From positions 1 through 64,000 of the forward strand of contig JACJJN010000009.1 of assembly GCA_016899975.1 (NCBI GenBank): a DNA stretch of 64,000 bases. The letters are read 5' to 3'. Below, in pieces: positions 1 through 64,000 of the stretch; position 1 is the first letter of the stretch; each line of letters opens with the position of its first letter. Below the pieces are notes generated by a model. It did not search any database. It worked only from the letters and a program-made list of their open reading frames with translations, and had not been told where the DNA came from. The position numbers and the translations under genes were made by a program. Origin of the DNA: Lacrimispora saccharolytica. GTDB taxonomy: Bacteria > Bacillota > Clostridia > Lachnospirales > Lachnospiraceae.

Positions 1-56
1 TTTTTTTCCTGTCTGCAGTCTGTTACTGTGCTTACATAATCTAAAAGTGCTTTCAT
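1..56 (-). CDS. ISAs1-like transposase, N-terminal fragment cut by window edge
   Basis: Reading the minus strand from an ATG at 56 gives MKALLDYVSTVTDCRQEKK before the window ends. This matches the start expected of ISAs1-family (H-repeat) transposases, whose N-terminal associated domain opens with a hydrophobic helix followed by a D-x-RQ-x-x-K motif. An AGGATGGGG purine stretch upstream could serve as ribosome binding site. Only about 19 codons are visible, so family and completeness are inference. The stretch 60-110 outside the start carries an inverted CCCATCC/GGATGGG pair that may belong to the element's end. A short host gene of another family is possible. Confidence 0.4.
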   Translation of the reverse strand, partial: MKALLDYVSTVTDCRQEK

Positions 57-186
57 AGAAGAACCCCATCCTTTTTTCTTTGAGTATACCAGAAAATCAG
101 GATGGGTGTTCACAATTTATTCATTCATGCGTTTGTCGTGTTATGAGAACAGGCATCTGCAATTTCGTTTATGGAGGCAAGCGGAC

Positions 187-449
187 GAAATCAGCCAGGG
201 CCAGGTGGGAGGCGTGGACGGCGGGCGGCTGAAAAGATGCGGAAAATCTAATCGTTCCGGAGTCCCTCCGGACGGGCACCGGAGCGATTCGACAGGAAAG
301 CTTTATGCTTTCCCATCTCAGCGCTCCTCAGGCTCAGTGCGTGAGGCACTTCGCCTGACCCGTCCTCCGGAACTTCGGAACGTTAAGATTTTCTCGCATC
401 TTTTCAGATGCCCGCCGTCCACGCCTCCCACCCGCCCCTGGCTGATTTC
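187..449. repeat. large palindromic repeat, copy 1
   Basis: A long imperfect inverted repeat. The outer arms GAAATCAGCCAGGG (187-200) and CCCTGGCTGATTTC (436-449) are perfect complements, and pairing continues inward through GTGGGAGGCGTGGACGGCGG-type sequence to about 260 and 375. The centre holds the GC-rich words TCCGGACGGGCACCGGAG and GGCTCAGTGCGTGAGGC. A related copy lies at 901-1024. No plausible protein is encoded across it. It looks like a dispersed MITE/REP-type element rather than a terminator, since no T-run follows. Confidence 0.7.
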
Positions 450-454
450 TGGCT

Positions 455-841
455 GTGGCATCCGGAAAATTATTTGATGCAACTATTTCGTATTATACTT
501 GTGTTTTAGCATTCCTTCCGGTAATCTTGTTATCTAATTCAAGTTTACGTAGTCAGAAAAAATCCGTGAGAGGGGTGGTATCAGAAGATTCATATGTTTG
601 CAGAGCCGTAGATTATTGCGGTAATCAGAAGTTATTTATGATTGCATCAGATTTTTCTAATAATACATTTGAATTGCTTCCCCAAATATTGAAAACGCAA
701 CAATTACCACGTTCATATAGAGTGCTTTTAGAATGTGCAGTTAGAAATACAGATGTATCTTGCTATAGTGTTTTTGAATTGTACGATTGGGAACGATGTA
801 AAATGAACGCTGCGAATAACGTATGGTTATCGGATGTTTAG
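455..841 (+). pseudogene. AT-rich orphan ORF, weakly aconitase-like
   Basis: An open frame of 128 codons starting at a GTG with no Shine-Dalgarno; the AT-rich part begins near 470 and contrasts sharply with the GC-rich palindromes on both sides. Residues about 90-120 contain LPRSYRVLLECAVRN followed by a DW pair, a pattern resembling the N-terminal L-P-x-S-x-R-V-L-L-E-x-x-x-R-N segment of aconitase A/IRP proteins. Nothing else of an aconitase follows: the frame ends after about 25 more residues and all Fe-S cysteines would lie beyond. It may be a transferred fragment or decayed gene trapped between repeats, or the likeness may be chance. Function not assigned. Confidence 0.3.
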
Positions 842-900
842 ATGAATGCTGAGTTCAAGATGCGACTAAAAGGCTGATATTCTTCCGGTGCCAAAGACCA

Positions 901-1024
901 GAAAGCAGTCCGGGGCAGATGGGAGGCGTGTATGGCGGGCATCTGGAAAAGCGTGAGAAAATCTTAGCGTCCCGAAGCCACGGAGGACGGGACAGACGCA
1001 GGGTTACAAACCCGGACTGCTTTC
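901..1024. repeat. palindromic repeat, copy 2
   Basis: Perfect inverted ends GAAAGCAGTCCGGG (901-914) and CCCGGACTGCTTTC (1011-1024). The interior (915-1000) repeats words of copy 1, including GATGGGAGGCGTG, GGCGGGCATCTG, GAGAAAATCTTA and CGGAGGACGG, so it belongs to the same dispersed family. It lies about 200 bp upstream of the reductase gene, and the sequence between (1025-1200) shows no other recognisable feature. Confidence 0.65.
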
Positions 1025-1221
1025 GTCCGCTTTGTCACCCAAAAGCCCGCTTTGCCAAAAAAGAATTGAAAAGCAGAAAAGATTGTGATAAAATAGGCAG
1101 GCGCGTTTTTTGCGCCCCGATCGGAATAAAACAGCATCAGCTGACTATACTGAAAAGCATAGCCGGATGATGCTGATTTTTTTGCCGGAAGATATATCGT
1201 TTGAAAGGTTGTGTGACAAAG

Positions 1222-2088
1222 ATGATGTTTAAAAACAGAGAAAGGATCTGGGTCGCCGGGGCCGGCGGACAGGTGGGCCGCGATTTTGTGCGGCTTTTGG
1301 AAAAAGCGGAGGAAGTAGAGCTGATTCCGACTGATATCGGGGATGTGGATATTACGGATGGGGACTCTGTCCGGCTGTTTATGGAAATGAACCGTCCGGA
1401 GATTATTGTCAACTGCGTGGGTATGACGGATATTCTGGCGTGTGAGGAGAATAAGGACGATGCGTTCCGGATCAATGCGCTGGGAGCACGTAATCTCAGC
1501 GTCGCGGCGAGAAGTTTTCGCTCCAGGATGGTACAGATTTCCACGGACGATGTGTTCGACGGAACCACGGAGCAGCCGTACGATGAATTTGATACGCCTG
1601 TGCCCAACAGTGTCTATGGAAAGTCCAAGCTGGCGGGAGAAAATTTTGTCCGGAGCATTGCGCCCAAATATCTGATCCTCAGAAGCTCCTGGGTATACGG
1701 GGAAGGAAAAAATTTTGTGACGGATGTGCTGAGAAAAATAGAAAATGGCGAAACAATCCAGGTAGAACAGGGTTACGCGTCTCCCACCAGCGCGCTGGAA
1801 GCAGCCAGAATGATCCTGCGGCTGCTGGAGGAGGAAGCTTATGGAACGTATCACGCAACCTGTCAGGGTGTGTGCAGCCGTTATGAATTCGCGCGGAAGA
1901 TTGCACAGCTTTCCGGAAAAGAAGCGAAGATTGAGGAGATGGCGGTGCGCCGGAATCTTCTGCGCCCAAGATATGCGGTTCTGGACAATCTGATGCTCAG
2001 GATCAGCGGGATCGAGATGATGCAGCCCTGGGAGGCGGCGCTGGAAGAGTATATCCGTGGAATCCGGCAGAATGGAAAGAAATCGTGA
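1222..2088 (+). CDS. dTDP-4-dehydrorhamnose reductase-family (RmlD-like) protein
   Basis: An extended short-chain dehydrogenase of about 288 residues. It shows the Rossmann glycine motif GAGGQVG near residues 13-19, the STDDVFDG segment near 100 typical of RmlD (usually STDYVFDG), and the catalytic Y-x-x-x-K as YGKSK near 132. RmlD reduces dTDP-4-keto-L-rhamnose with NAD(P)H in nucleotide-sugar synthesis, but no rmlABC genes lie nearby, so the substrate here is open. The ATG at 1222 is preferred over an upstream TTG at 1201; AAAGG at 1204-1208 is the likely ribosome site with loose spacing. The stop overlaps a small GTTCAG-type hairpin (2087-2110). Cytosolic. Confidence 0.75.
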   Translation: MMFKNRERIWVAGAGGQVGRDFVRLLEKAEEVELIPTDIGDVDITDGDSVRLFMEMNRPEIIVNCVGMTDILACEENKDDAFRINALGARNLSVAARSFRSRMVQISTDDVFDGTTEQPYDEFDTPVPNSVYGKSKLAGENFVRSIAPKYLILRSSWVYGEGKNFVTDVLRKIENGETIQVEQGYASPTSALEAARMILRLLEEEAYGTYHATCQGVCSRYEFARKIAQLSGKEAKIEEMAVRRNLLRPRYAVLDNLMLRISGIEMMQPWEAALEEYIRGIRQNGKKS

Positions 2089-2110
2089 CAGCTCAGCTGG
2101 CTGAACTGTT
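2087..2110. repeat. GTTCAG-type mini-palindrome
   Basis: GACAGCTCAG, loop CTGG, CTGAACTGTT: a hairpin overlapping the stop of the upstream reductase gene. It is one of several copies in the window sharing the CTGAAC-n-GTT(A/G)C end. Confidence 0.5.
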
Positions 2111-2141
2111 GCAGGAAATCATGAGACAAGGGAGGAATTGA

Positions 2142-3440
2142 ATGAAGCATACGGAACAGATCATGGAAAAAGAAAAGAAAACCAGAAAGAAACCAGGACT
2201 TACTACATGGATTTTTATCAGCCTTCTGCTTGGAATCTGTGTGGGAAGTATTTTCCATTACTGGGTCCCGGCGGGATATGTGAGAGATACCATCTTTGTA
2301 AACGGTATTTTTTATGTGCTGGGGAACGGATTCATCCGCCTGATGCAGATGCTGGTGGTACCGCTGGTATTTTGCTCGCTGGTCTGCGGAAGCATGGCGA
2401 TGGGAGATTCCAAGAGCCTGGGAAAGGTCGGGATCAAAGCCATCGTATTTTACCTTGCGACCACTGCGCTTGCGATCACCCTTGCCCTGGGAGTGGCGAA
2501 TCTGATCAATCCCGGAATCGGACTGGATATCAGTTCCTTTGAAATGACCGAGCAGACAACGGCTGCGGAATCCCTCAGTTTTGCGGATACTCTTTTGAAT
2601 ATTATTCCGAAAAATCCCATAGAGGCGATGGCAAACGGAGATATGCTGCAGATCATTATTTTTGCACTGTTTGTCGGTGTGCTCCTGGCGAAAAGAGGAG
2701 AAAAGGCAGATACGGTCGCACAGTTTATCAGCCAGTTTAACGATCTGATGATGGACATGACGATGGCGGTGATGAAGGTGGCGCCGGTAGGTGTCTTCTG
2801 CCTGATCGCGAAGACGTTCTCCGGAATCGGCGTGGACGCTTTCGGCTCTCTGCTGAAGTATATGGCATGCGTGATGATCGCGCTGCTGCTCCAGTGCCTT
2901 GGCGTTTACCAGATTCTGCTGTATCTGTTCACCAGACTGAATCCGATGCGGTTCGTGAAAAAATTCCTTCCGGTCATGGGATTCGCCTTTTCCACCGCAA
3001 CTTCCAATGCGACGATCCCGATGTCCATCGAGACACTGGATCAGGAGATGGGTGTCTCCAGGAAAATCTCGTCGTTTACCATTCCTCTGGGAGCGACCAT
3101 TAACATGGACGGCACCGCGATCATGCAGGGCGTTGCCGTGGTGTTTGTGGCACAGGCGTTTGGTATTACGCTGACTCCGTCGGATTATCTGACGGTGATC
3201 GCAACGGCGACGATCGCCTCCGTCGGAACGGCGGGAATTCCAAGCGTCGGTTTGGTCACGCTCTCCATGGTGTTCGTTTCCGTGGGACTTCCTGTGGAGG
3301 GAATCGGTATCATCATGGGCATTGACCGTGTACTGGATATGGCACGTACCGCGGTGAATATTACCGGGGACGCTGTGTGTACGACAATCATTGCGTCCAG
3401 AGAGAAGGCACTGAACAGAGAAGTTTTTATGAAAAAATGA
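2142..3440 (+). CDS. dicarboxylate/amino acid:cation symporter (DAACS family)
   Basis: A 432-residue membrane protein with the fold and signatures of GltP/SstT/DctA carriers: about eight hydrophobic segments, a serine/threonine-rich re-entrant loop (STATSNATIPMS near 285) and the substrate/sodium motif NMDGTA near residue 325. The last third contains the second re-entrant loop, SVGTAGIPS. It imports glutamate, aspartate, serine or C4-dicarboxylates coupled to Na+ or H+; which one cannot be told. The start at 2142 has GGGAGG about 7 nt upstream. It is followed by a strong terminator, so transcription ends here. It is probably monocistronic, although only 53 bp separate it from the reductase. 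Confidence 0.9.
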   Translation: MKHTEQIMEKEKKTRKKPGLTTWIFISLLLGICVGSIFHYWVPAGYVRDTIFVNGIFYVLGNGFIRLMQMLVVPLVFCSLVCGSMAMGDSKSLGKVGIKAIVFYLATTALAITLALGVANLINPGIGLDISSFEMTEQTTAAESLSFADTLLNIIPKNPIEAMANGDMLQIIIFALFVGVLLAKRGEKADTVAQFISQFNDLMMDMTMAVMKVAPVGVFCLIAKTFSGIGVDAFGSLLKYMACVMIALLLQCLGVYQILLYLFTRLNPMRFVKKFLPVMGFAFSTATSNATIPMSIETLDQEMGVSRKISSFTIPLGATINMDGTAIMQGVAVVFVAQAFGITLTPSDYLTVIATATIASVGTAGIPSVGLVTLSMVFVSVGLPVEGIGIIMGIDRVLDMARTAVNITGDAVCTTIIASREKALNREVFMKK

Positions 3441-3469
3441 TCCGTGGATGAAAATGAATGTTTTGTTTC

Positions 3470-3525
3470 AGAAAAAAACTCCGGGTGCGGAAACCGTTCA
3501 GAAGTTTCCGCACCCGGGTTTTTTG
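3470..3525. terminator. bidirectional intrinsic terminator
   Basis: CCGGGTGCGGAAAC (3481-3494) pairs with GTTTCCGCACCCGG in a GC-rich stem flanked by A-run on the left and TTTTTT on the right. It serves the symporter gene on plus and the MATE gene on minus. Confidence 0.9.
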
Positions 3526-3558
3526 CAGTCTGTTTACCGGATGTTATGATGTTCTTGA

Positions 3559-4962
3559 TCAGTCATCCAGGTTATGATTTTTTTCTTTGTCCTGATCGCG
3601 CATACTGCGAAGCAGTTTTTTGAAATAAATGGAGAACAAGGTGACGGTCGTCAGTACGGCGATGATATCTGCAATCGGTTCCGCAAGAAAGACTGCCAGT
3701 ACATTGTCTTCCATGAAAATCGGAAGTATGTAGATCAGCGGGATCAGTACGATGATCTTACGGAACATTGCAAGGAAAGCAGAAATCTTGGAATTTCCGA
3801 ATGCGATAAATGTCTGCTGGCAGCCGATCTGTGCCCCGAATACCACAAGTCCTGCCATATAAATGCGCAGCGCCCAGGTAGTCAGTTCCGTCAGTTCCGG
3901 ATCGTTGGTGAAGATTGCCACGAACATTCCAGGAAAAAGTTCAATCAGCGCCCAGAGAGCGGCTGAGTAGATCAGACAGCAGGTCAGCATCAGCTTAAAC
4001 GCTTTTTTTACACGTTCCGCGTTATTTGCACCGTAATTGTAACTGATGATCGGCTGACCGCCCTGAGTCAGACCCTGCAGAGGCAGCATTGCGAACTGCA
4101 TAACACTGGAAAGGATCGTCATGGCTCCGACCGCCAGGTCTCCGCCGTATTTCAGCAGAGAAGAGTTGAAGCAGAGTGTCAGGATACTTTCTGTCGCCTG
4201 CATGATAAACGGAGCAATGCCGAGTGCGATACAGGGAAGGAGCACGGAGGGCTGTATCCGGAAATTCTTTTTGCGCAGTTTCAGCACCGTCGTTTTTCCG
4301 GAAAGGAAACGGATCGCCCAGACGGCGCTCACCGCCTGGGAAATGATCGTAGCCAGAGCTGCGCCGCTGACACCCATATGGAAACCGAAGATGAAGATCG
4401 GATCCAGGACGATGTTCGTCACAGCGCCGATGATGACCGTCAGCATACTGATCTTGGAAAATCCCTGAGCGGAGATAAAGTTGTTCAGTCCCAGGGTCAT
4501 CTGTACGAAGATGGTTCCGAGGGCATAGATACTCATGTAATCTTTGGCGTATCCGATAGTGTTGCTGCTGGCACCAAACAGCATAAGCAGCGGTTCCTGG
4601 AAGACCAGTACCACAATGGTCAGGACAATGGAAGTCAGGAACAGGGCGCTGAAACAGTTTCCGAGGATCTGTTCCGCTCCCTCATTATTCTTCTTTCCCA
4701 TCAGGATACTTGCGCGCGGCGCACCGCCCATTCCCATCAGGGCGGCAAAGGCTGAGATGATCATGATGATAGGAAATGCAACGCCGACGCCCGTAAGAGC
4801 TGTCGCGCCTATTCCCTCGATGTGACCGATATACATACGGTCTACCATATTATAGAGTACGTTTACGACCTGAGAGGTGATCGCAGGAACGGCAAGGGTG
4901 AACAAAAGACTGCCGATCGGTTCTTTGCCAAGGTCTACCTCTCTGGAAAGTTTTGAAGCCAT
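3559..4962 (-). CDS. MATE family multidrug efflux transporter
   Basis: 467 residues with about twelve transmembrane segments and two homologous halves, the layout of MATE (NorM/MepA-like) exporters that expel cationic drugs in exchange for Na+ or H+. The N-terminus reads GKEPIGSLLFTLAVPAI, typical of MepA-type clostridial members, followed by the family's MVDRMYIGHI segment near residue 40. The start at 4962 has a strong GAAAGGAG site. It follows the MarR-type regulator with only 3 bp between them, so the two form an operon read from the promoter at 5459-5487; drug-inducible derepression is the likely control. The shared terminator lies downstream. Confidence 0.92.
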   Translation of the reverse strand: MASKLSREVDLGKEPIGSLLFTLAVPAITSQVVNVLYNMVDRMYIGHIEGIGATALTGVGVAFPIIMIISAFAALMGMGGAPRASILMGKKNNEGAEQILGNCFSALFLTSIVLTIVVLVFQEPLLMLFGASSNTIGYAKDYMSIYALGTIFVQMTLGLNNFISAQGFSKISMLTVIIGAVTNIVLDPIFIFGFHMGVSGAALATIISQAVSAVWAIRFLSGKTTVLKLRKKNFRIQPSVLLPCIALGIAPFIMQATESILTLCFNSSLLKYGGDLAVGAMTILSSVMQFAMLPLQGLTQGGQPIISYNYGANNAERVKKAFKLMLTCCLIYSAALWALIELFPGMFVAIFTNDPELTELTTWALRIYMAGLVVFGAQIGCQQTFIAFGNSKISAFLAMFRKIIVLIPLIYILPIFMEDNVLAVFLAEPIADIIAVLTTVTLFSIYFKKLLRSMRDQDKEKNHNLDD

Positions 4963-4965
4963 GAT

Positions 4966-5409
4966 TTATTCTCCTTTCGCTTTTTTCACAAACCGTTCCA
5001 AAATCCGGTTCATGGTATCTTCCATCTGGGCAATCTCTTCGGGACTGATTCCCTGAAGCAGTTCTTTGTCCATGGATTCACAGACACAACGGATCTGATC
5101 GATGATCGGGCTGGCTTTCGGGGTCAGCAAAAGATGCTGGATCCTTCGGTCGTTCTCGTCCGGACGGCAGATCAGCAGCTCTTTACTGCTCAGATTGTCC
5201 ACGCTCCGGCAGATCAGCGCCTTGGAAACATTGAGACAGGTACAGAGCTGGCTGGCGGTGTTGATCGAGGGATTGTTGGACAGAAAAACCAGAATATCCA
5301 GTTCGTTGGGAGAAAAAGTTTTCTCCTGAAAGCGCCTGGTAAATTCATTGATGTAGACCTTGCGGATCTGAGAATAGAAATTCAGCATATTCTCTACCGT
5401 GTTCTTCAA
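4966..5409 (-). CDS. MarR family transcriptional regulator
   Basis: A 147-residue winged-helix protein. The helix-turn-helix region reads NTASQLCTCLNVSKALICRS and the wing carries DENDRRIQHLLLT, the usual MarR DxRxxxxxLT motif. I choose a TTG start at 5409 because a perfect AAGGAGG lies 8 nt upstream, whereas the more upstream ATG at 5505 has no ribosome site and would place the promoter and operator inside the gene. It is co-transcribed with the MATE exporter. A palindrome between promoter and gene suggests it represses its own operon and releases on binding a toxic compound. Confidence 0.88.
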   Translation of the reverse strand: MKNTVENMLNFYSQIRKVYINEFTRRFQEKTFSPNELDILVFLSNNPSINTASQLCTCLNVSKALICRSVDNLSSKELLICRPDENDRRIQHLLLTPKASPIIDQIRCVCESMDKELLQGISPEEIAQMEDTMNRILERFVKKAKGE

Positions 5410-5436
5410 AGAGGGCACCTCCTTCTGGAAGACATT

Positions 5437-5450
5437 GTTTACTTGTAAAC
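5437..5450. promoter_or_regulatory. candidate MarR operator
   Basis: A perfect palindrome GTTTACTTGTAAAC lies just downstream of the -10 box and upstream of the ribosome site of the MarR-MATE operon, where a bound repressor would block transcription start. Confidence 0.6.
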
Positions 5451-5458
5451 TATTACAT

Positions 5459-5487
5459 AGTATAGGAGGATGTATACAGTTTGTCAA
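5459..5487 (-). promoter_or_regulatory. promoter of MarR-MATE operon
   Basis: On the minus strand TTGACA (5487-5482), 17 nt spacer, TATACT (5464-5459): a near-consensus sigma-A promoter. Confidence 0.8.
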
Positions 5488-5625
5488 GAATAACCGTGCG
5501 GTCATGAAAAATGTTGTGCAAAAAGGGAATCTGTGGTATATATAAGGAAAGAAACCGCGTCAATTCTGCGGTAGATGAACAGAAGAGGAAAAGGAGAGCT
5601 GCCCAATGGCAGGAAGAAAAAGTTT

Positions 5626-6579
5626 ATGTATGGTATTTTGAATGACTTTATGACAACCAATCAAATAGGAATGCTTGGAATCCTTGTGACATTCCTGATC
5701 ACGTTTCTGGCGCTGCGGTTTCCGCTGCCGTTTCTGCCACGGGATCAGGGCAGAGCATTTGCGGTGAACGGCGCGCTTTCCCGTGGAAAAACAAGGGGCG
5801 TCGGGCTGCTGTTTGTGATCTGTTTTCTGATCGGCGTCGTGCTTTTTGTTCCGGTGGATACGGAGCTGATTGTTTACGGGATCCTGCTGGTCTGCATGAT
5901 GCTCAGCGGGTATCTGGATGACGCGTCAGACAAGCCCTGGAATGAATACAAAAAGGGACTGATCGATCTGGTCATCTCCATCGTGACCGTGGTGACATTC
6001 CTGAATTACAATTCTTCCACGATCTATTTCGGTTCCATGGAAGTGGAGATCCCGAAGATCGTGTACGGAATTCTGGGAATCATCCTGATCTGGGTTTCAG
6101 TCAATGTAACCAACTGTTCCGACGGAGTAGACGGCCTGTGCGCCAGCCTCTGCATCGTGGTGCTGGTAGCGTTCAATGTGATCTTCCCGGAGACGCTGGG
6201 AAAATACGCAGTGGCAGATTTCCTGTTCGCGGCTGTTCTGCTGGCTTATCTGTATTTCAATTCTTCGCCGAGCAGTATGCTGATGGGAGATGCAGGTTCC
6301 AGAGCCCTTGGTTTTTACATAGCGATTATTGCAATGAAGTCCCAGCATCCGTTTATTTATCTGCTGGTGGCGGCAGTGCTGATCATTGACGGAGGTCTTG
6401 GACTGATCAAGGTTTTCCTGCTCAGATTTTTGAAGATTGCGATTTTGAAAAATACGAGAACGCCGATCCATGACCATATGAGAAAAAATAAAGGATGGTC
6501 AGACACCCAGGTGGTGGCAAGATTTGTGATCCTGCAGGTGATGGCTGCAGCCGTGGCGTATCTGATCGTTCAGATATAA
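5626..6579 (+). CDS. MraY-family phospho-sugar transferase (paralogue)
   Basis: A polytopic membrane enzyme of the MraY/WecA superfamily, which moves a phospho-sugar from a nucleotide onto undecaprenyl phosphate. Family landmarks are present: YLDDASDKPW (Asp pair), NCSDGVDGLC (catalytic loop), GDAGSRALG and the C-terminal RTPIHDHMRKNKGW, which corresponds to the MraY-specific PIHHH loop but with the middle His replaced by Asp. The gene stands alone, away from any mur/fts cluster. I favour ATG 5626 (AGGA 11 nt upstream; protein about 317 residues); an ATG at 5575 would add 17 charged residues. Substrate may be UDP-MurNAc-pentapeptide or another sugar. Confidence 0.75.
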   Translation: MYGILNDFMTTNQIGMLGILVTFLITFLALRFPLPFLPRDQGRAFAVNGALSRGKTRGVGLLFVICFLIGVVLFVPVDTELIVYGILLVCMMLSGYLDDASDKPWNEYKKGLIDLVISIVTVVTFLNYNSSTIYFGSMEVEIPKIVYGILGIILIWVSVNVTNCSDGVDGLCASLCIVVLVAFNVIFPETLGKYAVADFLFAAVLLAYLYFNSSPSSMLMGDAGSRALGFYIAIIAMKSQHPFIYLLVAAVLIIDGGLGLIKVFLLRFLKIAILKNTRTPIHDHMRKNKGWSDTQVVARFVILQVMAAAVAYLIVQI

Positions 6580-6687
6580 GCGGCGGAAAAGCGGGGCGGT
6601 CACGCAGCGGCTTGGAATGAAATAACAGTATACTTGTGAAAAAAAGTGGCAGTCTAAATTATTATCATAGAAACAGAGGTGTGACAG

Positions 6688-7044
6688 ATGATGGGAGTGC
6701 TGCAGGAGATCCTGCATCTTATTGTGGAGTTTGCGATTCTGATTTTTGAGTACATTGGTGTGGGAGTAATCCTGTGCGCTGGCATCCGTGGGATCCTTAA
6801 TTATATCCGACGAAACCCGAGTACCCGCCTGGATCTCGCCAAGGGACTTGCCATGGGACTGGAATTTAAACTTGGCAGCGAGATCCTACGTACCGTTGAA
6901 GTGCGGGAAATGGAGGAACTGCTGTTTGTAGGAGGAATCATTGCTCTTCGTGCGGTACTCACCATTTTGATCCACTGGGAAATTAAAAACGAAGAGATGC
7001 AGAATCAGAAAGAAGGTGATTCCCATGTACAACCCCCAACTTGA
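6688..7044 (+). CDS. DUF1622 family membrane protein
   Basis: 118 residues with an N-terminal hydrophobic stretch, a short loop, the conserved segment LDLAKGLAMGLEFKLGSEIL and a second hydrophobic helix, as in DUF1622 proteins of unknown function. The ATG at 6688 is preceded by AGAGGTG at 6 nt spacing. The 3' end overlaps the start of the LysR gene by 20 bp, so the two are translationally linked. Function unknown; probably an integral membrane protein of two or three helices. Confidence 0.8.
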   Translation: MMGVLQEILHLIVEFAILIFEYIGVGVILCAGIRGILNYIRRNPSTRLDLAKGLAMGLEFKLGSEILRTVEVREMEELLFVGGIIALRAVLTILIHWEIKNEEMQNQKEGDSHVQPPT

Positions 7045-7918
7045 CACCTTTCTGTGCGTGGCAGAAGCCGGCAGCTTCAATAAAGCGGCTGAGAAACTGT
7101 ACATTTCTCCGCCGGCTGTCATCAAACAGATCAATCTGCTGGAGGAAAATCTGGATCTGCAGCTGTTCGTCCGCACTCACCGCGGTCTGGTGCTGACAAA
7201 AGCCGGGCAGTCTCTGTATCAGGACACAAAATATATCATTCAATACTGCAAAGACTCTGTGACCCGCGCGAAAAACGCGATGCAGGAAACGGCGAATGTG
7301 ATCCGGATCGGGACTTCTCCGATGACGCCGGCGCAGGTGCTGGTGGATCTGTGGCCTAAGCTGCAGGCTTACTGTCCGAACATTAAGTTTCAGCTGATCC
7401 CTTTCGACAACACACCGGAAAATGCCAGGGAGATCCTTGGAAATCTGGGACAGAACATTGATGTGGTCGCCGGAATTTTTGATGAGACGATGCTGAATCT
7501 CCGTCAGTGCAAAGGACTGGAGATTTCCAGGGAGCCGATCTGCTGCGCAGTTTCCGTCCATCACCGCCTGGCGCAGAAAAACAGTCTGACGGTGCAGGAT
7601 CTGTATGGAGAAAATCTGATGCTCATGCGCCGGGACTGGAGCCATTATGTGGATCTTCTGCGGGATGATCTGTGGAAAAATCATCCCCAGATACATATTG
7701 TGGATTTTGATTTTTATGATGTGGCTGCGTTCAATCAATGTGAGAACAATAATTGTGTACTGATGGCAGTGGAGAACTGGAGATATGTGCATCCGCTGCT
7801 GAAAATCCTTCCGGTGGACTGGGGATATACGATTCCTTTTGGACTTCTGCATTCTCCAAATCCATCTTTTGCCGTAGCGGAATTTCTCCGCGCGGTGGAA
7901 AAGGCGGTAAAACAGTGA
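7025..7918 (+). CDS. LysR family transcriptional regulator
   Basis: 297 residues. The N-terminal winged helix shows the LysR pattern AEAGSFNKAAEKLYISPPAV with the following dimerisation helix, and the remainder is a periplasmic-binding-protein-like sensor domain. The ATG at 7025 is chosen because AAGGTG lies 6 nt upstream; the ATG three codons earlier would place this site inside the gene. It sits directly upstream of, and in the same direction as, the oxidoreductase cluster and is separated from it by a terminator, so it is a candidate activator of that cluster. The inducer is unknown. Confidence 0.9.
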   Translation: MYNPQLDTFLCVAEAGSFNKAAEKLYISPPAVIKQINLLEENLDLQLFVRTHRGLVLTKAGQSLYQDTKYIIQYCKDSVTRAKNAMQETANVIRIGTSPMTPAQVLVDLWPKLQAYCPNIKFQLIPFDNTPENAREILGNLGQNIDVVAGIFDETMLNLRQCKGLEISREPICCAVSVHHRLAQKNSLTVQDLYGENLMLMRRDWSHYVDLLRDDLWKNHPQIHIVDFDFYDVAAFNQCENNNCVLMAVENWRYVHPLLKILPVDWGYTIPFGLLHSPNPSFAVAEFLRAVEKAVKQ

Positions 7919-7968
7919 ATGGTCAATAACCTGCTACTGTTAACCCCCAGGTATAAGCAACATAACGA

Positions 7969-8000
7969 AACGAGACTTCTTTGGAAGTCTCGTTTTTTTT
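7969..8000 (+). terminator. intrinsic terminator after LysR gene
   Basis: CGAGACTTC (7971-7979), loop TTTG, GAAGTCTCG (7984-7992), then eight T. The flanking AAA/TTT extends the stem. Confidence 0.9.
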
Positions 8001-8035
8001 ATAATAAAGCCAGAAAGAAAAGGAGAAGAAAAGAT

Positions 8036-8752
8036 ATGAAGAATACGGTTTTTATGGCTGTGTTCCTTTGCCTGATCCTCTGTCTTGCCGGCTGCGGTAC
8101 AGAACGGGAAAATGAACATGCGGAAGCATCGGAAAATCAGAACACAACGGAATGGTTTACGGAGGACACAAAGATTTCAGAGGTGATCAGCGATCCGGCG
8201 TTCGGATCTTACGGCAGGCTGATCTTTCCGGTGGACAGCTGGTATTACAGCGGGGACACGCTGGGAGATCTTCAGCTGACCTGGTACAACAATATAGATC
8301 CGGCGAAGACCGTGGAGATCGTCAATTATCTGAAAGAGCATGCGGAGGCGGGAGACACCGTTTTTTATGACATTTACACAGAGGAAGAAAAAGCGGCTGA
8401 CCCGGAAAAGGAAGATACCGGTCTGTTCTTTTTCAAAGGAGAACCGGGAGCAAAATTTGCGGTATGCAATGCGGGCGGAGGATTTGCCTATGTGGGAGCC
8501 ATGCAGGACAGCTTTCCCCATGCGCTGGAATTGTCCAAGCGGGGATATAACGCGTTTGCCTGTGTAGGGAAAAGCGACGGGATCGCCAGCTGGCGTACGA
8601 TGCAGCGCAGACTTGAGACGCTGGAATCCATGGGGATTCCTACGGAATTTCATCATTATCCCGGATTGCGGCACGGATTCGGGCTTGGAACCGGCACTGT
8701 GGCGGAAGGATGGCTGGACCAGGCGGTGGAGTTCTGGGAAGCGCAGATGTGA
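8036..8752 (+). pseudogene. alpha/beta-hydrolase lipoprotein lacking its nucleophile region
   Basis: A 238-residue secreted lipoprotein-like product: signal helix then lipobox LAGCG, so it would be anchored outside the membrane. Residues after 130 match the two ends of a serine hydrolase: the oxyanion-type NAGGGFAYVG segment, then CVGKSDGIASWRTM (catalytic Asp region) and GLRHGFGLGTGT (catalytic His). Between GYNAFA and CVGKSD the roughly 90 residues that normally hold the G-x-S-x-G nucleophile elbow are missing, and no G-x-S-x-G occurs anywhere in the protein. The frame stays open, so this looks like an in-frame deletion giving an inactive enzyme. The ATG 8036 has an AAGGAG site. First gene of the redox cluster. 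Confidence 0.65.
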
Positions 8753-8754
8753 AA

Positions 8755-8778
8755 GCCGTTCCGCCAGCGGGATGGCTG
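8755..8778. repeat. small GC hairpin at gene end
   Basis: AGCC-GTTCCGCCAGCGGGAT-GGCT just after the hydrolase stop. The word GTTCCGCCAGCG recurs at 63725 with an inverted partner at 63690, suggesting a second small dispersed repeat. Confidence 0.4.
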
Positions 8779-8821
8779 CACCGGATGGAAGAAGCATAAC
8801 AACAAAGGAAGGAAGTATTTT

Positions 8822-9988
8822 ATGAATAACTTTATCTTTCAAAATGACACAAAGGTTTACTTTGGAAGAGGATGTGTCAAAGAGTATCTTCGCTGCCTGG
8901 TGAAACCTTACACGACCGTAATGGTGGCATACGGAAGAGGTTCTGTCAAACGCAACGGTGTGTATGAGGAAGTTGTCGGAATCCTGTGGGATGCTGGAAA
9001 AGAAATCGTGGAATTTTCCGATATCATGCCGAACCCCACCTATGCCAAAGTGCAGGAGGGAGCAAGGCTGGTCAGGGAAAACAACGTGGAGATGATCCTT
9101 GGGATCGGCGGCGGCTCAGTGATGGACTGCTGTAAGGCGGTATCTCTTGCGGCGCGGTACGAGGGCGATATCTGGGAAGATTTCTGGATGCATCCGGGAG
9201 TGATCGAGGTGGAACCTGTCCCGCTGGGGGTGATTGTCACCGTGGCGGGCACCGGCAGCGAATGCAATGGCGGCGCAGTGATCACCCACGAGGAAAAGAA
9301 GATAAAAGCCGGCAGGGATTACCCGAAGCTCAATCCCAAATTTGCACTGATGGATCCGGTTTACACGTACAGTGTACCGGTAAAACAGATGGTATCCGGC
9401 GGATTCGATATCCTGAGCCATATGATGGAGACGTATTTCAGTGAGCCTGACGAGGACAATGTATCCGATGACATCATGGAGGCGCTGATGAAGAGTGTGA
9501 TCCGCAATCTGCGGGCAGCCATCCAAAATCCTGAGGATTACACGGCGCGCAGCAATCTGCTCTGGGATTCCACTATGGGAGAAAACCGTATCATCAAGCT
9601 GGGAAAGAAAGGAGACTTCCAGTGCCACAATATGGAGCATCAGCTGGGAGCTTACACCGACTGCAATCACGGATTTGGCCTTGCAGTGCTGCAGCCCGTT
9701 TATTACCGTCATATTTATAAAGACGGGCTGTCAAAGTTTGCGCGATTTGCAGAGAATGTCTGGGAAATCCCCCGTGACGGCAGAAGCGACGAGGCGCTGG
9801 CGCTGGCGGGACTGGATGCGCTGGAAGAGTTTATCAGAGAGATTGGCCTGCCCACAACCCTGAGGGATCTGGGTATTGCTGATAAAGCCATGCTGAAAGA
9901 AATTGCCGGTTCCTGCGGCATTTCAGCGGGCAGCTACAGAAGGATGACACATGAAGAAATTCAGGAGATCTTCAACGAGTGTTTTTGA
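8822..9988 (+). CDS. iron-containing alcohol dehydrogenase (butanol dehydrogenase type)
   Basis: 388 residues, the normal length of group III alcohol dehydrogenases such as BdhA/YqhD, which reduce aldehydes to alcohols with NAD(P)H. The nucleotide-binding GIGGGSVMD lies near residue 100, GTGSECNGGAV near 143, and metal ligands are supplied by FDILSHMMETY (Asp and two His) and by HNMEHQLGAYTDCNHG near 263-278. The start has a GGAAGGAAG site. It sits in the redox cluster with three aldo/keto reductases, which suggests aldehyde detoxification or NADH disposal rather than solvent production. Cytosolic. Confidence 0.93.
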   Translation: MNNFIFQNDTKVYFGRGCVKEYLRCLVKPYTTVMVAYGRGSVKRNGVYEEVVGILWDAGKEIVEFSDIMPNPTYAKVQEGARLVRENNVEMILGIGGGSVMDCCKAVSLAARYEGDIWEDFWMHPGVIEVEPVPLGVIVTVAGTGSECNGGAVITHEEKKIKAGRDYPKLNPKFALMDPVYTYSVPVKQMVSGGFDILSHMMETYFSEPDEDNVSDDIMEALMKSVIRNLRAAIQNPEDYTARSNLLWDSTMGENRIIKLGKKGDFQCHNMEHQLGAYTDCNHGFGLAVLQPVYYRHIYKDGLSKFARFAENVWEIPRDGRSDEALALAGLDALEEFIREIGLPTTLRDLGIADKAMLKEIAGSCGISAGSYRRMTHEEIQEIFNECF

Positions 9989-10006
9989 GCGAAAGGAGAA
10001 GTTTTT

Positions 10007-10627
10007 ATGAAAGCAAAAAAATTAGCCGCATGTTGTATGGATTTGGTTCTCGCCTTCAGTCTTGCCGCATGCAGCGGGGGAAATTCCTCGGCTTCCACAG
10101 AGGAGGGAAACGCATCAGATGCTTCTGCAGCTTCGGCATCGGTACCGGCACAGAGTTCCGGGGAAGATGCTTCACAGTCAGCTTCGGTGCAGGCAGAGTC
10201 TGAGCAGCCGGCGTCCGAAGGAGGAAATACTCTGGTGGTATATTATTCGGCAACAGGAAATACGGAGGAGGCCGCCAATTATATCGCACAGGCAACCGGC
10301 GGCGATCTGTTTGAACTGGAGCCGGTGGAGCCATATACAGATGAGGATCTGAACTGGTCGGACGAAAACAGCCGTGTGTCTGTAGAACATGAAAATGAAG
10401 ATCAAAGAGAGGTAGAGCTTGTATCAACAACGGTTGAAAACTGGGACTCCTATGACACAGTATTTATCGGGTATCCGATCTGGTGGAGAATTGCCGCATG
10501 GCCGGTGGATTCTTTTGTGGAAAACAATGACTTTACAGGAAAGACGGTAATTCCGTTTGCGACTTCTGCTTCTTCCGGTGTCAGCCAGGAGGATGTGCAG
10601 AGCTGGATCGACAGTTTGAATCTGTAA
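10007..10627 (+). CDS. flavodoxin-like lipoprotein, apparently shortened
   Basis: 206 residues: signal peptide with lipobox LAACS, a Ser/Ala-rich linker to about residue 75, then a flavodoxin domain with the FMN phosphate loop YYSATGNTEEAA and the second loop GYPIWWRIAAWPV. It would be a surface-anchored FMN electron carrier. After PFATSASSG the sequence goes straight to VSQEDVQSWIDSL; family members normally have about 20-25 more residues here that complete the last strand and helix. I infer a small in-frame deletion. RBS AAAGGAG is clear. The neighbours are reductases that could supply or accept electrons. Confidence 0.75.
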   Translation: MKAKKLAACCMDLVLAFSLAACSGGNSSASTEEGNASDASAASASVPAQSSGEDASQSASVQAESEQPASEGGNTLVVYYSATGNTEEAANYIAQATGGDLFELEPVEPYTDEDLNWSDENSRVSVEHENEDQREVELVSTTVENWDSYDTVFIGYPIWWRIAAWPVDSFVENNDFTGKTVIPFATSASSGVSQEDVQSWIDSLNL

Positions 10628-10759
10628 GCAGTGATGGAAAGGAGAGAGGTTCAGATCCGGGTATATGATAACCTTCGGGTTTTTACTGACAAACCAATGG
10701 AAACTTCTGCTTTATAACAGCCGGAGGTATAATAAAACCATAAGGAGAGTGAAAGTAAG

Positions 10760-11767
10760 ATGCAGATAAGAACATTGGGAAAAGATTTAAGAGTTTCCGC
10801 TGTAGGGCTTGGATGTATGGGATTCTCTCACGCATACGGAGCTCCCACGGAAGAAAAGGAAGCAATCCGCCGGATCCGTCAGGCGGCGGAAATGGGCTAC
10901 ACATTTTTTGACACGGCGGAGGTATACGGAACGCCGGAAGATCCCCATATCAATGAGCAGTTGGTGGGCGAAGCCCTGGCTCCGATGAGAAATCAGGTGG
11001 TCATCGCGACCAAGTTTGGCATGCGGTTCGATTTTGAAAGCGGTAAGGTGCCGCTTCCGCTGATCCCGGATTCCAGACCGGAAACCATCCGCCAGTCGGT
11101 GGAAGGTTCCCTGAAGCGCTTAAAAACGGATCACATCGATCTGTATTTCCAGCACCGGATCGATCCGCAGGTTTCCCCGGAAGAAGTTGCAGAGGCCATG
11201 AAGGAATTGATCCGGGAAGGGAAGATCACCCATTGGGGAATTTCAGAAACAAATGAGGAATATCTGCGGCGTGCCAATACCGCCTGTCCGGTGACAGCTG
11301 TACAGAACCGTTATTCTATGATGGCACGTCATTATGAGCCTCTGTTTCCGGTATTGGAGGAGATGAATGTGGGTCTGGTGGCATTTTCACCGATGGCCAA
11401 CGGATTCCTTACCGGAAGATATGGAAAAGGGGAAGCGTTCGATCCGAAAAATGATTACCGGGCTTCGATGCCTCAGTTCACCGATGAGGCGGTAGATCAG
11501 AACAAGGAACTGCTGGAGCTGCTTCAAAGCATGGCAGAGCAGAAAAAAGCTACCCCGGCACAGATTTCTCTCGCCTGGATGCTTTGCAAGAAGCCGTGGA
11601 TCGTGCCAATCCCAGGCACCCGAAAACCGGAGCGCATGAAAGAAAATGCAGAAGCAGCCGACATTGTTCTTTCCGCGAAAGAGGTACAGGCTCTGGATCA
11701 TGCGCTGGACAGTATGGAAATGTCAGAAGTGTTCGGCGGCACAAAGCTGTCCGGACAGAAGAAATAA
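10760..11767 (+). CDS. aldo/keto reductase (AKR13-like)
   Basis: 335 residues, TIM barrel. Catalytic residues are visible in FDTAEVYG (Asp, Tyr), ATKFG (Lys) and LYFQHRID (His). The C-terminal VPIPGTRKPERMKENAEA is the NADPH-binding motif of this family. These enzymes reduce aldehydes and ketones with NADPH. A TATAAT at 10738-10743 upstream, without a good -35, suggests an activator-dependent start within the cluster. It is followed closely by a second, shorter AKR, but the two are from different subfamilies, not a simple duplication. Confidence 0.92.
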   Translation: MQIRTLGKDLRVSAVGLGCMGFSHAYGAPTEEKEAIRRIRQAAEMGYTFFDTAEVYGTPEDPHINEQLVGEALAPMRNQVVIATKFGMRFDFESGKVPLPLIPDSRPETIRQSVEGSLKRLKTDHIDLYFQHRIDPQVSPEEVAEAMKELIREGKITHWGISETNEEYLRRANTACPVTAVQNRYSMMARHYEPLFPVLEEMNVGLVAFSPMANGFLTGRYGKGEAFDPKNDYRASMPQFTDEAVDQNKELLELLQSMAEQKKATPAQISLAWMLCKKPWIVPIPGTRKPERMKENAEAADIVLSAKEVQALDHALDSMEMSEVFGGTKLSGQKK

Positions 11768-11794
11768 AATATAAAACAGAAAGGATGTTGTCGT

Positions 11795-12640
11795 ATGGAG
11801 TATGTAACATTAAACAATGGAGTAAAAATGCCAATGGCAGGTATCGGAACCTTTTTACTGTCACCGGATGAAGCAGAGGCATCGGTACTCAGCGCCCTGG
11901 AAAACGGTTATCGCCTGATCGATACGGCAAACGCTTATGTCAACGAAAAAGCGGTGGGACGCGCGATGAAGAAATCCGGAGTGCCAAGAGAGGAGATTTT
12001 CCTGGAGACCAAGCTGTGGCCGGCATTTTATGAGCAGGAGGACGCAGTGGAGAAGACACTGGAGCGCCTGGATACCGATTATATCGACCTGCTTCTGATC
12101 CACCAGCCGGCAGGAAATTACATCGCAGGCTACCGTCAGATGGAAAAAGCTTACAAAGGAGGAAAAGTGAAAGCCATCGGGCTGTCCAATTTCAGCGAGA
12201 AGATGATCCGGGAAATCCTGGAGATCTGTGAGGTGAAACCGGCAATTCTTCAGACAGAGGTACATCCTTATTCTCAGGAGAAGCAGCTGAAAAAATTCCT
12301 GCAGCAGGAGGGAATGGTCATTCAGGCATGGTATCCGCTGGGACACGGAGACAAAGCACTGATCCAGGAGTCTGTATTCACAGAACTGGCAGAAAAATAT
12401 CATAAGAGCAACGCACAGATCATTCTGCGTTGGCATATCCAGAGCGGAAACATCGTGATTCCGGGCTCCAAAAATCCGGATCATATCAAGGATAATTTTG
12501 ATCTGTTTGACTTCACGCTCACGGATGAGGAAATGGACAGGATCGCTGCGATGGATCAGCAGAAGCGTTACTATGTGAGCACACCGGAGCTGCTTCAGAA
12601 GTATGCCGAGATGGTGCCTCCGGTCGATGAACAGAAATAA
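11795..12640 (+). CDS. aldo/keto reductase (AKR5-like)
   Basis: 281 residues. DTANAYVNEKAVG (Asp, Tyr), ETKLWPAF (Lys) and LLIHQPAG (His) mark the active site, and IVIPGSKNPDHIKDN is the cofactor loop. The family reduces 2,5-diketo-gluconate, methylglyoxal and other carbonyls with NADPH. It shares its opening MEYVTLNNGVKMP with the AKR at 14098, so those two are probably paralogues. AAAGGATG precedes the start. Part of the redox operon, 27 bp after the previous gene. Confidence 0.92.
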   Translation: MEYVTLNNGVKMPMAGIGTFLLSPDEAEASVLSALENGYRLIDTANAYVNEKAVGRAMKKSGVPREEIFLETKLWPAFYEQEDAVEKTLERLDTDYIDLLLIHQPAGNYIAGYRQMEKAYKGGKVKAIGLSNFSEKMIREILEICEVKPAILQTEVHPYSQEKQLKKFLQQEGMVIQAWYPLGHGDKALIQESVFTELAEKYHKSNAQIILRWHIQSGNIVIPGSKNPDHIKDNFDLFDFTLTDEEMDRIAAMDQQKRYYVSTPELLQKYAEMVPPVDEQK

Positions 12641-12681
12641 TAGAGAAATAAAAAGAAGCAGAAATAAGGAGTGGGAAAAAA

Positions 12682-13239
12682 ATGAGAAAAGATTTTGGAG
12701 CAAAGCCCTGGCTGTATCCGCAGCCAGTGCTGATCATCGGTACTTACAACGAAGACGGAACCGCTGACGCGATGAATGCCGCATGGGGCGGTCTCTACGA
12801 TTCCAACAAAGTGGTTCTGTGCCTGAGCGCAGGCCATAAGACCACCGCAAACATCCGGGCGCAGGGCGCATTTACCGTCAGCTTTGCGGACGCGGCACAC
12901 GTGGTTCCCTGTGATTATGTGGGACTTGTGTCCGCAAATAATGAGTCCGGCAAGATGGAGAAATCCGGCCTGCATGTGACAAAGAGCGCTTTTGTGGAAG
13001 CTCCCCTGATCGATGAACTTCCGGTTGCTTTGGAGTGTAAGCTGATCAGGATCAACGAGGATGGAAATGTCATCGGCGAGATCGTCAATGTCAGTGTGGA
13101 TGAGAGCGTGCTGGGAGAAGATGGAAACTTGGATATGGCAAAATTCCGTCCGATTTCCTTTGAGCCGGTACACAATGCATACCATGTACTGGGTGAGAAG
13201 GTGGGCAACGCTTTCCGTGACGGTGCGGCTCTGAAGTAA
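12682..13239 (+). CDS. flavin reductase-like (flavoredoxin) protein
   Basis: 185 residues of the FMN-binding split-barrel flavin reductase family. The start PWLYPQPVLIIGTYNEDGTADAMNAAW is interrupted here as PVLIIGTYNEDGTADAM and NAAWGG, the flavin-site pattern of DIM6/flavoredoxin proteins, and C-terminal HNAYHVLGEKVG is the usual closing segment. It likely carries FMN and moves electrons from NAD(P)H to a partner, possibly the neighbouring flavodoxins. Cytosolic. Confidence 0.88.
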   Translation: MRKDFGAKPWLYPQPVLIIGTYNEDGTADAMNAAWGGLYDSNKVVLCLSAGHKTTANIRAQGAFTVSFADAAHVVPCDYVGLVSANNESGKMEKSGLHVTKSAFVEAPLIDELPVALECKLIRINEDGNVIGEIVNVSVDESVLGEDGNLDMAKFRPISFEPVHNAYHVLGEKVGNAFRDGAALK

Positions 13240-13256
13240 GAACAGGGAGGAACAGG

Positions 13257-14039
13257 ATGAAACGACCATTTGTTGTCTGCCATATGCTGGCGTCCCTGGA
13301 CGGCAAGATCGACGGAGCGTTTTTCGGGGCGCCTGAAAGCGCCCCGGCGATTGCCGCCTACGGGAAGCTCCGGGGATTTTACCACTGTCAGGCGACCGTA
13401 TATGGAACGACCACGATGCTGGGCGGATATGCGGACGGGAAAGCACCGGAATTTCCGGAAGACAGCGGGCATTCCGAGAAGATCGGAACGTGCGGCCATG
13501 TGGGAGAGGATTATGTCAATGAGGATGGAAAGGCTGTGGGGAATTTCATTGTCTCCATGGATCCCCAGGGGATTCTGGGCTTCCATTCCAATATCATTGA
13601 GAAAAAAGGACGGCCTGCTGCCCATGTGATCGAGGTATTGACGGAACGGGTTTCTGCGGCTTATCTGGCGTATCTGCAACAGACAGGAGTTTCCTATGTG
13701 TTTGCCGGGAAAGACCGGGTGAACGGCACAGAACTTCTTCGCAAACTGCGGGAACTTTTTGGAATCGACCGGCTGATGATCGCAGGAGGCGGGGTGACCA
13801 ACTGGTTCTTTCTGCAGGAGGGGCTGATCGATGAGCTGAGTCTTGTGATCGCTCCGGTAGCGGACGGAAGCAATACCGCAGTATCCATTTTTGAACAGGC
13901 AGGCTTTCTGTCCAAGGGAAGCCCGGTGCCGTTTTCCTTCCTGGAAGCGAAGCCGCTGGATGGAAATGCTCTGTGGCTGCGGTACCGCTGTGATGCCGCG
14001 GAACAGCAGGAAAGGGAATGTTTGGGAACCGTTCAGTAG
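13257..14039 (+). CDS. RibD C-terminal/dihydrofolate reductase-like protein
   Basis: 260 residues of the RibD_C family (fold of dihydrofolate reductase and of the riboflavin pathway pyrimidine reductase). It begins RPFVVCHMLASLDGKIDG, contains YGTTTMLGG, and has the NADPH-binding IAGGGVTNWFFLQEGLIDEL near residue 175-195. There is no deaminase domain and no rib gene nearby, so it is a stand-alone NADPH reductase of unknown substrate serving the redox cluster. GGGAGGAA precedes the ATG. The stop overlaps a GTTCAG-type hairpin. Confidence 0.85.
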   Translation: MKRPFVVCHMLASLDGKIDGAFFGAPESAPAIAAYGKLRGFYHCQATVYGTTTMLGGYADGKAPEFPEDSGHSEKIGTCGHVGEDYVNEDGKAVGNFIVSMDPQGILGFHSNIIEKKGRPAAHVIEVLTERVSAAYLAYLQQTGVSYVFAGKDRVNGTELLRKLRELFGIDRLMIAGGGVTNWFFLQEGLIDELSLVIAPVADGSNTAVSIFEQAGFLSKGSPVPFSFLEAKPLDGNALWLRYRCDAAEQQERECLGTVQ

Positions 14040-14052
14040 GCTGAACTGTTAC
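14027..14052. repeat. GTTCAG-type mini-palindrome
   Basis: AACCGTTCAG, loop TAGG, CTGAACTGTT, followed by AC: nearly perfect 10-bp stem overlapping the stop of the RibD-like gene. Same family as 2087, 28815, 52052, 56380 and 57706. Confidence 0.6.
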
Positions 14053-14097
14053 AACGGTTGAAAGAAATATAGACAAACGGAGAAAGGAAGTTTTGTT

Positions 14098-14952
14098 ATG
14101 CAGTATGTAACTCTGAATAATGGTGTAAAAATGCCGCAGCTGGGCTATGGCGTTTATCAGTTGTCGAACGAAGAATGCGAGCGCTGTGTGCTGGATGCGA
14201 TTTCCGTCGGATACCGGGCAATTGATACGGCACAGTCTTATGGAAACGAAGAAGCGGTAGGCAATGCCGTGAAAAAATGCGGCGTACCGCGGGAAGAGCT
14301 TTTCCTCACGACGAAAGTTTGGATTTCCAATGCCGGATATGAGAAGGCGAAAGAATCCATCGATGCGTCTTTGAAACGTCTGCAGAGCGATTACATCGAC
14401 CTGCTTCTGATCCATCAGCCGTTCAGTGATTATTATGGAACATACCGCGCGATTGAGGAAGCTTACAAAGCCGGAAAACTCCGTGCCATCGGTGTGTCCA
14501 ACTTCTATCCGGACCGCCTCATCGATCTGTGTCAGTTTGTGGATGTGGTTCCGGCAGTTAATCAGGTGGAGACACATGTATTCCAGCAGCAGAAGGTTGC
14601 TCACGAATATATGAAAAAGTACGGCGTACAGCATGAATCCTGGGGACCTTTTGCGGAAGGCCGGAAGGATTTCTTTACCAATCCGGTGTTGACCGAGATT
14701 GGTGCAAAATATGGCAAATCTTCCGCCCAGACGGCTCTGCGCTTCCTGCTGCAGAGTGATGTGGTGGTCATTCCGAAATCCACGCACAGGGAACGCATGG
14801 AGCAGAACCTCAATGTGTTCGACTTCACCCTGAGTGAGGAGGATATGGAAGCCATCCGAAAACTGGACGAGGGTGAAAGCCTTTTCTTCTCCCATTATGA
14901 TCCTGCAACCGTTGAAATGCTGACCAACATGGGCAAAACCCGAAAAGTGTGA
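14098..14952 (+). CDS. aldo/keto reductase (AKR5-like), second copy
   Basis: 284 residues, opening MQYVTLNNGVKMPQLGYG, clearly related to the AKR at 11795. Active-site segments DTAQSYGNEEAVG, TTKVWIS and LLIHQPFSD are intact, and VVVIPKSTHRERMEQN forms the cofactor loop (K-S-T in place of G-S-K). GAAAGGAAG precedes the start. It is the third AKR of the cluster and probably arose by divergence from its sister; a different carbonyl specificity is likely. A hairpin follows the gene. Confidence 0.92.
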   Translation: MQYVTLNNGVKMPQLGYGVYQLSNEECERCVLDAISVGYRAIDTAQSYGNEEAVGNAVKKCGVPREELFLTTKVWISNAGYEKAKESIDASLKRLQSDYIDLLLIHQPFSDYYGTYRAIEEAYKAGKLRAIGVSNFYPDRLIDLCQFVDVVPAVNQVETHVFQQQKVAHEYMKKYGVQHESWGPFAEGRKDFFTNPVLTEIGAKYGKSSAQTALRFLLQSDVVVIPKSTHRERMEQNLNVFDFTLSEEDMEAIRKLDEGESLFFSHYDPATVEMLTNMGKTRKV

Positions 14953-14960
14953 CCCGGAAA

Positions 14961-14995
14961 GAACAGAGGCCCGTGCATGGGTCTCTGTTCTTGTA
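14961..14995 (+). terminator. weak terminator or mRNA-stabilising hairpin
   Basis: GAACAGAG (14961-14968) pairs with CTCTGTTC (14983-14990) around a GCCC/GGGT inner stem; only TTGTATT follows, so termination is likely partial. Confidence 0.55.
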
Positions 14996-15025
14996 TTACA
15001 GACAAAGAAAAGGAGAATTTGTACA

Positions 15026-15745
15026 ATGATTCATTTTAGAAAAAAAATTCTGGCGGCGGGGCTGGCGTCAGCCATGATGCTTTCCCTTGGAGCCTGCGGA
15101 ACTTCCGGCGATACGGATGAGACGCAGAGCCAGACAGCCGGTCAGGCGGCGGAGGGTGAAACGGCAGCGTCCGGCGATGGGAAAATTCTGATTGCTTATT
15201 TTACCGCGGCGGAAAACAGTGGTGTGGATGCAGTTTCATCCGCAAGCTATTCGATGGTCAACGGTGAGGCGGTGGGGCGCCTTCAGGCGATCGCTGAGAT
15301 GATCCAGGAAAATACAGGCGGCGATCTGTTTTCCATCCGTACGTCGGTGGTCTATCCGGCGGATGGAAGAGAACTGATCGATTATGCCGCGGAGGAGCAG
15401 GATGAAAATGCCCGTCCGGAACTCACATCCCAGATTGAAAACCTGGATCAGTTTGATACCATTTTTGTCGGCTATCCCAACTGGTGGGCGGATATGCCGA
15501 TGGTAATGTACAGCTTTTTTGAAGAATATGATTTTTCAGGAAAAACGATCATTCCGTTCAATGTACACAATGGAAGCCGCTTCTCCGGAACCATTGAGAC
15601 AATTCAGGAACTGGAACCGGATGCGGAAGTTGTGGAAGACGGATTCACCATCAATGAACGGGATGTACCCGATGCCGCAGGAGATGTGGCTGACTGGATA
15701 GAGGAGATTGGTTATCCCTGCATCTGGGCTTCCACTGGAACATGA
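15026..15745 (+). CDS. flavodoxin-like lipoprotein, C-terminus altered
   Basis: 239 residues with signal helix and lipobox LGACG, then a long-chain flavodoxin domain: IAYFTAAENSG phosphate loop, GYPNWWADMPMV second loop, PFNVHNGSRFSGT third loop, and a final helix ending WIEEIGY, where family members normally stop. Here the frame continues eight or nine residues as PCIWASTGT into DNA that, read in the +1-shifted frame, encodes the middle of a DUF4405 membrane protein. The natural stop was evidently lost by a deletion joining the two genes. The flavodoxin itself looks intact. RBS AAAGGAG. Confidence 0.78.
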   Translation: MIHFRKKILAAGLASAMMLSLGACGTSGDTDETQSQTAGQAAEGETAASGDGKILIAYFTAAENSGVDAVSSASYSMVNGEAVGRLQAIAEMIQENTGGDLFSIRTSVVYPADGRELIDYAAEEQDENARPELTSQIENLDQFDTIFVGYPNWWADMPMVMYSFFEEYDFSGKTIIPFNVHNGSRFSGTIETIQELEPDAEVVEDGFTINERDVPDAAGDVADWIEEIGYPCIWASTGT

Positions 15746-16023
15746 TGATGGGAATGGCAGGCAGACTCTGCAAAGAACCTTCCCGGCCGCGCAGGATCAT
15801 CCTGCGGATCCTCGGAATCTGCATTGCGGTCTATGGAGCCTATGCCTTCATCCGCCGGGGACTTCCGGGATACATGTCTTTGCAGAATCCCTTTGTCTTC
15901 TTCGATTTTGAAGAGCCGCTGATCTTCTTTTTCCTGGATTATCTGGCGGTCATGGGACTGTTCGTCTGGGCGGGGCATTATCTGGCAAAACTGGTGAGAA
16001 AGATGCAAAAAGGAAGAGTATAA
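15712..16023 (+). pseudogene. DUF4405-like membrane protein, C-terminal remnant
   Basis: Reading from 15715 the frame gives LHLGFHWNMMMGMAG, then a hydrophobic segment, a loop with SLQNPFVFFDF, and a second membrane helix ending in a basic tail. This is the C-terminal half of a small multi-helix membrane protein I recognise as DUF4405-like; the G/L-H-x-G-x-H-W segment normally lies mid-protein. A stop in the same frame at 15691 and overlap with the flavodoxin show that the N-terminal half is gone. An internal ATG at 15742 could still allow a 93-residue two-helix product. It ends 8 bp before the fatty-acid promoter. Confidence 0.65.
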
Positions 16024-16031
16024 AATTCGTC

Positions 16032-16072
16032 TTGACAAAAGAAAAGAAAGTGTATATACTTTGAGTGTCAAA
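16032..16072 (+). promoter_or_regulatory. promoter and FabT-like operator of fab operon
   Basis: TTGACA (16032-16037), 17 nt, TATACT (16055-16060). Overlapping the end of the -10 box is the palindrome TTTGA-GTG-TCAAA (16060-16072). It resembles the TTTGA-n3-TCAAA operator bound by FabT, the MarR-type repressor of fatty-acid synthesis in Firmicutes, and its position would block initiation. Confidence 0.75.
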
Positions 16073-16165
16073 ACAATCGAAAAACAAGGAAAAGAAGAAA
16101 GCGCATTTGAAAATGAACTGAGACAGCAAAATTTCCAAATGCGTTTTACAGTGAGGCAGGAAAAA

Positions 16166-17131
16166 ATGATAGGTAAGATTTGCGGAACCGGTTCCTATGT
16201 GCCGGAGAAAACAGTGAGCAATGACGATCTGGCGAAAATCGTTGATACCAGTGATGAGTGGATACGGGAAAGAACCGGAGTTGCAAGAAGACATATCGCC
16301 GAGCAGGATACCGTGGTATCCATGGGAGCGAAAGCCGCTGAGAAGGCCCTTGAAAACGCAGGGATTTCTCCGGAAGAAGTGGACCTGATCCTTGTGGGAA
16401 CTTCCACTTCCAATGTAATCTTTCCGTCAGCGGCCTGCTCGATCCAGAAAGAGATCGGAGCGGTTCATGCCGCAGGCCTTGACGTATCGGCAGCCTGTAC
16501 CGGATTCCTGTCTGTCTATCAGATCGGCCAGGCATACATTCAGTCGGGAATGGCAAAAACCGTGCTTCTGATCGGCGCGGAATGCCTGAGCAGACTGGTG
16601 AACTGGAAGGACAGAGGTACCTGTATTCTCTTTGGAGACGGTGCAGGGGCAGCAGTCCTTCAGGCGGATGAGACAGCTTCCTGTCTGCAGACCGTGCTTC
16701 ATTCCGATGGAGCGAAAGGCTGGACGCTGACCTGCGACAGCCGCCACAAGGAAGGAGACAAAGATCTGTCTCAGGATCCATCCACTTATATTCAGATGGA
16801 TGGAAGGGAAGTATTTAAGTTCGCGCTTACGAAGGTTCCGGAGGCGGTGCGGGAGGTGCTGGAAAAAGCAGAGATTTCTGCGGATGATATTTCCTGGTTC
16901 CTGCTGCATCAGGCGAATATCCGTATCATTGAGGGCGTTGCAAAACGTCTCAGGATCGGTATGGAACGTTTCCCTTCCAATATGGAAGAATACGGTAACA
17001 CCTCTGCGGCAAGCATTCCGATCCTTCTGGACGAAATGAACCGGAGCGGAAAACTGGAAAGAGGCCAGAAGCTGGTGATGTCGGGTTTTGGCGCCGGGCT
17101 GACCTGGGGCGCATGTGTTTTTGAGTGGTAA
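16166..17131 (+). CDS. fabH: beta-ketoacyl-ACP synthase III
   Basis: 321 residues. It condenses acetyl-CoA or branched acyl-CoA with malonyl-ACP to start type II fatty-acid synthesis. Cys111 in SAACTGF, His in LLHQANIRI (near 249) and Asn in GNTSAAS (near 279) form the Cys-His-Asn triad. The start is placed at ATG 16166 with GAGGCAGG upstream, because the open frame upstream encodes an AT-rich non-homologous leader of 35 codons that includes the operator. This leaves a 5' leader of about 95 nt. First gene of the operon. Confidence 0.95.
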   Translation: MIGKICGTGSYVPEKTVSNDDLAKIVDTSDEWIRERTGVARRHIAEQDTVVSMGAKAAEKALENAGISPEEVDLILVGTSTSNVIFPSAACSIQKEIGAVHAAGLDVSAACTGFLSVYQIGQAYIQSGMAKTVLLIGAECLSRLVNWKDRGTCILFGDGAGAAVLQADETASCLQTVLHSDGAKGWTLTCDSRHKEGDKDLSQDPSTYIQMDGREVFKFALTKVPEAVREVLEKAEISADDISWFLLHQANIRIIEGVAKRLRIGMERFPSNMEEYGNTSAASIPILLDEMNRSGKLERGQKLVMSGFGAGLTWGACVFEW

Positions 17132-17190
17132 TTTCCGCTGTGTCGGATTACACATAAATCAAATGGAAAATCAAAAGGAGAAGAAAGCAA

Positions 17191-17415
17191 ATGTTAGAAA
17201 AAGTAAAAGAGACCGTAGCAGAATCACTGGGAGCAGATATCAACACCATTACAGAGGAAACATCCTTCAAAGATGATCTGGGGGCAGATTCTCTGGACCT
17301 GTTTGAGATGGTAATGTCTCTGGAAGAGTCCTGCGGCGTAGAGATTCCGACTGAGGATCTGGAGCAGATGAAGACTGTCGGAGATGTTGTGAAATATCTG
17401 GAAGACCATCAGTAA
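17191..17415 (+). CDS. acpP: acyl carrier protein
   Basis: 74 residues, acidic, with the phosphopantetheine attachment serine in GADSLDLFE near residue 36 (E. coli has DSLD). It carries growing acyl chains for the enzymes of the operon. AAAAGGAGAAG precedes the ATG. In related clostridial operons an enoyl-ACP reductase gene (fabK) often follows acpP; here a 94-bp gap with a hairpin follows instead. Confidence 0.95.
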
Positions 17416-17440
17416 AAAGCGTTATAGAGCAGAGACATAG

Positions 17441-17484
17441 AATCCCGAAGAAAGAGAGATGATGTTCCCTCTTTTTTCGGGATT
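17441..17484 (+). promoter_or_regulatory. stable intra-operon hairpin between acpP and fabD
   Basis: AATCCCGAA (17441-17449) pairs with TTCGGGATT (17476-17484), and inner AAAGAG with CTCTTT. T residues lie inside the right arm, not after it, so this is not a standard terminator. It could be a processing or stability element that raises acpP mRNA over the rest. Confidence 0.55.
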
Positions 17485-17509
17485 TATAAGAAGATAAGGA
17501 GTATGGACC

Positions 17510-18436
17510 ATGAGCCAAATAGCATTTATTTTCCCTGGACAGGGCGCACAGGAACCGGGGATGGGAAAAGATTTTTATGAGAATTCCGCCAGTGCCAGAG
17601 AAGTGTTCGATCAGGCAGAAAGCCTGTTGGGACTGGATATGAAGAAACTCTGTTTTGAGGAAAATGATGAACTGAACATTACGGAATACACACAGATCGC
17701 CCTGCTGACTGCGTGTATGGCGATGGAGCGCGTGGTGCGCGAACAGGGTGTGGCTCCGCAGGTGACGGCAGGATTGAGCCTTGGCGAATACTGCGCGATC
17801 GTGTCCGCAGGAGGAATGGAACTTTCCGATGCCATGCGGCTGGTCAGAAAAAGAGGAATCCTGATGCAGGAAGCTGTTCCGGCAGGACAGGGAAGCATGG
17901 CGGCAGTTCTTGGCATGGACGGTCCTTCCATTGAGAAGGTTCTGGAAGGCCGTGAGGGCGTATGGATCGCCAACTATAACTGTCCGGGACAGATCGTGAT
18001 CACCGGTTATAAGGCTCCGGTGGAGGAAGCGTCCAAAGCGCTTCAGGAAGCCGGCGCAAAACGTGTGCTTCCGCTGAATGTCAGCGGCCCGTTCCATTCT
18101 CCTCTGATGCAGCCGGCGGGAGAGGGACTGAAGGAAATCTTCGCGGGAATGAAAATGTCTCCGCTGAAAGTACCTTATGTAACCAATGTGACTGCAGAGT
18201 ACGTTGACGATATTGCACAGACAGAAGAACTGCTGATCCGTCAGGTTTCCTCCTCCGTGCGCTGGCAGCAGAGCGTGGAGAAGATGATCGCAGCCGGTGT
18301 CGATACCTTTGTGGAAATCGGACCTGGACGCACATTGAACGGATTCCTGCGCAAGATCGACCGCCAGGTGAAAGGATACAACATCCGCACATGGGAAGAG
18401 ATGCAGAAGGTTTGTGAAGAGCTTGCACAGGCATGA
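17510..18436 (+). CDS. fabD: malonyl-CoA:ACP transacylase
   Basis: 308 residues. Transfers malonyl from CoA to ACP. The nucleophile serine sits in GLSLGEY near residue 90 (many FabD have GHSLGEY; Leu here is a common Firmicute variant), and the active-site His in SGPFHSPLM near 200. The opening FIFPGQGAQ is diagnostic. AAGGAG precedes the ATG. Co-directional with flanking fab genes. Confidence 0.95.
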
Positions 18437-18470
18437 CGGCAGAAATGATGCAGAGCAGAAAGGGAAAGAT

Positions 18471-19211
18471 ATGTTGGAAGGAAAAGTAGCAGTAGTTACC
18501 GGCGCTTCCCGCGGAATCGGAAGAGCGATCGCTCTCAGACTTGCGCAGGAGAAAGCGGCGGTTGTGATCAATTATAACGGCTCCAGAGAAAAGGCAGAAG
18601 AGGTGGTTCAGGAAATCGAAGCGGCGGGAGGAACCGCCTGCGCGATCCAGTGCGACGTTTCTGATTTCTCCGCCTGTGAGGCATTTTTCAAGGAAGTAAC
18701 CGAGCGTTACGGACGGGTAGACATCCTCGTCAACAACGCAGGCGTAACAAGAGACGGTCTTCTGATGAAAATGTCGGAGGAAGATTTTGATAAGGTGGTG
18801 GATACCAACCTGAAGGGAACATTCAACTGCATCCGTTTCGTCACCAGAACGATGCTCCGCCAGAAGAGCGGACATATCATCAATATGTCTTCCGTGGTAG
18901 GCGTTGCCGGAAATGCAGGACAGGCGAACTACGCGGCATCCAAAGCGGGCGTGATCGGCCTGACAAAGACAGCGGCAAAAGAACTGGCATCCCGCGGCAT
19001 CACAGTCAATGCCATCGCACCGGGCTTTATTGAGACGGATATGACTGCCGTACTTTCCGACAAGATCCGGGAAGCGACTGCGGCACAGATCCCGATGGGA
19101 CATTTCGGAGCGGCGGAGGACGTGGCGAATCTTGCCGCATTCCTGGCATCCGATCAGGCAAAATATATCACAGGCCAGGTCATCCATGTGGACGGCGGAA
19201 TGGCGATGTAA
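18471..19211 (+). CDS. fabG: 3-oxoacyl-ACP reductase
   Basis: 246 residues, short-chain dehydrogenase that reduces beta-ketoacyl-ACP with [13 protein letters not shown] binds cofactor (residues about 11-18), NNAG lies near 88, and the catalytic Ser, Tyr and Lys are in NMSSVVG and YAASK. I start at ATG 18471, after AGAAAGGG, rather than at an upstream frame opening inside fabD, because homologues begin [11 protein letters not shown]. Spacing to fabD is 34 bp. Confidence 0.95.
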
Positions 19212-19297
19212 GAGTTATAAGCCCGTTTGAAAGTGTCGTACCGGGCGGTGCGATATATGGGAAAGAAACGGCGCGCTGCAGGAAGGAAAGGTAAGAA

Positions 19298-20536
19298 ATG
19301 AAAAGAAGAGTAGTTGTAACCGGATTGGGCGCAGTAACCCCGATCGGAAATAATGTAGATGAATTCTGGAAGAGTGTAAAAGAGGGAAAATGCGGGATCG
19401 GACCGATCACCCGTTTTGATACCTCAGAATATAAGGTACATCTGGCGGCGGAGGTCAAGGACTTCAACGCGAAGGATTACCTGGATTTCAAGACAGCAAA
19501 GAGAATGGGACGTTTTTCCCACTATGCCATTGCGGCATCCCGTGAGGCTTTCGCGGACGCAGGGCTGGATATGGCGAACGAGGATCCTTACCGCGTAGGC
19601 GTGATCATCGGTTCCGGCATCGGTGACCTGGAGACCAGCGAGGCGGCAGAGGCAAAGATCCAGGCGGGAAAGCCGTCCAAAGTAAATCCGTTCACGGTTC
19701 CTATGATGATCGCCAATATGGCGGCAGGAAACGTTGCCATTGACCTGGGAGCGAAAGGTAAATGTACCAGCGTTGTGACGGCATGTGCCAGCAGCACCCA
19801 TTCCATCGGAGACGCATTCCGCGCGATCCAGTACGGGGATGCGGACGTATGTGTGGCGGGAGGTGCAGAGGGCAGCATCTGTCCGCTGGGCGTGGCAAGT
19901 TTTACCAGCCTGACTGCACTGTCCGATTCGGAAGATCCGGCGAGAGCTTCTATTCCGTTTGATAAGGACCGCAACGGTTTCGTGATGGGCGAAGGCGCAG
20001 GAATCGTTATCCTGGAAGAGCTGGAGCATGCAAAGGCAAGAAACGCGAAAATCTATGCGGAACTGGTAGGATACGGCGCAACCTGTGACGCCAATCATAT
20101 TACCGCCCCCATCGAGGACGGAAGCGGCGCTGCGAAAGCGATGGAACTGGCAATGAACGAGGCGGGTATCCAGCCGTCGGATGTGACGTATATCAACGCA
20201 CACGGCACCAGCACACATCTGAACGATCTGGTGGAGACCAGAGCAGTCAAAGCAGCCTTCGGCGACGCGGCAAAGGATGTTGTGATCAACTCGACAAAAT
20301 CCATGATCGGTCATCTGCTGGGCGCAGCCGGCGGTGTGGAATTTGTCACCTGCGTAAAATCCATTCAGGACGGATTTATCCATCAGACCATCGGTTCCGT
20401 GGAATCCGAGGAAGAATGTGATCTGAATTACGCGATCGGCGCTCCGGTGGAGAAGCCGGTGGAATATGCGATGAGCAATTCCCTGGGATTCGGTGGACAC
20501 AATGCGAGCCTGCTGATCAAAAAATACGAGGAGTAA
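19298..20536 (+). CDS. fabF: beta-ketoacyl-ACP synthase II
   Basis: 412 residues. Elongates acyl-ACP by condensation with malonyl-ACP. The triad is Cys163 in TACASSTHSI, His near 304 in NAHGTST and His near 340 in MIGHLLGAAGG. GGAAAGG precedes the ATG; an 86-bp gap separates it from fabG. Length and motifs are normal. Confidence 0.96.
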   Translation: MKRRVVVTGLGAVTPIGNNVDEFWKSVKEGKCGIGPITRFDTSEYKVHLAAEVKDFNAKDYLDFKTAKRMGRFSHYAIAASREAFADAGLDMANEDPYRVGVIIGSGIGDLETSEAAEAKIQAGKPSKVNPFTVPMMIANMAAGNVAIDLGAKGKCTSVVTACASSTHSIGDAFRAIQYGDADVCVAGGAEGSICPLGVASFTSLTALSDSEDPARASIPFDKDRNGFVMGEGAGIVILEELEHAKARNAKIYAELVGYGATCDANHITAPIEDGSGAAKAMELAMNEAGIQPSDVTYINAHGTSTHLNDLVETRAVKAAFGDAAKDVVINSTKSMIGHLLGAAGGVEFVTCVKSIQDGFIHQTIGSVESEEECDLNYAIGAPVEKPVEYAMSNSLGFGGHNASLLIKKYEE

Positions 20537-20540
20537 TGGT

Positions 20541-21137
20541 ATGGAATTTGAACAGATGATCAGAATCATAGAGACAGTTTCCAATTCTTCCCTGACTGCT
20601 TTCCACTATGAAGCAAACGGAGTGAAGATTGATATGGAACGTGAGGCGGGGGCGGCTCCGGCAGGTGTTTCTCCTGTGGCTGCAGGTAATGTGACAGCCG
20701 GCGCTGCAGCAGCTCTTCCGGCAGCCGGAACAGCAGCGGCAGCTGAGACAACAGTTCTTGCGGGCGTTTCCGCACCGGCAGGAACGCCGGCGGCAGTTTC
20801 CGCGGCAGCAGTGGCTTCACCGGCGGGAGCGGCAGTGGCTGCTTCTGCGGCAGCAGATACCGTTCCGGCAGGGACAGCAGTGGCTGAGGAAGCTCTGAAA
20901 GAGGGAAATATGGTCACTTCTCCGCTGGTGGGTACTTTCTACGCAGCGCCGGCAGAGGACGCTGAGCCGTTCGTCAAGGTCGGTGACCATGTGAAGAAAG
21001 GACAGACTCTTGGAATCGTGGAAGCGATGAAACTGATGAATGAAATTGAAAGCGATTATGACGGTGTCGTAACCGCCATTCTGGTACAGAACGGAGATAC
21101 GGTAGAGTATGGAATGCCTCTGTTCTGCATCGCCTGA
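20541..21137 (+). CDS. accB: biotin carboxyl carrier protein of acetyl-CoA carboxylase
   Basis: 198 residues. An N-terminal helical part is followed by an unusually long Ala/Pro/Val-rich linker (about residues 36-118) and a C-terminal biotinyl domain with the biotinylation lysine in EAMKLMNE. It carries CO2 between biotin carboxylase and carboxyltransferase. The linker explains the low-complexity GCA/GCG-rich DNA at 20650-20890. It starts 4 bp after the fabF stop. Confidence 0.94.
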   Translation: MEFEQMIRIIETVSNSSLTAFHYEANGVKIDMEREAGAAPAGVSPVAAGNVTAGAAAALPAAGTAAAAETTVLAGVSAPAGTPAAVSAAAVASPAGAAVAASAAADTVPAGTAVAEEALKEGNMVTSPLVGTFYAAPAEDAEPFVKVGDHVKKGQTLGIVEAMKLMNEIESDYDGVVTAILVQNGDTVEYGMPLFCIA

Positions 21138-21149
21138 GGAGGTAATGGG

Positions 21150-21587
21150 ATGAACAGCCTGAATACAAAGCAGATCATGGAGATCATTCCTCACCGCCAT
21201 CCGTTCCTTCTGGTGGACGAAATTGAAGATTTCGTGCCGGGGGAATATGCGGTGGGTTATAAATGTGTAACTTACCGGGAAGATTTCTTTGCGGGACATT
21301 TTCCGCAGGAACCGGTGATGCCGGGCGTGCTGATCGTTGAGGCGCTGGCACAAACCGGAGCTGTGGCGATCCTTTCTCTGGAAGAGAACAAAGGGAAGAT
21401 CGCGTTCTTTGGTGGAATCAACAAATGCCGTTTCAAAGGAAAAGTAAAACCTGGGGATAAACTGCGTCTGGAGACGAAGATCATCCGCCGCAAAGGTCCT
21501 CTGGGCGTTGGAGAAGCCGTTGCAACTGTTGATGGAAAAGTGGTGGCAAGCGGAGAACTGACATTTATGGTAGGAGATGCAGAATGA
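21150..21587 (+). CDS. fabZ: 3-hydroxyacyl-ACP dehydratase
   Basis: 145 residues, hot-dog fold. Motifs [11 protein letters not shown] and [17 protein letters not shown] hold the catalytic His and Glu. Dehydrates beta-hydroxyacyl-ACP to the trans-2-enoyl form. GGAGGTAATGGG precedes the start. The stop overlaps accC by 4 bp (ATGA), indicating translational coupling. Confidence 0.95.
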
Positions 21588-22921
21588 TTAAGAAAGTACT
21601 GATTGCCAACCGCGGGGAGATTGCCGTGCGGATCATCCGTGCCTGCCGTGAGATGGGGATTGAGACCGTCGCTGTCTATTCGGAGGCAGACCGTGAGGCG
21701 CTGCACACACAGCTTGCAGACGAAGCCATCTGCATCGGACCTGCACCCTCCAAGGACAGTTATCTGAATATGGAGCGCATTCTGAGCGCTACACTGGTAT
21801 CCGGAGCGGACGCGATCCATCCGGGCTTCGGTTTCCTGTCCGAGAACAGCCGATTTGCGGAACTTTGCAGGAAATGCCATATCACCTACATCGGGCCTGC
21901 GCCGGAGGTCATCGAAAAGCTGGGCAATAAATCTGAGGCGCGCAACACGATGATGGCGGCAAATGTTCCTGTGGTTCCGGGCAGTAAAGAACCGATTTAC
22001 GAGGTGGAAGACGGACTGAAGATCGCAGAGAAGATCGGCTATCCGGTGATGATCAAGGCTGCTCTTGGCGGCGGCGGCAAGGGAATGCGGACAGCGGAAA
22101 GCGCAGATGAGTTTGCGTCATCCTTCGCAACCGCACAGAAGGAAGCGATGATGGCTTTCGGCGATGGAACGATGTATGTGGAGCGTTTTATCCGCCATCC
22201 CCGCCATGTGGAATTCCAGATCATGGCGGATAGCTTTGGAAATGTGGTGCACCTGGGCGAGCGTGACTGTTCGGTTCAGCGAAACCATCAGAAACTGATC
22301 GAAGAGTCTCCCTGCGTGGCGCTGGACGATAAGCTGAGAAAGAAAATGGGCGACGCTGCGGTCCGTGCGGCAAAAGCGGCGCATTATGAAAATGCAGGAA
22401 CCATCGAGTTCCTTCTGGAGCCGGACGGAAACTTCTACTTTATGGAGATGAATACCCGTATCCAGGTGGAACATCCGGTGACTGAGTGGGTGACCGGGAT
22501 CGACCTGATCAAAGAACAGATCCGTGTGGCATCGGGCCTTCCGCTGTCTGTGAAACAGAAGGACATTGTACTGAAAGGACATGCGATTGAATGCCGGATC
22601 AATGCGGAAAATCCGGAAAAGAATTTCCGTCCCTGCCCGGGAACCATCACGGACGTATACCTGCCGGGCGGCTTTGGCGTGCGCGTGGATACGGCAATTT
22701 ATAACGGTTATACGGTGCCGGCATATTATGACTCCATGCTGGCAAAACTGATCGTACATGGAAATACCAGGGAGGAAGCCATCGCAAAAATGCAGACGGC
22801 CCTTGGGGAAGTGGTGATTGAAGGAATCGATACCAACGTGGATTATCAATATGAAATCCTCAATCATCCGGACTATATCGACGGAAAGATTGATATTGAA
22901 TTTATAGAAAGGCTGGGTTAA
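21584..22921 (+). CDS. accC: biotin carboxylase subunit of acetyl-CoA carboxylase
   Basis: 445 residues, ATP-grasp enzyme that carboxylates biotin on AccB using ATP and bicarbonate. It opens [16 protein letters not shown], has the glycine-rich [10 protein letters not shown] loop near 165, and [14 protein letters not shown] with the catalytic Arg near 292. Full length. It lies between fabZ and the fused carboxyltransferase gene with 3 bp to the latter. Confidence 0.96.
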
Positions 22922-22924
22922 GGC

Positions 22925-24667
22925 ATGAATCTGGAAAGATATTTTAAAAAGACGAGGTCAAAGGCCGCCGTCCTTTTCGATGGCGATGGTTCAAACGAGG
23001 CAAGACGGCCGGAAGCGCCGCAGGGCATCCTGAAAAAGTGCAACGCCTGTAAGTCTGCCATCTTTACGGAGGACGTAAAGAGGAATTATTATATCTGTCC
23101 AAAATGCCATAACTATTTCCGGGTCCATGCCTGGAGAAGAGTGGAGATGATCGCCGACGAGGGCAGTTTCGAGGAATGGGATCATGATCTGCAGACCTCA
23201 AATCCCCTGCAGTTCAAGGGATATGAAGAGAAAGTTCACGCGCTTCAGGAGAAGACCAATCTTGCGGAGGCGGTGCTGACAGGCAAGGCGAAGATTCAGG
23301 GAATGGACGTGGTACTCGGCATCTGCGACGGACGCTTCATGATGGCGAGTATGGGAGAAGTAGTCGGAGAGAAAATTGCCCGCGCAGTGGAACGTGCCAC
23401 AGAGGAAAGGCTTCCGTTGATCCTCTATGCATGTTCCGGCGGTGCGAGAATGCAGGAAGGAATCGTCTCCCTGATGCAGATGGCAAAGACTTCCGCAGCC
23501 CTGAAACGTCACAGCGAGGCGGGACTGCTGTATATCACGGTTCTGACGGAACCGACCACCGGAGGCGTGACCGCCAGCTGGGCGATGCTGGGAGACATTA
23601 TCCTGGCCGAACCCAATGCGCTGATCGGATTTGCAGGTCCCCGTGTCATCGAGCAGACGATCGGGCAGAAGCTTCCGAAAGGCTTCCAGCGGGCGGAATT
23701 CCTTCTGGAACATGGATTTATTGACGCAATCCTGGAGAGAGAGACGTCCAGGGAGACGCTGGCGGAGATCCTCCGGCTCCACGGAGCGGAACAGGATAAC
23801 GCCGCAAACGCAGAGAACACATCGGAAGAACTGCATGAGAAAATGGAAGGCGGAATTCCGGATGAACTGAAAGATACAGAAAGCGGTCTCACCGCCTGGG
23901 AGCGTGTGGAAAAAGCACGGAAAAAGGATCGTCCTGTGGGGACAGACTATATCCAGGCGCTGTTTGAAGGCTTTCAGGAGTTCCATGGAGACCGCGGCTT
24001 TCGGGATGATCCGGCAATCGTGGGAGGTATCGCCTGGTTCCATGACCGTCCGGTAACGGTTATCGCTGAGGCAAAGGGAACGACGACCAAAGAAAATGTC
24101 AAGAGAAACTTTGGAATGCCATATCCCGAAGGATACCGGAAAGCGCTGCGTCTGATGAAACAGGCGGAGAAATTCCACCGTCCGGTCATCTGCTTTGTAG
24201 ATACGCCGGGAGCGTTCTGCGGCATGGAAGCCGAGGAACGGGGCCAGGGCGAGGCGATTGCGAGAAATCTTTTTGAGATGTCGGATCTGAAGACACCGAT
24301 TCTGTCCCTTGTCATCGGTGAAGGCGGCAGCGGCGGCGCACTGGCGCTGGCGGTGGGAGACGAGGTATGGATGATGGAAAATGCCATCTATTCGGTACTT
24401 TCCCCGGAAGGGTTTGCGTCGATCCTTTGGAAAGACAGCAAACGTGCGAAGGAAGCGGCTCAGGTTATGAAGCTGACCGCTCAGGATCTGAAGCGTCTGG
24501 GAATTATCGAGAAGATTATTGACGAGCCGGAACATCTGACACGGGAAAACTTCCCGATCGTATGCGACGCGCTGGAACAGGATATCGAAGAATTCCTGGA
24601 GAAATATACAAACTGTAATACAGAAGAACTCACAGAACACAGATATCAGAGATTCCGTAAGATGTGA
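22925..24667 (+). CDS. accDA: fused acetyl-CoA carboxylase carboxyltransferase beta-alpha (AccD-AccA)
   Basis: 580 residues in one frame. The N-terminal part (to about 285) is AccD: zinc ribbon with CNAC near 39-42 and CPKC near 58-61, then [13 protein letters not shown] and [15 protein letters not shown] linker rich in Glu/Asn (about 285-325) leads into Acc[37 protein letters not shown] and [14 protein letters not shown]. In most bacteria these are two genes forming an alpha2beta2 complex; here the fusion forces 1:1 subunits. No stop or internal ribosome site of note at the junction. Last gene of the operon, followed by a terminator. Confidence 0.95.
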
Positions 24668-24726
24668 TCATCGCTCATGGAAAAACTGCAAAGCTTTCAG
24701 AGCGTGCTGTGAGTGAAAGCAAGATG

Positions 24727-24780
24727 CCCCGGAAGGGAATGCGGACAGAAAGTCTGCATTCCCTTCCGGGGTATTTTTTT
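24727..24780 (+). terminator. terminator of fatty-acid operon
   Basis: CCCCGGAAGGGAATGC (24727-24742) pairs with GCATTCCCTTCCGGGG (24756-24771), followed by TATTTTTTT. Confidence 0.93.
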
Positions 24781-24832
24781 CGAGAACAGCGTGCGACAAA
24801 TCTGCGTTTTCAAGAATGTCAGGTAAGAAAAG

Positions 24833-25729
24833 TTAATACAGAATATCCCTCACTTCAGGTTCTGTCATCTGGCAAATGTCTGCAATTTCCGTGATGGTTT
24901 TTCCCTGGGCATTCAGTTGAAATATGCGTTTTGCTTTTTCTAACCCAGATTGCTCGCCTTTCTGGAATCCAGCCTGCTCGCCTTTCTGGAACCCAGTTTG
25001 TTCTCCCTTTTTGAAACCAGCATTCTCCGCACTTTTCATCTGAGACTGATAATCCCGGAGCGCCTTTTCACGTGCCTCATATTCCATTTGCTTTTTTTCA
25101 TCCGCACTCATCTGCACCAATGTGTCATATGCTTCCTGAATATATTCATCTGTACCAGCCATATGTTCAAACTCCTTTCGGTTTTTGCCATGCAGAAACC
25201 GCATCCAGCGCAGGATTCCCTTTTCCGATTGCGCTTCCGGCGGCAGTTTTTTCAATTCCAGGAACTGTAATTCCAGGAGATCCGAATAGCGTTCTTTTGT
25301 CCCGTCATCGTAAAGATGGATGGTGTGATAGTACAGGTCATCGTCAAACCAGGAAAAATCCAGGATGCTGACGTGGATACATTTTCTGAGTTTTTCGTAG
25401 GAATCCCCTTTTTTCAACTGACCGGAAAACATTTTGCTCAGATAGAACAGAATTCTGGAGTCCCAATACTCGAAGAACTGTACCTGCATTTCCAGGTTCA
25501 GGTGCCGCCCATCCCGCATCCGGACATGGACATCCAAAATTCCCAGTTTTTCTTCGGGATAATCACGGGGGAGTTCCGTTGGGACGATTTCAGTATCTTG
25601 AATTTCGTCAGGGGAAAGATCCAGTAAAGCGGCGATAAACCCTGTCCTCACTTTGGGATTCATCATCAGTTCCTTAAAACAGAAATCTACAGTGGGCAGC
25701 ATAATAAAGTTTTCATCAGGTTTCTTCAT
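24833..25729 (-). CDS. Rpn-family/PDDEXK nuclease-like transposase protein
   Basis: 298 residues of the Rpn/YhgA-like family (PD-(D/E)XK nuclease, PDDEXK_2), linked to recombination-promoting DNA cleavage. The N-terminal part has DFCFKELMMNPKV and LGILDVHVRMRDGRHLNLEMQVQ, which carries the D...E-x-Q core, then YLSKMFSGQLKKG. Residues about 235-265 hold four tandem copies of a seven-residue unit (consensus AGFQKGEQ). A short C-terminal helical segment ends EITEIADICQM-like. The ATG at 25729 has AAAGGAG; the frame upstream is not conserved. Often multi-copy in gut Firmicutes; no terminal repeats seen here. Confidence 0.85.
   Translation of the reverse strand: MKKPDENFIMLPTVDFCFKELMMNPKVRTGFIAALLDLSPDEIQDTEIVPTELPRDYPEEKLGILDVHVRMRDGRHLNLEMQVQFFEYWDSRILFYLSKMFSGQLKKGDSYEKLRKCIHVSILDFSWFDDDLYYHTIHLYDDGTKERYSDLLELQFLELKKLPPEAQSEKGILRWMRFLHGKNRKEFEHMAGTDEYIQEAYDTLVQMSADEKKQMEYEAREKALRDYQSQMKSAENAGFKKGEQTGFQKGEQAGFQKGEQSGLEKAKRIFQLNAQGKTITEIADICQMTEPEVRDILY
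24940..25035 (-). repeat. tandem 24-bp coding repeat in Rpn-like gene
   Basis: About four imperfect copies encoding variants of GFQKGEQ-A/S/T in the nuclease gene; the middle two are nearly identical. Likely prone to length change by slippage. Confidence 0.7.
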
Positions 25730-26083
25730 GCGTTTTCTCCTTTCTGTGTGCAGAAACGGATCATGGAACCGTCCCGGCAGACTGTCGGACACACAGAAAA
25801 GAGCACGACTGTATAGTAGTATTTTATCATAAACTTTACCGTAACAAAAGCTGTTTTCCGTATGCTCTGCAAATTTGTTTGAAGTATTGGGTTGTTTCGG
25901 CGATATGCCGTTGAATAATGGAAAGAACGAATGTTCTTTCGAGTGTGAATGAAGTATAACATAATTTATCCTTGTTTTCCAGAAAAAAATGCCGTGCTGG
26001 CTTTTTATATTTCTCTGGCAAGAGGGTTGGATGTGGATAAGCCAAGAAATCTTGCCAAATCAGTGACCGTAGAATGATTTATC
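25730..26083. other. non-coding stretch, no feature recognised
   Basis: An AT-rich gap upstream of the nuclease gene and of the MFS leader. I see no RNA gene, credible ORF with ribosome site, or terminator here. Confidence 0.5.
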
Positions 26084-26112
26084 TTGCACTTATCGTAAAT
26101 ACATGATAATAT
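26084..26112 (+). promoter_or_regulatory. promoter of MFS exporter leader
   Basis: TTGCAC (26084-26089), 17 nt, TAATAT (26107-26112). It implies a 5' leader of about 270 nt before the exporter start. Confidence 0.6.
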
Positions 26113-26188
26113 TACATGGAAAAATTGCTGTGATCTCTGTATGAACGGCAATAAAGAATTTCTGAGAAACAAGTCAAGGAGGCGCACC

Positions 26189-26272
26189 ATGGGCTGGAAA
26201 GCAATCTGTCTTATGATCAAAAAAGGCAACATTTTTGCATTTCAGGCTATCAGTGCGCCCATTTTTAGGTAA
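26189..26272 (+). CDS. 27-residue leader peptide upstream of MFS exporter
   Basis: A perfect AAGGAGG (26176-26182) six bases before ATG 26189 starts a 27-codon frame ending TAA at 26270-26272; the product reads MGWKAICLMIKKG and ends AISAPIFR. It has the best ribosome site in the region yet encodes no known protein. Its last codons form the left arm of a long hairpin reaching to just before the exporter's own ribosome site. This is the arrangement of ribosome-stalling leader peptides that control antibiotic-resistance genes (erm, cat, msr types). That it works this way is inference. Confidence 0.6.
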   Translation: MGWKAICLMIKKGNIFAFQAISAPIFR

Positions 26273-26386
26273 AATCAGAGGAATCTGCGGTTTTATTTTC
26301 TGGAATTCAAATCTTTTCCATTCCATTCTGAGATTCTGAAAATGGGCATCATTCAAGATTCAATCAATTACAAAGAAGGATGATGC
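26257..26386 (+). promoter_or_regulatory. candidate attenuator hairpins in MFS leader
   Basis: Two competing pairings. GCCCATTTT (26257-26265, inside the leader-peptide gene) pairs with AAAATGGGC (26339-26347), extended by TCAGAGGAATCT with AGATTCTGA. GCATCAT (26346-26352) pairs with ATGATGC directly after the exporter's AGAAGG ribosome site. They share two bases, so they hinder each other. A ribosome stalled on the leader peptide would change which one forms. Confidence 0.5.
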
Positions 26387-26390
26387 AAAA

Positions 26391-27569
26391 ATGAATATCA
26401 AAAAACAAATCCGTACGTTATATATTTATGAAATGATCAGCGGCCTCCAGATCGTGGATCTGGTCTGGGTTCTTTTCCTGATCCAGAGGGGATTTTCTCT
26501 GGCGGAGGCAGGAATTGCAGAAGGTGTGTTCCATGTGGTGAGTATGTGCTGTGAGATTCCAAGCGGTATGCTCTCGGACCTGATCGGGAGAAAGAAGACG
26601 CTGGCGGCAGCAGGGATCGTTTCCGCGTTGTCGGCATTCTGTATGATCGCGACAGATTTTTTCCTGATGATCCTGCTGGCGATGGGTCTGAATGCGCTCA
26701 GTTACAATCTGGTTTCCGGGACAAGAGAAGCGCTGACTTATGACAGTCTGCTGGAAGCAGGAGCGGAGGATCAGTACCTGAAAGTATCCTCCCGTCAGGA
26801 ATCTATTTATCAGGGGTTGTATGCGGTTACAGGACTGATCAGTGTGATCACGGTCAGCCTTGGTTACCGGCTGGCATATCTGCTGGCTGTGGGACAGGGG
26901 CTTTTATGTACCGTGGTTGCTTTGCAGCTGAAGGAAGCGGGAATCCGGAGCAGAAAAAAGCATTCTCAGATAACATTTCGAACCATGGGAGGGGAGCTGC
27001 TGCGTCATTTCCGGCGGAGTGCCCGTTTTCTGATGGAACATCCGAAGATCCGGGAGCGGATGGTGGTGTCCGGAGGAATCAGCGCGGGCTGCTATCTGGT
27101 ATCTATGATTTTGCAGGAACACCTGGCAGCGATCGGACTGAACGAGCGATTGATCGGCATTCCGCTGTTTTTTATCTCTCTGTTCAGTGTGGCAGGAGCC
27201 GTTCTGGGAGAGCGCACCAGGAATCTGCGTACCAGGACAGTGGTAATGACAGGAGGATGTCTGGCAGGGATCGCTGTGATCTTCAGTGGCGGAAACCATC
27301 TGCTGCCGGTTATCGTTGCTGCTGGTGCTGCCAACTGTATGAATGAAATGACAGCGCTTCGTCTGGAGAATGAAAATCAGAGAGAAGCCGCCAGCGAGAT
27401 ACGGGCTACGATCATTTCTGTGGGAAGTATGATGTACAGTGTCTGGATGGCGGTTCTGAGCCCGGTGTGCGGAGCGGCGGCAAATGCGTTTTCCGTTCCG
27501 GCGGCATTTTTCGGACTGGGTATTCTGATGATTGTTCTGACCTGCATTTATTCAGTAAGAGAAAAGTAA
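26391..27569 (+). CDS. MFS transporter, probable drug exporter
   Basis: 392 residues, about twelve hydrophobic segments. The loop between helices 2 and 3 reads GMLSDLIGRKKTLAAAG, the MFS motif A (D-x-x-G-R-K). Its short N-terminus and many Gly/Ser membrane positions resemble drug-efflux rather than sugar MFS proteins, but substrate is not readable. Start at 26391 with AGAAGG upstream that may be masked by the leader structure. It appears monocistronic; its 3' end faces the GH112 operon. Confidence 0.85.
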   Translation: MNIKKQIRTLYIYEMISGLQIVDLVWVLFLIQRGFSLAEAGIAEGVFHVVSMCCEIPSGMLSDLIGRKKTLAAAGIVSALSAFCMIATDFFLMILLAMGLNALSYNLVSGTREALTYDSLLEAGAEDQYLKVSSRQESIYQGLYAVTGLISVITVSLGYRLAYLLAVGQGLLCTVVALQLKEAGIRSRKKHSQITFRTMGGELLRHFRRSARFLMEHPKIRERMVVSGGISAGCYLVSMILQEHLAAIGLNERLIGIPLFFISLFSVAGAVLGERTRNLRTRTVVMTGGCLAGIAVIFSGGNHLLPVIVAAGAANCMNEMTALRLENENQREAASEIRATIISVGSMMYSVWMAVLSPVCGAAANAFSVPAAFFGLGILMIVLTCIYSVREK

Positions 27570-27611
27570 GAAGCAGGGCAAGAAAAGCAGGAAGAAAAAC
27601 AGAACAGAAAT

Positions 27612-27653
27612 AAAAAGGGGGCTGCGTGAAATTTTGCCTGTTTCACGCAGCCC
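27612..27653 (-). terminator. terminator of GH112 operon
   Basis: GGGCTGCGTGAAA (27619-27631) pairs with TTTCACGCAGCCC (27641-27653); on the minus strand the stem is followed by CCTTTTTA. It may also slow plus-strand reading from the MFS gene. Confidence 0.85.
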
Positions 27654-27682
27654 TAACTCTAATACTCAGCGCAGCCTGTTGC

Positions 27683-28795
27683 TTACATATATTTCTGAAT
27701 GATCCGGTTCATGGTATCCCACTTTTTCTCCATATTCTCCACCAGCTTGAACTGTGTCCGGCAGCGGTCGAGATTATGGTTTTCCCGGTGAATCTTGAAA
27801 TAGTGATCGCCCTCCAGATAATCGGTGAGAAAGCGCATTCCGCATTCAAAAGTCATAACCTTGGCGCCGACGGGCATCAGGAGGATCTCCTGTTCCGTGA
27901 GCTGTCCGGCACATCCCTCGAGAAAGCCTTTGACATACATTTCATAGAGGTTCATATCACAGAAGACTTTGTTCAGATCCGGCTCGTCTTCATCGGCGGT
28001 GCTTGCGCCGAAACGGATGGAGTCGCCGAAATCATTCATCGCAAGTCCCGGCATGACGGTATCCAGATCGATGACACAGATTCCTTTGCGGGTCTTGTTG
28101 TCGATCATGATATTGTTCAGCTTTGTGTCGTTGTGGGTGACACGCAGAGGGATTTCTTTTTTGGCAAGCAGTTTGTTAAAGATGCCGGCAAGTTCCTCGT
28201 GGGCAAGGACGAATTCAACATCTCTCTGTACAGAGGCGGCACGGCGGCAGACATCCTGCTCTACAGCTTTTTTGAAGACTTGGAACCGTGCCTCTGTGTC
28301 GTGAAATCCGGGAATCGTCTCGTGAAGGGTCTCTGCAGGATAGTCGGCAAGAAGACGCTGGAAGTTTCCGAATGCCAGCGCGCTTTCATAGAAATCTTCT
28401 GGACGCTCCACGCGGTCAAAGCTGGTTGCGTCTGTGATAAAGCGGTAGGCTCTCCAGTATTCTCCGGTGGAGTCCACATAATAAGGCTTCTGATCCAGGG
28501 CAGGGATGACGTTCAGCGTCTCGCGTTCCGGATCGCCGCCCCGTTCCATGATCTTTTTCCGAAGGTGAGAGGTTACGCCCAGGATGTTTTCCATGACCTC
28601 CACAGGTTTCGTGAAGACCGAGCGGTTCATTTTCTGAAGAATAATTTTTACGATCCCCATCTCACCGATTTCATAGACCAGGAGATAGGTGTCGTTGATA
28701 TGGCCGTTTCCATACGGTTCAGCTTTCACCAGGGCGCCTTCAAACTGAAAATTACGGATGGCTTCCTGAAGCTGCGCGTTCTTTTCCGGTTTCAT
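27683..28795 (-). CDS. nahK: N-acetylhexosamine 1-kinase (NahK-like)
   Basis: 370 residues of the aminoglycoside-phosphotransferase fold. Catalytic HNDTKLNN has Asp223 and the Mg-binding VIDLDT has Asp243/Asp245; YGNGHINDTY near 28-37 forms the ATP loop as in bifidobacterial NahK. NahK phosphorylates GlcNAc or GalNAc at C1 with ATP. Here it follows a GH112 phosphorylase and an NTP-transferase in one operon, the same functional grouping as lnpA-lnpB-lnpC in Bifidobacterium. It would salvage the N-acetylhexosamine released by the phosphorylase. GGAG upstream of ATG 28795 is good. Confidence 0.88.
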   Translation of the reverse strand: MKPEKNAQLQEAIRNFQFEGALVKAEPYGNGHINDTYLLVYEIGEMGIVKIILQKMNRSVFTKPVEVMENILGVTSHLRKKIMERGGDPERETLNVIPALDQKPYYVDSTGEYWRAYRFITDATSFDRVERPEDFYESALAFGNFQRLLADYPAETLHETIPGFHDTEARFQVFKKAVEQDVCRRAASVQRDVEFVLAHEELAGIFNKLLAKKEIPLRVTHNDTKLNNIMIDNKTRKGICVIDLDTVMPGLAMNDFGDSIRFGASTADEDEPDLNKVFCDMNLYEMYVKGFLEGCAGQLTEQEILLMPVGAKVMTFECGMRFLTDYLEGDHYFKIHRENHNLDRCRTQFKLVENMEKKWDTMNRIIQKYM

Positions 28796-28814
28796 CGTGA
28801 AAAGCTCCTTTCTG

Positions 28815-28842
28815 GTAACTGTTCAGCCGGATGAACGGTTAC
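28815..28842. repeat. GTTCAG-type mini-palindrome
   Basis: GTAACTGTTCA, loop GCCGGA, TGAACGGTTAC: a near-perfect hairpin between the NTP-transferase and kinase genes. In the mRNA it could tune kinase translation or mRNA decay. Confidence 0.6.
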
Positions 28843-28856
28843 CCTTTCTGATTCTT

Positions 28857-29777
28857 TCAATCCCAGAGATGAACAGGGTAAAATCCGCTGTCCTTCATGG
28901 ACTGGATCGCCTGAACGACCGTTGGTTTATCCTCGCGGTAGGTGACACCGTACCATTTGTCCTCGGATTCCAGTACGGAGACGGAGGCTTTGTGTTCCTC
29001 CAGCAGCGTGGTCACGACGGACGGAAGGAAATACTCGCACTTCAGCGGATTTTCCTCCAGGCCTTTTTTCAGGAATTCCGGGAATCCATTGCGGATCTCT
29101 TTCAGGATGCTTTCCGTAAATCCCCACATATTCATGGAGACCAGGGTGTTTTCCGGAAGCGGGATCCAGGTGGCGCCGTCGTCCTCGGTGTAGGCGATTC
29201 CGTCCGGACGATGTTCGATCTTTGTCCGTTCGGTAACGGCGGTGAGTTCGTGGGCGTCGTTCAGTGTACATACGCCGCGGGCAACAGAACCGTTTTCTGT
29301 GACAGTGTTTTTCAGACGGTAGGCAACCATCGTGTAACGGTAGAGGCTGTCGTCCTGGTGGGTGGTCAGATACTGATAAATGACTTCAAACGCATGGCGT
29401 CCATAGTAATCGTCAGCATTGATGACTGCGAACGGGCCATGGACGATGTCCCGGACGGCGAGGACCGCATGGGCGGTTCCCCAGGGCTTGACACGTCCTT
29501 CCGGAACTTCAAATCCTTCCGGAAGATCGTTCAGTTCCTGAAAGGCGTAAGCAATCTCCATATGTCCGGCAATACGGTCGCCGATCTTTTCACGGAAGAT
29601 CTGTTCGTTTTCTTTCTTGATGATAAATACGACCTTCTCAAAGCCTGCCTGTTTTGCGTCGTAAATGGAGAAGTCGATGATCATATGCCCTTCGGCATCG
29701 ATAGGGTCGATCTGTTTCAGGCCGCCGTATCTGCTTCCCATTCCGGCTGCCATGATCACTAATACTGGTTTTTCCAT
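28857..29777 (-). CDS. nucleotidyltransferase (sugar-1-phosphate uridylyltransferase-like)
   Basis: 306 residues, Rossmann-like NTP-transferase. The opening VLVIMAAGMGSRYGGLKQ is the nucleotide-binding signature, and VINADDYYG near residue 120 supplies the metal-binding Asp. The final third diverges from GalU and RmlA. In the bifidobacterial pathway a UDP-glucose-hexose-1-phosphate uridylyltransferase (GalT type) exchanges UMP; this protein is a different fold family and would use UTP (or another NTP) directly. I infer it makes UDP-hexose or UDP-HexNAc from the products of the neighbours. 17 bp downstream of the phosphorylase gene. Confidence 0.82.
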   Translation of the reverse strand: MEKPVLVIMAAGMGSRYGGLKQIDPIDAEGHMIIDFSIYDAKQAGFEKVVFIIKKENEQIFREKIGDRIAGHMEIAYAFQELNDLPEGFEVPEGRVKPWGTAHAVLAVRDIVHGPFAVINADDYYGRHAFEVIYQYLTTHQDDSLYRYTMVAYRLKNTVTENGSVARGVCTLNDAHELTAVTERTKIEHRPDGIAYTEDDGATWIPLPENTLVSMNMWGFTESILKEIRNGFPEFLKKGLEENPLKCEYFLPSVVTTLLEEHKASVSVLESEDKWYGVTYREDKPTVVQAIQSMKDSGFYPVHLWD

Positions 29778-29794
29778 AATTTCCCGGTCCTTTC

Positions 29795-31951
29795 TCAGAT
29801 TTCATACCAGATAATCTCGTTTGGCTGCATGGTTTTTTCAAAACTGCTGCCGTCTCCACGGTAGATGGTGGTTTCCTGTACATCGTCGGTATTGTTTACC
29901 ACGCAGTATTTTCCGTTTTCCGGATAAGCGTGTACGTCAACATTGTAATTGGTGCTGAACCAGCGGAGCAGTGCCTCCTCATCGGAAGAGCTCCAGAGGA
30001 TCGCGCGGTGGAGGATCCTGCTGTTTTCAAAGCTGTACGGAAGTCCGCTGATATAAACGGCGCGGCCTTTTCCGAAAGTGTTGACCGCCATCTGCACTTC
30101 TTTGTCTCTCTGGACGAGGATCTCGGCATGTTCCAGTGCGTAGATGTTCTTTTTTCCCTCTCCAAAGTCAACGTCACCGGTCACATCCTCAAGGATAAAG
30201 TGAGAGTGTTCCTCCCAGTTGTACTTGTCATAGCCGAGCGTAAAGCCGTGTTCTTCCTCCACGCCGAAGACATTGGCAAGCTGGAAGAAATGTCCCTGGT
30301 ACTGGTGGCCGGAAGGCTCTCCCACGCCGATGATTCCGCCGCCTTCGTAGACGAATCTGCGGATCATTTCCTGGATCTGCGGGTGGATCCACCATTCTCC
30401 GCCTGTATGTGCCGTATCTGCATCTCCCACGTTGATGATCACGTCGATATCTTTCAGGATGTCCGGGTTGTCCAGAAGATCCTGGAAACTGAGGAAGACC
30501 ACGTCGAACGGTGCGCCGGAAAGCGCTTCGATCACTCCCGCATAGGAGTAGTTCTGTTTCTGATACAGTGCGTGATGGACCATATGGCAGCCCCAGGCGC
30601 GCATTTTGCCCCAGCAGTTCAGGACCGCAACTTTCTTGAAGCAGTAAGGAACGGTGCCCTTGACGTTCTGGTAAAGTTCACGGAATTCATTGCAGACCTG
30701 CTCCACATAGTCCAGGAAGTCCGGGAACTGCATCGCCAGCTTCAGATAGCCGCCGTAGCCGATACGGTCGATGGGTTTGCGCAGGATGGCTCTGCGGGCG
30801 GTCACCCAGTTGTATTTTGCCTCTTTGACCGGATCTCCGCCTTCGCAGAAGACATCCGGGAAGAAATACGGGAGCAGGCGGCCTTCGGTATATTTGACGC
30901 CCGGGATATCGCTGATCAGACGCAGCGTGGATCCGTTTCCGACGCTGCCGACTACCGCATCCAGGCCGAGAGTCTGGAATTCTTCCATAAATGGTTCGGT
31001 GCCGATCCAGTGGTCGCCCAGGAACATCATGGCTTCTTTTCCGTATTCGTGGGTGATGTCCACCATCTCACGGACGATCTTTGCCACTTCACGGCGCTGG
31101 AATGCCTGGAAGTCCTGGTATTCTTTGCTGGGGATCCGGTACTGGTTGTTGTAATAACCCTGGTCGATGATGTATTCCGGGCGGAACGGGTATCCCACTT
31201 CCTCCTCAAACTGCTGGAGGATGTATGGGCTGACCGATGCGGAATAGCCATACCAGTCCACATATTTTTCCCGTGCCAGTTCATCGAAGACGAGGGTGAA
31301 CTGATGGAAGAAAGTCGTGAAGCGGAGGACATTGACATAAGGATGTTCCTCAATGAATTTCCTCAGGCGCTTCATCGTGAATGCATGGGTTTTCGGCTGG
31401 CGTACATCGAAGGTGATCTGATGCTCCACGCCTTTCCAGGAATTGGTCACCGCATTGTACATATGTACCGGATCCCACATGATATAAGCCAGGAAACTCA
31501 CGGTATATTCGTGAAACGGAACGGTTTCGATGGTAACGTCTCCGGTTTCTTCGCAATAGCTCCAGTGCGTCGGGGAGACAACCTTTCCCGTTGTCCGGTC
31601 AACGACTTCCCACCAGCGTTTGATATCATCGCGGGTGTTTGGCGTGAGCATATCCGGGTACAGTCCTTTCATCAGGTGGATCGAAAGGCTGGTTCCGCTG
31701 GCGGTGTAAAACGGGGTCATCAGATACATCTGCTGGATCTCGTCAGGATTTTGTCTTGCCCAGTCGTTATCTTTTCGCGTGGTGTAGTAGGTGGAATAGA
31801 TTTTCGCGTCCACATCCCGCAGTTCCTGAGGGAAATCCGTTCCGTCGCAGTCGCGCAGGGCGTCTGCGCCCCAGCGTTCCATCAGTTCCAGAGTGCCGGA
31901 AACTACGTCCACGTCGGTAGGGATGGTTACAAGTCCTTTGCTTTTGTTCAT
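29795..31951 (-). CDS. lnpA: 1,3-beta-galactosyl-N-acetylhexosamine phosphorylase (GH112)
   Basis: 718 residues, full length for GH112. These cytosolic enzymes split lacto-N-biose I and galacto-N-biose with phosphate, giving Gal-1-phosphate and GlcNAc or GalNAc. The general acid is Asp313 in FLGDHWIGTEP, the same number as in the Bifidobacterium longum enzyme as I recall it. Early segments such as LMERWGADALRDCDGTDFP and the C-terminal domain VFGVEEEHGFTLGYDKYNW are typical. Specificity between the two disaccharides, or Gal-rhamnose, is not readable. AAAGGAG precedes ATG 31951. Leads the operon with an NTP-transferase and NahK; no transporter or galE is adjacent, so uptake must be encoded elsewhere. 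Confidence 0.93.
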   Translation of the reverse strand: MNKSKGLVTIPTDVDVVSGTLELMERWGADALRDCDGTDFPQELRDVDAKIYSTYYTTRKDNDWARQNPDEIQQMYLMTPFYTASGTSLSIHLMKGLYPDMLTPNTRDDIKRWWEVVDRTTGKVVSPTHWSYCEETGDVTIETVPFHEYTVSFLAYIMWDPVHMYNAVTNSWKGVEHQITFDVRQPKTHAFTMKRLRKFIEEHPYVNVLRFTTFFHQFTLVFDELAREKYVDWYGYSASVSPYILQQFEEEVGYPFRPEYIIDQGYYNNQYRIPSKEYQDFQAFQRREVAKIVREMVDITHEYGKEAMMFLGDHWIGTEPFMEEFQTLGLDAVVGSVGNGSTLRLISDIPGVKYTEGRLLPYFFPDVFCEGGDPVKEAKYNWVTARRAILRKPIDRIGYGGYLKLAMQFPDFLDYVEQVCNEFRELYQNVKGTVPYCFKKVAVLNCWGKMRAWGCHMVHHALYQKQNYSYAGVIEALSGAPFDVVFLSFQDLLDNPDILKDIDVIINVGDADTAHTGGEWWIHPQIQEMIRRFVYEGGGIIGVGEPSGHQYQGHFFQLANVFGVEEEHGFTLGYDKYNWEEHSHFILEDVTGDVDFGEGKKNIYALEHAEILVQRDKEVQMAVNTFGKGRAVYISGLPYSFENSRILHRAILWSSSDEEALLRWFSTNYNVDVHAYPENGKYCVVNNTDDVQETTIYRGDGSSFEKTMQPNEIIWYEI

Positions 31952-32021
31952 GACAGAGGCTCCTTTCTTTTTTTTGCCTGTCTTGCGGATCTCGTTCCGC
32001 AGTTCGTGTTTCTATGCTTTC

Positions 32022-32050
32022 AGTATAGAATGTGCGGAGAAAGAAGGCAA
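32022..32050 (-). promoter_or_regulatory. promoter of GH112 operon
   Basis: Minus strand TTGCCT (32050-32045), 17 nt, TATACT (32027-32022). The weak -35 fits activation by the divergent AraC protein. An inverted TTGCGGATCTCGTTCCGCA-like dyad lies in the transcribed leader near 31984-32001. Confidence 0.6.
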
Positions 32051-32142
32051 CCGTAGTTCTTGTTGAGTTTTTTAGTAATCTTGCTTTTCTTGATATTGCG
32101 TCACAGAAGATTTTGTGCGACAATCGGGACAGGAGGTGTGTT

Positions 32143-32976
32143 ATGGGGAATATTCGATATGCGGTGCCGCCGGACACCGATTTTATGATGGAGTATCGGC
32201 TGCTGTATGCGACACATTCAAAATATGAAAAAGACTGGAACAGTTACCCTCACGCGCATTATTTCGCGGAGCTTTTCTTTGTGGCGGACGGAGAGGGAAC
32301 GTTCTGCGTGGAAGAGGAGACATTTCCGATCAGGAAAAATGACCTGATCGTGGTCAATCCAAACATTGTCCATACAGAATACTCCAGCAGAGAACATCCG
32401 CTGGAGTATATTGTGCTCGGTGTGGAGCGGCTTTGTTTTCGGCTGGAGGATCACCGCCAGTATCTGGTGTTTCACAACCGGGAGTCCGGGGGAGATAATG
32501 GAGATATTTCCTTTTATTTCCGGACGATCCAGGAGGAAATGAGTAAAGAACAGGAGAAGTATGCCCAGGTCTGCCAGTATCTTCTGGGCGCGCTGATCAT
32601 CCGGCTGATGCGCAGGACCAGGGAAAAAGCAGAACTTCTGCCGACCGAGCGGGTGAGCCGCGAATGCAGCAGAGCCCGTCGGTTTATAGATTTTAATTAC
32701 CAGGATGAGATTACGCTGGAGTCATTGGCAGCCATTGCAGGGCTGAACAAATACTATTTCGCCCATGCGTTCACAAAATACTATGGCCAGTCCCCGATGA
32801 GTTACCTGAACCAGAAAAGGATCACCACCAGTCAGGAACTCCTTGTCTCCACGGATATGACGGTGGCGGCGATTGCCTCTCAGTGCGGGTTCTCTTCCCA
32901 GAGCTATTTTTCCCAGAGTTTCAAAAAATCCTGCGGCCAGACGCCGGCGGAATACCGGAAAAAACATATGAAATAA
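32143..32976 (+). CDS. AraC family regulator of GH112 operon
   Basis: 277 residues: an N-terminal cupin sensor (HAHYFAELFFVADGEG, then FPIRKNDLIVVNPNIVH) and a C-terminal double helix-turn-helix (ITLESLAAIAGLNKYYFAHAF and MTVAAIASQCGFSSQSYFSQ) ending in the family's SCGQTPAEYRK. ATG 32143 follows a perfect AGGAGGTG, whereas the frame upstream overlaps the promoter region. Divergent from the GH112 operon, so it most likely activates it in response to a disaccharide or hexosamine. Confidence 0.92.
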   Translation: MGNIRYAVPPDTDFMMEYRLLYATHSKYEKDWNSYPHAHYFAELFFVADGEGTFCVEEETFPIRKNDLIVVNPNIVHTEYSSREHPLEYIVLGVERLCFRLEDHRQYLVFHNRESGGDNGDISFYFRTIQEEMSKEQEKYAQVCQYLLGALIIRLMRRTREKAELLPTERVSRECSRARRFIDFNYQDEITLESLAAIAGLNKYYFAHAFTKYYGQSPMSYLNQKRITTSQELLVSTDMTVAAIASQCGFSSQSYFSQSFKKSCGQTPAEYRKKHMK

Positions 32977-32980
32977 TCTT

Positions 32981-33787
32981 TTACTGAAGATTCAGTTTTT
33001 TGTCCATAATATATCGGTTGATGAAATAGAAGACAACCGCAAGAGCCAGTTCCATAAAGGCATTCAGAAGAAGAACCAGAGGAAATGACCCAGCCAGATC
33101 ATTGCTGATGATTCCGGTGATAAAGGTAGTGCCGGAAGTTATCACCTGCAGCACCATGTTCAGTCCGAAGTAAATTAAAACTGCTGCAAGGATTTTGTGG
33201 GAAGAAAACAGGCTTCCCAGGCTGATGCAGAAGTAGATGGCCATAATGGAATATACAATTCCCGCAAGACCGATGCCGGTCAGAAAAAGGGACATCATCG
33301 GAAGACCGGAGAAGCCCAGTTCCAATGCAACTTCCGTGAAAGCCCTATTTATTGCTTGCATGACAATATCCATGGTCATGTTGGTTTCTGCAAGTCCTTC
33401 CGAAATCAGAGGAGCCATCAGCAGAGCCAGAGATCCGAAGATACAAAGGATGTTGACCAGTCCCCAGAAAAGGAAAATCAGGAATCTTGACAGGATCTTT
33501 TGGTCGCTGGTGACCGGAAGCGTGTTGGTCAGGTAGCCTTCGTCGGTAAAAATACTTTTGTAGTAGCGCCCTGCCATCAGAACGTAGGTTACGATGGAAG
33601 AGGCGACCAGAATGACGATATAGGCGAACATGTAAAGAACAACTACAAGATCCGGGATCCTCATATTGTGAAGGGTTCCGAGAATGCCAAGGCTTCCCAG
33701 AAGCCCAAGGGCAAGCGCCGCGCCGTTGATTCCCGCCATTCCCTTCCAGCTGGCTTTCCATTCATGTTTCAGACATTTTTTCAGCAT
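32981..33787 (-). CDS. ABC transporter permease
   Basis: 268 residues with six hydrophobic segments and a short cytosolic N-terminus (LKHEWKASWKG), typical of ABC-2 type export permeases. It overlaps the ATPase gene by 7 bp and belongs to a GntR-ATPase-permease operon like the ytr/bacitracin-stress type. It probably exports a peptide, lipid or cell-wall-active compound; the substrate is unknown. It ends 5 bp from the AraC gene's 3' end, tail to tail, with no clear terminator between. Confidence 0.85.
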   Translation of the reverse strand: MLKKCLKHEWKASWKGMAGINGAALALGLLGSLGILGTLHNMRIPDLVVVLYMFAYIVILVASSIVTYVLMAGRYYKSIFTDEGYLTNTLPVTSDQKILSRFLIFLFWGLVNILCIFGSLALLMAPLISEGLAETNMTMDIVMQAINRAFTEVALELGFSGLPMMSLFLTGIGLAGIVYSIMAIYFCISLGSLFSSHKILAAVLIYFGLNMVLQVITSGTTFITGIISNDLAGSFPLVLLLNAFMELALAVVFYFINRYIMDKKLNLQ

Positions 33788-34479
33788 TTGAACACCTCCC
33801 TGAATAATGCGTCAACGCTGGTTCCTTCCGTCAGGCGGATCTCATCGACGGAAGACTGCAGCTTCAGCTGGCCGTCTTTCAGGAAAAGAACCTCATCCAG
33901 TATGTTTTCGATATCTGAGATCAGATGCGTGGAGATCAGGATGGTCGCGTTTTCATCATAGTTGTTTAAGATTGTTGAAAGAATGTAATCTCTGGCTGCC
34001 GGGTCCACGCCTGCGATCGGCTCATCCAGACAGTAAAGCTGTGCCCGTCGGCTCATAGTGAGGATCAGCTGGACTTTTTCTTTGGTACCCTTTGACATGG
34101 TGCGCAGCCGGTCGGACGGGCGGATATGCAGGGATTCCAGCATTCCGTCGGCGCGGGAGCGGTCAAAGTCTGCGTAAAAGTCTGCGTAGTATTCCAGAAG
34201 GTCGCAGACCTTCATCCAGTTGCCAAGGTACATGCGGTCCGGCAGATAGGAAACGATGGTTTTTGTTTCGACACCGGGTTTGAAGCCGTCGATCAGGACT
34301 TCGCCTTCGGTAGGGACCAGCAGCCCGTTGATCAGTTTGAGCAGTGTGGTCTTTCCGCTGCCGTTGGGTCCGAGAAGTCCCACGATCCTGCCGCGTTCCA
34401 GTGTCAGGTTCAGATGGTCAAGCGCCGGTTTGTTTCCGAAATTTTTCGTCAGTTCCCGGCAGATCAGTAATTCACTCAT
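33781..34479 (-). CDS. ABC transporter ATP-binding protein
   Basis: 232 residues. Walker A GPNGSGKTT near 36-44, signature region MSKGTKEKVQLIL (variant of LSGGQ), Walker B LYCLDEPIAGVDP and the H-loop STHLI are all present. Partner of the following permease. It overlaps the GntR gene by 8 bp, so the three genes are tightly coupled. The LSKGxKxK-type signature is common in YtrB/EcsA-like exporters. Confidence 0.93.
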   Translation of the reverse strand: MSELLICRELTKNFGNKPALDHLNLTLERGRIVGLLGPNGSGKTTLLKLINGLLVPTEGEVLIDGFKPGVETKTIVSYLPDRMYLGNWMKVCDLLEYYADFYADFDRSRADGMLESLHIRPSDRLRTMSKGTKEKVQLILTMSRRAQLYCLDEPIAGVDPAARDYILSTILNNYDENATILISTHLISDIENILDEVLFLKDGQLKLQSSVDEIRLTEGTSVDALFREVFKC

Positions 34480-34849
34480 ATACAGCCTCCTCCTTCATAA
34501 TTGTCTGGATCAACTGGAATATTTCCGTGTCGTCCAGTCCGATCTGTCTCATTTTATGGATAAACTCACGTACCTGCATGGTAGCAAGTGTGGTTTTCAT
34601 CCGCTGGATCAGTTCCGTATCTTCTGTGATAAAGCGTCCGCTGGTCCTCTGTGTGTAGAGCAGCCCGCTCTGTTCCAGCTCGGAAAGAGCTTTCTGCATC
34701 GTGTTGGGATTGACCGCCGCTTCGGAAGCCAGATCCCGCACAGAAGGCAGCTTTTCCCCAGGTTTATAATGTCCGGTGATGATATCCAGCTGTACCCGTT
34801 CTATGATCTGTGCGTAAATCGGTCTTCCTGAATCCAGTGCCCACGCCAT
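34472..34849 (-). CDS. GntR family regulator (YtrA subfamily)
   Basis: 125 residues: a winged helix with KLPSVRDLASEAAVNPNTMQKAL and a short C-terminal helical tail, the YtrA layout without a ligand domain. ATG 34849 is preferred (AGGAG 7 nt upstream) over ATG 34855. A TGTATTA-n6-TAATACA palindrome right after the promoter's -10 box is a probable self-operator. YtrA-type proteins repress ABC operons induced by cell-wall antibiotics; that role here is inference. Confidence 0.9.
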   Translation of the reverse strand: MAWALDSGRPIYAQIIERVQLDIITGHYKPGEKLPSVRDLASEAAVNPNTMQKALSELEQSGLLYTQRTSGRFITEDTELIQRMKTTLATMQVREFIHKMRQIGLDDTEIFQLIQTIMKEEAVYE

Positions 34850-34875
34850 ATGCATTCTCCTTTCTGTTGTATGAA

Positions 34876-34924
34876 TGTATTAATCATCTAATACAATAAT
34901 ACGACCATGTAACAAAAATGTCAA
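34876..34924 (-). promoter_or_regulatory. promoter and YtrA-type operator
   Basis: TTGACA (34924-34919), 17 nt, TATTAT (34901-34896) on the minus strand, followed at once by the perfect inverted repeat TGTATTA-ATCATC-TAATACA (34876-34895). Confidence 0.8.
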
Positions 34925-35050
34925 GATATCTAAACGAAAAATTTTTGAATCCTGAGGGAAAAGTGTGGTACACTATTCAGGTGAGGAGAATTTATACATG
35001 GCAGCCTCTTTGTTGACGGAATGGCTGTGATGTTAGGAAGGAGCGCGCAG

Positions 35051-36844
35051 ATGCGGGAAATAAAGAAAAGAGAAGAGGCAGATCCAAAAGACTGCTGGAA
35101 GATGGAAGATATGTTTCCCAGTGATGAAGCCTGGGAAGCGTCTTTTTTGAAACTGAAAGAAGAGGCGGAAGATTTCCGCAGCAGGAAGGGAACCTTTGCC
35201 GCCGGTCCCCGGGAGTTTTATCAGGCGCTGCAGAAGCAGGATGAGATCCAGCTGATGATCGAGCGGGTGGTTGTCTATGCCAGCCAGAGATATCATCAGG
35301 ATATGGGAAACCGCCGGTATCAGGAGATGGCGGGAAGGGCGCAGACGGCAGCGGCACAGGCGGCGGACGCCCTTTCCTTTGTCAGCCCGGAGATCCTGGA
35401 AATGGGAGAGGAGAAGATTGAAACGTTTATGAAGCAGCTGCCGGAGTTGGAACACTACCGCCGGATGCTGGAAGAGGAGCTGAGAGTCCGCGAACATGTG
35501 CTTTCTCCGGAACTGGAGACTGTGATGGCGAAAACACAGGAGATGGCGGATGGTCCGCAGCAGATTTTTATGGCATTCAATAACGCCGACGCAAAATTCG
35601 GTACCGTTACGGACGCGGATGGAAAGGAAGTTCCGCTGACTGCCGGTTCCTACGGGGTTCTGATGGAAAGCAAAGACCGGAGTGTCAGAAAGGAAGCGTT
35701 CCGGAAACTGTACCGTGTCTATGAAGACCATAAAAACATGCTTTCCGCCACGTTTTCGGCAAATCTCAAGCAGGCACAGTTTTACGCCGGGATGCGCCAT
35801 TACGGATCCGCTCTGGAAGCGGCGCTGGATGGAGGGAATATCCCGGTATCTGTCTACGACAACCTGATCGCTGCGGTACATGAAAAATTGCCGGCGATGT
35901 ATCAGTATATGGAGCTTCGGAAAAAACTTCTGCATCTGGAGGATCTTCATTTATATGACGTTTATGTTCCGCTTGTGGAACGTCCGGAAAAGGAGATACC
36001 GTTTGAGGAAGCGAAAAAGATTGTAAAGGAAGGACTTTCCGTGCTTGGCGAGGATTATGTCCGACTGCTGGAGGAAGGCTTTGACAACGGCTGGATCGAT
36101 GTATATGAAAACCAGGGAAAACGCAGCGGCGCGTATTCCTGGGGCGCTTACGGAACCCATCCGTATGTCCTGCTGAATTACAATGGAAACCTGAACGCGG
36201 TCTTTACGCTGGCGCATGAGATGGGCCACGCGATCCACAGCTATTATTCTGATGCGGCTCAGCCGTTTACTTACGCAGGGTACCGGATTTTTGTGGCGGA
36301 AGTGGCATCTACCTGCAACGAGGCGCTGCTGATCCACTATCTGCTGGAACATGCCAAAGATGACGGGGAGAAGGCGTATCTGATCAACTATTTCCTGGAT
36401 CAGTTTAAATCCACCCTTTACCGCCAGACCATGTTCGCTGAATTTGAAAAACTGGCCCATGAAGAGATGGCGGCGAAAGGCAGCCTGAGCGCCGAGGGAC
36501 TTTGCGAAATGTATTATGAACTGAACCGGAAATATTTCGGGCCGGGCGTGGAAGTAGACCCGGAGATCGCGATGGAATGGGCAAGGATCCCGCATTTCTA
36601 TACGCCGTTCTATGTTTATCAGTATGCGACGGGATTTTCCGCGGCAATCGCCATCAGCCGGAAAATCCTCAATGGAGAGCCGGGAATTCTGGAGAAATAC
36701 AAGAGATTTCTCAGCGGGGGAAGTTCCATGGATCCCATCGATCTGCTGAAAATCTGCGGCGTGGACATGACGGCGCAGGAACCGGTCAGAGATGCACTGG
36801 AGGTGTTTGAAGCCTATCTTACTGAACTGGAGCGCATATCATAG
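35051..36844 (+). CDS. pepF: oligoendopeptidase F (M3B)
   Basis: 597 residues, cytosolic zinc metallopeptidase that trims oligopeptides. The HEMGHAIHSYYS motif near residue 395 provides two His ligands and the catalytic Glu, and a downstream ASTCNEAL segment supplies the third ligand. ATG 35051 is chosen for AAGGAG 7 nt upstream; the frame upstream adds a non-conserved tail. A TTGAAT-18-TACACT promoter lies near 34950. Apparently monocistronic. Confidence 0.93.
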   Translation: MREIKKREEADPKDCWKMEDMFPSDEAWEASFLKLKEEAEDFRSRKGTFAAGPREFYQALQKQDEIQLMIERVVVYASQRYHQDMGNRRYQEMAGRAQTAAAQAADALSFVSPEILEMGEEKIETFMKQLPELEHYRRMLEEELRVREHVLSPELETVMAKTQEMADGPQQIFMAFNNADAKFGTVTDADGKEVPLTAGSYGVLMESKDRSVRKEAFRKLYRVYEDHKNMLSATFSANLKQAQFYAGMRHYGSALEAALDGGNIPVSVYDNLIAAVHEKLPAMYQYMELRKKLLHLEDLHLYDVYVPLVERPEKEIPFEEAKKIVKEGLSVLGEDYVRLLEEGFDNGWIDVYENQGKRSGAYSWGAYGTHPYVLLNYNGNLNAVFTLAHEMGHAIHSYYSDAAQPFTYAGYRIFVAEVASTCNEALLIHYLLEHAKDDGEKAYLINYFLDQFKSTLYRQTMFAEFEKLAHEEMAAKGSLSAEGLCEMYYELNRKYFGPGVEVDPEIAMEWARIPHFYTPFYVYQYATGFSAAIAISRKILNGEPGILEKYKRFLSGGSSMDPIDLLKICGVDMTAQEPVRDALEVFEAYLTELERIS

Positions 36845-36912
36845 GCGCGGCAAGATATACAAAAAAGAGGAAAATTATCTGTGAAACTTTTATGAAAAAT
36901 AAAAGTTTTCCC

Positions 36913-36940
36913 TTGAAAAAGAACAGATATCTGTTACAAT
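36913..36940 (+). promoter_or_regulatory. promoter with internal palindrome, nitroreductase gene
   Basis: TTGAAA (36913-36918), 16 nt, TACAAT (36935-36940). The spacer contains the perfect palindrome ACAGATATCTGT (36923-36934), a likely repressor or activator site. Confidence 0.65.
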
Positions 36941-36973
36941 AATGTTACAGAGTATTTAAATTAGGGTGAGAGT

Positions 36974-37738
36974 ATGAATTTATATGAGGCTATTTTTGTA
37001 AGAAAATCTGTGAGAAGTTATTCGATGGAGACGCTGCCGCCTCAGATCCTGGACAAGATCTGGGAGCATTACCAGGAAACACCGGGATTGTTTTCCGGAA
37101 TTTCCACGGATATGGCGATCCTGGACAATCGAAAGGGACAGGAGCGGATGCTCAGTCTGTTCAGCGTCAAAGCGCCGTATTATCTCGCATTTTATTCGGA
37201 GGAATCAGAACGTTATCTGATGAACGCAGGCTATCTGATGGAGCAGATGGTTCTCTATCTGTGCAGCATAGGGCTTGGAACCTGCTTTATCGGAAGCAGC
37301 AAGGTAAGAAAAGGGGAAACAGAGAAAAACGGAAAGCGTCTGGTGGGGCTGATTGCTTTTGGGAAGAGCAGAGGATCCCATACCAGAAAACAGTCTGAGG
37401 CAAAGCGCCTGCCATTGGATGAACTGTGTGTTTTTAAAGAGGTGCCGCGTCAGTGGATGAACCAGATCCTGGAGGCGGCGCGCCTTGCGCCGTCCACCCT
37501 CAACAGTCAGCCGTGGCGGTTTGTGGTGTACGATAACCGCATCCATATTTTTTCCAAGAAATACAGTGTGGAGAAACTGAAAAAATGGGATGAAGTCAAT
37601 TTCGGGATCATGTTTGCCAATATGATGGTCGTGGCAGAGGAACTTTGGCTGGATGTGGATCTGATCCGTCTGGGAGATATTTCGCAGAAAAACTTTCCGA
37701 ACAATCAGTATGTGCTGAGCGCGATCCTGAAAGCGTGA
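36974..37738 (+). CDS. nitroreductase family protein (TM1586-like)
   Basis: 254 residues of the two-domain nitroreductase branch. YEAIFVRKSVRSY at the N-terminus binds FMN phosphate, and ARLAPSTLNSQPWRFVV near 175 repeats the fold's second flavin segment. It probably reduces nitro or quinone compounds with NAD(P)H. AGGGTGAG precedes the ATG. Single gene with its own promoter carrying a palindrome, so inducible expression is likely. Confidence 0.85.
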   Translation: MNLYEAIFVRKSVRSYSMETLPPQILDKIWEHYQETPGLFSGISTDMAILDNRKGQERMLSLFSVKAPYYLAFYSEESERYLMNAGYLMEQMVLYLCSIGLGTCFIGSSKVRKGETEKNGKRLVGLIAFGKSRGSHTRKQSEAKRLPLDELCVFKEVPRQWMNQILEAARLAPSTLNSQPWRFVVYDNRIHIFSKKYSVEKLKKWDEVNFGIMFANMMVVAEELWLDVDLIRLGDISQKNFPNNQYVLSAILKA

Positions 37739-37844
37739 GAAAGGAAAAGTTGAGTATGGTGGTCCGGATTAGCTCCGGGATCGACAGTAAAAAGTCAGGA
37801 AAATCAGTTTTTCGAAAAAATTCGAAAAACTTTTAAAAAACCTG

Positions 37845-37873
37845 TTGACAAAAAAAAGGTTTTATTGTATATT
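37845..37873 (+). promoter_or_regulatory. tRNA-Gly promoter
   Basis: TTGACA, 17 nt A/T-rich spacer, TATATT; ends about 48 nt before the tRNA. Confidence 0.8.
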
Positions 37874-37921
37874 ATGTCTTGTCAGTTGCAGAGATGCAAA
37901 ACAAAGACAAATATACAATAT

Positions 37922-37993
37922 GCGCGAGTGGCTCAGGGGTGGAGTACAACCTTGCCAAGGTTGGGGTCGCGGGTTCGAATCCCGTCTCGCGCT
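37922..37993 (+). tRNA. tRNA-Gly (GCC)
   Basis: Acceptor GCGCGAG/CTCGCGC, D-arm GGCTCAGGGGTGGAG, anticodon loop TTGCCAA, T-arm GGGTTCGAATCCC. CCA is not encoded. A terminator follows. Confidence 0.95.
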
Positions 37994-38000
37994 TGAAGAG

Positions 38001-38034
38001 AAAGCTGTTCAGTTGATTTGAACAGCTTTTTTTG
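38001..38034 (+). terminator. terminator of tRNA-Gly
   Basis: AAGCTGTTCA (38002-38011) pairs with TGAACAGCTT (38019-38028), then TTTTT. Confidence 0.9.
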
Positions 38035-38041
38035 TGCTCCG

Positions 38042-38821
38042 CTATTGGCGGAGCTGCTTTCGATATTCTCCCGGCGTACAGCCGCAGAACTTTTTGAAGA
38101 TTCGGCTGAAATGGCAGAGATTCTGAAAGCCGGACGCGTAGGCGGCCTGTTGGATGGTCACCGCGTCGTTGGTCAGAAGATAGCGGGCTTTCTGGAGCCT
38201 TGCCTGGATCAGATCGTCTTTTGGCGTGCTGTGGAAGTACAGGGAATAATATTTGTAAAACTGGCTTTTTCCTATATTTAAAGTATCGCATAATTTATCC
38301 AGATTCCACTCCTGGCTGCAGTTCTGCAGCATGTTTGTGCGAAGGGACAGGAGATCGGGATAGATATTCTGGCGGATGACGGAAGATTCGGACTGCTGCT
38401 GACTGCGGTGCAGTGTGATCAGCAGCTGCCGGATGTACGAATCCGCCATTTCTTCGTGATGCTCCAGCCCACGGATAAATTCATGGTAGATGCTTTTCAG
38501 GATCCAGTGGATATCCTCCGTGTTTTCCGGATAAAAAATGCAGTTTTCGGGAATCTGGTATGTTTGTACGGCTTCCGCCGGGGCAAAAAAATGAACATAA
38601 CTGTTGAAAAACTCCCGCTCCGCCTGATAATACTGAGGATAGCCCGGAGCATATAAAATACAGGCACCCGGCTGGGCTTTTTCCGCAGGGCGGTCCGGAA
38701 AAGTAAAAATCATCGGAGAAAGCACCAGAAGAAAAAGATAACTGGAGGAGCCGGAAGGACGGTCAATAATATCATAATGTGGATTATGGGTATGATACCC
38801 GCAGTATTCAACGGTAAACAT
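38042..38821 (-). CDS. AraC family regulator of arabinoside locus
   Basis: 259 residues: N-terminal cupin-type sensor (GYHTHNPHYDIIDRP) and C-terminal double helix-turn-helix (WNLDKLCDTLNIGKSQFYKYY; VTIQQAAYASGFQNLCHFSR) ending FCGCTPGEYRK. ATG 38821 has GGAG 7 nt upstream; the ATG at 38854 lacks a site. It is divergent from the GH51 gene and probably controls it and the symporter, sensing arabinose or arabino-oligosaccharide. Confidence 0.9.
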   Translation of the reverse strand: MFTVEYCGYHTHNPHYDIIDRPSGSSSYLFLLVLSPMIFTFPDRPAEKAQPGACILYAPGYPQYYQAEREFFNSYVHFFAPAEAVQTYQIPENCIFYPENTEDIHWILKSIYHEFIRGLEHHEEMADSYIRQLLITLHRSQQQSESSVIRQNIYPDLLSLRTNMLQNCSQEWNLDKLCDTLNIGKSQFYKYYSLYFHSTPKDDLIQARLQKARYLLTNDAVTIQQAAYASGFQNLCHFSRIFKKFCGCTPGEYRKQLRQ

Positions 38822-38914
38822 AAAAACGCTCCATCTGTACGAAATTTCCTGCATAGGATAACGGCAGGATCACAACCAATATAGCACAGAACAGACCGGA
38901 AGAAAAGTCAATAA

Positions 38915-40396
<1,482 letters not shown>

Positions 40397-40537
40397 GATG
40401 TAAAAGCGGTCAATACCGAAGAACATCCGGACAATGTCGCTCCGGTGAAAGTGGAAAATGAAAAGCTGGACGGAGGAATCCTGAAAGCGGTTCTTAAGGA
40501 TAAGAGTTTCCATGTGATCCGTCTGGAACGTGCATGA
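40397..40537 (+). pseudogene. separated C-terminal end of GH51 gene
   Basis: 46 in-frame codons after the TAG, from DVKAVNTEEHPDN to FHVIRLERA and TGA, matching the usual GH51 ending (VIRLE). It has no start or ribosome site of its own. Confidence 0.75.
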
Positions 40538-40628
40538 GGAACGTCTGCAGACGAAAAAATAATTCCGAATATATGATGGAAATATTTGAAAAATATTCTG
40601 AAAAACTGAAAAAAGCATAAATAAGTTT

Positions 40629-40712
40629 ACTGTCGGCACCGGCAGGGGAACATTTCAGAGAAATACATTTGAAAAATGCCCCTGCCTGAGGGTGCCGGCA
40701 GATTTTTTTTGT
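40629..40712 (+). terminator. long terminator after GH51 gene
   Basis: CTGTCGGCACCGGCAGGGG with CCCCTGCC-TGAGG-GTGCCGGCAG in an extended stem, then TTTTTTTT (40703-40710). Confidence 0.88.
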
Positions 40713-40794
40713 GAAAATTGGGTAAAATCAAAAAAGAGGGAGGAAAAAGGATAAAAAAATTAGGGCGCATAAAAAAATTGTGCGTATGACTTAT

Positions 40795-40827
40795 ACAAAA
40801 TACACGAAAAAGATTTGTGTATTTTGT
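40795..40827. promoter_or_regulatory. perfect inverted repeat upstream of symporter
   Basis: ACAAAATACAC (40795-40805), 11-nt spacer, GTGTATTTTGT (40817-40827). It lies 18 bp upstream of the -35 box, the position for an activator such as the neighbouring AraC protein. Confidence 0.6.
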
Positions 40828-40844
40828 GGAATCTGCGAAAGTGA

Positions 40845-40873
40845 TTGCAAAACCATTGTGGAACGTGTATAGT
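40845..40873 (+). promoter_or_regulatory. promoter of GPH symporter
   Basis: TTGCAA (40845-40850), 17 nt, TATAGT (40868-40873). Confidence 0.7.
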
Positions 40874-40931
40874 ATATTACGTTGTGTTCAACAATATGCC
40901 AAAAAAGCTAAAAGAAGAGAGGAATGAAAGC

Positions 40932-42347
40932 ATGAGTGTACAAAACAACAATGTGAAGCCATTCGGTATGAGAGATAAGATTGGCTACATGTTTGGTGAC
41001 CTGGGAAATGACTTCACGTTCACATTTGCCAGTTCCTACCTTATGGTGTTCTACACCAACGTACTGGGAATTCCGGCGTCCATGGTCGGTATTCTGTTCC
41101 TGGTAGCAAGATTTATCGATGCATTTACCGATATCGGTATGGGTGTCCTGATTGACCGGGTAAAACCAGCAAAAGACGGAAAATTCAAACCGTGGATCCG
41201 CAGAATGTGTGGATTTGTTGCAATTGCAGCCTTCCTGATGTATCAGTCGGGCATGGCAAACGCCCCGATGTGGTTAAGAATCGTGTATATGTTTGCTACC
41301 TATATTCTGTGGGGATCTTTCGCTTACACATCCATCAATATCCCGTATGGTTCCATGGCGTCTGCAATCACAAGCAATCCGGCGCAGCGAGCAGAACTGT
41401 CTACCTTCCGTTCCATGGGAGCAAGCTTTGCAGGTGTAGCGATCGGTATCATTGTACCGCAGGTAATTTATCATGAAGTAGACGGACAGCAGGTGGCAAG
41501 CGGAACTGCATTTACCATTGCGGCGGCAGTATTTTCCGTTCTGGCGATCATCAGCTATATTCTCTGCTACAAAATGACTACCGAGCGTGTGAAAATTGAG
41601 AAAGATCCAAATGAAAAAGCACCAACAGCAGCAGAGAGCGTAAAAGCGTTGGTGAGCAGCCGTGCGCTTTTGGCATTGATCGCGGCAGCAATCGTTTTAC
41701 TTCTGAGCACAATGCTTGGACAGAGCATGAATCAGTACCTGTACATCAACTGGTTCAATGACAGAAACGCACTGTCAGTCGCAGGTATGATCGCACTTCC
41801 GATTGTCCTGATCATGGCGGTAGTCGTTGGAAGAATTACAGCCAGATTCGGAAAGAAAGAGGCGGGTACAGTCGGAATGTTGGTATCCGGTTTGATTTAC
41901 ATTCTGCTTGGCTTCCTGAAAATTCAGAATGCATATCTGTACCTGGTGATCGTATTCTTCGGAATGCTTGGCATGTACTATTTTAATATGGTAATCTGGT
42001 CTTATATCACCGACGTTATCGATGATATGGAAGTGAAGAGCGGACACCGTGAAGACGGAACTGTGTACGGAGTTTACTCTTTTGCACGTAAGATCGGACA
42101 GGCGCTTGCCGGTGGTCTGAGTGGATTTGCCCTTGAGGCGATTGGGTTTGTATCCGGAGCGTCTGTTCAGGCACCGGAAGTCAATGAGGCAATCTACAGC
42201 CTTGCAAACTTTGGACCTGGCGTAATGTATGTTATTGTAGCGCTGCTTCTGCTGTTTGCATATCCGTTGTCCAAGAGTGTAGTGATCAAGAACGGTGAGA
42301 TTCTGGAGAAACGTCGTCAGGAGCGTCTTTCTAAAGAAAACAAATAA
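40932..42347 (+). CDS. GPH family sugar:cation symporter
   Basis: 472 residues, about twelve membrane segments, of the glycoside-pentoside-hexuronide family (MelB/XynB/UidB). Signatures include GYMFGDLGNDFTFTF at the start, FIDAFTDIGMGVLIDR (helix 2-3 motif) and DVIDDMEVKSGHREDGTVYG late in the protein. It imports glycosides or oligosaccharides with Na+ or H+. Next to GH51 and AraC genes, arabino-oligosaccharide is the best guess. ATG 40932 follows GAGAGGA; the earlier frame runs through the promoter. Confidence 0.9.
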   Translation: MSVQNNNVKPFGMRDKIGYMFGDLGNDFTFTFASSYLMVFYTNVLGIPASMVGILFLVARFIDAFTDIGMGVLIDRVKPAKDGKFKPWIRRMCGFVAIAAFLMYQSGMANAPMWLRIVYMFATYILWGSFAYTSINIPYGSMASAITSNPAQRAELSTFRSMGASFAGVAIGIIVPQVIYHEVDGQQVASGTAFTIAAAVFSVLAIISYILCYKMTTERVKIEKDPNEKAPTAAESVKALVSSRALLALIAAAIVLLLSTMLGQSMNQYLYINWFNDRNALSVAGMIALPIVLIMAVVVGRITARFGKKEAGTVGMLVSGLIYILLGFLKIQNAYLYLVIVFFGMLGMYYFNMVIWSYITDVIDDMEVKSGHREDGTVYGVYSFARKIGQALAGGLSGFALEAIGFVSGASVQAPEVNEAIYSLANFGPGVMYVIVALLLLFAYPLSKSVVIKNGEILEKRRQERLSKENK

Positions 42348-42370
42348 GTAAAAACTTTTTTCTGACAGAT

Positions 42371-42427
42371 AAAAAGATCCGCAGACCTGCATGGCATTAC
42401 CGCTTTGCAGATCCCCGGATCTTTTTG
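42371..42427 (+). terminator. terminator of symporter gene
   Basis: AAAAAGATCC (42371-42380) pairs with GGATCTTTTT (42417-42426); inner GCAGACC/GGTAATGCC region is looser. Confidence 0.8.
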
Positions 42428-42437
42428 TGTAAAATCG

Positions 42438-42466
42438 TTGACTGAAATATTTTACTGTGCTATGCT
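42438..42466 (+). promoter_or_regulatory. promoter of NSS transporter
   Basis: TTGACT, 17 nt, TATGCT; about 120 nt leader with no recognised riboswitch. Confidence 0.65.
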
Positions 42467-42588
42467 GGTCTATAGCATTCTTTTAAGCGAAAAAAAGAAA
42501 GTACAGGAAACATTTTGCTGCCGAGGACGCTGCGGCAGAGTGTGGAAGCAATTCCGGTTTCCGAAAGAGGAGTTAGGGAGGAAAGAGT

Positions 42589-43944
42589 ATGGAAAAGAAT
42601 CGTGGCAGTTTTACCGGGAGGCTGGGATTTGTCCTGGCGGCGGCCGGGAGTGCGGTCGGACTTGGGAATCTCTGGAGATTTCCTCCGCTGGCGGCACAGT
42701 ATGGCGGCGGCATTTTTATTCTGGTGTACATCGTTCTGGCGCTGACCTTTGGTTTTGCACTGATGACAACGGAGATTGCCATTGGACGAAAGACGGGCAG
42801 CAGTCCTGTGATGGCATATCAGAAACTGTGTAAGAAATTTAAGTTTCTGGGATATCTTGCGGCATTGGTACCTGTGGTCATTCTGCCTTATTACTGTGTG
42901 ATCGGCGGATGGGTACTGAAGTATATGGCCGTTTATATTCAGGGATTCACTCAGGAAGCAGCCAGTGATGGTTTTTTCGGAGCCTTTACCGGAGATACAG
43001 TGTCTCCGCTGATCTTTTTTGTGATTTATCTGGCTGCTACGTGGCTGATCGTTATGGGCGGTGTAGAGAAGGGAATCGAAAAGCTCAGCCGTTTTCTGAT
43101 GCCGCTTCTGGTTTTGCTGAGTATTGGAATTGCCATCTATATTTTGACACTGCCGGGGGCGCTGGAAGGAGCAAAATATTATCTGCTTCCCGATTTTTCA
43201 AAATTCTCGTTTAAGACCATCTGCGCGGCAATGGGCCAGATGTTTTTTTCCATGAGTCTTGCTATGGGTATCATGGTTACTTATGGATCTTATACGAAAC
43301 CGGATGTCAGCCTGACAAAATCCGTCAATCAGATTGAGATTTTTGATACGGTTGTGGCTCTGTTGGCAGGACTGATGGTGGTGCCGTCGGTTTATGTCTT
43401 CAGCGGCGAGGAGGCAATGTCTTCCAGCGGTCCCGGATTGATGTTTGTGACGCTGCCAAAGGTTTTTGGTGATATGGCAGGTGGAAGAGTGATTGGTTTC
43501 ATGTTTTTCCTGCTGGTATTGTTTGCGGCGCTGACCAGTTCGGTGTCAGTGATGGAGGCGATCGTCTCCGTGCTGATGGAGAAATTCGGAATCGGCAGGA
43601 AAGCAGCGTGTACTGGAACTTTGATTTTCGCGTTGCTGGCGGGAATTCCGGTTTCTCTGGGAAATGGTATCTGGTCCGGTATTAAGATTCTGGGAATGGA
43701 TCTGCTCACATTTTTCGATTATCTCAGCAACAGCGTGATGATGCCGCTGGTTGCACTGTTCACTTGCATTATGGTGGGATGGTTCATCGGCACAAAGACG
43801 ATCACCGACGAGGTGACGAGAAACGGCGAGAAATTCGGAAGAAAACGCATTTACGAAGTGATGATCAAATATATTGCGCCGGTATTTCTTCTGATCATTT
43901 TGATCTCTTACAATCTGTCTCAGTTTGGAATTATTACCTTGTAA
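42589..43944 (+). CDS. sodium-dependent transporter (NSS/SNF family)
   Basis: 451 residues with eleven or twelve hydrophobic helices. The LeuT-type first helix is clear: FVLAAAGSAVGLGNLWRFP, which forms sodium and substrate contacts, followed by YGGGIFILVYI. Such bacterial members import amino acids (Trp, Tyr, Leu and others) with Na+; which one is not visible. GGGAGGAAAG precedes the ATG. Single gene, own promoter and terminator. Confidence 0.93.
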   Translation: MEKNRGSFTGRLGFVLAAAGSAVGLGNLWRFPPLAAQYGGGIFILVYIVLALTFGFALMTTEIAIGRKTGSSPVMAYQKLCKKFKFLGYLAALVPVVILPYYCVIGGWVLKYMAVYIQGFTQEAASDGFFGAFTGDTVSPLIFFVIYLAATWLIVMGGVEKGIEKLSRFLMPLLVLLSIGIAIYILTLPGALEGAKYYLLPDFSKFSFKTICAAMGQMFFSMSLAMGIMVTYGSYTKPDVSLTKSVNQIEIFDTVVALLAGLMVVPSVYVFSGEEAMSSSGPGLMFVTLPKVFGDMAGGRVIGFMFFLLVLFAALTSSVSVMEAIVSVLMEKFGIGRKAACTGTLIFALLAGIPVSLGNGIWSGIKILGMDLLTFFDYLSNSVMMPLVALFTCIMVGWFIGTKTITDEVTRNGEKFGRKRIYEVMIKYIAPVFLLIILISYNLSQFGIITL

Positions 43945-43947
43945 ATG

Positions 43948-43990
43948 ACAGCGCCTAAAGCCTGTTTTCGGGCTTTGGGCGCTGTTTTGT
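43948..43990 (+). terminator. terminator after NSS gene
   Basis: ACAGCGCC-TAAAGCC, loop TGTTTTC, GGGCTTT-GGGCGCTGT, then TTTGT. Confidence 0.85.
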
Positions 43991-44035
43991 ATAGTTCCGG
44001 AAATACCGGGGAAGAATAAAATTGGAAAATAGCCA

Positions 44036-44064
44036 TTGAATTTTTATGTAAAGTATATTAGAAT
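44036..44064 (+). promoter_or_regulatory. promoter of ireB-ruvX operon
   Basis: TTGAAT (44036-44041), 17 nt, TAGAAT (44059-44064). Confidence 0.7.
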
Positions 44065-44102
44065 AAAAAATGATATCAATAAATTGAGGACGTGAAGAAA
44101 CT

Positions 44103-44372
44103 ATGTCAGGAATAAGTAACACACAATATTTTAAAGTAAAAACAGAGCCGGAAGTCCAGGTAAAGGAGGTTCTGAATGTAGTATATAATGCGATGGCTGA
44201 GAAGGGTTATAACCCGGTCAACCAGATCGTAGGATATATTATGTCCGGAGATCCGACTTATATCACCAGTTATAAAGGCGCGCGCAGCATGATCATGAAG
44301 GTAGAGCGCGATGAGCTTGTGGAAGAGCTTCTGAAAGAGTATATCAAAAACGAATCCTGGAAGAGGAAGTAG
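44103..44372 (+). CDS. IreB family regulatory phosphoprotein (UPF0297)
   Basis: 89 residues. SNTQYFKVKTE at the start includes the conserved threonine that the PASTA kinase IreK phosphorylates in Enterococcus IreB, and GYNPVNQIVGYIMSGDPTYITS is the family core. It controls cell-envelope stress and cephalosporin tolerance there; a similar role here is inference. It leads the conserved cluster ireB-ruvX-DUF1292-RNase J. Confidence 0.93.
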   Translation: MSGISNTQYFKVKTEPEVQVKEVLNVVYNAMAEKGYNPVNQIVGYIMSGDPTYITSYKGARSMIMKVERDELVEELLKEYIKNESWKRK

Positions 44373-44378
44373 TCTGAT

Positions 44379-44816
44379 ATGCGGATTATGGGATTGGACT
44401 TTGGTTCAAAAACGGTAGGGGTAGCTGTCAGCGATCCTCTTGGTTTGACTGCCCAGGGAGTGGAGATTATCCGAAGAAAATCGGAGAATAAGCTGCGGCA
44501 GACATTGGCGAGGATCGAAGAGCTGGCTGCTCAGTATCAGGTGGAGACCATTGTGCTTGGTCTGCCGAAACATATGAATAACGATATCGGAGAGCGGGCC
44601 GAAAAATCGCTGGAATTTCAGGAAATGCTGAAAAGAAGGACAGGCCTGCCTGTTGTCATGTGGGATGAACGTCTGACCACCGTGGAGGCGGACAGGACCA
44701 TGATGGAAACGGGAATACGGAGAGAGAACCGGAAGGAATATGTGGATATGCTTGCGGCTGTATTTATACTGCAGGGATATCTGGATTATCTGGCGATGAA
44801 GAAGCAGGAAAAATGA
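44379..44816 (+). CDS. ruvX: Holliday junction resolvase-like protein (RuvX/YqgF)
   Basis: 145 residues, RNase H fold. [15 protein letters not shown] at the start and [10 protein letters not shown] and [14 protein letters not shown] toward the end carry the acidic active-site residues. Implicated in pre-16S rRNA 5' processing and possibly Holliday-junction resolution. It starts 6 bp after ireB, and the two are nearly always paired in Firmicutes. Confidence 0.93.
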
Positions 44817-44860
44817 GAACCGCATGCCTGGAAACGGAAGCGGCCGAAAAGGAATATTGT

Positions 44861-45121
44861 ATGGAAAAAATTATATTTACAGCAGAAGACGGAACGAAAG
44901 AGGAATTTTACATAGAGGAACAGACCAGGATCAACGGTGTGAATTATCTTCTGGTCTCAGATTCTATGAATGATGAGGCGAACGCCTACATCTTAAAAGA
45001 ACTCCCATCCGCCCAGAAAGAGGAAAGCGAATATGTGATGGTGGACGACGAGGTTGAGTTTGAAGCCGTATCCGGAGTGTTTTCCCAGATGCTGGACGAC
45101 GATGTCGAGCTTGAAAAATAA
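44861..45121 (+). CDS. DUF1292 family protein
   Basis: 86 residues, acidic. The pattern FTAEDGTKEEFYIEEQTRINGVNYLLV is typical of DUF1292 (YrzB-like), usually found after ireB-ruvX. ATG 44861 is chosen to match family length; a frame opening at 44813 overlaps ruvX. Function unknown. Confidence 0.85.
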   Translation: MEKIIFTAEDGTKEEFYIEEQTRINGVNYLLVSDSMNDEANAYILKELPSAQKEESEYVMVDDEVEFEAVSGVFSQMLDDDVELEK

Positions 45122-45196
45122 AAATGGCAGCAGACATGACATTCTTTGTGTTCGGAAAAACAGGAAGGGGGAAGCCCTTCCGGACGGAGGTGCTAG

Positions 45197-46864
45197 TTGA
45201 AGAAGGATAATACAAGTAAATTAAAGATCATTCCGCTGGGCGGCCTTGAGCAGATCGGAATGAATATTACTGCCTTCGAGTATGAAGACAGTATTGTTGT
45301 CGTGGATTGTGGTCTGTCCTTTCCGGAGGACGACATGCTGGGGATCGACCTGGTAATCCCGGATGTGACCTATCTGAAAAATAACATTGAGAAGGTAAAA
45401 GGCTTTGTCATCACCCATGGCCATGAGGACCATATCGGAGCGCTGCCTTATATCCTGAGGGAAGTCAATGTTCCTATTTACGCGACAAAGCTGACCATCG
45501 GACTGATTGAAAACAAGCTGAAGGAGCATGGACTGCTCCGGACGACAAAGCGCAAGACGATCCGTCACGGTCAGTCCATCAATCTGGGAGCGTTCCGGAT
45601 TGAATTTATCAAGACCAATCACAGTATTGCAGACGCGGCAGCGCTTGCAATTTATTCTCCGGCGGGTATTGTCGTCCATACCGGAGACTTTAAAGTGGAT
45701 TATACGCCGGTATTCGGCGATGCCATCGATCTGCAGAGATTCGCGGAGATCGGGAAGAAGGGTGTGCTGGCGTTGATGTGCGACAGTACCAATGCGGAGC
45801 GTCCGGGCTTTACCATGTCCGAACGAACGGTAGGACGTACCATTGACAATCTGTTCGCTGGTCACAGAAACAGCCGTATCATTATCGCTACGTTTGCTTC
45901 CAATGTGGACCGCGTGCAGCAGATTATCAACTCGGCATATAAATTCGGCCGCAAGGTCGTTGTGGAAGGCCGCAGTATGGTAAACGTGATTTCTACGGCA
46001 CAGGAGTTGGGATATCTTCGCATTCCGGAGAATACGCTGATCGATATTGAGCAGATGAAAAATTATCCCGATGAACAGCTGGTTCTGATCACCACAGGAA
46101 GCCAGGGAGAGTCCATGGCGGCGCTGTCCAGAATGGCGTCACATCTTCACAAAAAAGTGTCGATCAAACCGGGAGATACGGTTATTTTCAGTTCCAACCC
46201 GATTCCGGGCAACGAAAAGGCTGTGTCCAATATTATCAATGACCTGTCCGAACAGGGCGCAGATGTTATTTTTCAGGATGTCCACGTATCCGGACATGCC
46301 TGTCAGGAAGAGATCAAACTGATCTATTCTCTTGTGAAACCCAAATATTCCATTCCGGTTCACGGTGAATACCGCCACCTGAAAGCGCATGCGGGAATTG
46401 CCGAGAGCCTTGGAATTCCGAAAGAAAATATCTTTTTGATGCATTCCGGAGATGTGTTGTCTTTGGATGGCAATGGAGCAGAACTGGCAGCAGGACAGGC
46501 TCCGACGGGAGCGATCATGGTAGACGGTCTGGGCGTCGGTGATGTGGGAAATATTGTTCTGAGAGACCGTCAGCATCTGTCGGAAGACGGTATCATGGTC
46601 GTTGTGCTCACATTGGAGAAGCGGAGCAATCAGCTTCTGGCGGGACCGGATATTGTTTCCCGCGGTTTTGTATATGTGCGTGAGTCCGAGGATCTGATGG
46701 GCGATGCGCGTGAAGTGGTGGAGGAAGCGCTGGATTCATGCCTGAACCGCCATATTTCCGACTGGGGCAAGATAAAATCGACGATCAAGGATGCTCTTGG
46801 AGACTTTGTATGGAAACGTACCAAGAGAAGGCCGATGATCCTGCCGATTATCATGGAGGCTTAA
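45197..46864 (+). CDS. rnj: ribonuclease J
   Basis: 555 residues. Metallo-beta-lactamase motif HGHEDHIGALPY near 73 binds two zincs, and the beta-CASP motifs (CDSTNAERPG, GSQGESMAAL, HVSGHA) follow; a C-terminal domain ends with the usual RPMILP. Dual 5'-exonuclease and endonuclease for mRNA decay and rRNA maturation. I accept a TTG start at 45197 because GGAGG lies 6 nt upstream and the residues match the family start (KLKIIPLGGLEQIG). Confidence 0.96.
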   Translation: MKKDNTSKLKIIPLGGLEQIGMNITAFEYEDSIVVVDCGLSFPEDDMLGIDLVIPDVTYLKNNIEKVKGFVITHGHEDHIGALPYILREVNVPIYATKLTIGLIENKLKEHGLLRTTKRKTIRHGQSINLGAFRIEFIKTNHSIADAAALAIYSPAGIVVHTGDFKVDYTPVFGDAIDLQRFAEIGKKGVLALMCDSTNAERPGFTMSERTVGRTIDNLFAGHRNSRIIIATFASNVDRVQQIINSAYKFGRKVVVEGRSMVNVISTAQELGYLRIPENTLIDIEQMKNYPDEQLVLITTGSQGESMAALSRMASHLHKKVSIKPGDTVIFSSNPIPGNEKAVSNIINDLSEQGADVIFQDVHVSGHACQEEIKLIYSLVKPKYSIPVHGEYRHLKAHAGIAESLGIPKENIFLMHSGDVLSLDGNGAELAAGQAPTGAIMVDGLGVGDVGNIVLRDRQHLSEDGIMVVVLTLEKRSNQLLAGPDIVSRGFVYVRESEDLMGDAREVVEEALDSCLNRHISDWGKIKSTIKDALGDFVWKRTKRRPMILPIIMEA

Positions 46865-46867
46865 AAG

Positions 46868-47203
46868 ATGGATAAGGTGTCAGAATGTCTGGACAGTCTG
46901 GTTCTTGAAATGCAGGAGAGTAAAGAATATCAGAATTACCTGTGGATGGAACAGGAGATTTCGAAGGATCCGGAACTGAAAAGAAAGATTGACGATTATC
47001 GCATACGGAATTACCGCCTGCAGCAGGCGGAGGATGTGGATCTGTTCGATGCGGTGGATTCCCTGGAACATGATTTTTATGATCTGAGGAAAAATCAGAA
47101 GGCAAACGCATATCTGGAAGCGGAACTGGCCGTCTGTAAGATGATCCAGAAGGTTCAGCAGCGTATTACGGATGAAATCCATGTATTTGTACCTGAATAT
47201 TGA
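46868..47203 (+). CDS. YlbF/YmcA family protein (DUF964)
   Basis: 111 residues, helical, with ESKEYQNYLWMEQEISKDPEL at the start and DLFDAVDSLEHDFYDLRKN in the middle, the YlbF/YmcA pattern. In Bacillus these proteins join in a complex that guides RNase Y; location 3 bp after the RNase J gene fits an RNA-decay role. No direct evidence of partners here. Confidence 0.85.
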   Translation: MDKVSECLDSLVLEMQESKEYQNYLWMEQEISKDPELKRKIDDYRIRNYRLQQAEDVDLFDAVDSLEHDFYDLRKNQKANAYLEAELAVCKMIQKVQQRITDEIHVFVPEY

Positions 47204-47218
47204 CAGGAAGGAGTACCT

Positions 47219-47650
47219 ATGGGCACAAAGAAGAAGGATGCCGGCTATCATGCCGCAGTGACCGGGGCGAGGGGGATACTAAAGACATTGATCTATATCT
47301 GCCTGCTTTTACTGCTTGTGTTTGCGGGTAAAACGGCATACGATTTCGGGTACGACATTTTCGTTCAGCAGCCGGTGGCGTCGGAAGAAAACGGTCAGGA
47401 TATTACGGTAGAAGTGACGGAAAACATGGGAGTGAGAGAAATCGGTGAGATGCTGATCGAGAATGGGCTGATCGACGAAAGCCTGAGTGTTTTCCAGGCA
47501 CAGGTTGTGTTTTCCGGATTTAAAGATTCCCTGCAGCCGGGCACCTATATTTTGAATACATCGCAGACGGTGGATGAAATGATTCAAATCCTGGCGCGAG
47601 AGAATACGGAAGGCCAGCCAACGGCAGAAGATACAGCGGAACAGCAGTGA
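47219..47650 (+). CDS. short MltG/YceG-like membrane protein without catalytic domain
   Basis: 143 residues: one membrane helix (about 20-42) and an outside domain containing GVREIGEMLIENGLIDESLSVFQ and LQPGTYIL, the LysM-like part of endolytic transglycosylase MltG. The catalytic domain with its Glu is absent and the protein ends in an acidic tail. Such short YceG-like proteins occur in many Clostridia, so this is probably normal rather than truncated. GGAAGGAG precedes the start. Confidence 0.75.
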   Translation: MGTKKKDAGYHAAVTGARGILKTLIYICLLLLLVFAGKTAYDFGYDIFVQQPVASEENGQDITVEVTENMGVREIGEMLIENGLIDESLSVFQAQVVFSGFKDSLQPGTYILNTSQTVDEMIQILARENTEGQPTAEDTAEQQ

Positions 47651-47686
47651 GGAGGAAGCTCTGGCATCGCCTGAGCGGAAGAAGTT

Positions 47687-48367
47687 ATGATAACAGAGGA
47701 ACGCATGACCGCGTATATCAATTCCCTGGACACAGGGCATACGCCGTTTCTGGAAAAGCTGGAGCAGGAGGCAAAGGCAGCCCATGTTCCGATCATCCGC
47801 CGGGAGATGCAGAGTTTTCTGAAAGTTTTTCTGGCAGTGCAGAAACCCAAGCGGATCCTGGAAGTGGGAACGGCCGTAGGGTTTTCGGCGATCCTGATGG
47901 CGGAATATGGAGTGCCGGAGGCAAGGATCACGACGATCGAGAATTATGAGAAACGTTTTCAGGTGGCGGAGGAGAATTTCCACAGATCCGGTTACGAAGA
48001 CCGCATCACGTTTCTCAAAGGGGATGCGGCGGAAGTGATGAAGACGCTGGAGGGTCCGTATGACCTGATCTTTATGGACGCGGCGAAAGGTCAGTATATT
48101 CATTTTCTGCCGGAAGTGCTGAGACTTCTGAGAGACGGAGGCGTTTTGATTTCGGACAACGTGCTGCAGGATGGGGATGTGATCGAATCCCGTTTTGCGG
48201 TGGAGAGGAGAAACCGTACCATTCATAAAAGAATGCGGGAATACCTTTACACACTGAAGCATCATCCGAATCTGCTGACGTCCATTATCCCTCTGGGAGA
48301 CGGGATCACAGTCAGTGTAAAACAGGAAATGCCGCAGAAAAAGGTGCGGCAGGAGCAAGAAGTATAA
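47687..48367 (+). CDS. O-methyltransferase (family 3, CCoAMT-like)
   Basis: 226 residues, Rossmann methyltransferase. ILEVGTAVGFSAILMA near 64-79 binds S-adenosylmethionine, and DLIFMDAAKGQY near 125 and ISDNVLQDG near 150 hold metal ligands. Clostridial homologues next to U32 proteins are thought to modify tRNA (TrmR-type 5-methoxyuridine synthesis), which fits the following gene. Start 47687 is preceded by GGAAG at suitable spacing. Confidence 0.88.
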   Translation: MITEERMTAYINSLDTGHTPFLEKLEQEAKAAHVPIIRREMQSFLKVFLAVQKPKRILEVGTAVGFSAILMAEYGVPEARITTIENYEKRFQVAEENFHRSGYEDRITFLKGDAAEVMKTLEGPYDLIFMDAAKGQYIHFLPEVLRLLRDGGVLISDNVLQDGDVIESRFAVERRNRTIHKRMREYLYTLKHHPNLLTSIIPLGDGITVSVKQEMPQKKVRQEQEV

Positions 48368-48384
48368 AGATAAAAGCATCAGAT

Positions 48385-48428
48385 AAAAAGGCATAACGAT
48401 GCGGCGGATGCCGCAAAGATGCCTTTTT
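48385..48428 (+). terminator. hairpin/terminator between methyltransferase and U32 genes
   Basis: AAAAAGGCAT (48385-48394) pairs with ATGCCTTTTT (48419-48428) around GCGGC-GGAT-GCCGC; followed by GTTGTT. Likely partial termination. Confidence 0.7.
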
Positions 48429-48449
48429 GTTGTTAGAATGGAGGAAATT

Positions 48450-49679
48450 ATGAGAAAACCGGAATTGCTGGTGCCTGCCAGCAGCCTGGAGGTTTTGAAA
48501 GTAGCCGTCACGTTTGGGGCGGATGCTGTCTATATCGGCGGAGAAGCTTTTGGACTGCGTGCGAAAGCAAAGAACTTTTCGATGGAAGAGATCAAGGAAG
48601 GAATTGCATTTGCCCATGAGCACGGTGTCCGTGTCTATGTCACCGCCAATATCCTGGCGCATAACGGAGATCTGGAGGGTGTCAGGGCTTATTTTGAAGA
48701 GCTGAAGGAAATCGGACCGGACGCGCTGATCATTTCGGATCCGGGCGTTTATCAGATCGCGAAGGAAGTATGTCCGGAAATTGAGCGTCATATCAGCACA
48801 CAGGCGAATAATACCAACTACGGAACGTACCAGTTCTGGTATGGTTTGGGGGCAAAGCGTGTGGTTTCCGCCCGGGAACTTTCCCTGGAGGAACTGAAGG
48901 AAATACGCAGACGGATCCCTGAGGATATGGAGATTGAGACATTCGTTCACGGGGCGATGTGTATTTCCTACTCCGGAAGATGTCTGCTGTCCAATTTCTT
49001 TACCGGAAGGGACGCTAACCAGGGTGCGTGTACCCACCCGTGCCGGTGGAAATATTCGGTGATGGAGGAGTCGAGGCCGGGAGAGTATTTTCCGGTGTAT
49101 GAAAATGAGCGGGGAACCTATATTTTCAACTCCAAGGATCTGTGCATGATCGAGCATATCCCGGATCTGATCGATGCGGGGATCGACAGCTTTAAGATCG
49201 AGGGACGAATGAAAACCGCCCTCTATGTGGCTACGGTGGCGCGTACTTACCGGAAAGCCATTGACGATTATCTGGAGGATCCAAAGCTGTACGAGGCTCA
49301 TCTGGACTGGTACCGCAGCCAGATTTCCAACTGTACCTACCGTCAGTTTACGACGGGATTTTTCTACGGAAAACCGACGGATGAGGCACAGATCTATGAC
49401 AGCAATACTTATGCGAAAGACTATACTTATCTGGGAATCGTCGGGGACAAAGATGATCAGGGACGTTACAGCATCGAACAGAGAAACAAGTTCAGTGTCG
49501 GGGAAGAGATCGAGATCATGAAGCCGGACGGAGAGAACCGGGTCGTGACGGTAAAAGCCATTTACGACGAGGAGGGGAATTCGATGGACAGCGCTCCGCA
49601 TCCAAAGCAGAAGCTCTGGATCGATCTTGGGACAGAAATGGATCGTTTTGATATTCTCAGAAGACGGGAAATCGAATAA
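48450..49679 (+). CDS. peptidase U32 family protein (tRNA/rRNA hydroxylation type)
   Basis: 409 residues. Signature FVHGAMCISYSGRCLLSNFF followed by GACTHPCRWKY contains the conserved cysteines, and PELLVPASSLEVLKVAVTFGADAVYIGG opens the TIM-barrel part (given here in pieces: PELLVPASSLE and GADAVYIGG). YegQ/TrhP and RlhA of this family hydroxylate tRNA U34 or 23S rRNA. Beside a TrmR-like methyltransferase, a TrhP role in 5-hydroxyuridine synthesis is likely. ATG 48450 follows GGAGG. Confidence 0.9.
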   Translation: MRKPELLVPASSLEVLKVAVTFGADAVYIGGEAFGLRAKAKNFSMEEIKEGIAFAHEHGVRVYVTANILAHNGDLEGVRAYFEELKEIGPDALIISDPGVYQIAKEVCPEIERHISTQANNTNYGTYQFWYGLGAKRVVSARELSLEELKEIRRRIPEDMEIETFVHGAMCISYSGRCLLSNFFTGRDANQGACTHPCRWKYSVMEESRPGEYFPVYENERGTYIFNSKDLCMIEHIPDLIDAGIDSFKIEGRMKTALYVATVARTYRKAIDDYLEDPKLYEAHLDWYRSQISNCTYRQFTTGFFYGKPTDEAQIYDSNTYAKDYTYLGIVGDKDDQGRYSIEQRNKFSVGEEIEIMKPDGENRVVTVKAIYDEEGNSMDSAPHPKQKLWIDLGTEMDRFDILRRREIE

Positions 49680-49747
49680 AAAAACTGCCGCATTCACTTG
49701 GATGTTTTTCAAACATCCTTTAAGGGAATGCGGCAGTTTTATTTTAG
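49680..49747 (+). terminator. terminator of U32 operon
   Basis: AAAACTGCCGCATTC (49681-49695) pairs with GAATGCGGCAGTTTT (49726-49740); inner GGATGTTT/AAACATCC stem; then ATTTT. Confidence 0.9.
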
Positions 49748-49750
49748 CAG

Positions 49751-49813
49751 ACAGTGATGAGCATTCGGCAAACGGTGATGCGTATCTGGTAAACAGTGAT
49801 GCACAGTCTGCGG
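49751..49813. repeat. three tandem 21-bp imperfect repeats
   Basis: Units begin ACAGTGATG, ACGGTGATG and ACAGTGATG at an exact 21-bp period (49751, 49772, 49793), with ends CGGCAA, TGGTAA, TGCGG. They lie between the terminator and the 3' end of the GH3 gene. Confidence 0.65.
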
Positions 49814-49817
49814 AGAG

Positions 49818-52019
49818 CTATTGCTGTTTCAGCAAAGCTCCGGAAAAGTCGATGCCATATCCGTAATCATAAACGTGTCCTTCCTCGTCGGTATAAGGAG
49901 TAAGGTCAAAGGCGACGTCTTCGCAGTGGCGTTCCACGGTTTCCATATTCAGTGGGAGCTGTACCGGCAGACGGCCTTTCGGTGACGCAGCTCCAATGAT
50001 GAGATCCAGAAGCGCCTGACGGCTGACGCCAAATTCACAGAGAATTGCGTCGGCATAGGGTTCAAATTCGCTGCACACGGTTGGGTTGTGCATGGTAATG
50101 CAAACGATCACCGGTTTTTCTTTCATTGCCTTTTTGGTATTGATGACCAGATCCAGATCCTCTTCATTGGCGGCATGTACCGTTTTGCCGAGGTAGGAGC
50201 GGTTGGTGTCCTTTTGCCACCAGGTGCTTCCGGCGATGCTGGTCTCGCGGGCGCTGACGGCCTGGTAAGGGCGGTACTGGAGGCTGATGGGCACATAGGA
50301 ATGATTTTCATAGCCGCCGTTGGTCAACGGGCTTTCGATAAAGACGATTGCCGCGTCTGCCTCTTCCGGTGTGGAAACTGCGTGAAAATATTCCGACAGC
50401 AGACGGTTGTGAACCGGATGCAGGAATTGTTCTTCTTCCATAAACCGCATAAATCCCTTTTTGGGGCGGATGTGGCGGTCTGGAACATAGACCTTCAGTT
50501 GTTTCTGCAGAGGAAGCGCCGCCGATTTGTTTTTCAGGAGGACGACGGAATCCAACTGCGCCTGATAACCTGCCTGAACATATGCCTCACATCCGACGGT
50601 CCGGACGCTTTCTTCCTCGTCCAGATATGGATTTTCAAACAGACCGACCCGGAAGATATTTGTGAGGATACGGACGGCAGATTCTTCCATACGTCTGCGC
50701 ATTACAGATTCGCCATAACGCTCACAGCCGATCCGGTATGCTTCCAGGATTGGTTCTTTGTCGTTGTTTCCCCCAAACTGGTCTACACCGTTCATGATGA
50801 TCCGCAGGTGGCGTTCTGCCACAGAGAGGGATTCCGTTCCGAAGCATCTGCTTCCGAAAGCGTCCATGTCATCGGCGGGATCCTGAGTGATTCCCCAGTC
50901 AGTGCAGACGACGCCGTCGTATCCGCAGGAATCGCGGAGCAGATCCCGGATGATGTATTCACTGTAGGAATTTCCCACATTTTCATGATTCTTTTTGTCC
51001 TGGTTCCAGGAAACGGTGTAGTAAGGCATAACGGCAGCGGCCTTTTGCGTCGGACCGTCCAGAGCGAAAGCGCCTTCCGTGAAAGGACGCATATGCTCCT
51101 CGAAACGGCCGCCCGGATAGACAGCAAACTGGCCGAAAGAATAGTGAGCGTCACGTCCGCCTTCTCCGGTACCGCCGCCGGGCCAGTGTTTTACCATCGC
51201 GTTGACGCTCTGGCTGCCCCATCCGTCGGCGGAATCTTCCGTTGTCTGGAGAGCATCACAGTATGCTTTCGTCATACGGATCGTCATTTCACAGTCCGGT
51301 CCCATGGTATCGGGAAGACGCATCCACCGTGGCTCGGTGCACAGATCGATCTGGGGGCCAAGGGCGGTAGTGATGCCCAGCGCGCGGTATTCACTGGAGA
51401 TGATACGGGCAAACTCACGGGTACGCTCCGGGTCGAAAAGCGCCGCCATACCGATTCCCTCCGGCCATTTGGAAACTTCGCCTCCGCCGGTTTTATATTC
51501 CGCCCCACTGTCGGCGGAACCATGCCGCGGATCGGAAGAGAAATTTACGGGAATTCCGTAGGGCAGTGATTCTGCGCACGCCTGCATGGAATTTTGCCAG
51601 CGAACCGCGGTGCGGGTGTCCTGAAAGGTGGTCACCAGTACATGGCGGATGTTGTCCTGTGTAAGAAATTCTTTCTGCTGGTCGCTCATGCTCCAGGGCT
51701 CACAGCCGCTTTCCGGAAAAGATTTGCCGCCGTAGGTGGCAGGAAAAGGGGAACCGGGAAGCGATGGGATCACCTGGTGGCTGGAGTAGAGCATCAGGCC
51801 TGCAATCGCCTCTACCGGAAGCCGTTCTGCGAGATCCTGCGCACGTTCAGTGGCGGGGAGACGCCAGTCCTCGTAGGGAAGCAGCGCACCGGTCCCGGCA
51901 AGATCCTTGAAGATCAGCCCGTCCTGTTCCAGGATTTTTCCGTTGGCGGTACCGATCTGCTTGCCATTTTCGTTCTGGTAAAGAGTATAGCCTTGTTTCT
52001 GAATTTTCTTGTAAGCCAT
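49818..52019 (-). CDS. glycoside hydrolase family 3 beta-glycosidase
   Basis: 733 residues, no signal peptide, so intracellular. The N-terminal barrel has KDLAGTGALLPYEDWRL, NFSSDPRHGS and the nucleophile region YDGVVCTDWGITQDP near 370; the C-terminal alpha/beta sandwich includes VICITMHNPTVC and the usual end YGYGIDF. It likely splits beta-glucosides or xylosides to monosaccharides; substrate not readable. AGGAGGAT precedes ATG 52019. Alone, without transporter or regulator. Confidence 0.92.
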   Translation of the reverse strand: MAYKKIQKQGYTLYQNENGKQIGTANGKILEQDGLIFKDLAGTGALLPYEDWRLPATERAQDLAERLPVEAIAGLMLYSSHQVIPSLPGSPFPATYGGKSFPESGCEPWSMSDQQKEFLTQDNIRHVLVTTFQDTRTAVRWQNSMQACAESLPYGIPVNFSSDPRHGSADSGAEYKTGGGEVSKWPEGIGMAALFDPERTREFARIISSEYRALGITTALGPQIDLCTEPRWMRLPDTMGPDCEMTIRMTKAYCDALQTTEDSADGWGSQSVNAMVKHWPGGGTGEGGRDAHYSFGQFAVYPGGRFEEHMRPFTEGAFALDGPTQKAAAVMPYYTVSWNQDKKNHENVGNSYSEYIIRDLLRDSCGYDGVVCTDWGITQDPADDMDAFGSRCFGTESLSVAERHLRIIMNGVDQFGGNNDKEPILEAYRIGCERYGESVMRRRMEESAVRILTNIFRVGLFENPYLDEEESVRTVGCEAYVQAGYQAQLDSVVLLKNKSAALPLQKQLKVYVPDRHIRPKKGFMRFMEEEQFLHPVHNRLLSEYFHAVSTPEEADAAIVFIESPLTNGGYENHSYVPISLQYRPYQAVSARETSIAGSTWWQKDTNRSYLGKTVHAANEEDLDLVINTKKAMKEKPVIVCITMHNPTVCSEFEPYADAILCEFGVSRQALLDLIIGAASPKGRLPVQLPLNMETVERHCEDVAFDLTPYTDEEGHVYDYGYGIDFSGALLKQQ

Positions 52020-52051
52020 AAAAATCCTCCTGTCTGTTTAGTAAATCTTAT

Positions 52052-52254
52052 GTAACCGTACAGCTAGTACAGCGTTTCGTAAATAACTACCCCAAATCGC
52101 TTGTCTGTTTTCCCGATTGCACAGGTCAAAAAAACTCAGCGTAGCCCGCTACGCCTGCGTTTTTTGAACTGCACACTGGAAAAAGCATTCTGCGCGCTTG
52201 GTCCAGTTATTTAGCGAACGCTGTTTTTCAAACGCGCTCTAGCTGAACTGTTAC
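52052..52254. repeat. 203-bp palindromic element with GTAAC/GTTAC ends
   Basis: Ends GTAACCGTACAGCTAG (52052-52067) and CTAGCTGAACTGTTAC (52239-52254) are near complements; next in, ACAGCGTTTCGTAAATAACT (52069-52088) pairs with AGTTATTTAGCGAACGCTGT (52205-52224); the centre holds AAAAAACTCAGCGTAGC / GCTACGCCTGCGTTTTTT. No coding capacity. A MITE/REP-like unit sharing its ends with the small hairpins elsewhere in the window. Confidence 0.7.
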
Positions 52255-52380
52255 AATCTTATGCCTGTATTTTACGGTATCGGGGAGAGGGAATCAATAA
52301 AAGATTTTTCTGAAATAGGAAAAGATATGAGAAGAGTAATTGTATTTGAAAACAATATCTATGGAAAATCAAATGATACG
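52255..52380. other. non-coding gap, no feature recognised
   Basis: Short AT-rich stretch between the palindromic element and the tRNA terminator; nothing recognisable. Confidence 0.4.
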
Positions 52381-52411
52381 AAAAAACTCAGGAAATAAAT
52401 TCCTGAGTTTT
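52381..52411 (-). terminator. terminator of tRNA-Glu/tRNA-Cys unit
   Basis: ACTCAGGAA and TTCCTGAGT form the stem; on the minus strand it is followed by TTTTTT. Confidence 0.88.
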
Positions 52412-52414
52412 AAG

Positions 52415-52486
52415 AGGCGCAGACCGGATTTGAACCGGTGAATCGAGGTGTTGCAGACCTATGCCTTACCACTTGGCTACTGCGCC
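52415..52486 (-). tRNA. tRNA-Cys (GCA)
   Basis: On the minus strand: acceptor GGCGCAG/CTGCGCC, D-arm GCCAAGTGGTAAGGC, anticodon loop CTGCAAC, T-arm CCGGTTCAAATCCGG. CCA not encoded. Confidence 0.95.
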
Positions 52487-52521
52487 ATTCTGTATGAGAT
52501 TTACTTCTGAAAAACAGAAGA

Positions 52522-52593
52522 TGACTCCGACGGGAATCGAACCCGTGTTACCGCCGTGAAAGGGCGATGTCTTAACCGCTTGACCACGGAGCC
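52522..52593 (-). tRNA. tRNA-Glu (TTC)
   Basis: Minus strand: acceptor GGCTCCG/CGGAGTC, anticodon loop CTTTCAC, T-arm CGGGTTCGATTCCCG. Upstream partner of tRNA-Cys in one transcript. Confidence 0.95.
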
Positions 52594-52633
52594 GATTGGC
52601 GTTGTTTTTGCTGCCGAACTTGGCAACAAATGT

Positions 52634-52662
52634 ATATTATCACAGGTTGCGATGGAATGCAA
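52634..52662 (-). promoter_or_regulatory. promoter of tRNA-Glu/Cys unit
   Basis: TTGCAT (52662-52657), 17 nt, TAATAT (52639-52634) on the minus strand. Confidence 0.7.
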
Positions 52663-52850
52663 GTGTTTTTTTGAAAAAATTCAAAAAATTTTATACAGTT
52701 CAAATTTTAGTTGTCAAAGCGGACTCCTTTCTGGCTTTGGAGGATGGAAGGGTATGAGAGACCGTCAGGTTTTGACCATAAAAAAGAACCTAGCGATTCC
52801 GTCGACTTTGAGGGCATGATATGGTAAAATAGCTCCAAAGGAGGTAGCGT

Positions 52851-54641
52851 ATGGCAGCGAGAGAGCAACTGAATACGATAGAAATGGTATGGGAGCTGAT
52901 GAACGGAACGACCGGGCATCTGGGCAGGACGGATTTTGTTCCGCAAAAGACAATGATATCTCCTTCCTTTGGCAGATCCTGCTTTGAGGAAGCGACTCCG
53001 GAGAGTCAGGGGATCTCCAGCGAGTATTTGGCAAAAATGATCCGGGAGCTGGCAGACAGCAAGCTGACGGATATGCATCATCTGATGATCCTCCGTCATG
53101 GAAAGAAGATCTGTGAATGCGATTTTTCGCCGTATCAGAGCGGAATCTGGCATGTCACGTATTCCATGTGCAAAAGTATTACCGGAATGGCAATCGGATT
53201 TCTGGAGGCAGAGGGAAAAGTATCGCTGGATGAAGATATCCACAGGATATTTGAAGGGCATGTGGGACTGCTGCAGAAAATCCTGCGTCCGGAGATCACA
53301 GTGGAAGACCTGCTGACCATGCAGAGCGGTGTGGATTTCAATGAAATGGGTGCGATTTCCGGAAACGACTGGGTCAGCGGTTTCCTTGACGCGCCGGTTC
53401 GTGGGACTCCGGGTACCACGTTTGAATACAACAGTATGAATTCTTATATGCTGTCTGCGATCGTCACGGAACGGACGGGAATGTCCATGATGGAATACCT
53501 GACCCCGCGCCTGTGGGAACCTCTGGGAATTAAGCATATTTTCTGGGAGAGCTGTCCGGCGGGGATCACAAAAGGCGGCTGGGGACTGTTCCTGTGTCCG
53601 GAAGATGCGGCGAAGCTGGGGCAGCTGTATCTTCAGGATGGTATCTGGGAAGGAAAACGGGTGCTTCCGGAGGGATGGGTGGAACGTTCCACAGCGGTTC
53701 ATTCCATGCCGGATGAACGAATGGGAAAATATGGATACGGATATCAGATCTGGATGGAGGAGCGTCCCGGCAGCTATGCGTTTAACGGGATGCTCGGACA
53801 GAATGTGCTGGTTCTTCCGGATCTGGAGATGGTTTTGGTGACCAATGCGGGAAGCAATGAGTTGTTTGTGAACTGCGATCTGCTGCGGATCCTGAGAAAG
53901 TATTTCGGAAAGGATTTCAGCGCTGCGGAGCATCTTCCGGAGGATGAATGGAAACAGCGGCAGCTTGCGATCCTGCAGCGGAAGATGGCAGGGATTCAGT
54001 ATGACAGAGCGCCGATCCTTCGGGGAGGCTGGAAAAATCATTGCCCTGGCAGGAGAAACGCTGCGGCAGAATATGGCAGGGAGAAGCTTCTGGACGGAAA
54101 GATGTATCAGATGGAAGACGTCCATGTGGGGCTGTTTCCGCTGGCGATGCAGGTGTTTCACAATAATTTTTCCAATGGAATACAGAAGATGGGCTTTTGC
54201 TATAAACAGGGAAGGCTGTACCTTCTGCTGGAAGAAGGAGAGGATCATCACAGGATAGAACTTGGCAGAAACGGCGCTGCGGTAAGTACGGTGGAAGTAA
54301 ACCAGGAGAAATATCTGGTGGCAGCGACCGTAGAATTTGCGTCCAACGAGGATGGGATCCAGGTGCTGAAGATCGGGATTGCCTTTCTGGAAGAGGCGAT
54401 GCGCAGGACTTTGAGGATTTATTTCCATGGGGACCGGATCGAAGTGCGCTGGAACGAAACGCCGGGCTGCGCGCTGATCATGGAAGGGCTGGAAAGTATT
54501 ATGTCGGAAATGACGGGGAAATTTCTCAGCTATATCAAGGAGAGAGGCGGGGATGAAGTGATCCATCTGCTGATGAAGCGGACGATCGAACCGGTGGTGT
54601 ACGGGACTCTGATCCAGTCCGGAGAAGAAGACGACACATGA
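52851..54641 (+). CDS. beta-lactamase-fold serine hydrolase (class C/esterase type)
   Basis: 596 residues. The N-terminal 350 residues are a penicillin-binding/beta-lactamase domain with the S-x-x-K motif SMCK (in VTYSMCKSITG near 102-112), a Tyr-Asn motif in FEYNSMNSYML near 195 and GMLGQNVLV as the third element. A C-terminal 200-residue beta-rich domain follows. There is no signal peptide, so it is not a secreted resistance enzyme; more likely a cytosolic esterase or D-amino peptidase. ATG 52851 has AAAGGAGG. Single gene. Confidence 0.85.
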   Translation: MAAREQLNTIEMVWELMNGTTGHLGRTDFVPQKTMISPSFGRSCFEEATPESQGISSEYLAKMIRELADSKLTDMHHLMILRHGKKICECDFSPYQSGIWHVTYSMCKSITGMAIGFLEAEGKVSLDEDIHRIFEGHVGLLQKILRPEITVEDLLTMQSGVDFNEMGAISGNDWVSGFLDAPVRGTPGTTFEYNSMNSYMLSAIVTERTGMSMMEYLTPRLWEPLGIKHIFWESCPAGITKGGWGLFLCPEDAAKLGQLYLQDGIWEGKRVLPEGWVERSTAVHSMPDERMGKYGYGYQIWMEERPGSYAFNGMLGQNVLVLPDLEMVLVTNAGSNELFVNCDLLRILRKYFGKDFSAAEHLPEDEWKQRQLAILQRKMAGIQYDRAPILRGGWKNHCPGRRNAAAEYGREKLLDGKMYQMEDVHVGLFPLAMQVFHNNFSNGIQKMGFCYKQGRLYLLLEEGEDHHRIELGRNGAAVSTVEVNQEKYLVAATVEFASNEDGIQVLKIGIAFLEEAMRRTLRIYFHGDRIEVRWNETPGCALIMEGLESIMSEMTGKFLSYIKERGGDEVIHLLMKRTIEPVVYGTLIQSGEEDDT

Positions 54642-54711
54642 TACCCCAGCAATAACTGCTGCAGGGATTGGCTGCAATTCGTTTTTTAAAAGAATGGGAA
54701 GAAGATAGTAT

Positions 54712-54755
54712 AAAGATCGCCCGGCGGCTGTTATAACGGCAGCTGGGCGATCTTT
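54712..54755. terminator. bidirectional terminator
   Basis: AAAGATCGCC and GGCGATCTTT with inner GGCGGCTG/CAGCTG stem; between the convergent hydrolase and PTS IIC genes. Confidence 0.8.
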
Positions 54756-54769
54756 AGATATTTGAGCGA

Positions 54770-55834
54770 TCAAAGACCGAGAGCCATATCGCCTTCCCGG
54801 ATCCATCCTTTCTTTCTCATAAGTTCAGAGAAGATCAGGGACAGCACAGCAGGAAGAATGAAGTGCAGCAGTATGATCTTTGCGAGCACGATGCCGGCTG
54901 GATCGTAGGCGATCATGGTTTCGTAAGTGGTAAGCTGTCCGACCAGTCCTGCGGATCCCATTCCGGAACCGGTGGCGTTGTTCTGCATATTTGTCAGCAT
55001 GGTTCCCACAGGACCGAGAATGGCGCTGGACAGGATTGCCGGCAGCCAGATCAGCGGATGGCGCATGATATTGGGTACCTGAAGCATGGAGGTTCCGATT
55101 CCCTGGGCGATAAAGCCGCCGAATCCGTTTTCACGGTAGCTGGCAACGGCAAATCCGATCATGTTGCAGCAGCAGCCGATGGTCGCGGCGCCGGCGGCAA
55201 GACCGGAAAGATTCAGGATGATCCCCAGTGCGGCAGAGCTGATCGGAAGGGTCAGAACTATTCCCATTACGACGGAGACGATGATACCCATCAGAAGCGG
55301 CTGCTGTTCCGTTCCCCAGTTGATAATGCTTCCAAGACCGGTCATGAGACGGGAGACTGGAGGACCCGCCAGAAGTCCAGCAGCGCCGCCAAAGGCGATG
55401 GTGACCACAGGGGTCAGGATGATATCCAGTTTTGTTTTGCCGGAGATCAGATGCCCGAAGGTAATGCCGACGAAAGCTGCGACGAAAGCTCCCAGAGGTT
55501 CACCTGGACCGGAAAAGATCACATTTCCGTCTACAAAGAAGGTTCCGGCGAGGAGCTGGCTGGCATAGCCGCCGATGACTCCGGCGATGGCGGCGGATAC
55601 CGTGACAAGAGAGCTTTCCCGGTATTTCACGGCGACGCCGATGCCGATGCCCGCGCTGGTCAAGGCTGCGGCGATCTTGCCGATCTGGAAGATCATATCG
55701 CCGGCGGAACCGCCGATCAGGGTGCCGATCTGCTGCAGGATCGTTCCGATAATCAGAGTTGCAAACAGGCCGTGGGTCATTCCGCCAAGGCCGTCGATAA
55801 AGATGTGGGTGCACACCTTTTTCAGAGTTTTCAT
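54770..55834 (-). CDS. stand-alone PTS IIC-like membrane protein
   Basis: 354 residues with about nine hydrophobic segments rich in Gly/Ala/Ile, of the PTS_EIIC_2 family (PF13303-type; IIC only, no IIA or IIB domain). Segments DGLGGMTHGLFATLIIGT and NPLGAF-like GEPLGAFVAAFVG are typical. Without phosphoryl-transfer domains nearby its sugar and coupling are unknown; it may work with PTS parts encoded elsewhere or as a passive carrier. I start at ATG 55834 (GGGAGGAC upstream). A promoter with a large inverted repeat precedes it. Confidence 0.82.
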   Translation of the reverse strand: MKTLKKVCTHIFIDGLGGMTHGLFATLIIGTILQQIGTLIGGSAGDMIFQIGKIAAALTSAGIGIGVAVKYRESSLVTVSAAIAGVIGGYASQLLAGTFFVDGNVIFSGPGEPLGAFVAAFVGITFGHLISGKTKLDIILTPVVTIAFGGAAGLLAGPPVSRLMTGLGSIINWGTEQQPLLMGIIVSVVMGIVLTLPISSAALGIILNLSGLAAGAATIGCCCNMIGFAVASYRENGFGGFIAQGIGTSMLQVPNIMRHPLIWLPAILSSAILGPVGTMLTNMQNNATGSGMGSAGLVGQLTTYETMIAYDPAGIVLAKIILLHFILPAVLSLIFSELMRKKGWIREGDMALGL

Positions 55835-55905
55835 AACTTGTCCTCCCATAAGATGATGTCTGCTGCGGAACTGTTGGGAATCCAACCAACATCCGAAACA
55901 GCTTG

Positions 55906-55974
55906 TTTACAGTCAAAGTTTACAATTGACTTTCCAGACTGTAAAAGTCTAGCATAAAACGAAAAGGAAATCAA
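55906..55974 (-). promoter_or_regulatory. promoter and inverted-repeat operator of PTS IIC gene
   Basis: Minus strand TTGATT (55974-55969), 17 nt, TAGACT (55951-55946). Directly downstream, TTTACAGTC (55906-55914) and GACTGTAAA (55937-55945) form a perfect 9-bp inverted repeat with a nested AGTCAA/TTGACT pair. Confidence 0.7.
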
Positions 55975-56091
55975 GTGAAGAATCGGGCAAAATGCAGGCG
56001 GGTATGTTGAAATTTTTGGATCATACTGAGAAAAAATCAAAAAAAGGTCGGAGGATATCGGGAAAAGTCAAAATTTTTAGACGCTTTCACA

Positions 56092-56120
56092 TTGACAGAC
56101 GGGGAAAATGGAACTATAAT
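56092..56120 (+). promoter_or_regulatory. promoter of initiator tRNA
   Basis: TTGACA, 17 nt, TATAAT: consensus on both boxes. Confidence 0.9.
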
Positions 56121-56141
56121 AGAAATATCAGAAGACAACAG

Positions 56142-56215
56142 CGCGGGATGGAGCAGTCTGGAAGCTCGTCGGGCTCATAACCCGAAGGTCGCAGGTTCAA
56201 ATCCTGCTCCCGCAA
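56142..56215 (+). tRNA. initiator tRNA-fMet (CAT)
   Basis: Anticodon loop CTCATAA on a stem with three G:C pairs (GGG/CCC), and an unpaired C1-A72 at the acceptor end, both hallmarks of the initiator. T-arm CAGGTTCAAATCCTG. CCA not encoded. Confidence 0.95.
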
Positions 56216-56278
56216 TTTTTGATGCTCTTTACAGTTTCCATGTCAGGTGGAAATGTAGAGGGCATTTCTTTTGTTTTT

Positions 56279-56313
56279 TATACAGTCTGCGCATTTGTTG
56301 CGCAGACTGTATA
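56279..56313. repeat. perfect 15-bp hairpin
   Basis: TATACAGTCTGCGCA, loop TTTGT, TGCGCAGACTGTATA. The core TCTGCGCA/TGCGCAGA recurs at 57717-57737 on the other side of the GltD-like gene. A possible terminator for the tRNA or the minus-strand gene, but without a good T-run. Confidence 0.7.
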
Positions 56314-56379
56314 AAAATATAGTGTCTTTGGACATCCATCTCGTCGCGAAGCGATTTTTCATGGGCGGATGCCGCAAAA

Positions 56380-56401
56380 GTTCAGCAGGCTGAAACGTTA
56401 C
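56380..56401. repeat. GTTCAG-type mini-palindrome at gltD-like stop
   Basis: GTTCAG, loop CAGG, CTGAAACGTTAC, overlapping the stop region of the minus-strand gene. Confidence 0.5.
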
Positions 56402-57648
56402 TGTTTTTCAGTGACAGTTTCTTCTTTTGGAAGACTCTGCATATAAGCGTCCATTGCCTCTGCAACGACTTTGAAATGTGCAACCGCTTCAACAACCGTC
56501 CGGGCGCCGTTCACTACATCGCCGCTGGCGAAGATCTCCGGACGAGAGGTATGTCCTTCCTCGTCAGTCAGAAGAAGTCCGCGGCTGTTGACATCCAGTC
56601 CTTTGGTGGTGTTGACCAGTTTGTTTTTCGGTCCCTGGCTGATGGAGATGATCACGCTGTCTGCCGGGTAAAGCTTCTCAGTTCCGGGAATCTGTTCCAC
56701 AGAACCGTCTTCCTTTTCCAGGGCATCAGCAAAGATGACGCCGTCATCGGTGATTTCCACCGGGATCTTGCTGTAAATAAATTCCACGCCTTCCAGAACG
56801 GCGTACTCGTACTCGTGCTTGCTTGCCGCAACGGTGGAGGTGCGGGAGAAGCACTGCAGAGAACGGACTCCTTTTCGAAGCGCCGTGCGGGCAACATCCA
56901 TGGCGGCGTTTCCGGCGCCGATCACGATCACATGCTTGCCCAGGTGGAAACTGTCAGGGTTGTTCAGGTAATTGATCCCAAAGTGTACATGACCCAGGGT
57001 CTCCCCTTTGATGTGCAGCGCGTTGGGACGCCACACTCCGGTTCCGATAAAAATAGATTTGTAGCCGTCGCGGAGCAGATCGTCAATGGAGATGGCTCCG
57101 CCGATGGTCGTGTTCGGACGAACTTTGATATCTTTCAGGATCAGATGGCGGTACTCGAAATCATCGAGAATGCTTTTGGGAAGCCGGAATTCCGGAATGC
57201 CGTAGCGCAGGACGCCGCCGATCTTGTCCTTGCCTTCAAAAATCGTGACCTGATAGCCCTTGCGCGCCAGAAGGACAGCGATGGTCAGGCCGGCAGGACC
57301 GGAACCGATGATCGCCACACGGATTCCATTGGACGGAGCAGGACCTTTGACCATTTTGGAACTGTAGGTACTGGAAATATAGTTTTCGATGGTTGAAAAA
57401 TGTACCGGAGCGCCTTTTTTTCCAAGCACGCAGTGGCCTTCACACTGGTTTTCGTGATTGCAGACCAGACTGCATACCGTGGTCAGAGGGTTGTTTTCAA
57501 AGAGCATCCATCCTGCCTCATCCAGTTTTCCGTTGAGCATCAGCTGGATGACGGTAGGGATCGGTGTGTGGATGGGGCAGCCTTTCTGACACTGGGGAAC
57601 TTTACAGTTCAGACAACGGTTCGCTTCGTCTAATACATGAATTGCCAT
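56398..57648 (-). CDS. glutamate synthase small-subunit-like NAD(P) oxidoreductase
   Basis: 416 residues of the GltD family. An N-terminal Fe-S domain has CLNCKVPQCQKGC (near 12-24) and CSLVCNHENQCEGHC; FAD binding at IIGSGPAGLTIAV (near 113) and NADPH binding at VIGAGNAAMDVA (near 255). GltD passes electrons from NADPH to GltB in glutamate synthesis; no gltB or nfnA is adjacent, so it may act with a distant partner or another acceptor. ATG 57648 has AAGGAAAG upstream; the frame further upstream is not conserved. Confidence 0.9.
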   Translation of the reverse strand: MAIHVLDEANRCLNCKVPQCQKGCPIHTPIPTVIQLMLNGKLDEAGWMLFENNPLTTVCSLVCNHENQCEGHCVLGKKGAPVHFSTIENYISSTYSSKMVKGPAPSNGIRVAIIGSGPAGLTIAVLLARKGYQVTIFEGKDKIGGVLRYGIPEFRLPKSILDDFEYRHLILKDIKVRPNTTIGGAISIDDLLRDGYKSIFIGTGVWRPNALHIKGETLGHVHFGINYLNNPDSFHLGKHVIVIGAGNAAMDVARTALRKGVRSLQCFSRTSTVAASKHEYEYAVLEGVEFIYSKIPVEITDDGVIFADALEKEDGSVEQIPGTEKLYPADSVIISISQGPKNKLVNTTKGLDVNSRGLLLTDEEGHTSRPEIFASGDVVNGARTVVEAVAHFKVVAEAMDAYMQSLPKEETVTEKQ

Positions 57649-57705
57649 AACATCTTTCCTTTCATAAGATGACCGCCGGATCTTACGAACCAATATACGG
57701 AGGTA

Positions 57706-57754
57706 TGAACAGTAACTCTGCGCAGTAAATGCGCAGACCTGACTGAATAGTTAC
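57706..57754. repeat. compound palindrome in gltD-like leader
   Basis: TGAACAGTAAC (57706-57716), TCTGCGCA/TGCGCAGA stem (57717-57737), CTGAATAGTTAC (57743-57754). It carries both the GTTAC ends and the TCTGCGCA core found downstream of the same gene, and lies in the 5' leader. Confidence 0.6.
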
Positions 57755-57766
57755 ATTCTATCTACT

Positions 57767-57795
57767 ATTGTACTTGGAATCGCTGAAAATGTAAA
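57767..57795 (-). promoter_or_regulatory. promoter of gltD-like gene
   Basis: Minus strand TTTACA (57795-57790), 17 nt, TACAAT (57772-57767). Confidence 0.65.
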
Positions 57796-57797
57796 GG

Positions 57798-57827
57798 TTG
57801 ACAAGTGAAAAGAGGATGAAATAAAAT
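57798..57827 (+). promoter_or_regulatory. promoter of sortase operon
   Basis: TTGACA (57798-57803), 18 nt, TAAAAT (57822-57827); divergent from and abutting the gltD-like promoter. Confidence 0.65.
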
Positions 57828-57880
57828 ATAAGAAGCAAAAGGCATTTTTTCAATGCCAATAACAGTTCAGGAGATAGAAA

Positions 57881-58687
57881 ATGGCAAAAAAAGGAAAGAA
57901 AAAATCAGGAAGTACAGCCGGAAAAATTCTCTGGAGGGTTCTGTTCGTCCTGGCGCTGTGTGTACTTGTTTTTTCTGTATATAATCTGATCCAGATATTC
58001 CTCTCATACAAGGAGGGCACGGATGAATACGATGAGCTGCGGCAGTATACGGCTGCTGTGACGCCGGCTGCGGAACAGCCCCAGACAGATGACAGCAGCA
58101 GTGTGGAGGAACAGTCGGCTCAGCCGCCGCTGACGGTGGATTTTGCGTCTCTTCAGGCGATCAATCCGGATGTGAAAGGATGGCTGTACATCGAAACTTT
58201 GGATATCAGTTATCCCATCGTTCAGGGAGCGGACAACGACGAGTATCTGCATACGACTTATGAAGGAAACAGCAACTATGCGGGATCTATATTTGTGGAT
58301 TATCAGAACAGCGGGGATTTTTCCGACTGCAATACCATCGTGTATGGCCATAATATGAAAAATCAGTCCATGTTCGGAAAGCTGAAATTTTTCAAGGAGA
58401 GGGAGAGCTATAAGGACAGTGTCTATTTCTGGATCCTTACCCCGGAAGGAAATTACCGGTATCAGGCGTTCAGCGCCTTTTATACCGATGCGGTAAGTGA
58501 CGCGTACACACTGTTTTCCGGTCCGGGAGAAGCATTTACCCAGTATCAGGCGGATATGGCAGCCAGAAGCGAGATTCCTCTGGAAGTTCCGGCGATGGAT
58601 GAAAACAGCAAGATTGTTACACTTTCCACCTGTGCGGCGAGAGATTCCTCTCAGCGTTTTGTGGTGCAGGGAGTAAGGATATCGTAA
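57881..58687 (+). CDS. class B sortase
   Basis: 268 residues: a basic N-terminus, one membrane anchor (about 17-42), an acidic linker and the sortase domain. Catalytic His is in VYGHNM near 149, Cys in TLSTCA near 250 and Arg in SSQRFVV near 260. It attaches or links surface proteins at the cell wall. No substrate with a sorting signal or pilin gene lies nearby, so its targets are elsewhere. Followed 24 bp later by the Sir2 gene. Confidence 0.92.
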   Translation: MAKKGKKKSGSTAGKILWRVLFVLALCVLVFSVYNLIQIFLSYKEGTDEYDELRQYTAAVTPAAEQPQTDDSSSVEEQSAQPPLTVDFASLQAINPDVKGWLYIETLDISYPIVQGADNDEYLHTTYEGNSNYAGSIFVDYQNSGDFSDCNTIVYGHNMKNQSMFGKLKFFKERESYKDSVYFWILTPEGNYRYQAFSAFYTDAVSDAYTLFSGPGEAFTQYQADMAARSEIPLEVPAMDENSKIVTLSTCAARDSSQRFVVQGVRIS

Positions 58688-58711
58688 GCGGACAGCTTGG
58701 GGAGGAGAAAA

Positions 58712-59437
58712 ATGGAGAAAATCGAGAGACTGCAGCAGATCATCAACCGATGTGACCGGCTGGTGTTTTTTGGAGGAGCGGGTGTGTCCACGGAGAGCGG
58801 AATTCCGGATTTCAGAAGTGTGGACGGGCTGTATCATCAAAAGTATGAGTATCCGCCGGAGACGATCCTGAGTCACAGTTTTTTTATGAGACATCCGGAG
58901 GAATTTTTCCGCTTTTACCGGGAAAAGATGCTGGTGCTGGATGCGGCACCAAACGCAGCACACAAAAAGCTGGCGGAACTGGAACAGGCGGGAAAGCTGA
59001 AGGCAGTGGTGACCCAGAATATTGACGGTCTCCATCAGGCAGCCGGGAGCCGGAAGGTTCTGGAGCTGCATGGCAGCATCCACAGAAATTACTGTATGAA
59101 CTGCGGTGCGTTTTATGATGCGCAGTATATCAGGGACACGGATGGTGTTCCGCGGTGTAAACACTGCAAGGGAATTGTGAAACCGGACGTTGTCCTGTAT
59201 GAGGAAGCCCTGGACCAGAAGATTATGGAAGAGTCGGTAAATGCTATTTCAGAAGCAGATGTATTGATCGTAGGGGGAACGTCCCTGGCGGTTTATCCGG
59301 CGGCGGGGCTGCTCAGATATTTTCAGGGAGAAGCGCTGATCGTGCTGAACCGGAGCGCCACACCGGTGGACGGCAATGCGGATCTGCTGATCGAAGAACC
59401 AATCGGGCAGGTGATGGCCCGGATAAAAGTGAGGTAG
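58712..59437 (+). CDS. NAD-dependent protein deacylase (Sir2 family)
   Basis: 241 residues. GGAGVSTESGIPDFRS near 22-37 and TQNIDGLH near 98 bind NAD, catalytic His is in ELHGSIH, and four cysteines (CMNC, CKHC) hold zinc. Removes acetyl or other acyl groups from lysines. ATG 58712 has GGAGGAG upstream. In an operon with sortase and DUF951 genes; the link between them is not obvious. Confidence 0.93.
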   Translation: MEKIERLQQIINRCDRLVFFGGAGVSTESGIPDFRSVDGLYHQKYEYPPETILSHSFFMRHPEEFFRFYREKMLVLDAAPNAAHKKLAELEQAGKLKAVVTQNIDGLHQAAGSRKVLELHGSIHRNYCMNCGAFYDAQYIRDTDGVPRCKHCKGIVKPDVVLYEEALDQKIMEESVNAISEADVLIVGGTSLAVYPAAGLLRYFQGEALIVLNRSATPVDGNADLLIEEPIGQVMARIKVR

Positions 59438-59439
59438 TT

Positions 59440-59622
59440 ATGAATTACGAAGTTGGAGATATTGTGAAATTGAAAAAGCCGCATCCTTGCGGCAGCAGTG
59501 AGTGGGAAATTCTTCGCGTGGGCGCGGACTTCAGGCTGAAGTGCGTCGGCTGCGGACACCAGATCATGATCGCGCGGAAGCTGGTGGAAAAAAATACGAG
59601 AGGCCTTCGGAAGAAAGAGTAG
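59440..59622 (+). CDS. DUF951 family protein
   Basis: 60 residues: YEVGDIVKLKKPHPCGSSEWEILRVG then RLKCVGCGHQIMI, a small zinc-ribbon-like DUF951 protein (segments given as GDIVKLKKPHPCGS and CVGCGHQ). It starts 2 bp after the Sir2 stop. In many Firmicutes it sits beside small-conductance mechanosensitive channel or ychF genes; function unknown. Confidence 0.88.
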   Translation: MNYEVGDIVKLKKPHPCGSSEWEILRVGADFRLKCVGCGHQIMIARKLVEKNTRGLRKKE

Positions 59623-59704
59623 AGTATGCCTGAATATGTGTTTCTGCAGTCTGCACGCTCCCGATAGACGGAGTGCCTGCAGAAAATTTAGCGGATAGAA
59701 CATG

Positions 59705-59775
59705 AAAACGGCGGACAGATATGGGCATCTATGGATCCTTTCGGATCCTGCCCGTGTCTGTCCGCTGTTTATTCC
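59705..59775 (+). terminator. terminator after DUF951 gene
   Basis: AACGGCGGACAG with CTGTCCGCTGTT in a long stem enclosing GGATCC-TTTC-GGATCC, followed by TATT. Confidence 0.7.
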
Positions 59776-59930
59776 CGCGGGCAATGAGCCAAGCGGACAT
59801 GCTTGCATGTCCATTTGGCGGTGCTGTGTGCCGGTGGCACACGGTTAGCGCTGACCGGAGCGGAGCGAAGACCAAAAACCTCGTGGTTTGCCGCAGGGTT
59901 TTTGAACCTCGCGTATTGTCGAAAGATTTT
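59776..59930. repeat. hairpin-rich intergenic element
   Basis: Three hairpins in a row: GGACATGC-TT-GCATGTCC (59795-59812), GTGTGCC-GGT-GGCACAC (59826-59842), and a looser CAAAAACC/GGTTTTTG pair (about 59873-59906). No ORF with a ribosome site. Looks like a complex repeat unit; it lies at the 3' end of the hydrogenase-rubrerythrin gene. Confidence 0.5.
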
Positions 59931-59932
59931 AT

Positions 59933-62026
59933 TTAATAGTTTTTCTTATGTACTTCAAAGTAGGACTGGCTGTAGCTGCAGACAGGGCATATTTCCGGAG
60001 CGGAGGTTCCCACATGAATGTGTCCGCAGACACGGCATTCCCAGACCGTTTCTTCGATTTTCTCGAATACCTGTCCCTTTTCCAGATTTTCCAGCAGCTG
60101 TCTGTAACGTTCTTCGTGGCGTTTTTCGATTGCGCCGACTTTCCGGAAGCGCTCTGCCAGGTCATGGAAGCCTTCTTCCTCGGCGTCTTTCGCCATACGG
60201 TCATACATATCGGTCCACTCGTAATTTTCGCCGGTCGCTGCGGCCAGAAGGTTTTCCGCGCTTGTTCCCAGATGTCCAAGCTCCTGATACCAGAGGCGGG
60301 CATGTTCCTGTTCGTTGCGCGCTGTCATCAGGAATAATTCCGCGATCTGTTCATATCCTTCTCTCTGGGCGATCTGAGCAAAGAAGGTGTATTTGTTTCT
60401 TGCCTGGCTTTCACCGGCAAAGGCTTCCTGAAGATTCTTTTCTGTTTTTGTACCTGCATAGGGAGAGGTTCCGGATGCGGACGGTACTTCTTCTAACTTT
60501 TCGAAAGAAGATGCCGGCTGTTTGCAGATCGGGCAGGTATAATCCTCCGGAAGAGTTTCTCCTTCATAAATATAACCGCAGATCTTACATTTCCATTTTG
60601 TCATTGCTTCTGTTCCTTTCTTTTTGTCATTCTTCGTTTCCTGTTTTTTTGTGCCTTGTTTTAAGTCCCCGGCTCTGCTGATATAAGCAGTGTGAAGCAT
60701 CTTTTCCGCCAGTTCACTAAGCGGTTTTCCATAGAAATCCAGGTAAAGCTGTTTGATTTCCGGATTTTCGTGACTGAGACGCAGGGTCATCTGCTCGTCG
60801 CGGCGGTACAGGCCGGCGATTCGGGCTTTGCGTACGTCGTCGGCGTCTGCTTCCAGATTTCGCGGCTGGCCTCCGCCGCCGATACATCCGCCCGGACAAG
60901 TCATCACTTCAATAAAGTGATATTCTTTTGTGCCTTCTTTTACGCGCTCAATTATCTTGCGGGTGTTTTGCGTGCCGTGTACGGCGGCTACATTGATCTG
61001 CATCCCGGCGATTTCCAGACTTGCCTCACGGATTCCCTCATAACCCCGGACAGGTTTCAGCGTATAGAAATCTTTCGGAGCATTTTCACCGGTGATGTAC
61101 GTATATGCCGTTCGCAGCGCTGCTTCCATGACTCCGCCGGTATTTCCGAAAATCACGCCGGCGCCGGATGCCTCTCCCATCAGACGATCGTAGGCGCTGT
61201 CTTCCAGAGACTGGAAATCGATGCCTTCTTCTTTTGCCCAGCGCGCCAGTTCACGGGTCGTGATCACATGATCCATATCACGCATGTCCGGGATTCCCAG
61301 CATTTTTCCGGCCGCGTTCATTTCCTGGCGGCGGATCTCAAACTTTTTGGCGGTGCATGGAGTCAAGGCGACATTGACAATTTTTGTCGGATCGATTCTC
61401 ATTTTCTTTGCGAAATACGTTTTGATCGTCGGTCCCTGCATTCCGATCGGGCTTTTGGATGTGGAGATGTTTGGAAGAAGTTCCGGATAGTAGGTCTCCG
61501 CAAACTTTACCCATGCCGGACAGCAGCTGGTAAACTGCGGAAGCGGCGCTGTCTTTTTGGTAATCCTTTCAATCAGCTCGCTTGCCTCTTCCACGATGGT
61601 AAGGTCTGCTGCAAAGTTGGTATCCAATACATAATCCGCCCCGAGCGCACGGAGAAGCGCAACCATTTTGCCCTGAACAAATTCTCCGGGCTGCATGCCG
61701 AACGCTTCGCCAAGAGCCGCACGGACGGACGGCGAAGTGCTGACAATGACTACTTTTTCCGGATCGTTGACGGCGGCTCTCACATCCGGGTATTCATACA
61801 CCTCCGTGATGCTCGCCGGCGGACAGACGTTGGCGCACTGTCCACAGTGGATACAGATAGCCTTTCCTCCCGTCTCCTCCAGGGTATAGGTCCCAAGAAC
61901 GCCGATCACATTGGTACATACCTCTTTGCACATTCCGCATTTGATACAAGTTTCTTCGTTTCGGCAAATACTCGGATTGTCTGTTTCAATCGGTACCCGC
62001 ACAGACAGCGGCAAATGCCTTGTCAT
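59933..62026 (-). CDS. [FeFe]-hydrogenase fused to rubredoxin-rubrerythrin-rubredoxin
   Basis: 697 residues in a single frame. Residues 1-70: two [4Fe-4S] sites (C27-C30-C33-C37 and C58-C61-C64-C68). Then the H-cluster domain: TSCCPAW (C168 proton relay, C169 ligand), TPCTAKK (C223), [25 protein letters not shown] (C376, C380). After a Lys-rich linker (about 455-474): rubredoxin (C480, C483, C498, C501), a ferritin-like di-iron domain with E-x-x-R and NEQEHARLW ligand motifs, and a second rubredoxin (CRVC, CPVC) to the end. Hydrogenase oxidises or makes H2; rubrerythrin reduces H2O2 to water. The fusion suggests H2- or ferredoxin-driven peroxide removal. An internal ATG at 60604 with AAAGGAA could also give rubrerythrin alone. 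Start 62026 has AAAGGAGAGG. Controlled by the riboswitch upstream. Confidence 0.93.
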
Positions 62027-62109
62027 AAAATCCTCTCCTTTTCTTTTGAATTTTCGATTGTGGATCTTCCGCAATTGAATGATTTGGAAAAACAGGAATA
62101 AAATATAAC

Positions 62110-62140
62110 AAAAAACGGATAAAACATTCGTTTTATCCGT
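62110..62140 (-). terminator. riboswitch-controlled terminator
   Basis: Minus strand ACGGATAAAAC, loop GAAT, GTTTTATCCGT, then TTTTTTG. Its 5' arm is preceded by TGCAAC, complementary to GTTGCA at the end of the aptamer. Confidence 0.9.
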
Positions 62141-62180
62141 TGCACAATATCTATCGGGAAATCCGGTAAGATTCTATTAC

Positions 62181-62262
62181 TGCAACTGGCTGTCATTCTC
62201 ATGTTACATGGATTAGACCCTATAGCTTTGCGTCGCCATCTTTCGAAGGTTTTGCCAAAAAT
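62181..62262 (-). ncRNA. cyclic-di-GMP-I (GEMM-I) riboswitch aptamer
   Basis: Minus-strand RNA carries the GEMM-I landmarks in order: GGCAAAACC, GAAA tetraloop, GACGCAAAGC, TATAGGGTCTAA, and ATGACAGCCAGTTGC. These build the two-helix junction that binds c-di-GMP, with the tetraloop docking in a receptor. The aptamer's last strand GUUGCA can instead pair with UGCAAC next to the terminator stem, so ligand binding and antitermination compete. Inferred outcome: c-di-GMP causes termination and turns the hydrogenase-rubrerythrin gene off. Confidence 0.9.
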
Positions 62263-62284
62263 TATTCGGTTGTTTTCTGTTATC

Positions 62285-62313
62285 ATCAAACCATATTCTT
62301 CAAATTTTGTCAA
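62285..62313 (-). promoter_or_regulatory. promoter of riboswitch-hydrogenase unit
   Basis: Minus strand TTGACA (62313-62308), 17 nt, TTTGAT (62290-62285). The -10 is weak; start would fall about 15 nt before the aptamer. Confidence 0.5.
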
Positions 62314-62348
62314 GTATTTCTAATACTAAAGTATGTTTTGGTTAAAGG

Positions 62349-62418
62349 CGGACGAAAGTGACCAGGGGCAGCCGCCCGCCGAACACACATGCCATCGGTC
62401 CCTGTCAGCTTTCGTCCG
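62349..62418. repeat. palindromic repeat upstream of rpsF
   Basis: CGGACGAAAG (62349-62358) and CTTTCGTCCG (62409-62418) are perfect complements, extended by GACCAGGGG/CCCTGTC. The CGGACGAAA word also begins copy 1 at 183 and ends copy 2 near 1020-1030, tying the three together. Confidence 0.6.
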
Positions 62419-62447
62419 TTTTACCCAAAGAAAAAAATCCATAACTC

Positions 62448-62476
62448 TTGTATTTTTTTCGCATTTATGGTAGAAT
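62448..62476 (+). promoter_or_regulatory. promoter of rpsF-ssb-rpsR operon
   Basis: TTGTAT (62448-62453), 17 nt, TAGAAT (62471-62476). The 70-nt leader has a CTCCCT/AGGGGG hairpin that may be the S6:S18 autoregulatory site, not certain. Confidence 0.7.
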
Positions 62477-62552
62477 CAGGTTCTGTGATATACAAAAACG
62501 GATTCCTTGCTCCCTGGCGTGCAGGGGGCCAAAGACCAGAAGGAGGGAAAGT

Positions 62553-62840
62553 ATGAACAAGTACGAATTAGCACTGGTTGTAAACGCAAAGCTTGAGGAA
62601 GAAGAGCGCAATGCCGTAGTAGAGAAAGCGAAAGGCTATGTAACCCGTTACGGCGGAACCATCTCTGAGGTGGAGGAGTGGGGCAAAAAACGTCTCGCTT
62701 ATGAAATCCAGCACATGCGCGAAGGCTTCTATTATTTCATCCAGTTCGAAGCAGAGACGACTGCTCCGGCAGAGATCGAGCGCCATATGCGTATTATGGA
62801 CAATGTACTGAGATACCTGGTTGTTAAGAAAGAGGCATAA
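62553..62840 (+). CDS. rpsF: 30S ribosomal protein S6
   Basis: 95 residues. NKYELALVVNAKLEEEERNAV at the start and YEIQHMREGFYYFIQFEAE in the middle (given in parts: KYELALVV, YEIQHMREGFYYFI) are the S6 pattern. Binds S18 in the platform of the small subunit. ATG 62553 follows AAGGAGGG. First of the standard rpsF-ssb-rpsR operon. Confidence 0.96.
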   Translation: MNKYELALVVNAKLEEEERNAVVEKAKGYVTRYGGTISEVEEWGKKRLAYEIQHMREGFYYFIQFEAETTAPAEIERHMRIMDNVLRYLVVKKEA

Positions 62841-62851
62841 GAGGTAGATCA

Positions 62852-63325
62852 ATGAATAAAGTCATTTTAATGGGAAGACTGACAAGAGACCCGGATGTGA
62901 GATATTCCGCAGGTGAGAACGCAACAGCGGTTGCCCGCTATACACTTGCTGTGGACAGACGTTTCAAGCGTGACGGAGACGCTACCGCTGATTTTATCGG
63001 CTGTGTTGCTTTCGGACGTCAGGCGGAGTTTGCAGAGAAATATCTGCGCCAGGGAACGAAGATTGCCATCACCGGTCGCATCCAGACCGGAAGCTATACC
63101 AACCGCGAAGGCCAGAAGGTCTATACAACAGACGTTGTTGTTGAGGAACAGGAATTTGCGGAGAGCAAGAGTGCAAGCGAGCACAACGGCGGCGGATACG
63201 CTGCGTCTTACAATTCCGCGCCTGCACCTGCACCGGCGGCTGCTCCCCGTGATATGGGCAGCATTTCCGCAGATGGGTTTATGAACATTCCGGATGGAAT
63301 CGACGAGGAGCTTCCATTTAATTAA
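62852..63325 (+). CDS. ssb: single-stranded DNA-binding protein
   Basis: 157 residues: OB fold ([38 protein letters not shown]) to about 105, a Gly/Ala/Pro linker and the acidic tip DEELPFN, where family proteins end DDDLPF, which docks replication partners. GAGGTAG precedes the start 11 bp after rpsF. Confidence 0.95.
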
Positions 63326-63348
63326 TCGTGATAAAGGAGAGTGTGAAC

Positions 63349-63597
63349 ATGGCTTACAATAACAGTGAGAAACCGGCATCCAGAAAACCGATGCGTAGAA
63401 GAAGAAAAGTCTGTGTTTTCTGCGGCGGTGAAGAAATCAGCTACAAGGATGCAGCAAAACTGAAAAAATATGTATCTGAGCGTGGAAAAATCCTGCCGAG
63501 AAGAGTGACAGGCACCTGTGCAAAACATCAGAGAGCAGTCACTGTAGCAGTAAAACGCGCAAGACATATGGCAATTATGCCGTATGTAGATGACTGA
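63349..63597 (+). CDS. rpsR: 30S ribosomal protein S18, zinc-binding type
   Basis: 82 residues. [19 protein letters not shown] has a CxxC and TCAKHQRAV a Cys and His, so this is the C+ form that holds zinc. Partner of S6. ATG 63349 follows AAAGGAGAG. Closed by a strong terminator. Confidence 0.95.
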
Positions 63598-63639
63598 TAC
63601 ACATCAGAATGACAGGGATTGACCGGAAACGGAAAGAAG

Positions 63640-63677
63640 AAAAGGCTGCCGCAGAGTAATCTGCGGCAGCCTTTTTC
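63640..63677 (+). terminator. terminator of rpsF operon
   Basis: AAAAGGCTGCCGCAGA, loop GTAA, TCTGCGGCAGCCTTTT, then T. Confidence 0.93.
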
Positions 63678-63689
63678 AGCAGGAATCAA

Positions 63690-63737
63690 CCGTTCCGCTG
63701 GCGGACCTCCTGCTTTGGAAGAATCGTTCCGCCAGCG
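63690..63737. repeat. inverted GTTCCGC repeat
   Basis: CCGTTCCGCTGGCGGA (63690-63705) and CGTTCCGCCAGCG (63725-63737); the same word occurs at 8757. A TATAAT at 63800-63805 follows as likely -10 of the next gene. Confidence 0.4.
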
Positions 63738-63851
63738 AAACTTATGGACTGGGGAAAGCTGTCAGACAAAAAAAGCTTTTTCTTTCGGGCAATTAGTGGT
63801 ATAATACAATTCGTAATATGGACAAATATCTCTTTTGAAAGGTGTTTGTGT

Positions 63852-64000
63852 ATGAACGATAACAATAAAATCAAATTTGCCGGGCGGCTGAAGAGCTACA
63901 TGATCTGGCCGATCCTGCTGTCGCTGCTTCTGATTGCAATGAATGTGGTGATGTATTTTATTCAGGTGACTGCAGGAATCTGGTTTACGGTCTGTGTCGG
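63852..64000 (+). CDS. probable GdpP/DHH phosphodiesterase, N-terminal part
   Basis: 49 codons to the window edge: MNDNNKIKFAGRLKSYMIWP then hydrophobic helix LLSLLLIAMNVVMYFI and a second one beginning. Position directly after rpsF-ssb-rpsR and the two N-terminal helices match GdpP (YybT), the c-di-AMP phosphodiesterase usually found here before rplI. No catalytic part is visible, so this rests on context. AAAGGTG precedes ATG 63852. Confidence 0.6.
   Translation, partial: MNDNNKIKFAGRLKSYMIWPILLSLLLIAMNVVMYFIQVTAGIWFTVCV

Follow-up and report, generated by a model that had tools for sequence, protein, structure and literature searches.

A c-di-GMP-I (GEMM-I) riboswitch followed by an intrinsic terminator was found in front of hydR, the gene for a chimeric [FeFe] hydrogenase and rubrerythrin, in the 64,000-nucleotide stretch of Lacrimispora saccharolytica DNA analysed here (the window), and the same pairing was found in three further genera. 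The pairing is real and conserved, and it joins a known riboswitch class to an unusual target. The aptamer, the terminator, the complementary strands between them and the gene are present and conserved in four genera; promoter use, ligand identity, switch direction, enzyme activity and physiology are what we infer. In the preferred reading, to which we give a probability of about two in three, the riboswitch is a transcriptional OFF switch for the HydR enzyme.

The whole window was scanned with all Rfam families (cmscan). The hydR leader matched RF01051 along the entire model (positions 1-87 of 87) with an E value of 9.3e-10, at a score far above the curated cut-off of 35 bits, as the covariance-model check proposed in the preliminary description had anticipated. 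The remaining gathering-level matches in the window were four, all of them tRNAs. The landmarks named in that description (GGCAAA, GAAA, GACGCAAAGC, TATAGGG and ATGACAGCCAG) all lie on the minus strand where they had been placed, and the range it gave opens, as read by eye, with the first base of the TTGACA box (62313) and closes with the final T of the T tract (62110). In the genome to which the window belongs (3.25 Mb in 201 contigs, 99.93% complete), the hydR leader was the sole RF01051 match at E <= 0.001; a search of the same genome for a c-di-GMP-II riboswitch gave no match, and control genomes likewise gave none. A 96-aa open reading frame (62023-62313, minus strand) spans the aptamer, and its TTG start overlaps the TTGACA box; it was rejected as a coding region. 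The coordinates of all features are collected in the table.

Features of the hydR leader and gene in the window
Feature	Position	Strand	Basis or remark
Promoter: TTGACA (62313-62308), 17-nt spacer ending TGn, TTTGAT (62290-62285)	62285..62313	-	read by eye
c-di-GMP-I aptamer	62178..62266	-	RF01051, 62.1 bits
Strand A, CCAGTTGCA (aptamer 3' strand and antiterminator 5' strand)	62181..62189	-	identical in 4/4 leaders
Strand T, first part, TGCAACGG (antiterminator 3' strand, overlaps base of terminator stem)	62137..62144	-	TGCAGCGG in G003
Intrinsic terminator, 12-pair stem (62141-62114) and T tract	62110..62141	-	pairs kept in 4/4 leaders, partly via G-U
Ribosome-binding site GGAGAGG	62032..62038	-	by eye
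hydR, 697-aa [FeFe]-hydrogenase - rubredoxin - rubrerythrin - rubredoxin chimera	59933..62026	-	Pfam, NCBIfam, motifs

A terminator behind the aptamer, also part of the preliminary description, was recovered as a 12-pair site with TTTT directly behind it. The scan found four terminator-like sites in all against a mean of 3.9 in shuffled sequence, and the terminator call therefore rests on its place and its conservation. Likewise, the promoter rests on conservation read by eye, because a consensus scan listed as many sites as were listed in shuffles and did not list the proposed hydR promoter, the -10 box of which fails the rule of the scan. In the alignment, TTGACA, the 17-nt spacing, TGn and TTTGAT or TTTAAT are retained in all four leaders. 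Also, the linker between aptamer and terminator (62171-62150, minus strand) carries the element ACCGGAUUU-C(3-5)-GAUA in all four leaders, in which only the number of C residues varies; the CGGAU within this element repeats the start of the terminator arm.

The gene behind the leader encodes, as the preliminary description had it, a hydrogenase-rubrerythrin protein. Translation was taken to start at the ATG behind GGAGAGG and not at the TTG of the open reading frame listing. The protein passes the NCBIfam cut-offs of TIGR02512 ([FeFe] hydrogenase group A) and NF045767 (rubrerythrin), and in Pfam it matches Fe_hyd_lg_C, Fe_hyd_SSU, Rubrerythrin and two RUBY_RBDX stretches, placing a rubredoxin-like domain on each side of the rubrerythrin domain. 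Ferredoxin models scored just under their cut-off, and two Cys motifs of the 4Fe-4S type are present at residues 27 and 58. The H-cluster motifs are L1 TSCCPAW at 166, L2 TPCTAKKFE at 222 and L3 at 377; a pattern search gave EQEH at 572 and EKRH at 634 as candidate diiron ligands of the rubrerythrin part. By its sequence the protein has the HydR architecture. CperHydR of Clostridium perfringens, the one HydR known as an H2-dependent H2O2 reductase, likewise fuses an [FeFe] hydrogenase with two rubredoxins and a rubrerythrin and has the same L2 motif (PMC11926857). Because of this common architecture and motif, HydR of the window probably uses H2 to destroy peroxide. The word riboswitch is absent from the text of the CperHydR paper (PMC11926857).

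The covariance alignment shows the aptamer strand CCAGUUGC, which bears the C92 equivalent, paired back within the aptamer. The same strand can alternatively pair with UGCARC-GG, the last three bases of which begin the terminator stem. The preliminary description had pointed to the complementarity of GUUGCA (62186-62181) and UGCAAC (62144-62139); this complementarity was confirmed, and the usable part could be refined to CC-a-GUUGCA with UGCAAC-GG. Helices of six Watson-Crick pairs reaching the terminator arm were seen in 0.16, 0.08 and 0.18% of 5000 dinucleotide-shuffled linkers of the leaders from the window genome (G000), G132 and G355, respectively, and in 1.1, 2.0 and 2.5% when G-U pairs were allowed. 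The aptamer 3' strand is thus complementary to the terminator 5' arm by six Watson-Crick pairs in three of the four leaders; in the fourth, G003, six pairs are reached only with a G-U (3.9% of shuffles). Covariation proper is absent from the terminator and antiterminator helices of the four leaders, because the differences between them are one-sided G-U changes.

In the preferred reading, the aptamer 3' strand CCAGUUGCA would pair at low c-di-GMP with UGCARCGG and so hold the first bases of the terminator 5' arm; with this antiterminator formed, RNA polymerase would continue into hydR. When c-di-GMP is high, the ligand would lock CCAGUUGCA in the aptamer, leaving the terminator arm free, and transcription would stop before hydR. 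HydR would accordingly be made in the low-c-di-GMP state and shut off at high signal. An OFF switch is preferred because the strands stand in the same order as in Cd1, the riboswitch of the flgB operon of Clostridioides difficile, in which a class I aptamer, an intrinsic terminator and an antiterminator between the aptamer 3' strand and the terminator 5' arm are described as well (PMC9262584). An OFF mode is likewise ascribed to the class I c-di-GMP switches of C. difficile (PMC11477304). Cd1 differs in governing flagellar genes and in having its switching measured, whereas we infer that of the hydR leader, and the linker and terminator sequences are also different. In biofilms of C. perfringens, hydR is said to be down (PMC11926857, citing its reference 73).

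Folding of transcripts ending before the terminator 3' arm (ViennaRNA) gave the antiterminator core a probability of about 0.99, 0.67, 1.0 and 0.62 in G000, G003, G132 and G355, and the GG extension one of 0.72, about 0.02, 0.93 and 0.50. In full-length RNA at equilibrium, the upper nine terminator pairs formed in every state. Fixing the aptamer gave a clear strengthening of the three basal terminator pairs in G000 and G132, almost none in G003 and none in G355; in free full-length RNA, G000 and G132 were the only leaders to keep the antiterminator core. In aptamer-only transcripts the aptamer fold was disfavoured by 3.6 to 6.0 kcal/mol, in a calculation that is blind to tertiary contacts and ligand. 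A purely equilibrium switch is unsupported by folding in G003 and G355. The model described for Cd1 is a kinetic one, in which strands T and H form the terminator and strands T, A and H the antiterminator; aptamer and terminator can coexist, and the antiterminator refolds to the terminator in time (PMC9262584).

The equilibrium folds of G003 and G355 do not force the OFF reading, and a switch of opposite sign was considered, in which binding of c-di-GMP weakens termination and HydR is made in cells with high c-di-GMP. Homologous aptamers are described as ON switches, for example that of pilM, which senses cGAMP (PMC9262584). In Porphyromonas gingivalis, loss of the diguanylate cyclase PG_0686 is reported to lower rubrerythrin mRNA by an unknown mechanism, a case that ties c-di-GMP synthesis to a rubrerythrin gene, as is proposed here for hydR, but with a sign opposite to that of the OFF model (PMC10101095). 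It concerns another phylum and a separate rubrerythrin, with no riboswitch described. In the hydR leader, however, the freed CCAGUUGCA pairs with the terminator 5' arm, which puts it in competition with the terminator, and no competing structure that the ligand would stabilize was seen in the folds. We consider an ON switch unlikely.

HydR was searched for in 299 and then in 397 genomes of the family, two overlapping draws from a larger group. In the draw of 397, 22 matches at E <= 1e-240 were found in 21 genomes. The four closest proteins, from four genera, are that of the window genome itself (100% identity) and those of G003, G132 and G355 (90, 87 and 86%), and RF01051 was present upstream in all four of these loci, with 62.1, 67.1, 63.9 and 63.6 bits in G000, G003, G132 and G355. 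The order of promoter, aptamer, terminator and gene is the same in all four, and the distance from the C92 equivalent to the ATG is 155 to 160 nt. Since the pairing of aptamer and hydR recurs in three further genera, chance adjacency in a single genome was rejected. The interpretation given in the preliminary description is supported by the presence and joint conservation of aptamer, terminator, complementary strands and hydR in the four genera.

A general association of HydR with GEMM-I was ruled out. The 18 other HydR matches of the family (60-78% identity, E <= 1e-240) showed no RF01051 when scanned at E up to 1 (11 loci), at E up to 0.1 (six loci) or, for L166, at gathering level only; two of them are partial, L166 comprising only the first 515 residues and L196 only the first 466. 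Eight further matches, two of them partial, were added by 392 genomes drawn from the order and were likewise without RF01051 (0/26 together). The same was true of twenty HydR loci from another search, which derive partly from the same genomes and of which some are partial or have short flanks. One genome, G086, has two HydR genes (C21 and C34), each with 71% identity to the window protein, and RF01051 lies upstream of neither. In six other genomes of the window genus, two of which are 75 and 88% complete, the chimera was not found; matches spanned the hydrogenase part or the rubrerythrin part, never both. A maximum likelihood tree with midpoint root was built from 26 proteins, i.e. the 30 matches without four partial ones, with row L164 shortened by a stop. 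The four proteins with a riboswitch formed one group with a support of 100/100, and a single change sufficed to explain the trait, a value as low as this being reached in 0 of 500 shuffles.

The alignable part of the four leaders begins at TTGACA, takes in aptamer and terminator and reaches the ribosome-binding site; upstream of TTGACA no alignment was obtained. The neighbours of hydR, mostly named by eye, are genes for a single-strand-binding protein and a small ribosomal protein in the window; G003 has a nucleosidase-like gene there, G132 a GGDEF gene together with glycosyltransferases, and G355 P-type ATPase-like genes. In G132 (L186, G132:C8, 7060-11024, plus strand), the GGDEF protein and two glycosyltransferases, one matching a cellulose synthase model, are encoded on the opposite strand upstream of hydR, i.e. 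a c-di-GMP and polysaccharide cluster adjoins the riboswitch and hydR. The RNase J-like protein of the window (45197-46864, named by eye) was used as a yardstick. Its identity to the window protein is 88-95% in the six congeners, 81% in G355, 78% in G132 and 75% in both G003 and the further family member G284, against HydR identities of 86, 87, 90 and 77% in G355, G132, G003 and G284; the HydR of G003 in particular is far closer to that of the window than the yardstick would suggest. Leader and hydR have probably travelled together, since the four proteins fall into one supported group, their genes lie in different surroundings and HydR differs less between these genomes than the single housekeeping protein compared. 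One marker is slender evidence by itself, but together with the absence of the chimera from the six congeners it favours a joint horizontal transfer of leader and hydR.

If the leader came with the gene, it might also be a relic or a fixed attenuator that has lost its response to c-di-GMP in these hosts. HydR genes outside the four-genus group do without it, the pairing arose once on the HydR tree, and two leaders hardly switch in the equilibrium folds, all of which would fit a relic. On the other hand, the aptamer core, the contact bases, the terminator pairs and the antiterminator core have been kept in four genera in which the DNA upstream of TTGACA does not align, and we regard the loss of function as quite improbable.

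The c-di-GMP-I class is defined by contact bases equivalent to G20, A47 and C92 together with the GAAA tetraloop. What we take to be the equivalents of these Vc2 bases, at 62256, 62229 and 62182, are G, A and C in all four leaders, and the tetraloop is present in all four as well. The G20 equivalent is the base that changes in cGAMP-sensing variants, and its identity as G in the four leaders speaks for c-di-GMP over cGAMP. The window genome encodes five GGDEF proteins. The motif is intact in two (GGEEF or GGDEF) and degenerate in the other three, of which two carry EAL domains and one an HD domain; with these proteins present, both synthesis and breakdown of c-di-GMP in the cell are plausible. 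Although an altered binding pocket is reported to let some GEMM-I RNAs sense c-AMP-GMP (PMC9481103), the kept G and the intact GGDEF motifs make it very improbable that the ligand of the hydR aptamer is a different cyclic dinucleotide, for example 3',3'-cGAMP.

RF01051 was found in at least 110 of the 299 family genomes. The preliminary description had called hydR an unusual regulon member, and within the family this was borne out: none of 116 other fetched GEMM-I loci (110 of the better-scoring ones among the matches listed and six from the genus search) had a hydrogenase or rubrerythrin homologue nearby (tblastn, E <= 1e-3, flanks of about 1.5-2 kb, some cut by contig ends and four with masked runs), and the same query recovered the window gene in L001. 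Among 89 proteins encoded downstream of GEMM-I, CAP, PAS, GGDEF, transglutaminase and solute-binding domains lead the best 25 of 92 Pfam families, and by these the targets in the family are surface and signalling genes. Motility, adhesion and surface genes are also the main targets described for c-di-GMP riboswitches (PMC11477304). L012 and L254 carry GEMM-I upstream of reading frames that begin with the same sequence; two of the 89 proteins match MshEN and T2SSE and are probably the products of these frames, pointing to ATPases of a secretion or pilus system. The targets of the riboswitch vary inside the window genus, since a congener without HydR (G118) has GEMM-I before lipoproteins that appear solute-binding-like by eye (G118:C52 and G118:C33, L118 and L121). 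Tandem GEMM-I aptamers were observed in G261:C7, G261:C14, G140:C55, G262:C26 and G082:C10, and G262 has as many as three in succession; tandem c-di-GMP-I riboswitches are already known (PMC9481103).

A riboswitch before a ferredoxin hydrogenase gene is described for the tungsten-cofactor riboswitches, which are of another class and bind another ligand (PMC9481103). In the open literature, with most subscription journals outside its scope, no report of HydR, or of any other [FeFe] hydrogenase, being preceded by a c-di-GMP riboswitch was found in the available parts of the sources (including PMC11477304, PMC9481103, PMC10599522, PMC8225356, PMC7865049, PMC6311696, PMC13194489 and PMC10101095). 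Riboswitch class and enzyme have each been described before, and as far as the literature searched shows it is their pairing that is undescribed.

The conserved pairing suggests that c-di-GMP turns peroxide defence down. That promoter, c-di-GMP-I riboswitch, terminator and hydR form a portable cassette which has spread between genera of one family, making peroxide removal with H2 a direct output of c-di-GMP, is a proposal to which we give even odds. In the window species, the riboswitch arm of the signal would then serve peroxide defence alone, on at low and off at high c-di-GMP, since the hydR leader is the only c-di-GMP riboswitch found there. If the switch works as drawn, one RNA would connect lifestyle signalling with the defence against oxygen and with the use of H2, HydR would gain a proposed direct regulator, and when such bacteria need HydR would become a question testable by a simple transcription assay.
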